IMG/VR virus record: IMGVR_UViG_3300037245_000688
Location: 1-25,154 of that record
Origin: a virus
Reading direction: 5' to 3' (one strand)
DNA length: 25,154 nucleotides
In this document: positions 1 through 25,154 of the stretch, in pieces
How positions within the stretch are numbered: position 1 is the stretch's first letter
How the letters are laid out: every line of letters begins with the position of its first letter
Translations under genes and position numbers: made by a program
Notes under the pieces: generated by a model
Seen by the model: only the letters and a program-made list of their open reading frames with translations
What the model was told of the DNA's origin: nothing
Databases searched by the model: none

Positions 1-144
1 AAAAATGATGACAAGACTTTTACAGTTATTGACTCTAGTGGTAAGCAGTATAGAGACTTGAAGATCAATTATGGGAGTACATATATAACGAAGGACGGTA
101 AAGCAATAAAATTTACAGGTAACACCGTGAGGATAGAGCAATGA
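1..144 (+). CDS. 3' end of an unidentified early phage gene (partial)
   Basis: The window opens inside an open frame that runs for 47 codons to a TGA at 142-144. The visible C-terminus is hydrophilic, rich in Lys, Asp and Thr, and alternates polar and beta-branched residues (for example TFTVIDSSGK), suggesting a small beta-rich fold. No family is recognised from this fragment. The stop overlaps the start of the next gene (ATGA at 141-144), so it belongs to the same rightward operon as ninG. Its true start lies outside the window. Confidence 0.6.
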   Translation, partial: KNDDKTFTVIDSSGKQYRDLKINYGSTYITKDGKAIKFTGNTVRIEQ

Positions 145-230
145 TTGATTGGGTATATGCAACTTATTTAGCAATAATGTTTAGTGTCATTATAGCTGTG
201 AAGTTATGGCTAATGTGGCGTTCAAGATAA
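141..230 (+). CDS. 29-aa single-pass membrane peptide
   Basis: An ATG at 141 overlaps the stop of the preceding gene (ATGA) and opens a 29-codon frame ending in TAA at 228-230. The product begins MIDWVYATYLAIMFSVIIAV and is almost all hydrophobic, ending in a basic tail (KLWLMWRSR). That pattern fits a one-helix membrane peptide with its C-terminus inside. No family is assigned. The coupled start and the position in a compact operon are the main reasons to think it is translated; composition alone would not prove a gene this short. Confidence 0.45.
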   Translation: MIDWVYATYLAIMFSVIIAVKLWLMWRSR

Positions 231-281
231 TGGATATTGTTTTTATTTCGTTAACTATATGGTTGAAGTGGAGAGCAGCAA

Positions 282-458
282 ATGATAAGAAAAAAGCGCA
301 AAGAGAAGGGATTGACCCAAGAGAAATTAGCCTTGATGGTAGGCTCTATGTCCCAAACTCATTTGAGCCTTTATGAACTTGGTAAACGCAAGGCATCAGA
401 TACAACATTGAAGCGTATAGCTTTACAACTTGATTGTGATATGGGGGATTTGAAATGA
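282..458 (+). CDS. Small Cro/C1-type helix-turn-helix protein (58 aa)
   Basis: This 58-aa protein is little more than one XRE (Cro/C1) helix-turn-helix domain. Visible features are a basic N-terminus (MIRKKRKEK), the helix-2/helix-3 signature GLTQEKLALMVG, then SQTHLSLYELGKRKAS, which matches the usual 'SqxhIsxyExGkrxPs' part, followed by TLKRIALQLDCD, the usual helix 4 'tLxkiAxaLgvs'. It is probably a DNA-binding regulator. The ATG at 282 follows a GGAGAG ribosome-binding site about 6 bases upstream. The stop overlaps the start of the next small gene. Its operator cannot be read from the window. As an isolated domain it may act as a Cro-like repressor or a nin-region accessory regulator. Confidence 0.75.
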   Translation: MIRKKRKEKGLTQEKLALMVGSMSQTHLSLYELGKRKASDTTLKRIALQLDCDMGDLK

Positions 459-523
459 GCTATTTAATATGCGCCTACTGCTGGGAATACAAAGAGAAGT
501 GTACTTGTAAGGAGGGTAAATGA
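455..523 (+). CDS. 22-aa cysteine-rich peptide (possible zinc knuckle)
   Basis: The frame starts at an ATG overlapping the stop of the HTH gene (ATGA, 455-458), and its own stop overlaps the start of ninG (ATGA, 520-523). The 22-aa product contains CAYC, then six residues, then CTC: four cysteines spaced like a minimal zinc-binding site. The double translational coupling argues that it is a real gene. Tiny Cys-rich proteins are common in phage early operons, but this one cannot be assigned to a named family. Confidence 0.5.
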   Translation: MSYLICAYCWEYKEKCTCKEGK

Positions 524-1134
524 AAGCTCGCGAAAGGACTTGCAAGGCTCCTGACTGCTCTAATAAGTTCACCCCTTATACGTCCATGATAGTTTGGTGT
601 AGTGTAGATTGTGCTTATGTAATATCCCAAAAGAGAGAGGATAATAAGGCTCGAAAGAAGGCAGCTACACAGAAGAAACTTGATAAAGTAGAGCGGCAAG
701 TGTTTAAGAAGCGTAAGTTGGCTATAAAGCCCCGTACTAAGATACTCAATGAGGCTCAGGCAGCTTTTAACGAATTTATAAGATATAGGGATAAGGATCA
801 ACTTTGCATCAACACAGGGGAGTGGGTGAGCTGGGATGGCAACGATAGCGATGCTGCTCATTATGTCAGCCGTAGAGCTAATGGAGCAATGCGGTTTGAT
901 TTGAGGAATGTTAATAAATCGACAAAGAAGGGGAATAATGATCAAGAGACATATATTCATGATTACCGTGAGAATCTGATTATTAAGTTAGGGCCAGAAA
1001 GGTTTGCTAAGTTTGAAGCAGACTGTAAATATTATAAGATCAATAAAAGAACTTTCAATAAAGTTTACTTGGAACGAATCAAGGTTATATTTAGGAAGAA
1101 GAAGCGAGTTTTAATGAAACTTAGAGGCGACTAA
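520..1134 (+). CDS. ninG: NinG/Rap-like recombination protein
   Basis: The 204-aa product matches the NinG (Rap) family of lambdoid phages in length and domain order. NinG promotes phage recombination, and lambda Rap acts as a structure-specific endonuclease on branched DNA. Seen here: an N-terminal Cys4 site (C8, C13, C27, C31) with the typical WCSxxC context; a Lys/Arg-rich linker; the family core LAIKPRTKILNEAQAAFNEF followed by IRYRDKDQLC; and AHYVSRRANGAMRFDLRNVN, corresponding to the 'aGHYrxxxaxpxlRfxexNihxQ' segment. Compared with lambda NinG as I remember it, the central CxxC pairs are missing: 'CISCG' is CINTG here, and the region after RNVN lacks the second CxxC. The start overlaps the preceding gene. 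Function by family is well supported; activity despite the lost cysteines is uncertain. Confidence 0.85.
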   Translation: MKARERTCKAPDCSNKFTPYTSMIVWCSVDCAYVISQKREDNKARKKAATQKKLDKVERQVFKKRKLAIKPRTKILNEAQAAFNEFIRYRDKDQLCINTGEWVSWDGNDSDAAHYVSRRANGAMRFDLRNVNKSTKKGNNDQETYIHDYRENLIIKLGPERFAKFEADCKYYKINKRTFNKVYLERIKVIFRKKKRVLMKLRGD

Positions 1135-1295
1135 TGGAAGAATATATAGGATCACTAATCCCAGTAATCATGATACTGTCAGTCTTTGCATGGTATAGCC
1201 GTAAAAATATCAGGCAGTGGATTAAAGACCAAGAGTTTAAGTTCTGGTTTAAGCTGTTAATTAAAGTGTGTAATAGAGATAAAAGGGATTATTAA
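1134..1295 (+). CDS. 53-aa single-pass membrane protein
   Basis: The ATG at 1134 overlaps the ninG stop (TAATG), which supports translation. The product has a short acidic N-terminus, one hydrophobic helix (roughly residues 5-21, GSLIPVIMILSVFAWY), and a basic C-terminal half with a second amphipathic stretch (KFWFKLLIKVC). It looks like a type of small phage membrane protein with the C-terminus in the cytoplasm. No family is recognised. It is the last gene of the rightward operon, and its stop overlaps the stop of the leftward late operon by 4 bases. Confidence 0.55.
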   Translation: MEEYIGSLIPVIMILSVFAWYSRKNIRQWIKDQEFKFWFKLLIKVCNRDKRDY

Positions 1296-1298
1296 TCC
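1286..1298 (-). terminator. Palindrome at the convergent stop codons, possible weak terminator
   Basis: GGATTATTAATCC is a perfect inverted repeat (GGATTA, one base, TAATCC) placed exactly over the two overlapping stop codons of the convergent operons. Read on the - strand it is followed by CTTTTATCTC, a weak U-rich tail; on the + strand no U-run follows. It may act as a weak terminator for the late operon. The stem is short and AT-rich, so this is tentative. Confidence 0.3.
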
Positions 1299-1558
1299 AA
1301 TGTCTCTACAGCATGACTTTCTTTATAGGCTGCTAGGGCTAAAGTGGCTAGAGTTAAAATCATTCCCATAGCCTGGACTTTGATATCATCACTAGCAAGC
1401 ATGAAAGTATAAGCTGCGCCGGTTCCTGTTAATGTTGCCAGAACAGTAGTTGCATTAGTTTTAGATTTCAGATTCTTGTTATCGATTAAACGTGAACCTA
1501 TACCGATTGCTAAATTAATTAAAGGACTCATCTCTTTTTTTCTCCGCTTATGACCCAT
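1292..1558 (-). CDS. Holin candidate with two possible starts
   Basis: The 88-aa product has two hydrophobic helices (about residues 36-56, ATTVLATLTGTGAAYTFMLA, and about 62-82, VQAMGMILTLATLALAAY) joined by a short polar turn. Its neighbour upstream is a cell-wall peptidase. Size, topology and position fit a class II holin, which would form holes in the inner membrane at lysis. Its ATG at 1558 overlaps the peptidase stop (TAATG), with GAGGTGG just upstream. A second in-frame ATG at 1531 is preceded by GGAG (about 10 bases) and would give a 79-aa form lacking a very basic leader (MGHKRRKKE). That resembles the lambda S107/S105 arrangement. The holin role is inferred from context and topology; no catalytic motif exists to confirm it. 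Confidence 0.55.
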   Translation of the reverse strand: MGHKRRKKEMSPLINLAIGIGSRLIDNKNLKSKTNATTVLATLTGTGAAYTFMLASDDIKVQAMGMILTLATLALAAYKESHAVETLD

Positions 1559-1899
1559 TACCACCTCGCTTTAGTGTTTCTAGAGTCGATGTGAACAAAA
1601 GTTTTATATAATCCGAACCCATATCTATCAGGGTATTTATCACACAAATAATCGTATACTTTTTTAGGATCGTCAAGAGGTAGGTCTATAGCTCTACACT
1701 TTGGATGCTGTGAATCAGGAGAGCCGCCTACCATTCTATTATGGGGCTTACATCTACAGGCACTAGTGGGCGTTATAGGGTGTCTAGCGTAGTCTCTAAC
1801 CTCGTCAGCTATCTTAAGTGCTATGATGTCCATCGTATCTAACCCACAACCACAAGAACATGCCATTTCGGCACGAGTAAAATGCTTGGATATTTTCAT
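1558..1899 (-). CDS. Endolysin-type M15 peptidase (D-Ala-D-Ala/peptidoglycan endopeptidase)
   Basis: This 113-aa protein has the layout of a phage peptidase of the M15 group (PF08291-like), zinc enzymes that cut peptide bonds in peptidoglycan. Visible zinc-site motifs are SQHPKCRAID (H65 and D72, the HxxxxxxD signature) and FVHID (H103, with D105). The N-terminal KISKHFTRAEMACSCGCG matches the usual start of the family ('lSxhFtraEfaCkcgCG'), and TSACRCKPHNRMVGGSPDSQ is the conserved 'SgyRcpxhNxxVGGaxxSqH' region. No signal peptide is present, so release through a holin is expected. It overlaps the DUF1353 gene by 4 bases and the holin candidate by 1. It probably serves as the phage endolysin. 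Confidence 0.85.
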   Translation of the reverse strand: MKISKHFTRAEMACSCGCGLDTMDIIALKIADEVRDYARHPITPTSACRCKPHNRMVGGSPDSQHPKCRAIDLPLDDPKKVYDYLCDKYPDRYGFGLYKTFVHIDSRNTKARW

Positions 1900-2297
1900 T
1901 TTTTCTGCCCTATTCTCTTCTTAACCATTATGGCCTGATAGAATAATCGCCGGGTGAGTTTATTATTAGAATCTTCATGTTTCATTAGATCCCTAAACCA
2001 TACCGCTGCCTCTTTCCACGTTAACTTTCTTTTATCACCTTTGTTATTATAGACATAAATTCTATCAACGAATTGCCCACACCATAAATCATGACATAAA
2101 GCCTTCCACCCATAATCTTTATCAAAGGGTTTCCATATAAATTGAAATATCTTAGGAATACTAGCCCCGTCCGTTTCAGAGTTCTTAGGGATAACACAAT
2201 ACCAATCACCCCGGCGGACGGTAAACTCTTCAGCGTTCATCATACGACCTGAATATAGGTTATGAGGTATTAAGTTTGTGTTACCTGTTATAATCAT
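1896..2297 (-). CDS. DUF1353 family phage protein
   Basis: The 133-aa product carries the DUF1353 (PF07087) hallmarks: ETDGASIP near residues 41-48, a following 'P...YGWKALCHDLW' with H69-D70, and a C-terminal helix (WKEAAVWFRDLM) matching the 'kraDxxFxxxM' segment. DUF1353 proteins are common in tailed phages, often near lysis or tail genes, and have no settled function. No signal peptide or membrane helix is seen. It overlaps both neighbours by ATGA, so translation is coupled with the peptidase downstream. Family assignment is good; role unknown. Confidence 0.75.
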   Translation of the reverse strand: MIITGNTNLIPHNLYSGRMMNAEEFTVRRGDWYCVIPKNSETDGASIPKIFQFIWKPFDKDYGWKALCHDLWCGQFVDRIYVYNNKGDKRKLTWKEAAVWFRDLMKHEDSNNKLTRRLFYQAIMVKKRIGQKK

Positions 2298-2617
2298 GCC
2301 GCACTTATAACCCCTGAATTATCTACAGATACAATCCAGACTTTCCCATCTGGAGACTTTAAAGTAATACTAGAGACTGCTTTCTCTGGTGAGTACGGCT
2401 GAATTTCTAACAGTGCTTCAGAAGCTGAAAAATCACTAACTCCGTCATTCCAAACAATATCACCGCTCGTTAGCAATGTTTTTAAGTCAGCACTTTCTTG
2501 AATATCACTAAGAGTTCTAGTAACTGCTTCATACTGATCATTTGATGGAATCCGCATTCCTCCGAGATCAGTAATTCTAATTTCTGCGCTTGTAGTGTTT
2601 TTAAAATTAATAGTCAT
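2294..2617 (-). CDS. Small tail-fibre-associated protein, paralogue of the next gene's N-terminus
   Basis: The 107-aa product aligns through residues 4-70 with the N-terminal 75 residues of the protein encoded at 2625-3260: both share KNTT, GMRIP, QY-A, TRTL, LTSGD, and NDG followed by D-S. After this module its C-terminus (ITLKSPDGKVWIVSVDNSG) is a beta motif often found at the end of phage tail-fibre-linked proteins. It has no membrane segments and looks like a small beta-rich structural protein. AGGTG 5 bases upstream supports the ATG at 2617. It may attach to or chaperone the fibre tips encoded just upstream. The role is inferred from the shared module and location. Confidence 0.6.
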   Translation of the reverse strand: MTINFKNTTSAEIRITDLGGMRIPSNDQYEAVTRTLSDIQESADLKTLLTSGDIVWNDGVSDFSASEALLEIQPYSPEKAVSSITLKSPDGKVWIVSVDNSGVISAA

Positions 2618-2624
2618 TTAACAC

Positions 2625-3260
2625 CTATTTCCTATACTTCAAAAAGAGTGAGATATTTGGGTTTTGTGTGCTTGAGCCCGAACTGACTACAAACACATGT
2701 ATGCGGTCACCAGCGTTTAAATCAATATCTTTCGTATTGTCAAGAATACTGCCTGAATCGAAATTGACTGTATCGACATCAGTACCGTTAACTTCAATGT
2801 TAAATCCTTTTGTTATATTACCACCCGTAGAACTACCCACAACTGCAATCAGCGTACAATCATTTCTGACGCTATAACCCGAATCATTGTCACTAATGTC
2901 ACCCATTAATTTAAGATATTCATTATCAGCACCGCCACTAGTACCAAATTCATATATTAGCTCTGTGATTGATAATAGTTTTTGCCGAGCACTATCATAA
3001 ACATATTCAACGTCTTCATTGTTAAGTCCTAGCATTACTGTTGTGGCCTCAGGAAGTGATAGGTCGTCTGTACCGTCATTTAGGATGACATCTCCACTCG
3101 TTAGGAATGTTAGTAGATCATCACTTTGTAAAAGGTCTTCTAATGTTCTTGTGTTTGACGCATCATATTGGCTGCTCGCTGGTATACGCATTCCTGCAAG
3201 GTCGTTAATCTGAATATCACTAAGAGTCGTGTTTTTAAGTATAACTGTATGTTGTGGCAT
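2625..3260 (-). CDS. Modular tail-fibre protein (211 aa)
   Basis: This protein is visibly made of two modules. Residues 1-78 resemble the whole N-terminal part of the next gene's product (GMRIP, TRTL, LTSGD, NDG). Residues from about 85 to 211 resemble the C-terminus of the 613-aa fibre upstream: Y-YDS-R-K-LS, then NEYL with a GD pair, then I-VNGT or the equivalent, and a closing F-K-R. The shared C-terminal region begins with the VYDSARQKLLS motif known from phage tail fibres and is beta-rich. It probably contributes to host recognition as a fibre tip or accessory fibre. AGGATA upstream of the ATG at 3260 supports the start. Function is inferred from sequence shared with the neighbouring anchor-bearing protein. 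Confidence 0.65.
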   Translation of the reverse strand: MPQHTVILKNTTLSDIQINDLAGMRIPASSQYDASNTRTLEDLLQSDDLLTFLTSGDVILNDGTDDLSLPEATTVMLGLNNEDVEYVYDSARQKLLSITELIYEFGTSGGADNEYLKLMGDISDNDSGYSVRNDCTLIAVVGSSTGGNITKGFNIEVNGTDVDTVNFDSGSILDNTKDIDLNAGDRIHVFVVSSGSSTQNPNISLFLKYRK

Positions 3261-3263
3261 AAT

Positions 3264-5105
3264 TTATATCCTGCGTTTCACAAAAATAATTGCATATGGA
3301 TCATCTACCTCTGAACCTGAAGGTTGAGCAAATAGATTTATAGTTTCACCAGCTTCTGCATCTAAATTCAATGTACTATTAGATATTATACTAGAAGATG
3401 TCGCTATTGTAGACACCCCAGTACCATCAATCTCTATATCATAATTTTGTATGACTGAGTTAGATCCTTTCAGCGTAAACCCAACAACAGTCACATCCCA
3501 AGGAAAAATAGCTCCGCTTCCTCCGTCTCTTGCATCCCCGCCGAATCTTAAATATTCATTACCAGCCGCATTATTTTTACCGAATTGCAGCGCAACAACT
3601 TCTTGGCTTAAAAACTTTGATCTTGTTGAGTCATATGTATATAGCACACCGTCATTGCTTACATGGAACTGGCCGGGTGAAAGATCGGTTGTAGGGGTTG
3701 TTGCATTGGGTACCATTTCAAAAGAAGCTACCGTCTTACCTGTGTTATCTAACTTAACAGCACCTAGAGTATTATCAACAACAATACTGGCTCCTGACTC
3801 ATAAGATTCTTGCAAGTTGCTAGAAGTAACCCCCCATACTGTATCATTATAAAATTCAGGTCTTTTAGTTGAAGTGTTGTATATCTCCAGACCCTCTGAT
3901 GGGGAAGATATAGCATCCCTTTGCGTTGTGGTCATTCTAGGAGGTAATACACCTTGTGTAGTTGAATCAATTTGAAACTTGGCTGAGGCATCAGGGGAGG
4001 CGGTACCTACAGCCACCTGACCCAACCCGTTAACCAATAAACGTGTATTATCTGTATTGTCAGTAACTCTAAAATTGGTTGCTGTGGTATCTGTCGCCAG
4101 CTTCATGACAGTTCCACCCGTAACATTGGTGTTAATTAGAGTAAAATCACCTTTCTTGCTGGTAAAGTCAGTTTTAGACCCATCAGATTCCATCGTAAAA
4201 TCAGAACTAGATTTAATACTAAAGACCCCATTGTCTAGACATACCGTAGTATTACCAAAGGAATCGACATCAAATTGTGGCACATTAGAATTATTGTTCA
4301 CTTTAAATGATGCACTACCGTCTGCTGTACCTAGTCTTACTATGTAATTACTTGTAGAGAGGCTGGCCATTTCCATAACTAGATTTATAGAATCAAAAGA
4401 AATATTAAAATCTTGGCTATCTCCCCAGCTTACCTTTGTATCATCCAGTAATTGAACCTCACCATCACCAGTAGGATCAAATATAAAGTTTGCATTACCT
4501 GTAAATACGCTGCCGACATTTGTCTGAATTGCATTAGTTGGTCCGCTTGGTGTTGCTGAGGGGCTTATCCATGCACTACCATTGTAAAAATCTAATGTTT
4601 TAGTAGTCGTATTGTAAATTAACCATCTTTCCAAAGGAGTCCCGATTGCATCCCTTTGGGCAGTTGTTAAGCCGTTTAATAGAAGGCCTCTTATAATAGA
4701 ATTCATTTCAATAGAATCTAAAGATATATCAGCGTCTAAGTTAACAATAGGTATTGAAGCTGTACCGGCTACATTTGTATTTGTGCCGGGGCCAATACCG
4801 CTGACACCACCCTCTAGATTCACACTTACAGGGCTAGTTAATAATGGAGCGCCTTGATCGTCTAGCCATTGAATGGTATATGAGAAATTTACATACAGGT
4901 TGATTGGTTCGCCTGTAGCAGGGTCAATAGGTCTTCCATTGAAATCTAAAGTTAAGGGTGTGATAACGGCTTGCGTATAATCTTTATCACTATAGACCGT
5001 TACAGGGCTTGTGAGTGGATCAGTATCAACCGCACCTACAAACACTTGGCCGGATTTAGGTAGTTGACCGTTATTTATTTGCTGGATGTCTAGTATAGCT
5101 GCCAT
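3264..5105 (-). CDS. Tail fibre with P22 tailspike-like head-binding domain
   Basis: The 613-aa product starts with a domain like the P22 gp9 N-terminal head-binding domain (PF09008-like): GQVFVGAVDTDPLTSPVTVY, then a 'PLTLDFNGRP' segment and a closing strand pair around YTIQWLDDQGAPL. That domain fixes a trimeric spike to the tail hub. The middle contains two copies of a fibre motif, TTAQRDAIGTPLERWLIYNT and TTTQRDAISSPSEGLEIYNT, each followed by FYN and W. The C-terminus (about 490-613) is the YTYDSTRSKFLS module also found in the 211-aa neighbour. No pectate-lyase-like beta-helix or catalytic motif is recognised, so it looks like a receptor-binding fibre rather than an enzyme spike. Start and anchor are convincing; the receptor is unknown. 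Confidence 0.8.
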   Translation of the reverse strand: MAAILDIQQINNGQLPKSGQVFVGAVDTDPLTSPVTVYSDKDYTQAVITPLTLDFNGRPIDPATGEPINLYVNFSYTIQWLDDQGAPLLTSPVSVNLEGGVSGIGPGTNTNVAGTASIPIVNLDADISLDSIEMNSIIRGLLLNGLTTAQRDAIGTPLERWLIYNTTTKTLDFYNGSAWISPSATPSGPTNAIQTNVGSVFTGNANFIFDPTGDGEVQLLDDTKVSWGDSQDFNISFDSINLVMEMASLSTSNYIVRLGTADGSASFKVNNNSNVPQFDVDSFGNTTVCLDNGVFSIKSSSDFTMESDGSKTDFTSKKGDFTLINTNVTGGTVMKLATDTTATNFRVTDNTDNTRLLVNGLGQVAVGTASPDASAKFQIDSTTQGVLPPRMTTTQRDAISSPSEGLEIYNTSTKRPEFYNDTVWGVTSSNLQESYESGASIVVDNTLGAVKLDNTGKTVASFEMVPNATTPTTDLSPGQFHVSNDGVLYTYDSTRSKFLSQEVVALQFGKNNAAGNEYLRFGGDARDGGSGAIFPWDVTVVGFTLKGSNSVIQNYDIEIDGTGVSTIATSSSIISNSTLNLDAEAGETINLFAQPSGSEVDDPYAIIFVKRRI

Positions 5106-5114
5106 GATTTAGCC

Positions 5115-6311
5115 TTATGTATAAATAATTACTGTGATTTTTCCATCTGCACCAGCATTGGCTACACCTGCCCCACCGCTAGTTTCTTGAGCACCAATAC
5201 CGCCGCCGCCACTATTAGCCCTTGCACTGTTTCCTATTGTAGCCCCACCTCTGCCGCCTCCAATACCACCAAGAGCAATATCTGCGCCGTTTAATTCAGG
5301 ATTAGAACCATTTCCACCAGGATAACCTGGCAAAGTAATATCTCCAGTACCCTCAGCCGCGCCCACACCGCCGCCGCCTAAATTACCACCACCACCGCCT
5401 TTAGCCGTACATACAGACCCAAACAATGTACTTCCTCCAGAACCGCCTAAGGTGGAGCCTATAGCGCCACCTGAACCAATGGTTACAGAATAACTAGCGT
5501 CTGGTGATTCAATAAATGTTCTTGTTTCGCCACCTGACCCACCACCACCGCCAGCTCTATCAGTAACAGTCACGCCATTACCGCCACCTCCAGCACCTTG
5601 GCTGATAACTTCAATAGAAGAGTTAGCAGGGGGGTTATATGTCCCTGTTGCTGTAATTTCCACTACTGATGTAGGGAGTCTTTTAAGTGCCGCTATTGCC
5701 GCAGTATTAGTAGAGATATCTGATTCAATGCTAGAAATAGCCGTATCTTCTATTCTCTGGAAGCCGTCTTGCCTCCAACCCTCACCGCCTGAGTCAAAGA
5801 AACCTGCGGGAGTACCCGTTGAAGGGGTTCCCGTTGTACCGTCTTTATGGGCATAAAATCCATCATCAGGGCCAGTTACCGTATCTTCCCAACCAGCCGA
5901 TAATGAGAGAACATAGATAGTGTCATATGCGGACAAATCTTCTAGAGGCACAATAGTAAAGTTGTTAAATGTCTGATCAACTACCGAGGATTGCTGACCT
6001 TCTGGCTCTATATGGTCTGATGTAAAATTGGCTTCCTCGTCAATAATCCCGCCATTCTCGGAAATAATCTTATAGGAGTAGCTAGTTTCATCTACCCAAG
6101 GATTTATTCGCTGCCCTGAAAGGTTTTGAAATTGGCCCAAGGAGTTAACAAAGAAAGGATTCGACGTAGTAGTCCCATTAAGCCCGTCTTTAACAGTTAA
6201 CTTATTGCTGTCAATAGTAGGGTCTAGGTTAGGCTTTCCGATATGATAAGCCGCACCATTAGCGGGCGCACCACGTGCATCATTTGTGAATTGTGCTGGT
6301 CTTATCTGCAT
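5115..6311 (-). CDS. Glycine-rich receptor-binding tail fibre/adhesin with anchor domain
   Basis: Residues 1-95 resemble the same anchor type seen in the 613-aa fibre: APANGAAYHIGKPNLDP, a 'P.FVNSLGQ' turn, and SYSYKIISENGG. A middle part (about 110-215) has short alpha/beta segments, including DDGFYAHKDG. From about 222 onward, TATGTYNPPANSSIEVISQ introduces a very glycine-rich C-terminus with repeated GGGG and GGSGG blocks, ending GADGKITVIIYT. This matches the phage Gly-rich tail domain type (PF21722-like). By analogy with polyglycine adhesin tips of some T-even-like phages, it may be the receptor-contacting tip. ATG 6311 follows AGGAAAT. It is the first fibre gene after the ejection-protein genes. 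Confidence 0.75.
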   Translation of the reverse strand: MQIRPAQFTNDARGAPANGAAYHIGKPNLDPTIDSNKLTVKDGLNGTTTSNPFFVNSLGQFQNLSGQRINPWVDETSYSYKIISENGGIIDEEANFTSDHIEPEGQQSSVVDQTFNNFTIVPLEDLSAYDTIYVLSLSAGWEDTVTGPDDGFYAHKDGTTGTPSTGTPAGFFDSGGEGWRQDGFQRIEDTAISSIESDISTNTAAIAALKRLPTSVVEITATGTYNPPANSSIEVISQGAGGGGNGVTVTDRAGGGGGSGGETRTFIESPDASYSVTIGSGGAIGSTLGGSGGSTLFGSVCTAKGGGGGNLGGGGVGAAEGTGDITLPGYPGGNGSNPELNGADIALGGIGGGRGGATIGNSARANSGGGGIGAQETSGGAGVANAGADGKITVIIYT

Positions 6312-6327
6312 TGCTCTATTTCCTGTG

Positions 6328-6420
6328 CTAATATTCGTTTATGAACTTAATACTTTTTGCTTTCTTGTTCCTAGTTTCGCCACCCGCTGCTATTTGTGTA
6401 CTAGTATTTGCATTTATTAT
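6328..6420 (-). other. Gap with an open -1 frame after the 702-aa gene
   Basis: The only sizeable gap between ejection and fibre genes (6312-6416) has no start-initiated gene. In the -1 frame relative to the upstream gene it stays open for about 31 codons to a TAG at 6328-6330. The gene's last codons read A-AAC-CCA-TAA, formally an X-XXY-YYZ slip heptamer. A slip there would add about 30 residues (including TSTQIAAGGETRNKKAK). An open frame of this length is not statistically rare, and the heptamer is not one of the efficient bacterial types. Confidence 0.2.
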
Positions 6421-8525
6421 GGGTTTTCTCTCTGCTCTATCTGAGAAGCCGCCGCGCCTTTAGCTACTGCTACGGATTTACTAGGCTTAACTAAGACTCT
6501 TTCTAATAATCTATTTAATTCTTTATTGTCTGCACGTATAAGAATTTTCAATAATTTGTCGTGATTCATTCCAGAGGATAATAATATATCTCCAGCCTTC
6601 TCTAAAGCTTGGCGGTGCGCCTCTGTTTGCTTTTTCGTAGAAAGCCCTCCCATTATTTTACCTAGCATATTGGCTGAGGCTACAGGGTCGCCTTGTAATG
6701 CTCTACCTGCTTCCATAATCTCTCCAGCTTTGCCTACATCGACAACCTGCTTAGCTGTTGTAGAATTACCCCTTGCTGCATTTCTAGTAAGGATAAACTG
6801 CGACTCTATCTCTAGCGCGTCGGCAAACTGTTTAAATGATTTTTCATCATCAAATAAAGATCTTAGCTTAGGCATATCACCGCCCTTTCCAAACAGTTTT
6901 TTAGCCCCATCAGAATTAGTCTGAAAGGTTTCAAGCTTATCAATTATTGCTTTTTTAGCGCCAAGGATAAACATACCCTTTTCACTGGTACTCATAGTCT
7001 TAACTAAATCAGCCACTTCACGAGATTTCAATTTAAGGAATAGCTCCCCTGTTTCCGCTGCATTTTCAAGTTGTGCCTTTCCAGCAAAGAAATCTCTAGC
7101 TTGCTTATATTCGGGCACTACCTTATCAGCCTCATTAACTAAGGCATTTTTAGCTCTAACTAAATCACGGACTTTGTTTGTTCTACCAGCTCTAATAGCG
7201 ACTTGTATCTGATCATCCATTACCTTTTTAGTGGCATCAATTAGATCAATATCACCAATCACATCACCCATAGCCCTTTTGTCATCTAGGGTCTGTTTAG
7301 TTTTTAACGCAGCCCTTCCTATTGAGGTACTTTTATTTCCAAGCATAGATTTAAGCTTCATGCTTATTTTCTTAAGCTCTACATTGATAGGGGTTCCCGT
7401 TCCAATGCCCTCTAACTGATCCCTAGATAGTATCTTAAAGTCTTTAGCTCTAGCAGCCGCATATAATTCATCAGCTTTAGCGCCTGCTGTCTTGTTTAAA
7501 AATATTATTTGGTCATCAACATTTAAAGAAGATGTACCACTAGCATCATCAAAAGACTGCATAATCCTGCTACTCTGTCCTTTAGCCCTTTCATCAAAAG
7601 TCTTTGAAATTCTAGCCTGTATTCTAGGTATTTGATTTGCCGCATTCCTTAATGTATTGGCAAACACTTCACCTAAATCTGCCGGCAGACCTTCAGGGCC
7701 TAGCTCTTTAAGCCTCTTAGCTATATCAACAGGGCCTAAACCTTCTCTAACCATTGCCTCTGCTAGATGGGCCGCCGCTCCCTCTTCCGATAATTCTGAT
7801 AATTCTCTAGTTAAAGCGTTAAAGCCTCTCACTCCCGAACCAATCATTTTAGTCAATACTTGAGCACCGCCTGAAGCAGCTAATGGCACCGCTAGGCTAC
7901 CAACCAAGGCTCCAGCGCCTCCAAATTCTTCCCCCTGCTCTGCTGCTACACTCTCACCCAATTCAGCACCTACGCCACTTAAAGCCCCTAGTGTAACGTC
8001 TTGTGCAAGGGTAGTTCCTGCTAATTGCCTTGCTGTACCTACGGCTAATGATTCACCTGCAAACTGAGTCGGCAATAATGTTGCTGCTTTGCGGCCTATA
8101 GCACCAATACTACCACCTAAAGCCAGAGTTTGACCGCTTGCCCTTGTCACATCCCGAGCTAGCCCCGGATCCATAAAGCCGCCTTCAATACCGGGAATGT
8201 CTTTAGAAGTAGGGACTCTTGGTAATTCCACATCACCGCCGAGTTTGCCAATACCTTTTTCTGTAAGGCTTAATATTGCGTTAGCCGTATCAGGTCCAAA
8301 GAAATCAACCACTTCGCCAATTGTACGGTTAATAGAGGATGCAAATTCTGCCACCACATCAACAGTGTCATCAATGAAGCTATCTTCTTGGGGGGCTTGT
8401 TGGGTAGCAAAGTCTTCTTCTTTAGCAATGCCATTAGCTATAAGCTTCTTCATTAAGTCAGCTTTTGACATACCATCAGGTACATTTTTGACTACTTGGC
8501 CGCTTGGGAGCCTAACGTCTGCCAT
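6417..8525 (-). CDS. Large internal virion/DNA ejection protein (gp16-like position)
   Basis: This 702-aa protein occupies the place of the P22 ejection proteins, between the gp10-like region and the fibres. The N-terminus VRLPSGQVVKNVPDGMSKAD is a motif often found at the start of podovirus internal virion proteins ('PdG...vPdGms..el'). Residues 130-225 are rich in Gly, Ala and small hydrophobics (GSIGAIGRKAATLLP, GALVGSLAVPLAASGG) and could interact with membrane. The rest is mainly helical and charged with long Lys/Glu/Leu stretches. It is probably carried in the capsid and injected with the DNA to help it cross the envelope. No lytic transglycosylase motif is recognised. TAATG overlap with the preceding gene fixes the start. 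Homology to P22 gp16 itself is not evident to me. Confidence 0.6.
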   Translation of the reverse strand: MADVRLPSGQVVKNVPDGMSKADLMKKLIANGIAKEEDFATQQAPQEDSFIDDTVDVVAEFASSINRTIGEVVDFFGPDTANAILSLTEKGIGKLGGDVELPRVPTSKDIPGIEGGFMDPGLARDVTRASGQTLALGGSIGAIGRKAATLLPTQFAGESLAVGTARQLAGTTLAQDVTLGALSGVGAELGESVAAEQGEEFGGAGALVGSLAVPLAASGGAQVLTKMIGSGVRGFNALTRELSELSEEGAAAHLAEAMVREGLGPVDIAKRLKELGPEGLPADLGEVFANTLRNAANQIPRIQARISKTFDERAKGQSSRIMQSFDDASGTSSLNVDDQIIFLNKTAGAKADELYAAARAKDFKILSRDQLEGIGTGTPINVELKKISMKLKSMLGNKSTSIGRAALKTKQTLDDKRAMGDVIGDIDLIDATKKVMDDQIQVAIRAGRTNKVRDLVRAKNALVNEADKVVPEYKQARDFFAGKAQLENAAETGELFLKLKSREVADLVKTMSTSEKGMFILGAKKAIIDKLETFQTNSDGAKKLFGKGGDMPKLRSLFDDEKSFKQFADALEIESQFILTRNAARGNSTTAKQVVDVGKAGEIMEAGRALQGDPVASANMLGKIMGGLSTKKQTEAHRQALEKAGDILLSSGMNHDKLLKILIRADNKELNRLLERVLVKPSKSVAVAKGAAASQIEQRENP

Positions 8526-9631
8526 TAGTTTAAGTCCTCAAAATTGATTACATTACCCGCGCCTGCATTTGGATTTCTTTGAAGCTCAAGCTCATCAAGT
8601 ATAAATTGGTCGCCGCTTTCTTTTGCAGCTTTTTCGCCTCTTCTTACTGCTCTTTCTAAGATAGTTTTTAAACGCTTCAATTGCCTTGTATTGACCGCCG
8701 TACCTCTACCAATACCTGCGCTCATTGATTCAATAAACTTTCTCTCACCATCACTAATTGCACCCGTAAAGGCACTTAAACCTGCCAATACATCCTGTGC
8801 TAGTATGGTATTCAATTCGCCTAAATTGGTAATATTTTCTGTATTTATATTAAACTTATCACCAAAGTTTCGTTTAATGGATGCAAACCCGCCCGTATCC
8901 GTAGAAGATAATATCTCTAAACCACGATTAATATCTATTAGCTTATCTGAAGCTGGCAATGTGGCCTGTATAACTTTCTGTAGCCTCTTCTCTGTAGTAA
9001 CTAGTCTTTCTTTATTTGCCGCGCCCTCAGCCTTGACTATTTCCTCTTGTTTTTTCTGGTCAATAACATCGCCAGGGCTTAATCCCAATTTATTAACTAG
9101 CTCACCAGAAATAGGGGTATTAACGACTTTCTGAACTCCTGTACCTTTCTCGGTAACCAGTGCTGTAAAGAAGGTTTTCTTCTTACCATCAATAACCTGC
9201 TCTGTAATAATTGGCGCGTTAGCTTGAAAGCTTTGTGTTTGGGTTTGGTTTTGTCTGCGCAATATTGACTCTGTGTTAATCCCAAGACGCTTGCCCAGTG
9301 TAGATATATCGCCAACTAATTCAGAATCCAATGTTGCCGCGTCTAATCCTGCCATTCTCTCTAATTCGTCGGCTAACTCGTCATTTCCTTGACCTCTAGC
9401 CTGTTGAGCGCGACCCAATAAAGACTGACTTCTATCTTCCGGAGCCTGACTACGAGTACCAAAACTAATTTGAAACAATTCTTCATTCTGAACTCTTTCG
9501 GTCTCCTGCGCCTTGGCTTGCTTATCTTCTCTAATTCGCCCCAGCATTCCGCTAATACCAGCAGCCAAACCTTTAGCGCTAGGGGTAACATTGCGCCCTG
9601 AAATATTAAACTGTGGTACTTGAACGGCCAT
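8525..9631 (-). CDS. Internal virion/DNA ejection protein (368 aa)
   Basis: The product begins MAVQVPQFNISGRNVTPSAK and is Gln-, Glu- and Ala-rich. A helical N-terminal third (EDKQAKAQETERVQNEELF) is followed by a small beta region (KKKTFFTALVTEKGTGVQKV), then a helical C-terminal half. The C-terminus contains LAQDVLAGLSAFTGAISDGE with RKFIESM, a pattern common near the end of podovirus internal proteins. Position and composition resemble the P22 ejection proteins gp7/gp20, but direct homology is not claimed. I chose ATG 9631, which overlaps the preceding stop (TAATG) after a GAGGGTGG site, rather than an upstream in-frame codon at 9649 that would intrude into the preceding gene. Confidence 0.6.
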   Translation of the reverse strand: MAVQVPQFNISGRNVTPSAKGLAAGISGMLGRIREDKQAKAQETERVQNEELFQISFGTRSQAPEDRSQSLLGRAQQARGQGNDELADELERMAGLDAATLDSELVGDISTLGKRLGINTESILRRQNQTQTQSFQANAPIITEQVIDGKKKTFFTALVTEKGTGVQKVVNTPISGELVNKLGLSPGDVIDQKKQEEIVKAEGAANKERLVTTEKRLQKVIQATLPASDKLIDINRGLEILSSTDTGGFASIKRNFGDKFNINTENITNLGELNTILAQDVLAGLSAFTGAISDGERKFIESMSAGIGRGTAVNTRQLKRLKTILERAVRRGEKAAKESGDQFILDELELQRNPNAGAGNVINFEDLN

Positions 9632-11070
9632 TATCCCACCCTCTTCCATAGTTCATTATAGTTAACAGTTTTAAATCCATCTCTTTCACCCACTAAATCA
9701 GGATGTATAAGTTCTAATTCGTCAGCTATGACACCAATTGTCATATTCATGCCTATCTTGTCACCTAAATCATTAGCTTCAAAGGAATAAATATTAACAC
9801 CGTTTAATTCATCAATTTTAACAATGTTCTTTTTAAGGCGTAAATCTGAGAATGCACTCATAAGACTACCACCAAAATCGCCTAAATTGCCCATACCCTG
9901 TGCTCTTGCCTCTGCTGACCCGACAGAAGCTTCTAAGTTAGCCTGAGCTTGAGCACCTAACAGGCTTGCAATGTCTTGGCCTGCCCCTACAAACACATTA
10001 GAAGCGTCCTGACCTAGACCAGAGAATAGACCGGCTTGATTCTGTGCGGCTTGCTGGGATAAGTTAGCCATATTCTGAAATCCTTGCCCCTGAATACCTG
10101 CACCTAATTGACCTTGTTGAGCCAGTAAGTTAGCAATATTACCTTGCTGACCTGCTAGAGCTTGACCACCACCGGCTTGAAAACCAGCTATTTGACCCTG
10201 AGCCTGTAAACCTTGGCCTGCTAATTGTTGCTGCCTGCCTGATAACATGCCCTCAATTCCTAAAAGAACATCTTGAGGAATATCGGTTATTTGGTTCAAG
10301 CCCGCGCCTGACCGACTTAATCCAGCGGCTCCTTGTGCGCTTTGTGCTGCTCTTGTTCTAGCTTCAATCAATGGGTTTAATGCACCACTTTGCTGAAGGT
10401 TTTGTAAGTTCTGACCGAAACCTTGTGCGGTAGATCCTTGTTGAAATTGCCCTAAAGCTTGCTGCCCTGCTTGACCGAATGCGCCTAGACCTTGTGCAGC
10501 TTGACCGAAACCACCCGCTAGATCTTGCCTGCCTTGCCCCAAAGCTTGCTGAGCTTGACCGAAACCTTGATTAACTTGGTCTAAAGCTGATAGCTGACCT
10601 TCACTGATAAAGCCCTGTGATTGCTGTAAACCTGCGCCCAGTATATCCGAGGCGGTTAATGTCCCATTCTGTAAGGCTTGTAGGGCTTGATCGGACGATA
10701 ACCCTATTTGTCTCATGCCTGTTTCTAGAAGCTTGTTAACATCGCCTAGAGCTTTCTGTATATTCTCCGCGCCCTCAATCCCCATAAACGCCGATATATC
10801 GCGCTTTAAATTAAGGCCAAGGCCTAAGATATCAGCATCATCCGATCCCTCTATTGAAAAAGAGCTTTGAAAGCCGTCATCACCCGCCGCTTGAAAGCCA
10901 CTGTTATCAACAGGGGCATCTAATGCACTAGTAGGAGCAGTAAACCCACTATCAACTGGAGATTGACCAAGTGTATTTGCGGCAGTGGCTCTACCTTTTC
11001 TTGTGCCAACATTGCTTGCATTTGTAGATGATGAAGACCTTCCACTTTTGCCTATATTTGATAAAGCCAT
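9631..11070 (-). CDS. Gln/Gly/Ala-rich virion protein with C-terminal S74 intramolecular chaperone
   Basis: The 479-aa product has a low-complexity N-terminus rich in Ser and Gly, then a long helical region of Gly-Gln-Ala repeats (such as QALGQGRQDLAGGFGQAAQG) spanning roughly residues 120-390. The last 72 residues form a Peptidase_S74/endosialidase chaperone domain: SDLRLKKNI from S408, with K413 as partner of the Ser-Lys dyad, then GVIADELELIHPDLV and a final NYNELW. In known examples this domain drives trimer folding and then cuts itself off just before the serine. Here it sits on an ejection-type protein located after the gp10-like gene, not on a spike. ATG 11070 overlaps the upstream stop (TAATG), so I reject the start 39 bases further upstream. 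Confidence 0.75.
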   Translation of the reverse strand: MALSNIGKSGRSSSSTNASNVGTRKGRATAANTLGQSPVDSGFTAPTSALDAPVDNSGFQAAGDDGFQSSFSIEGSDDADILGLGLNLKRDISAFMGIEGAENIQKALGDVNKLLETGMRQIGLSSDQALQALQNGTLTASDILGAGLQQSQGFISEGQLSALDQVNQGFGQAQQALGQGRQDLAGGFGQAAQGLGAFGQAGQQALGQFQQGSTAQGFGQNLQNLQQSGALNPLIEARTRAAQSAQGAAGLSRSGAGLNQITDIPQDVLLGIEGMLSGRQQQLAGQGLQAQGQIAGFQAGGGQALAGQQGNIANLLAQQGQLGAGIQGQGFQNMANLSQQAAQNQAGLFSGLGQDASNVFVGAGQDIASLLGAQAQANLEASVGSAEARAQGMGNLGDFGGSLMSAFSDLRLKKNIVKIDELNGVNIYSFEANDLGDKIGMNMTIGVIADELELIHPDLVGERDGFKTVNYNELWKRVG

Positions 11071-11369
11071 TACGTTATCTCCGTCGTATCGTCTGCTGAT
11101 AGAAGCCACTTAGCCTCTACAGTGTTATAAGTTCCAGAACCTTGGCCGGTAAACATCACCGTATCACCGTCATCTGGATTTTGTATTACTAGTTTTACGG
11201 CTGCTTCATTAGCAAACCGTGAATAGTTAAAAATACCTTCATTCGTCTTTTCATTATGTTGTGACAGTTGGTTAATAAATTCGTAAAAATGGCTGGTTAA
11301 TTTCCCATCAACTACCATGATTTCATCAGAAAATGGAGGCTTTGACACATCAGTCAACGGTTGCACCAT
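11070..11369 (-). CDS. Small conserved podovirus tail-region protein (99 aa)
   Basis: The product begins MVQPLTDVSKPPFSDEIMVV followed by DGKLTSHFYEFINQL. This is a pattern I recognise from small proteins near tail-hub genes in many podoviruses ('PxTxPPfxdxiv...dGxlTxxwxxfxxxl'). Its C-terminal half is beta-rich and ends in an acidic tail. No membrane helix is present in this form. The chosen ATG at 11369 lies 20 bases inside the preceding gene; a GTG at 11390 is an alternative but would add a hydrophobic leader not expected for this type. No P22 needle (gp26) or gp14 homologue is recognised here, and this gene occupies part of their position. Role unproven. Confidence 0.55.
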   Translation of the reverse strand: MVQPLTDVSKPPFSDEIMVVDGKLTSHFYEFINQLSQHNEKTNEGIFNYSRFANEAAVKLVIQNPDDGDTVMFTGQGSGTYNTVEAKWLLSADDTTEIT

Positions 11370-12705
11370 CAATAGGTAACTTAATATCACCCACCCATCT
11401 AAATTTTATTGCCGCAAAGTTATCAAAAGAACCTATTGGACCCCATGATAATTCATTATTAAACTGACCTAGTGGGCCGCTATCAATTGATTCTGTTGGA
11501 CCAAAACCTACACCGTCTTCACTCACTGATAATTCTATCTTTCTTTCATCATTTGATTGGCCGGTAGTAGCAGATAGGTAAATGTTGCTTAATTTAAAGT
11601 TAGTCCTTGGAGCTTCGCGAACATAAGTTTGTACAATGCTCTCAATATCTAAACCGTAATCAGTGTTGATATCTAATAACTCGCCAGCCCTTGCGTTGTT
11701 TCTATCGCCGCAAATTAACTTACCCTTAAAGCTTTGGATAAAATCTGCATTCCAATGGCCCAGCTCATTGTTAGATATACCACTCTTAACAAAGGCAAAG
11801 TCACCGTAATAAAGTAAGTCTTCATTAGGTAACCGCCACTTAATCATTGCCTGACCTTTCCAGCTAAAGAAATCTGCTCTTACATCCCTTAGCTGATCCA
11901 GTGAATATTGATTCAAAACCTCATCGACTGACTTATTACTAATAGGTGTATCTTGACCGTATAAGTAAATAGAGTAAGTTCCATTAATGGGCCGACCTAT
12001 AAAGGCTAGGGTTTGATTGTAACGAGCTTTGCCGCCTACATACCCAATGTTCTGGGTTGCGCCTTGCTGCCTCTGAAACGTGTTTAGAGAGCTATTAAAG
12101 CTATGTCTTTCAATCGTTGCTCCGCCAAAGATAATAAGAGAGTCTTTTAACTCCTCTACCGCGAAATTCTTATCCGGTAAAACTTCAGCATCTGCAAAGG
12201 AATCTGGCTGAATGCTTGCAGGGTTATTTAGATCTGACCAAAAATAAGGGCCGCCGTCTTCAGGTACAAATACAAAGCGAGAAAATAAGAAAGTGGCATC
12301 AATACTTGTTTCATAAAGAGGGTCGGTAATCTCAGCTAAAGTGATTCCATCGTAAACATAAGCTTTACCACCTTTAACCATGATTAAAAGTTTAGTAAAC
12401 GATTCAATCAATAAACAATCTTGATTACCGTCGATATTTGGGCCGGTAATATCAGTGTAAGAAGTGTTACCGAAATTATCCTCATCAATTCTTATCAGTC
12501 GATTACTTGAAACTTGGTATAAACTACCGTTAAAACTACCTGACCCACGGCACCCACCAAATACACTTAAGTAGGGGCTAATACCAGGACGAGGGGCAAT
12601 AGTTCCCACATCCCCCTTTTGAAAGAAGCAGTTAATTAAAACCTCTTTCTGTTTAGGGGTATCGGAATCACCTCTTAAGCCTGTGGGTAGGTTAATTGCT
12701 GGCAT
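11350..12705 (-). CDS. Packaged-DNA stabilisation protein, P22 gp10-like
   Basis: The 451-aa product compares with 472 aa for P22 gp10 and is beta-rich throughout. It begins MPAINLPTGLRGDSDTPKQK with NCFFQKGDVGTIAPRPGIS, the typical opening of the phage stabilisation family (PF11134): 'lyNcyaEk.......l.prPGl'. Later features include GGKAYVYDG, FVPEDGGPYFWSD, FGGATIERH and GYVGGKARYN, all matching the beta-propeller-like repeats of this group. In P22, gp10 sits on gp4 and closes the portal channel, and it helps anchor the tailspikes. TAATG overlap with the preceding gene fixes the start. The main difference from P22 is that four extra genes separate it from the gp4-like gene. Confidence 0.85.
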   Translation of the reverse strand: MPAINLPTGLRGDSDTPKQKEVLINCFFQKGDVGTIAPRPGISPYLSVFGGCRGSGSFNGSLYQVSSNRLIRIDEDNFGNTSYTDITGPNIDGNQDCLLIESFTKLLIMVKGGKAYVYDGITLAEITDPLYETSIDATFLFSRFVFVPEDGGPYFWSDLNNPASIQPDSFADAEVLPDKNFAVEELKDSLIIFGGATIERHSFNSSLNTFQRQQGATQNIGYVGGKARYNQTLAFIGRPINGTYSIYLYGQDTPISNKSVDEVLNQYSLDQLRDVRADFFSWKGQAMIKWRLPNEDLLYYGDFAFVKSGISNNELGHWNADFIQSFKGKLICGDRNNARAGELLDINTDYGLDIESIVQTYVREAPRTNFKLSNIYLSATTGQSNDERKIELSVSEDGVGFGPTESIDSGPLGQFNNELSWGPIGSFDNFAAIKFRWVGDIKLPIDGATVD

Positions 12706-13082
12706 TATTCTGGTAGCTCCATAAAGATTTCTGTTATACCAGCTGCCGCAGCCATTTCTCTTCTAGAATGGTTTGTGCTAGCTGTTATAGCATTACTCAC
12801 ATCATCAAAATCAAACCTTATAAGTGCTTGAGCTTGAGCCGCCTTAACCATGTCTATCTCATCTTCAGTATCAAACTCAGGTCTTATTAAAGTCTCAACA
12901 GCTCTATCTATCGTAATGTCTTTGATGCTCCATGATGCTATTGATAATTTATCAATGCCAACCTCATGGTCAATAATAAAGGCTGTTAATTCGGCTGTAG
13001 ATTCACCAATAGCAGCCGCTAGATGTCTTGTAATATCCAAATGTTCTTCAGGTACAATGACTGTCAATTTTTTGGTATACAT
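12705..13082 (-). CDS. Unidentified 125-aa protein between decoration-like and gp10-like genes
   Basis: The 125-aa product begins MYTKKLTVIVPEEHLDITRH and appears alpha/beta, with a hydrophobic beta start, several Ala-rich helices (HLAAAIGESTAELTAF, KAAQAQALIRFDF) and an overall acidic charge. It has no signal peptide, membrane helix or recognised motif. It overlaps both neighbours by TAATG, so it is translated with them and likely made in late infection. Position suggests a virion or assembly role, but that is inference only. Confidence 0.6.
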   Translation of the reverse strand: MYTKKLTVIVPEEHLDITRHLAAAIGESTAELTAFIIDHEVGIDKLSIASWSIKDITIDRAVETLIRPEFDTEDEIDMVKAAQAQALIRFDFDDVSNAITASTNHSRREMAAAAGITEIFMELPE

Positions 13083-13954
13083 TATGACATCCTTAATGAA
13101 ATGAAATTGGAGACGCCATCTATCTCACTCTGATCTAATACTCTATTGTATATAGTCATGACAGCGAATCTACCTTCTAGAGATGGGATTGATCCCCCAC
13201 TCGCACCTAAAGCTAAATTAGCACTAGCGTTTCCAGAACTTGGCGTGAATGATTGAGTGCCAGTATCAATAGAAACGCTATCAGCATAAGACGCATAATT
13301 TGGAGATTCATAAGTAAATCCAAAAACTAGATTTGTATCAATAAAATCATTGCTGACAGGTCCATCATTAACTGGATATTGAAATGATACACCCTTACCT
13401 ACGACATTCTTAATACGATTGCCAGCAGTAAAATAAATCGCAAGCCCTGTCTGACTAGAAGATAGAGAATAACTGGATAACAACACGTCAGTAGATATTG
13501 GTGGCGCTCCATCTCCAAACCTAACTCCTATCAATACCGTACACCCTGTGCCGTCATGTAAGTATTTAAAGAGAGCTGTAGAGCTAAGTATAGACATCCA
13601 GTCAGCCCCATCAAAACTTAAATATTTATCACTGCCATTAACTGTATAAGTAGGTTTTATAGATGCAGATCCAGGCTGGGTAAAGTCATTTCCGTTACCT
13701 GATAAGTCATTTACTCGACCTACAGGATCAAGAGTAGTAGTAACTGGTGTCAACCCTGTAGAATCCTGGAACAATGATGATATATCACTAATATCATAGA
13801 ACGCCTGTAGACCTGCTAGGTCCAAAGGAGAAAATCCGCTAGAACCGTTAGAATCACGGAAGCCTTCCACAGAATCTCCGAAACTTCTAAAAGTCCCCAC
13901 AAATCCTTCCGTGACTCCTTTGAATCCTTTTGTTGGCGTGAATCCTCTACTCAT
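13082..13954 (-). CDS. LamG/concanavalin A-like lectin-fold virion protein
   Basis: The 290-aa product carries a laminin-G/concanavalin A-like fold pattern. The stretch LAGLQAFYDISDISSLFQDS followed by DPVGRVNDLSGNGNDFTQP and KYLSFDGADW matches the common phage/bacterial 'P.l.aWyDasD.stl......v..w.DlsGnGn......l.FdG' arrangement, and the C-terminus has the typical 'grf..m.iYnrvLd.sEi..v..yi' ending (RFAVMTIYNRVLDQSEIDGV). Such domains often bind sugars. The Ser/Phe/Gly-rich first 40 residues lack this fold. Placed among head-completion genes, it may decorate the virion and bind host or environmental glycans. No signal peptide is seen. Fold assignment is good; ligand and site on the particle are unknown. 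Confidence 0.7.
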   Translation of the reverse strand: MSRGFTPTKGFKGVTEGFVGTFRSFGDSVEGFRDSNGSSGFSPLDLAGLQAFYDISDISSLFQDSTGLTPVTTTLDPVGRVNDLSGNGNDFTQPGSASIKPTYTVNGSDKYLSFDGADWMSILSSTALFKYLHDGTGCTVLIGVRFGDGAPPISTDVLLSSYSLSSSQTGLAIYFTAGNRIKNVVGKGVSFQYPVNDGPVSNDFIDTNLVFGFTYESPNYASYADSVSIDTGTQSFTPSSGNASANLALGASGGSIPSLEGRFAVMTIYNRVLDQSEIDGVSNFISLRMS

Positions 13955-14277
13955 CAGTATGTTGAATCCAATACTAAATAAAAGTTAGTTGCCGTGCCTG
14001 AGAATCCTGTAACGGTAACATCATATTCTTGAATCTTTGTCGGTATATTCAACTTTTCAGGAGATGCTATATCAATTGTGTTTAAGTCGCTCCCACTTGA
14101 ATCCTTTGGTGTTTCGAAATTGGCAGACCCTGGGGACTTGGCTAATAGTGTAATCGTTCCAGCTGTAGCCGTACCATCAATACCGCCGCCAAAGGCAACC
14201 ACATTGTTTTGCCTCACAAGTGGATTGGAAACAACTAAATTGGATGCGGCTACCGATACTGTAATTTTAGTAGTCAT
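13954..14277 (-). CDS. Small beta-rich protein, possible head/tail decoration
   Basis: The 107-aa product (MTTKITVSVAASNLVVSNPL...) alternates Thr/Val/Ser strands with Gly turns (FGGGIDGTATAGTITLLAKS) and ends in FYLVLDSTY, a pattern fitting a single beta-sandwich domain. It contains no Cys, Trp or membrane segment. It overlaps the lectin-like gene by ATGA and sits 23 bases after the 157-aa gene. Its size and composition are those of phage decoration or stabilising proteins, but no family is recognised. Confidence 0.55.
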   Translation of the reverse strand: MTTKITVSVAASNLVVSNPLVRQNNVVAFGGGIDGTATAGTITLLAKSPGSANFETPKDSSGSDLNTIDIASPEKLNIPTKIQEYDVTVTGFSGTATNFYLVLDSTY

Positions 14278-14300
14278 TTTTTAACCCTCTTCATTCTCTT

Positions 14301-14774
14301 TTAAAATTGTGTTGTTTTAATGCCATTCCAACCAGCAGAATAAGGCGTAATTGTCATTGTCTGGCCCACTGTCACTGTTGTAGCTCCAGAACCGTTGATT
14401 AAATCGGTACCACCAGCGGTTACCGAGTCTGAATTAACCGTGACTGTACCAGTTAAGCTGATTATCTTAAGCTCCCTGGATGCCGTAGAAGCTGTTATAA
14501 GCTCTATAGGGAACGTTCCAGTGCAAATGTATACATCAACATTAGATACTTGGTTCTGTGCTGCTGTAAGCTCTGTGATAACGTCATTAGGTTTGTTGTT
14601 GGCAATGAATAGAGCGATATCTGAAACTAAGTAACCAAAGGAATCAACGCCTAGTAATTTAGTACCAGAAGACACGATAGCTTTAGTGGGTACATCGCTT
14701 ATTTTAAGCCCTCTGGATATACAAGAGAGACATTGGCAATTCTCAATAGCGCATGTCGTTAAACTATTAGTCAT
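14301..14774 (-). CDS. Unidentified 157-aa protein with Cys-rich N-terminus and beta C-terminus
   Basis: The first 20 residues contain four cysteines in CAIENCQCLSC, which could bind metal or form an oxidised cluster. The rest contains SSGTKLLGVDSFGYLVSD and a C-terminal Thr/Val/Gly-rich beta region (TVTVNSDSVTAGGTDL, TTVTVGQTMTITPYSAGWNG). That C-terminal style is common in phage structural proteins that contact the particle surface. The ATG at 14774 overlaps the end of the gp4-like gene by 8 bases. No family is recognised. It is the first of four genes inserted between gp4- and gp10-like genes. Confidence 0.55.
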   Translation of the reverse strand: MTNSLTTCAIENCQCLSCISRGLKISDVPTKAIVSSGTKLLGVDSFGYLVSDIALFIANNKPNDVITELTAAQNQVSNVDVYICTGTFPIELITASTASRELKIISLTGTVTVNSDSVTAGGTDLINGSGATTVTVGQTMTITPYSAGWNGIKTTQF

Positions 14775-15300
14775 TATCTACACCTATTAAGGGGATACCC
14801 GTAGCTGTTTGTAGTTGATTGTCATCACATCCATAAATAGGCTCGTCACAATTAGGGTAAAATGTTCTATCCCATCCTCTATTGCCTGTATTACCTGAGC
14901 CTGTGGGAAGTACACCGGGAAAGACTGATTTGGGTACTGGTCGACCAATGGCCCATATTTCGTTTTCATAATCAGCAGCATTAGACATGACCGTTAAGCT
15001 TACAGGTTGAGTAAGGTTAAATAGGGGCCAGCCTTGCACAGCTAAATTGTATTCTATGGCAGTAAGTGCAACATCAGGATAAGGCACTTCACCGTCTAAA
15101 CTTTCGATTGTATTAGTATTAACCGCAAGCCTTAAACCTAAAGAAAACCAGCGTTTAAGCAGTTGGTTAAGCTCATCAAGCATTATCGAATAATCAGCAT
15201 CAGTCGCATTCTTTAAAGAAGTCTCTTTGCCGATATAACGTAAAGCTTTTTTAATTACTTGTCTTGCTGTAGCCATAATAAGTAAAGGAGGTTTTAACAC
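14767..15300 (-). CDS. P22 gp4-like tail accessory factor/head completion protein
   Basis: The product resembles P22 gp4 (PF11650), which binds the portal after packaging and forms the platform for gp10 and the tail. Visible landmarks are ARQVIKKALRYIGKETSLKN (N-terminal helix), LDELNQLLKRWFSLGL, and VLPTGSGNTGNRGWDRTFYP, equivalent to the 'mPTGSGN....yfPg' segment near the gp4 C-terminus. It directly follows the coat gene, as in P22. Two starts are possible: GTG 15300, preceded by GGAG 8 bases upstream (177 aa), or ATG 15276, where similarity begins but which lacks a ribosome-binding site. I give the longer form because of its ribosome-binding site. In P22, gp4 also has muramidase activity; I cannot see evidence for that here. 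Confidence 0.8.
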   Translation of the reverse strand: MLKPPLLIMATARQVIKKALRYIGKETSLKNATDADYSIMLDELNQLLKRWFSLGLRLAVNTNTIESLDGEVPYPDVALTAIEYNLAVQGWPLFNLTQPVSLTVMSNAADYENEIWAIGRPVPKSVFPGVLPTGSGNTGNRGWDRTFYPNCDEPIYGCDDNQLQTATGIPLIGVDND

Positions 15301-15318
15301 CCCCCTATCTCCAGTTAA

Positions 15319-16578
15319 TTATGCGTTACCGAAGAATTGACCACCAAACAAAGGGTTGAATGTGCAGAAACTTGGTAACAAGTCAAAGCGTACATCTTGT
15401 GTATTAGTGATTGGATCAGAAGAGTTAGTAACACGAATGCTAAACCCATCAACACTAATTACTGAAGAATCCCAGCCGTTAAGCTTAGGAAGCTTCACAC
15501 TACCAACACCTACAAAGCCTTTGGTGTAGAACAAGCCCGGCTGATAAGTGGAAGATACTGAACCGACTAGGCTGAATGTATCACCTGAAGTGATAGCTCT
15601 ATCAACAGTGTCATACTGTGGGTTAGTTGCATCAAAGATTGGTGCGCCAGATAGTACAACAGTAGCTTCACCTGATCCATTAGCAGTAACATTAGCAGTA
15701 ACAGTACCAACCCAAGGGATAGTAGCGTTATTACGAGAGATAACATTCTTGTTTTGTTGGTTAAGCATAGACGTCTGAGTGAATGCCAATTGCTGACCAG
15801 CAACAAGAGTACCACTAGCGCCCAGTCCAGTAAGATCGATACTGATTTGATAAGTATCTTTCAATGCTGAATAAGTAACAGTAGGAGTATTATCAACTGT
15901 TCCGGCAGTACCAGTACCAGTCGTATAAGAACCAAGAGAGTTACAAGTAAGACCTTTCAAGCCACCAAAATCACGGCTGATTTGTGCTTTTTCCCATGCA
16001 GTAGTTACTAGGCTAGAGTTACCGCTAGATAATCCACCTTGAGCATCGGCTAAATTCTGAACACTAAAAGGATTCATAGTAGCCATGCGCTCACCAGTAA
16101 CACCTAAAGCAGCAAGGTATGAACCAGTTCCAGCAACATCACCCCAAGCATCAATAGCTTGAGCAGGAGTACCATTAGATAGACCAGCATTCTCAATCAT
16201 GTAAGTAGCTAGCTCTGCTTCCAAAGTGGTAATCATTTCCGCGTGTGCAGGTTTTAAGATCTCATCCAATTGATTAAGACGAATAGCCTCATCAAGAATT
16301 GAATAAGGGATACGAACAGTAATCATGTCGCTTACAGTCGCTGTGGTGCTTGCTGATATAATGTTATTTGATACGCCTGTCATATCACCACCTGAAGTTC
16401 GAGCGGCTGAGTATTGATGTGGGCGTTTGAATTGTACAGTGTCACCTGTATTTGGGTTTAATTCACCAGCTAATAGTTGTGTGTCTACTGTGTTAAGTAG
16501 AACGCGATCATCCATAAAGCCTTCTGTAAATTTTTTAAGTATTAACGTGCTTATGTTCTTAGTTGCTGTAACAGTCAT
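15319..16578 (-). CDS. Major capsid protein, P22 coat-like (gp5)
   Basis: At 419 aa it is close to P22 coat (430 aa, PF11651) and follows the scaffold gene. Its landmarks fit an HK97-fold coat with the P22 type of inserted I-domain: a helical N-terminus, an alpha/beta P-domain (LEAELATYMIENAG, GERMATMNPFSVQNLADAQG), the approach to the insertion DFGGLKGLTCNSL, then a beta-rich insert (residues about 215-345) holding ISIDLTGLGASGTLVAGQQL and KNVISRNNATIPW, and the C-terminal SFCTFNPLFGG. The insert in P22 coat guides folding and stabilises the procapsid. AGGTG about 8 bases before the ATG is a usable ribosome-binding site. It should be the most abundant virion protein. Confidence 0.85.
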   Translation of the reverse strand: MTVTATKNISTLILKKFTEGFMDDRVLLNTVDTQLLAGELNPNTGDTVQFKRPHQYSAARTSGGDMTGVSNNIISASTTATVSDMITVRIPYSILDEAIRLNQLDEILKPAHAEMITTLEAELATYMIENAGLSNGTPAQAIDAWGDVAGTGSYLAALGVTGERMATMNPFSVQNLADAQGGLSSGNSSLVTTAWEKAQISRDFGGLKGLTCNSLGSYTTGTGTAGTVDNTPTVTYSALKDTYQISIDLTGLGASGTLVAGQQLAFTQTSMLNQQNKNVISRNNATIPWVGTVTANVTANGSGEATVVLSGAPIFDATNPQYDTVDRAITSGDTFSLVGSVSSTYQPGLFYTKGFVGVGSVKLPKLNGWDSSVISVDGFSIRVTNSSDPITNTQDVRFDLLPSFCTFNPLFGGQFFGNA

Positions 16579-16588
16579 TTCGATTCAC

Positions 16589-17386
16589 CTATTCAATAAT
16601 GGCGTTCGGAAACCTCTTGTCAAAATCATCACCTTCGCGAGCGGGTAACCCCGTCAATCCGGTAACTGGTTCCGGCGCACTTGTAATATTACGTTGTAAG
16701 GCTTTCGTTTCTAGAGCGTCCAAAGCTTTAACCATTTCATAGGCACCACCTGCACTGTTTACTTGATCAAAATCCGCAGGATTACTGGCCAAGAAATCAA
16801 TAAAAGGGGCGCTATTAGGGTGCTGTAGTAACATCTCAGACAATTGTGGGCTTATCCCACGCTGAACTAATACCGTTGCACTCTGGCCTACCTTATCTAC
16901 ATCTAAATTGTGAGTTGTTGCGCTTTCATTCAGTTTCCGCTGTATTGCGGTGTTTTCTGTTTGAAGACGTTCCTTCTCAACACGTTGCCTTTCAACACTA
17001 TTGACAGACTCTTGTTGTAGTGCGATTTGACTTCGAATCATCTCCGTATTATGCGCATCCATTTGCTTGTTATAAGCTGCCTCATCTTCATATAGAAGGT
17101 CTTGGCTTGGTCGCGTTGTAGATTGCGGGGCTTCTACTTGTATTTCCGCTGGAGCTGGCTGACTCATTCTTAATTTATAATCAGCTAATTCTTTTTCTGC
17201 ATTATCAGCACGAGTTTGCTGTTCGTACTTCTGTGCAGTTATCTTGTTAAATCGCTTATCTACAGCTTCCTGATTAATTGGCTTAGGGTCTGCTGTGGCT
17301 GTTTCTTCGCTTGCCGGGCTAGTAGTGGATGAATCTACAGGTGAATCAGCTGCCGCTGTCTCAATCATCGCTTGTTCTTCGGGCAT
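16589..17386 (-). CDS. Scaffolding protein, P22 gp8-like
   Basis: The 265-aa product lies between portal and coat, as gp8 does in P22 (303 aa, PF09306). It is very hydrophilic and mostly helical: a Ser/Thr/Ala/Glu-rich disordered start, a coiled coil over about residues 45-165 (EQQTRADNAEKELADYKLRM, then RQRVEKERLQTENTAIQRKL), and a basic/mixed C-terminus (KALQRNITSAPEPV). In P22 the C-terminal basic helix-loop-helix binds coat and the N-terminus controls exit. Upstream of the ATG at 17386 is AAGGTAAG, and the 188-bp gap before it holds promoter- and operator-like sequences, so this gene and coat may be separately boosted. Confidence 0.8.
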   Translation of the reverse strand: MPEEQAMIETAAADSPVDSSTTSPASEETATADPKPINQEAVDKRFNKITAQKYEQQTRADNAEKELADYKLRMSQPAPAEIQVEAPQSTTRPSQDLLYEDEAAYNKQMDAHNTEMIRSQIALQQESVNSVERQRVEKERLQTENTAIQRKLNESATTHNLDVDKVGQSATVLVQRGISPQLSEMLLQHPNSAPFIDFLASNPADFDQVNSAGGAYEMVKALDALETKALQRNITSAPEPVTGLTGLPAREGDDFDKRFPNAIIE

Positions 17387-17412
17387 TTATCTTACCTTTC
17401 GGTTACTTCTAC

Positions 17413-17427
17413 CGTGATACTGTCACG
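17413..17427. repeat. Inverted repeat CGTGA-N5-TCACG in the scaffold leader
   Basis: Two 5-base arms (CGTGA and TCACG) flank TACTG. The element lies between the proposed -10 box (17441-17446) and the scaffold ATG, so it would fall in the first 10-20 bases of a transcript from that promoter. It could be an operator or a small RNA hairpin. A 5-base palindrome is weak evidence by itself; its placement is what makes it notable. Confidence 0.35.
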
Positions 17428-17440
17428 TACAGTTAAATAT

Positions 17441-17468
17441 ATTATATACAAAAACGATCATTTAGCAA
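17441..17468 (-). promoter_or_regulatory. Promoter-like sequence upstream of scaffold and coat genes
   Basis: Read on the - strand, TTGCTA (17463-17468) and TATAAT (17441-17446) are separated by 16 bases. The -10 box is a perfect sigma-70 match and the -35 box matches at 4 of 6 positions. Transcription would begin near 17434, giving a leader of about 48 bases before the scaffold ATG. The first AACGATCA repeat (17451-17461) sits in the spacer, a classic place for a repressor or activator site. Strength and use in vivo are unknown. Confidence 0.45.
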
Positions 17469-17577
17469 AATTACTGTGACATAAACGATCATATAGTATG
17501 TTTGCTAGCAAAGGTAGGTTGCCTACTAGCAGGAGTAGTGACATAAACGATCATCAAGTAGTGACGTTAACGATCAA
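17451..17577. repeat. Four direct AACGATCA repeats in the portal-scaffold gap
   Basis: The core AACGATCA occurs at 17453-17460, 17484-17491, 17546-17553 and 17569-17576, all in the same orientation. Copies 2 and 3 share the exact 17-mer GTGACATAAACGATCAT; copy 4 is GTGACGTTAACGATCAA and covers the portal stop codon. Core-to-core distances are 31, 62 and 23 bases; the first two are about 3 and 6 helical turns, so those sites face the same side of DNA. Every copy contains GATC, a Dam site if the host has that enzyme. I saw no other copy in the window by eye. They look like binding sites for a regulator. Confidence 0.7.
17504..17530. repeat. Hairpin-forming inverted repeat between repeat copies 2 and 3
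   Basis: GTAGG (17514-17518) pairs with CCTAC (17522-17526) around a 3-base loop. Outside it, GCTA (17504-17507) pairs with TAGC (17527-17530), with a 6-base bulge on one side. On the late-operon RNA this would lie between the portal and scaffold genes. No U-run follows, so it is not a standard terminator; it could mark RNA processing, a pause or a mild terminator. Confidence 0.35.
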
Positions 17578-19694
17578 CTATCCTCTATGTCTTCCTGTAA
17601 TTTAGTTGCTTGATCAATATAAGCCTCTGTATTATGTGGCCCCACAATAGAGTCTACTCCCATTGCTTGCCTGATTGTGTCTAGGGTTTCAGCCATAACA
17701 TTCAAGTGATTATCTTGAGCCTCTTGGTTCTTAAGATTCATATCTTGCTGAGCTAGGGCATCCTTTCTATCCTGCTCTCTTTGCTTGTTTATTTCAGCCA
17801 TAAATTTAGCTTGGGCGGCTAGACCGTCAGATTGAGCTTTAGCCTGTGCTTGCTGTGCTTTGGCCATAGCCTCTTGCTGTTGAGCCCCTAGTGTTTGCAT
17901 AGTCTGCATTACTATTGGGTCTGGTGGCTGATTAGCTGCTGCCTGTTGTGCTGCTGCCTGAGCTTCTAACTCTTCCTCTGTCATTTGGTCTTGAGGGATC
18001 TTACCCTGTGCTAATAATTGCTGCCTTGCTCTGTCAGCGACCTTATCAATACCCGGAGCATCTATGTTTCTTAAGAATATATCGGCAGATCCTTCTATAA
18101 CTCCCGGCATGATTGGCGCAACTTCTAGCAATGCGCTATTAGCTTGGCCTTGTCTGTTTTTAAACATCGGACCCATTGAACAGTTAACAGTAAATTGACC
18201 ATTAAGATTATTTAGGGTTTTTACTCCATCACTATTAGGAATATTTTCATTAAGCTTTTTAATATCAATTGATCCGTCGGCATTAGATATAACCACTTCA
18301 CGAGTCGTATCGTATACACCTGGCGCACCGTCAATAATGATCTTGCATAGACCTGTAATACCGATTGCCATATCTAAATAGAAACCACTATTACCCGTAT
18401 CTCCTTTTTGTTGAAGTAGTTCAATAGCGACTCCACTCTGTACGCCTACTGAGTTACCCAAGTTATTAGCAAACATCCCACCAACTTCTTGAATGTTTGT
18501 ACTGGCTTCGGCTGCTGTAATTTGTAAGGAGGGGTTAGCCTGTGGTCCTAATAGTTGATAAGGAGGCGGGGCTTTATCATCGACTTCATAGAATTGTACA
18601 GGGTCAGCACTTATATTCATATTGGCTAGCTGGCGTTCATGACCTTTAGCCTGCTTGCTAGTCATCATGATTTTAGACATTGGAGCTAGAGCGCCCTCCT
18701 CTACTTGTCTTGATACCGCATAGTTAAAGACTCGTTGCGGGTCCATCATATTTTCGACCATTCGCCGCCATGTAATTTTATCTTCTACAATCTCGAAGCC
18801 GTTATAGAATGGGGCAATAGGTAGGATCGTGAATACAGTTTTCTTCTCCTCTTCCAAAAAGCCATCACCATCAAAGAATCGACTCCATACGGTAATATCA
18901 GGGCGTGTTCTACGTCTAACTTCTAGCTCACCTTGCTCTGCTAGTCTATCTTCATTACCGTCAACATCTTTAGCGTCATAGACATTCCCATTATTCATTT
19001 GAACAATAGTTTTCTCTGTACGTTTTTTATACAGTATCTCGCCAACTACAACCAACTCTCTTTTACCATTGGTATAGTAATCAATATCGCCAGTAGGAAC
19101 GCTCTCGCCTGATCCCTTTGGCCATTTCTCATCATACTTCTCTTTGGTAATACCTTGTAGAACTACAACCCAATTGGCATCAGACCTATCTTGCTTCTCA
19201 GAACCTTGATCAAACCACACCCGATCGATAGCGTTGGGTATATAGTTAATAATCAAATCTTGGTCAAAACTATCATCATCTCTGTAATCATGCACAACTC
19301 GACAAGCATCAAACCCATATGATGTAAGGTTTCTGGCTATCTTCTTATACGTAAAGCCAGCATCAGACCAACCTTGAATCGATCTTAATAACCCATCTAA
19401 TAGATCAGCAGTCTCTTTGGTTGATTCCTTACCACCAGTAGGGGTTACAGAGGCAGAAAATTCATTCTGTTCAAGCTCTCCCACTATCGCATCAAGTATT
19501 GGACTTGTTCGATCATAGGTATAACGGGGTCTACCTTGATTACTTAAAGTTTGCCAAACGTCATCCTCCCACTGCCCATTCTTTTTAGTGGTAAAGATTT
19601 TGCACTTTCTGGCATCGTCACGCTGGTCTTTTTCATTGGCTTGAACTAATTCAAGTTCTTTTAATACTTCGTCTATTTTATCGAATGTCATCAT
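17574..19694 (-). CDS. Portal protein, P22 gp1-like
   Basis: The 706-aa product is close to P22 gp1 (725 aa, PF16510) and is placed between terminase and scaffold, as in P22. Recognisable segments are an N-terminal helical part with RPRYTYDRTSPILDAIVGEL, NEFSASVTPTGGKE, the crown/wing region with NYIPNAIDRVWFDQGS, and YNYAV-type helices around MVENMMDPQRVFNYAVSRQ. The last 140 residues are Gln/Ala-rich coiled coil (QQQEAMAKAQQAQAKAQSDG), like the long C-terminal barrel of P22 portal. Twelve copies would form the DNA channel, bind terminase during packaging and gp4-like protein afterwards. The start overlaps the terminase stop (ATGA). Its TGA stop lies inside the fourth AACGATCA repeat. Confidence 0.88.
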   Translation of the reverse strand: MMTFDKIDEVLKELELVQANEKDQRDDARKCKIFTTKKNGQWEDDVWQTLSNQGRPRYTYDRTSPILDAIVGELEQNEFSASVTPTGGKESTKETADLLDGLLRSIQGWSDAGFTYKKIARNLTSYGFDACRVVHDYRDDDSFDQDLIINYIPNAIDRVWFDQGSEKQDRSDANWVVVLQGITKEKYDEKWPKGSGESVPTGDIDYYTNGKRELVVVGEILYKKRTEKTIVQMNNGNVYDAKDVDGNEDRLAEQGELEVRRRTRPDITVWSRFFDGDGFLEEEKKTVFTILPIAPFYNGFEIVEDKITWRRMVENMMDPQRVFNYAVSRQVEEGALAPMSKIMMTSKQAKGHERQLANMNISADPVQFYEVDDKAPPPYQLLGPQANPSLQITAAEASTNIQEVGGMFANNLGNSVGVQSGVAIELLQQKGDTGNSGFYLDMAIGITGLCKIIIDGAPGVYDTTREVVISNADGSIDIKKLNENIPNSDGVKTLNNLNGQFTVNCSMGPMFKNRQGQANSALLEVAPIMPGVIEGSADIFLRNIDAPGIDKVADRARQQLLAQGKIPQDQMTEEELEAQAAAQQAAANQPPDPIVMQTMQTLGAQQQEAMAKAQQAQAKAQSDGLAAQAKFMAEINKQREQDRKDALAQQDMNLKNQEAQDNHLNVMAETLDTIRQAMGVDSIVGPHNTEAYIDQATKLQEDIEDS

Positions 19695-21094
19695 TTGAAC
19701 GGACTCGCAAAGTTAATAGGGGTGAAGACTTCAGTCTCATTAGTTTTAGCCTCTCGTAGCATCATCATAGCATATCGTGTAGCTGCCATTAAATCGTCAC
19801 GCTCCTTAACAATCTTGCCGCCTTTCCTGTGGTACATACGATACTCATCAAACCACTCGTCGCAAGTAGCAAAGACTTTAAAGTTACCGGACTTCATTCT
19901 ATCCAGCATCATCATTATTCCAGCCTCAACACCGTTGCCGCCTTCCTCATGTGTAGAATGATTCTCTAGCATGTTAAGACCTGCAGACTTGTATTGAGCT
20001 GCTAGCCCTAGTCCTGAGCCTTTATCATGCTGATAGCCATCATGGGGCCACGCTGAGGGTATCCAATCACCCCACCGTTTAATATGAACGGCAGCTTCTT
20101 CTGGAGTCTTTTCACGTTCTCGATAGGTTTTGGTTATATAAACAATGTCAGCATCTCTATCCCAAGCGATGTTAATAGCGCCCTGTGGATGATCCCACCC
20201 AAAGTCTAAGCCGTTTATCTGGGCATAATGATCAGGTATTTCAAAAGGAGCGCATTTAATCTCTTCTTCAGCTATGGGGAATATACGACCACTGCCAAGG
20301 ATAGGCGTACCATTGGCCCTAGCCTCCCTCTCATGGTCTGGATACGATGCAATAATCTGCTCTTTCTCTTCATCAGTATAATGATCAACATCGTGTATGG
20401 TCATCTGTGTGAGCTTCTGATACTTCGAGGGGTTCTTATAGAAACTGTAAACTATGGTACTCATGCCCTTTAATGGGGTGAAGGTCATCATGACAAATTG
20501 ACCGTTCTGACCGTTATTAGTCCTGGTCATGCCTTCAGAATAGATATCCTCGGGTGGTTCTTCATCAGGCCAGAATATATCAATGGACTCACCTTGGAAC
20601 TTTTCCCGGCCTTTCTCGTATGATTTGAAGAATACCAGGGATGTACCACCGGTTACGTGTTTTACCTTTACATGATCAAGTAAGTCTTTAACACCTAAAG
20701 CCCTTACAGTTTCAATAATACAATCCTTAGGGATAGCTTCAGAGCCAATAGAATCTAAGTCCTGCATCCTACCGACTAATAGCTTTTGTGTTGTATCACG
20801 TATAATCTCACCTGATACGCCACCCACCCACATGACTATAGGCTTCTTAAAGGTTATGCCCACCCACCAATCAGGGTATTGGCCAGTTAAATGCATGGCC
20901 GCTTCCCTTGATCCACAGTAAGTTTTGCCGGTCTGGTTACCTGCCCCTAGCAATCTTTGTGGATAGTATGAACCGCTTTCATGAAATTCTTTTTGTTTAT
21001 CGTAGGGGGCATAGTGCTTAAGAGCGTTGTACTTCCTTCTATCAGCTCTCTCTTGAAGTGCGTAGGCTAGTTCTAGTTTTTCAGCTTTCCCCAT
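19691..21094 (-). CDS. Terminase large subunit (packaging ATPase-nuclease), P22 gp2-like
   Basis: The 467-aa product has both motor and nuclease motifs. Walker A is GAGNQTGKT (G50 to T58, K57), and the Walker B/catalytic region is IDIFWPDEE (D177, E178, E179). The coupling motif follows near TFTP (about 204). The C-terminal RNase H-like nuclease has GLDFGWD (D297), WPHDG (D352) and RDDLMAA (D433/D434) as likely metal ligands. The enzyme cuts concatemeric DNA and pumps it through the portal. Length is close to P22 gp2 (499 aa), and the P22-type small terminase upstream suggests headful (pac) packaging. The ATG at 21094 lies 14 bases inside the small terminase gene, a usual overlap. Confidence 0.93.
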   Translation of the reverse strand: MGKAEKLELAYALQERADRRKYNALKHYAPYDKQKEFHESGSYYPQRLLGAGNQTGKTYCGSREAAMHLTGQYPDWWVGITFKKPIVMWVGGVSGEIIRDTTQKLLVGRMQDLDSIGSEAIPKDCIIETVRALGVKDLLDHVKVKHVTGGTSLVFFKSYEKGREKFQGESIDIFWPDEEPPEDIYSEGMTRTNNGQNGQFVMMTFTPLKGMSTIVYSFYKNPSKYQKLTQMTIHDVDHYTDEEKEQIIASYPDHEREARANGTPILGSGRIFPIAEEEIKCAPFEIPDHYAQINGLDFGWDHPQGAINIAWDRDADIVYITKTYREREKTPEEAAVHIKRWGDWIPSAWPHDGYQHDKGSGLGLAAQYKSAGLNMLENHSTHEEGGNGVEAGIMMMLDRMKSGNFKVFATCDEWFDEYRMYHRKGGKIVKERDDLMAATRYAMMMLREAKTNETEVFTPINFASPFK

Positions 21095-21566
21095 TAGTCA
21101 GATCTTCTATTAGGTTATCAAGCTCATCTTCAGACATTTTAGAGAGTGTGTGTGTGACCTCTACCTTGCTCTCAGTGGCTTCTCGTAGTCCTAGATCTCT
21201 AGCTATTATGTTGGCGTTAAACAGGCCAGCAGCGGCTCCTACGAACTTCTGATCGCGTATATTCTCTGATATATTCCTTGTGACTAGGAAAAAACCATCT
21301 TTATCTCTGTAGTTATCCCAAGTCTTTCTGTCTATGTCTAAAAAGACGCAAAGCCCCCCAAGTGTAAAGGCTCTGGGTTTATATACAGGCTCTTGAACTA
21401 CCTCACCGTTGATAACAAAAGGTTTCATCTCATACAGGGGGTTTTCATGACACCATTCAAAGTATTCATTACAGGCTTTGTGAAGGTCTTCAGGAGATTC
21501 AAATATAGGTGCTCTTCCGTGACTTGATCTAGCTTCCCAAAACTTGTTCCCGATAGGTGCGCCCAT
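21081..21566 (-). CDS. Terminase small subunit, P22 gp3-like
   Basis: At 161 aa it is practically the same length as P22 gp3 (162 aa; GP3_package type, PF16677). It begins MGAPIGNKFWEARSSHGRAP and contains FTLGGLCVFLDIDRKTWDNY, a helix-turn-helix-like segment typical of this family. Its acidic C-terminal tail (MSEDELDNLIEDLTNG) is where small terminases contact the large subunit. It recognises the packaging start site and regulates the motor; in P22 that pac site lies inside gene 3 itself, so a pac site may be in this gene too, though I cannot identify it. GAGG about 8 bases upstream supports the ATG. Confidence 0.88.
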   Translation of the reverse strand: MGAPIGNKFWEARSSHGRAPIFESPEDLHKACNEYFEWCHENPLYEMKPFVINGEVVQEPVYKPRAFTLGGLCVFLDIDRKTWDNYRDKDGFFLVTRNISENIRDQKFVGAAAGLFNANIIARDLGLREATESKVEVTHTLSKMSEDELDNLIEDLTNGES

Positions 21567-21737
21567 TTAACTATCCTCTGCCATTTTTTCTCTCTTTCTT
21601 GCGTTAACAATAATAATCATAAGCTTGTTTTGTCTTGTGTTGAACTTTGTCCATTCATCTAGAGTCATAGTGTCATAAAGAGGTTCCGCTACTCTACGGT
21701 TCTTAGTGTGTTCTGCTTGAGCCTTATCTAGTGTCAT
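21567..21737 (-). CDS. 56-aa small protein directly upstream of terminase
   Basis: An open frame of 56 codons runs from ATG 21737 to a TAA that directly touches the terminase small-subunit ATG. The protein (MTLDKAQAEHTKNRRVAEPL...) is basic and helical, ending KRREKMAEDS-like residues, with one Ile-rich segment (LMIIIVNARK). It is too short to assign. The exact abutment to the terminase gene and an AGAGAA site upstream support translation. Other P22-like phages often carry a short gene here, but I do not recognise this one. Confidence 0.6.
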   Translation of the reverse strand: MTLDKAQAEHTKNRRVAEPLYDTMTLDEWTKFNTRQNKLMIIIVNARKREKMAEDS

Positions 21738-21771
21738 ATATTCTCTAGTAGCGAAATTACGCTAGCGATAT

Positions 21772-22047
21772 TCATTTTATCTGGCTCGATAGATAGGATA
21801 AGGAGCAAGTTACTACAGTGGCTAGTACAGTGCCTAGAATCGCTAATACTTTAAGAGTTGTAGTAATCTTTGTCTCTAGGTTTTCTCGCTCTGTGCTAAT
21901 GTCCTGCACTTGCCCTGATAACTTTTCAAGTTTTTTATGCATAACCCTGTTCTGTTCTTTCAGATTATTTATCTCAGTCTCTACCCTGACTAGCCCTTGC
22001 CCTATATCATTTATCCTCTGATCTTGAAGCTCGTCCTTTGCGGTCAT
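21772..22047 (-). CDS. Coiled-coil protein with C-terminal membrane anchor, XhlA-like
   Basis: The 91-aa product has an N-terminal coiled coil (residues about 10-62; VRVETEINNLKEQNRVMHKK) followed by one hydrophobic helix (LKVLAILGTVLATVVTCSLS) and a short tail. This resembles the XhlA/haemolysin family (PF10779): 'rv.....Lk..n.........lek.l.tlk..L...lg', a group of phage membrane proteins linked to lysis. It sits next to a four-helix membrane protein, just before the terminase genes, where many P22-like phages keep lysis genes. A holin-accessory role is plausible but not shown. The ribosome-binding site is weak. Confidence 0.55.
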   Translation of the reverse strand: MTAKDELQDQRINDIGQGLVRVETEINNLKEQNRVMHKKLEKLSGQVQDISTERENLETKITTTLKVLAILGTVLATVVTCSLSYLSSQIK

Positions 22048-22049
22048 AT

Positions 22050-22565
22050 TTAATCAATCTTGATAGGCTCAGGTGTAAGCACCCGATTATTATAGTAATC
22101 CCGCCTAAAAATTCTAAATTTATCAATATGTCCTGTATATCCATTCGCCCACCAGTTAAAGAACAAGAGCCCCTGCACTAAAGACAATGCGATTAGAGAG
22201 TTATAGTGTGTAGTTATTAGCACCATAAACTGACTATAATTCGCATCGTTCCAAAGTCCGATATAACCTAAAGCTCCTATCAGTTGAACACATACGGCAG
22301 TAATGCATGTAGCCTGGAGGGGTCTGGTTAAATATTTCGTCTGAAAAATTGATATAAAATAAAACGTCAACAAACTTAATAAAGCGCCTAAAACGTAATA
22401 ACCGATAAAATTATATAAAATCATCTCAAATGGTCGGTCTAATCCAGATAAAATCAGCTTTGCTGTAAAAGCCGCGCTAACTAAATGCGCTATAAACGAG
22501 AACAACCAGACTGATACAAATATAAATAGTGTGATTAATGCTTTAAGCCCGTTTTGATTTGCCAT
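22050..22565 (-). CDS. Four-helix membrane protein of unknown role
   Basis: From ATG 22565 the product is 171 aa with four hydrophobic helices: about residues 6-32 (ALITLFIFVSVWLFSFIAHL), 47-75 (ILYNFIGYYVLGALLSLLTF), 85-105 (ITAVCVQLIGALGYIGLW) and 115-140 (SLIALSLVQGLLFFNWWANG). The C-terminus is basic (FRIFRRDYYNNR). No family is recognised. It could be a holin-like or superinfection-exclusion protein. An in-frame GTG at 22607 would lengthen it by 14 residues inside the preceding gene; I prefer ATG 22565, with AGGCGG about 10 bases upstream. It is followed immediately by the XhlA-like gene. Confidence 0.6.
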   Translation of the reverse strand: MANQNGLKALITLFIFVSVWLFSFIAHLVSAAFTAKLILSGLDRPFEMILYNFIGYYVLGALLSLLTFYFISIFQTKYLTRPLQATCITAVCVQLIGALGYIGLWNDANYSQFMVLITTHYNSLIALSLVQGLLFFNWWANGYTGHIDKFRIFRRDYYNNRVLTPEPIKID

Positions 22566-22671
22566 TGGATTTTTTCCGCCTTGGTAAATGGTTTTTTGAC
22601 CCTGCACTTGCAGCCGCTATTTTAGGGGCTTTTTTCTTGGCTGTGGCCTTCTTCCTGTTATTACTAGTCAT
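22543..22671 (-). CDS. 42-aa highly basic protein
   Basis: The ATG at 22671 follows a good AGGGA site and opens a 42-codon frame whose last 23 bases overlap the start of the membrane protein. About 40 percent of residues are Lys or Arg (NRKKATAKKKAPK, PRRKKSNGKSKR), with no hydrophobic core, so it should be unstructured and bind nucleic acid or acidic partners. It is the first gene after the non-coding hairpin block. No family is recognised; histone-tail-like Lys/Ala composition is the only guide. Confidence 0.5.
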   Translation of the reverse strand: MTSNNRKKATAKKKAPKIAAASAGSKNHLPRRKKSNGKSKRA

Positions 22672-22696
22672 TCTTTTATCCCTTTACTTTTACCAA

Positions 22697-22724
22697 AGTA
22701 TAACAAGTATACTAATATAGTAAA
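22697..22724 (-). promoter_or_regulatory. Promoter-like sequence before the terminase-side genes
   Basis: Read on the - strand, TTTACT (22719-22724) and TATACT (22697-22702) are 16 bases apart, with 4 of 6 and 5 of 6 sigma-70 matches. Transcription would start near 22690, about 19 bases before the ATG of the basic 42-aa gene. The region is AT-rich, so a chance match is possible. It lies just downstream of the hairpin block and would drive the membrane, terminase and head genes. Confidence 0.35.
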
Positions 22725-22785
22725 TAAGTAACGTAACCCACTAACCCATGTAGGTTTATTTTTTATCAACTTGTGATAGAATGCG

Positions 22786-22912
22786 CCGCTGTAATATTTG
22801 TAGCGGAACCGGGCTAAGGTCGCCAGCCTCAAGTAACGACCAATCCCTCATAGATTATCCGTTTCCCTAGCATATAGACTGTATGGATCGTACAGTCAGG
22901 CTTGCTAAGCCT
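22786..22912. other. Non-coding block with several hairpins
   Basis: The gap 22672-22918 holds no convincing gene. Inside it are four inverted repeats: CCGCT/AGCGG (22786-22806), GGCT/AGCC (22812-22828), GACTGTA/TACAGTC (22877-22897, 7-base loop) and AGGCTT/AAGCCT (22898-22912, 3-base loop). The last two touch each other. The block is richer in G and C than its flanks. No tRNA cloverleaf is seen, and no U-run follows any stem on either strand. Read with the late operon it would precede the proposed promoter. Possible roles include an RNA antitermination or processing signal, a small RNA, or protein-binding sites. Confidence 0.45.
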
Positions 22913-22918
22913 CATTAA

Positions 22919-23095
22919 TTACCATGCCATACCAACCCAAATACCCACGCCATGTATAACTCCGATAGGAAATATAAATGAGCCTACAAAAAGTAATGTA
23001 TATTTAGCCGTGATTAAACATTTTACAACGTGAGTGACCCAGGCCAAAGTTATTAACACCGCAAATCCTACTCCTACAACATAATCAGTCGTCAT
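22919..23095 (-). CDS. 58-aa two-helix membrane protein
   Basis: The ATG at 23095 follows GGAG with ideal spacing and lies 1 base after the preceding stop. The 58-aa product is hydrophobic, with a first helix (VVGVGFAVLITLAWVTHVV), a short CLITAKY turn, and a second segment (LLFVGSFIFPIGVIHGVGIW). The closing 'fPigviHGvGiWvG' pattern is one I recognise from small membrane proteins of several tailed phages; none has a settled role. It is somewhat like superinfection-immunity proteins in size and topology, but this is only an analogy. Confidence 0.6.
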   Translation of the reverse strand: MTTDYVVGVGFAVLITLAWVTHVVKCLITAKYTLLFVGSFIFPIGVIHGVGIWVGMAW

Positions 23096-23096
23096 A

Positions 23097-23465
23097 TTAT
23101 TCTCCAGTTTTGTTTAGTTCATCACGAGCACGAGCGGCATCATTAACAGCAACACAATCTGCATGAGAGTCCATAGCTCTATCAAGTACTGCAAGAAAAT
23201 CTTCAGCAGCTTGAACACGAGCACGAGCTTCGCGAGCAGCGGCATAATCTGCTATAGCTGATTCATAAACAGACTCCGCATCCTCGTAAGCAGCTTGGGC
23301 TTCAATTGAATCTCTATTAGCTGCCTCGAAAGCTTCAACGGCTTCATCGTAATCATCCTTAGCAGACTCATTAGCATATTCGGCTTCATCATAATCATCC
23401 TTGGCAGCTTTAACACGATCACGAGCATCACGAGCAACAGAGTAAACGTCTTGTTTATTTGTCAT
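23097..23465 (-). CDS. Acidic, alanine-rich coiled-coil protein (122 aa)
   Basis: The product is nearly all helix with strong Ala/Glu/Asp content and no Pro or Trp: KAAKDDYDEAEYANESAKDD, then a second KDDYDEA, then AYEDAESVYESAIADYAAAR. The 15-residue spacing between the two KDDYDEA copies points to internal repetition. It probably forms a rod-like coiled coil. ATG 23465 is preceded by AGGGTG at good spacing; a GTG three codons upstream is less likely. The start overlaps the end of the 112-aa gene by 11 bases. No family is recognised. Confidence 0.6.
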   Translation of the reverse strand: MTNKQDVYSVARDARDRVKAAKDDYDEAEYANESAKDDYDEAVEAFEAANRDSIEAQAAYEDAESVYESAIADYAAAREARARVQAAEDFLAVLDRAMDSHADCVAVNDAARARDELNKTGE

Positions 23466-23793
23466 GATATTCACCCTTTATAGATTCTTGGGTAACCTTC
23501 CAAGTGCCATCGTCACTATCTTCATTTTCATAAACATACTCCCTAACTATTTCTCTTATTTCTCTCCTTAAATTATCGCCTAGACCAAACGAGTATTTGA
23601 TTAATCTAATAGTCTCTATCTCGTAGTCATCAATATCCCAGGCAATTCTACTTCCGTCGTCAAGGCATGATTGAATATACTCACTGGCTTCTTCTAAAGT
23701 TTGAAAAAGGCCACATGCAAAATACATGCTGTCATAGCCTATATTCACTAATTCATATACTTCCTGAGTCACACTGTCTTTTTTATTTTTCAT
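23455..23793 (-). CDS. Unidentified acidic 112-aa protein
   Basis: The product starts MKNKKDSVTQEVYELVNIGY and reads as a small alpha/beta domain: a beta strand with FACGLFQTLEEASEYIQSCL, a typical 'ifsteeeAe.yi' turn, then YEIETIRL and a long helix (LRREIREIVREYVYENED). This outline is common in phage proteins of unknown role. It lies in the accessory zone at the head of the late operon. Its start region and its end (EYHDK) both resemble those of the 26-aa gene just upstream, which looks like a shortened duplicate. Confidence 0.6.
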   Translation of the reverse strand: MKNKKDSVTQEVYELVNIGYDSMYFACGLFQTLEEASEYIQSCLDDGSRIAWDIDDYEIETIRLIKYSFGLGDNLRREIREIVREYVYENEDSDDGTWKVTQESIKGEYHDK

Positions 23794-23863
23794 GATATTC
23801 TTCCAAATTCTCCGTGATATTTAAGTGATCCTTTTTTAGAGCTTCCTGAGTCAAGCTGTTCAT
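23783..23863 (-). pseudogene. 26-aa frame, probable deleted duplicate of the 112-aa gene
   Basis: The frame MNSLTQEALKKDHLNITENL followed by EEYHEK has AAGGG at good spacing before its ATG, so it may be translated. Its start shares TGACTCAGGAAG with the start of the 112-aa gene, and its end (GAATATCATGAAAAATAA) is nearly identical to the end of that gene (GAATATCATGACAAATAA). The middle is missing. This is what a tandem duplicate leaves after internal deletion. Its stop overlaps the next start by 11 bases, so it may persist for translational coupling. Confidence 0.45.
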
Positions 23864-23866
23864 TTT

Positions 23867-24031
23867 TTAACCCTTGCTATCATCAATGCGCCCTATAGCC
23901 TTGTTACAAGTATCTCGAACCCACTTAGAATAAGACTTACCCTTTTCCTTTGCGACTGCCTGCCATGCCTTCTGATCGCTCTCAGTAGCTCTGGCACGTA
24001 TCATTGTGACTACTTCTTTTTTCTTCTTCAT
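23867..24031 (-). CDS. Arc-sized ribbon-helix-helix DNA-binding protein
   Basis: The 54-aa product reads VVTMIRARATESDQKAWQAV then AKEKGKSYSKWVRDTCNKAI. A short beta strand, helix, turn with 'GkSyS' and a second helix starting 'kWvR' fit the Arc/MetJ ribbon-helix-helix fold. Phage P22 Arc is 53 aa. Such proteins bind as dimers of dimers to short operator sites. GGAG about 7 bases upstream supports ATG 24031. Palindromic sequence lies 30-50 bases upstream and might be its own operator. It may also control other late sites such as the AACGATCA repeats, but no sequence evidence links them. Confidence 0.65.
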   Translation of the reverse strand: MKKKKEVVTMIRARATESDQKAWQAVAKEKGKSYSKWVRDTCNKAIGRIDDSKG

Positions 24032-24060
24032 GATTACTCCAATTGACTTACATATAGAGT

Positions 24061-24079
24061 ACTATACCGATATCGATAG
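24061..24079 (-). promoter_or_regulatory. Possible operator and -10 box upstream of the RHH gene
   Basis: The interval before the RHH gene contains CGATATCG (24068-24075) and TATCGATA (24071-24078), two overlapping 8-base palindromes. On the - strand they lie just upstream of TATAGT (24061-24066), a 5 of 6 match to a -10 box; no good -35 is present. Such placement suits an autoregulated promoter. Short palindromes in AT-rich DNA are common, so this is tentative. Confidence 0.25.
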
Positions 24080-24103
24080 CGCAATCATTTAGGGTAAATA
24101 AAC

Positions 24104-24280
24104 TCACTTATTCAACACAGACCTATCACCAATCTCATTGGATATTATTATCTCTTGCTGTAGTGCCATGTAATCAGCTTCTAGCCTTGATAACTTATCT
24201 TCTAATATACTTATCAGGTATTCAGCTTCAGTTAATTGTGTATCTAATTCATTCTCTCTTATGCTTATTACGTTGTTCAT
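24104..24280 (-). CDS. 58-aa coiled-coil protein
   Basis: The ATG at 24280 overlaps the stop of the 109-aa gene (TAATG). The product has a strong helix with heptad spacing of Leu and Ile (LTEAEYLISILEDKLSRLEA, then DYMALQQEIII) and a short polar tail. It has no Cys, Pro or membrane segment. It is a probable small coiled-coil dimer of unknown role, similar in size to many phage accessory proteins. Confidence 0.5.
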   Translation of the reverse strand: MNNVISIRENELDTQLTEAEYLISILEDKLSRLEADYMALQQEIIISNEIGDRSVLNK

Positions 24281-24609
24281 TATTTAACCTCTGTCTTATC
24301 AATAAACTTATTTATAGCATCAAAAAAGTCTGCAAACTTCTTAGGTGATAGAAGCTGTGGCCCTTTAAGCTTCTTACATGCCGATAATAATTCCTCTATC
24401 ACATCATTTTGAATCTTGTTCTCATTCTTTATATTTGAGTTTATATTGAGAAGCTCGCTGTATTTATCCTCTGTGGGTTCTTTAGGTACAAGGACATAGT
24501 CCTTTAATAGCTCTAGGAGGTCATTCCCTAAAATACAATCGTCCCTCTCTCCGTGAAGACTTGGGACTGCATAAAACTCATTATCTCTTACCCACTTATC
24601 TATATTCAT
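24280..24609 (-). CDS. Unidentified 109-aa accessory protein
   Basis: The product begins MNIDKWVRDNEFYAVPSLHG and is acidic-to-neutral and mainly helical. A middle part (DDCILGNDLLELLKDYVLVP) is followed by an Asn/Lys-rich linker (LLNINSNIKNENKIQNDVIE) and a C-terminal helix pair (FADFFDAINKFIDK). No motif is recognised. The start overlaps the Cys-rich gene upstream (ATGA), with GGAGG before it, giving good support for translation. Confidence 0.55.
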   Translation of the reverse strand: MNIDKWVRDNEFYAVPSLHGERDDCILGNDLLELLKDYVLVPKEPTEDKYSELLNINSNIKNENKIQNDVIEELLSACKKLKGPQLLSPKKFADFFDAINKFIDKTEVK

Positions 24610-24848
24610 GATTCATCCTCCCACTCTGTACAACCAAAGCTATCTTTAACCCTTAAGGCTGCATAATAATCTGAACCATCCACCACATGAGCTGCATGTT
24701 CATCACTAGGGGCTTTATGGCTATATCTTTCAATATGTTCTATTTTGTTACATATATGGAAATCTGTTTCTATATCGTATTTATCATTAATACCATCGTC
24801 ATAAGTAACTACATCGCCAAAATGCTTACAGTCTTTACATTTATTCAT
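24606..24848 (-). CDS. Cys-rich small phage protein, probable zinc binder
   Basis: The 80-aa product has CKDCKHFGD at its start, a middle cysteine (FHICNKIEH), and FGCTEWEDES at its end. This layout, CxxC near the start, A-A-V and D--YYAAL in the middle and a final 'FGCxxwe', is frequent in small phage early/accessory proteins. Two or more cysteine pairs suggest a structural zinc. GGGGAG upstream supports ATG 24848. Function unknown. Confidence 0.6.
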   Translation of the reverse strand: MNKCKDCKHFGDVVTYDDGINDKYDIETDFHICNKIEHIERYSHKAPSDEHAAHVVDGSDYYAALRVKDSFGCTEWEDES

Positions 24849-24870
24849 TCTTATCTCCCCTTATGGTTGG

Positions 24871-25068
24871 TTAAATAAACATTTTATATTCTGAATACTT
24901 CTCATGAAATTTCTTTAGGCCGATATCTTTTGCTTCATCAACATATTCATAAACTTTGTCGGTTAAATCCTCCTTCCCGTACATGTAATCAGAATATCTC
25001 AATGTTTCGTAATCTAGGTTTTTACCCAGTGCTATGCTTGCTATCCAAATCATTTCTTCAGTGTCCAT
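24871..25068 (-). CDS. Unidentified 65-aa protein
   Basis: The product (MDTEEMIWIASIALGKNLDY...) is acidic and helical with several Tyr residues (SDYMYGKEDLTDKVYEYVDE) and a Lys-rich end. GAGGATA before ATG 25068 is a good ribosome-binding site. No family is recognised. It is the first complete gene of the leftward operon in this window. Confidence 0.55.
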   Translation of the reverse strand: MDTEEMIWIASIALGKNLDYETLRYSDYMYGKEDLTDKVYEYVDEAKDIGLKKFHEKYSEYKMFI

Positions 25069-25105
25069 CTTTATATCCTCTTATAGTTACCCATATATAG
25101 GGGGT

Positions 25106-25153
25106 TTAATTAGGTATATCCATCCATGCTGGAACCATGTTTGTTACATATTC
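25106..25153 (-). CDS. 3' end of a further leftward gene (partial)
   Basis: Read leftward from the window edge, one frame stays open and ends in TAA at 25106-25108, giving EYVTNMVPAWMDIPN as the visible C-terminus. The other two frames close sooner. Sixteen codons cannot prove a gene; it is the likeliest reading, given the tight packing of the operon. Confidence 0.3.
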   Translation of the reverse strand, partial: EYVTNMVPAWMDIPN

Positions 25154-25154
25154 G

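What the first reader, a model, noticed from the sequence alone, without database searches (positions are those of the whole stretch)
17386..17577. Four direct repeats over a promoter in the only large gap of the head operon
The gap between portal and scaffold genes carries four AACGATCA direct repeats, two of them within an identical 17-mer, and the last overlaps the portal stop codon. One copy lies in the spacer of a TTGCTA-16-TATAAT promoter-like sequence. Core spacings of 31 and 62 bases put the first three on one face of the helix; the fourth is 23 bases further on. An inverted repeat and a hairpin share the gap. Phage head operons of this type are usually driven from one far-upstream late promoter, so an internal, operator-loaded promoter just before scaffold and coat would be a dedicated dosage switch. 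Each core contains GATC, so methylation could also affect it.
Basis: partly seen in the sequence, partly recalled or inferred. Interest (0 to 1): 0.6.

Follow-up and report, generated by a model that had tools for sequence, protein, structure and literature searches.

The report
Conserved RNA pseudoknot before scaffold gene

Summary
In detail: four AACGATCA repeats, two inside an identical 17-mer, lie in the 187-nt portal-scaffold gap and are far above chance. The repeats themselves are private to this phage; nothing comparable stands in 40 relatives.

(1) The promoter is real by comparison. P22-like phages with a gap here carry a sigma70-type promoter at the same place; enteric relatives without a gap do not.

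(2) The predicted transcript begins at 17434, one base before an H-type RNA pseudoknot: ACUG-UA-CGUGA-CAGU-A-UCACG, 17433-17413 on the minus strand. The same two-stem pseudoknot, with rewritten stems, stands 16-52 nt (median 21) upstream of the scaffold start in 75 of 89 relatives (0.7 expected). In Sf6-like phages it sits inside the last portal codons and the amino acids change to keep the pairing. No Rfam family matched.

Best reading: a cis-acting RNA element setting scaffold/coat output, most likely a translational operator for scaffold (or coat) protein. P22 scaffold is known to autoregulate, but P22 itself lacks stem 1, so the ligand is unproven. The DNA repeats are a lineage-specific operator or a duplication scar; undecided.

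The parts
17387..17573 (-). 187-nt gap between portal stop and scaffold start (leader/regulatory region)
   Evidence: ORF ends
17463..17468 (-). -35-like hexamer TTGCTA
   Evidence: same position conserved in relatives
17441..17446 (-). -10 hexamer TATAAT, 7 nt before the pseudoknot
17434..17434 (-). predicted transcript start (about 7 nt after the -10)
   Evidence: inference; not measured
17413..17433 (-). H-type RNA pseudoknot: S1 17433-17430 (ACUG), L1 17429-17428 (UA), S2 17427-17423 (CGUGA), S1' 17422-17419 (CAGU), L3 17418 (A), S2' 17417-17413 (UCACG)
   Evidence: only strict match in the window on either strand
17395..17399 (-). Shine-Dalgarno-like AAAGG of the scaffold gene
   Evidence: sequence
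17453..17460 (+). AACGATCA copy 1, inside the -35/-10 spacer
17476..17492 (+). 17-mer GTGACATAAACGATCAT holding copy 2 (17484-17491)
17538..17554 (+). 17-mer GTGACATAAACGATCAT holding copy 3 (17546-17553)
17561..17576 (+). diverged copy 4 GTGACGTTAACGATCA (core 17569-17576), overlaps portal stop
16589..17386 (-). scaffolding protein gene (265 aa)
   Evidence: PHROG 8865 head scaffolding protein, E 7.8e-14
15319..16578 (-). P22-type coat protein gene (419 aa)
   Evidence: PF11651 E 1.7e-68
17574..19694 (-). P22-type portal protein gene (706 aa)
   Evidence: PF16510 E 1e-116

Best explanation
The gap is a regulatory leader for the scaffold-coat block of the late operon. SHOWN by comparison: a conserved H-type pseudoknot lies just upstream of the scaffold ribosome-binding site in most P22-like phages examined, independent of whether a promoter is present. 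WELL SUPPORTED: in gap-bearing phages, this one included, a sigma70-type promoter is placed so that the transcript starts at about the first base of the most upstream pseudoknot. INFERRED (about 0.4 on its own): the pseudoknot is a translational operator that lets scaffold (or coat) protein, when unassembled, turn down its own synthesis, so that capsid parts are made in step with assembly. INFERRED, open: the four DNA repeats are a private operator on this lineage's copy of the promoter.
For: Pseudoknot: 75 of 89 non-redundant leaders against a mean of 0.7 (maximum 4) in dinucleotide shuffles, with 31 distinct S1 and 29 distinct S2 sequences among 60 distinct units. In 31 hairpins chosen by S2 alone, before S1 was noticed, S1 pairs in 26, against a mean of 5.2 and maximum of 11 when loops are re-dealt. 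95.6% of pair cells are paired against 56.7% shuffled and 32-49% when slid; 108 double changes against 34; 7 of 8 pairs vary on both sides. Found again in phages fetched after the model was formed: ZP9, IME279, IME_EC2, PfAn1, BA3, PVA1, Vibrio 1.183 and 1.039, MW202573, Sf101. In short-gap phages it lies in portal codons, and amino-acid changes (PQSPADSLPS to PQPPTGSLSS) keep both stems. 17 leaders have two pseudoknots, 11 of them with different S2 stems, which speaks for RNA shape rather than a DNA-binding sequence. Promoter. Operator reading: the pseudoknot ends a median of 21 nt before the start codon, just outside a 30S footprint; T4 gene 32 uses a leader pseudoknot as its autogenous operator (PMC535899); P22 scaffold gene autoregulation is on record (Wyckoff and Casjens 1985, cited in PMC5744158; its details are from my own knowledge).
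Against: P22 itself, where scaffold autoregulation was shown, keeps only a 4-bp hairpin (CGGC/GCCG) and no S1. No binding, transcript-start or expression data exist here. 14 of 89 leaders lack the element under the rules used; some are mis-called starts (L108, L117) or near misses (L104, L046), but L151, L156 and L157 show none. Parameter ranges were set after seeing the first examples (the shuffles used the same ranges), and many enteric sequences are closely related.
Confidence: 0.6

Rival explanations
1. The pseudoknot has no protein ligand: it is a 5' shield or ribosome-side enhancer that stabilises the scaffold-coat mRNA and raises its translation.
For: In gap-bearing phages the pseudoknot starts at the predicted 5' end, where it would block 5'-end-dependent decay; the stems have no fixed sequence beyond the C-G base pair at the foot of S2, as expected of a shape-only element.
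Against: It is kept in the short-gap clade, where there is no nearby promoter and the message starts far upstream, so 5'-end protection cannot be its only role.
Confidence: 0.3
2. One reading: the AACGATCA repeats are operators for a phage regulator (HTH 282-458 or the 54-aa protein 23867-24031) and the promoter is a dosage switch.
For: Core 8/8 identical in four copies while flanks diverge; one copy sits in the promoter spacer; the promoter is supported by relatives; an HTH_3 protein is encoded.
Against: No repeats of this kind in relatives; no second site elsewhere in the record; the record is a fragment, so the early control region may be missing.
Confidence: 0.2
3. The direct repeats are by-products of duplication or of gain and loss of cargo genes at the portal-scaffold junction, without function.
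For: Relatives carry cargo exactly here: 550-690-aa ORFs in many marine contigs, a reversed four-gene cassette in phage H6/1; copies 3 and 4 are adjacent 23-nt units.
Against: The 8-nt core is perfectly kept while flanks have drifted, and one copy is centred in the promoter.
Confidence: 0.2
4. The repeats load a Q-type antiterminator: phage 21 and L have tandem 8-bp repeats as Q-binding elements at the late promoter.
For: 8-bp direct repeats over a promoter; one copy between -35 and -10; precedent in PMC8022706.
Against: Spacing (31, 62, 23) is unlike the tandem pair described; mid-operon position; no Q-like protein identified among the proteins scanned here.
Confidence: 0.05

Closest known systems
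T4/T2/RB69 gene 32 leader pseudoknot (translational operator of gp32)
   Same: H-type pseudoknot in the leader upstream of the ribosome-binding site of a phage gene whose product is made in large amounts; overlaps an upstream reading frame in T4.
   Different: Different gene (scaffold), phage group and pairing sequences; smaller stems (3-5 and 5-6 bp); often in tandem; the UUAAA repeats of gene 32 were not looked for; ligand unknown. [quoted passage not shown]
P22 scaffolding gene (gene 8) autoregulation
   Same: Same gene, same operon place; scaffold synthesis is down-regulated by its own unassembled product (Wyckoff and Casjens 1985; own knowledge for details).
   Different: P22 lacks S1 of the pseudoknot; the RNA target in P22 is not known to me.
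T7 internal promoters phi9 and phi10 before scaffold and capsid genes (own knowledge)
   Same: Extra promoter directly before scaffold and coat in an otherwise shared late block.
   Different: T7 uses its own RNA polymerase; here host-type sigma70 hexamers; no homology claimed.
Phage 21 / L Q-binding elements
   Same: Short 8-bp direct repeats at a late promoter.
   Different: Spacing, number and mid-operon place differ; no Q protein identified.

Membership tests
P22-like head module | P22-type portal, scaffold and coat in that order | tested here: met
   PF16510 1e-116, PF11651 1.7e-68, PHROG 8865 7.8e-14
P22-like late operon | single late promoter, no internal promoter before scaffold | tested here: not met
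   promoter-like site in the gap shared with gap-bearing relatives, absent in the short-gap clade; P22 rule from PMC8022706; by sequence only, no transcript data
Any described RNA family (Rfam 15) | match to a covariance model | tested here: not met
   no hit at E up to 1 in the gap; no gathering-level hit in 18 relatives
H-type pseudoknot element upstream of scaffold (defined here) | S1-L1-S2-S1'-L3-S2' order with covariation of both stems | tested here: met
Gene 32-type autogenous operator | pseudoknot upstream of the ribosome-binding site | tested here: met
   distance to start codon median 21 nt
Gene 32-type autogenous operator | specific binding and repression by the gene's own product | not testable with these tools
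   needs binding and expression assays
P22 gene 8 autoregulation | same RNA element in P22 | tested here: not met
   P22 and SEN22 lack S1; only a CGGC/GCCG hairpin
   3 of 41 upstream regions (the window included) have a direct repeat at or below 5% of shuffles, about chance; no relative has this sequence
Q-binding element | paired tandem 8-bp repeats at the late promoter next to a Q gene | tested here: inconclusive
   repeats present but spacing differs; record incomplete

The most novel reading that the evidence does not exclude
A very widespread, previously undescribed autogenous RNA switch: free scaffolding (or coat) protein binds a compact leader pseudoknot, single or in tandem, and shuts off translation of scaffold (and coat by coupling), so that phage capsid precursor supply follows assembly across P22-like phages.
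Probability: 0.33. Interest if true: 0.88.

Novelty: new variant of a known kind. Interest (0 to 1): 0.72.

Why it matters
How phages keep scaffold and coat in balance has been studied in P22 since the 1970s, and scaffold was found to regulate itself, but I know of no defined RNA target. A doubly covarying pseudoknot fixed just before the scaffold start in phages of Escherichia, Shigella, Klebsiella, Shewanella, Pseudomonas, Vibrio, Thalassomonas and many marine contigs gives a concrete 20-odd-nt site to mutate. It also shows that an internal scaffold promoter is common in the gap-bearing part of this group, not a quirk of one phage.

Tried and rejected
Rfam search of the gap and of 18 relatives: nothing. 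Exact 16-mer TGATCGTTTATGTCAC in viral contigs: nine contigs, one isolated copy each, no arrays, and none of the stretches fetched has a portal, scaffold or coat match to this phage. DNA-level conservation of the gap in phages: none. Repeats or palindromes above other promoters as a general operator: 5 of 41 (inverted) and 3 of 41 (direct), about chance; I had first taken several by-eye palindromes as operators and dropped that. Hairpin as a DNA operator: rejected, because the two copies in one genome usually have different stems and G-U pairs occur. Frameshift-stimulating pseudoknot: rejected, it lies between genes in most gap-bearing phages. 5' cap only: rejected, because the short-gap clade keeps it without a promoter. 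Alternative P22 pairing GTGT/ACAC: not kept in phage Dewey. Pseudoknot energy was not computed; the folding programs available do not handle pseudoknots. No structure prediction was run.

Full report
WHAT IS THERE. The window is the whole virus record held (25,154 nt) and looks like a fragment of a phage genome. On the minus strand it reads terminase, portal (17574-19694), a 187-nt gap, scaffold (16589-17386), coat (15319-16578). The gap holds four AACGATCA repeats exactly as described; they occur nowhere else in the record and are far above chance. On the coding strand the unit reads TGATCGTTTATGTCAC in two copies, TGATCGTTAACGTCAC in one, and TGATCGTTTTTGTATATAAT in the copy that runs into the -10 box.

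RELATIVES. No close relative is available: the best coat match is 57% identical. I collected portal and coat relatives from viral contigs, bacterial genomes and named phages. Their portal-scaffold junctions fall into two groups. Enteric phages of the Sf6/HK620/APSE sort have mostly 10-13 nt between the genes. Most of the environmental and marine phages, and several named phages of other hosts, have gaps of about 50-360 nt, often behind inserted cargo genes.

THE PROMOTER. Scored with a sigma70 matrix at 4-10 nt above the first conserved RNA stem, gap-bearing phages have a median of 9.1 and 38 of 46 reach the top 5% of their own shuffles; the short-gap group has a median of -0.55 and 2 of 24. 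The window scores 11.5 (TTGCTA-16-TATAAT, 1 of 100 shuffles as high). This is the comparative support that a single sequence could not give (one search finds no excess of promoter-like sites in the region). P22-type late operons are described as having one promoter (PMC8022706), so an internal scaffold promoter is a departure that this part of the group shares. T7 has internal promoters at the same two genes (own knowledge).

THE PSEUDOKNOT. While listing hairpins upstream of scaffold I saw that the bases before the hairpin pair with the start of its loop. The order is S1 (3-5 nt), L1 (2-3 nt, last base A or C), S2 (5-6 nt, almost always starting with C), S1', L3 (1-6 nt), S2': a compact H-type pseudoknot. 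In the window: ACUG-UA-CGUGA-CAGU-A-UCACG, 17433-17413. Under fixed rules 75 of 89 non-redundant leaders have it, against a mean of 0.7 in shuffles. In a set chosen on S2 alone, 26 of 31 also form S1, against 5.2 expected. Pair counting gives 95.6% paired cells, 108 cells with both sides changed (34 expected), and collapse when the partner is slid by one to three columns. Named phages fetched after the model was formed carry it too: ZP9, IME279, IME_EC2, PfAn1, BA3, PVA1, Vibrio 1.183, Vibrio 1.039, MW202573 and Sf101; Rhodoferax P26218, EBPR podovirus 1 and CV-1-33 do not. Strict matches are rare elsewhere (10 in 741 kb of both strands, four of them one mis-called leader), and the window has only this one. 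No Rfam family matched.

WHY RNA, AND WHY SCAFFOLD. In the short-gap clade the element lies in the last portal codons and runs up to the stop codon. There the codons change meaning (PQSPADSLPS against PQPPTGSLSS) while both stems stay paired: RNA pairing is selected over protein sequence. Seventeen leaders have two pseudoknots, mostly with different stems in one genome, and G-U pairs occur, which fits RNA shape and not a DNA site. The element ends a median of 21 nt (range 16-52) before the scaffold start codon whether or not a promoter is present, so it belongs to the scaffold start and not to the promoter.

MECHANISM. Shown: a conserved, covarying RNA pseudoknot immediately upstream of the scaffold translation start. 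Well supported: in gap-bearing phages the message starts at about the first base of the most upstream pseudoknot. Inferred: it is a translational operator. The position resembles that of the T4 gene 32 operator, in which a leader pseudoknot nucleates binding of the gene's own product (PMC535899); a 2010 review called that possibly the only viral case (PMC3014915). Scaffold gene autoregulation in P22 is on record (Wyckoff and Casjens 1985, listed in PMC5744158; the paper itself is not held). Against it: P22 itself keeps only a 4-bp hairpin there, so the link to the known P22 effect is not established. The main rival is a ligand-free stabiliser or enhancer of translation.

THE REPEATS. They are private to this phage. 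In 41 upstream regions, inverted repeats reach the 5% level in 5 and direct repeats in 3, about what chance gives; the window's 17-nt direct repeat is the clear exception. A private operator, a duplication scar at a cargo site, and a Q-type loading site all remain possible; the first two are about equally likely.

LIMITS. Start codons were called mechanically; near-identical enteric sequences inflate counts although leaders were made non-redundant over 60 nt; search ranges were set after the first examples, with shuffles under the same ranges. Nothing here measures RNA, binding or expression. Novelty was checked only against Rfam 15 and an open-licence paper library, so an earlier description elsewhere is possible.

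Noticed in passing
L003 2166-3890, L009 2354-4393, L016 3990-5990, L048 4789-5478, L145 4603-6298: The portal-scaffold junction is a cargo site: 550-690-aa ORFs in marine contigs, four reversed small genes in Pseudoalteromonas H6/1, four small genes in Klebsiella IME279; the promoter and pseudoknot stay next to scaffold.
   Followed up: partly
L140 3840-3892: P22 keeps only a CGGC/GCCG hairpin at the pseudoknot position; phage Dewey has a possible TCC/GGA first stem.
   Followed up: partly
L131 4079, L108 3078: Mechanical scaffold starts are too far upstream; in L131 both pseudoknots lie between the called start and the likely true ATG, and in L108 a hairpin of this type does.
   Followed up: yes
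L049 3770-3800; L093 just upstream of its scaffold promoter: Terminator-like hairpins followed by T runs (e.g. GAGCCACCTTCGGGTGGCTTTTTG) stand directly above the scaffold promoter, as if the portal message ended there before a new start.
   Followed up: no
window 17391-17406: The scaffold Shine-Dalgarno sits in a possible ACC-GAAA-GGT mini-hairpin; several relatives have similar CCT..AGG pairing.
   Followed up: no
window 282-458 and 520-1134: A 58-aa Cro/CI-type HTH protein followed by NinG, running opposite to the late genes.
   Followed up: partly
   Followed up: partly
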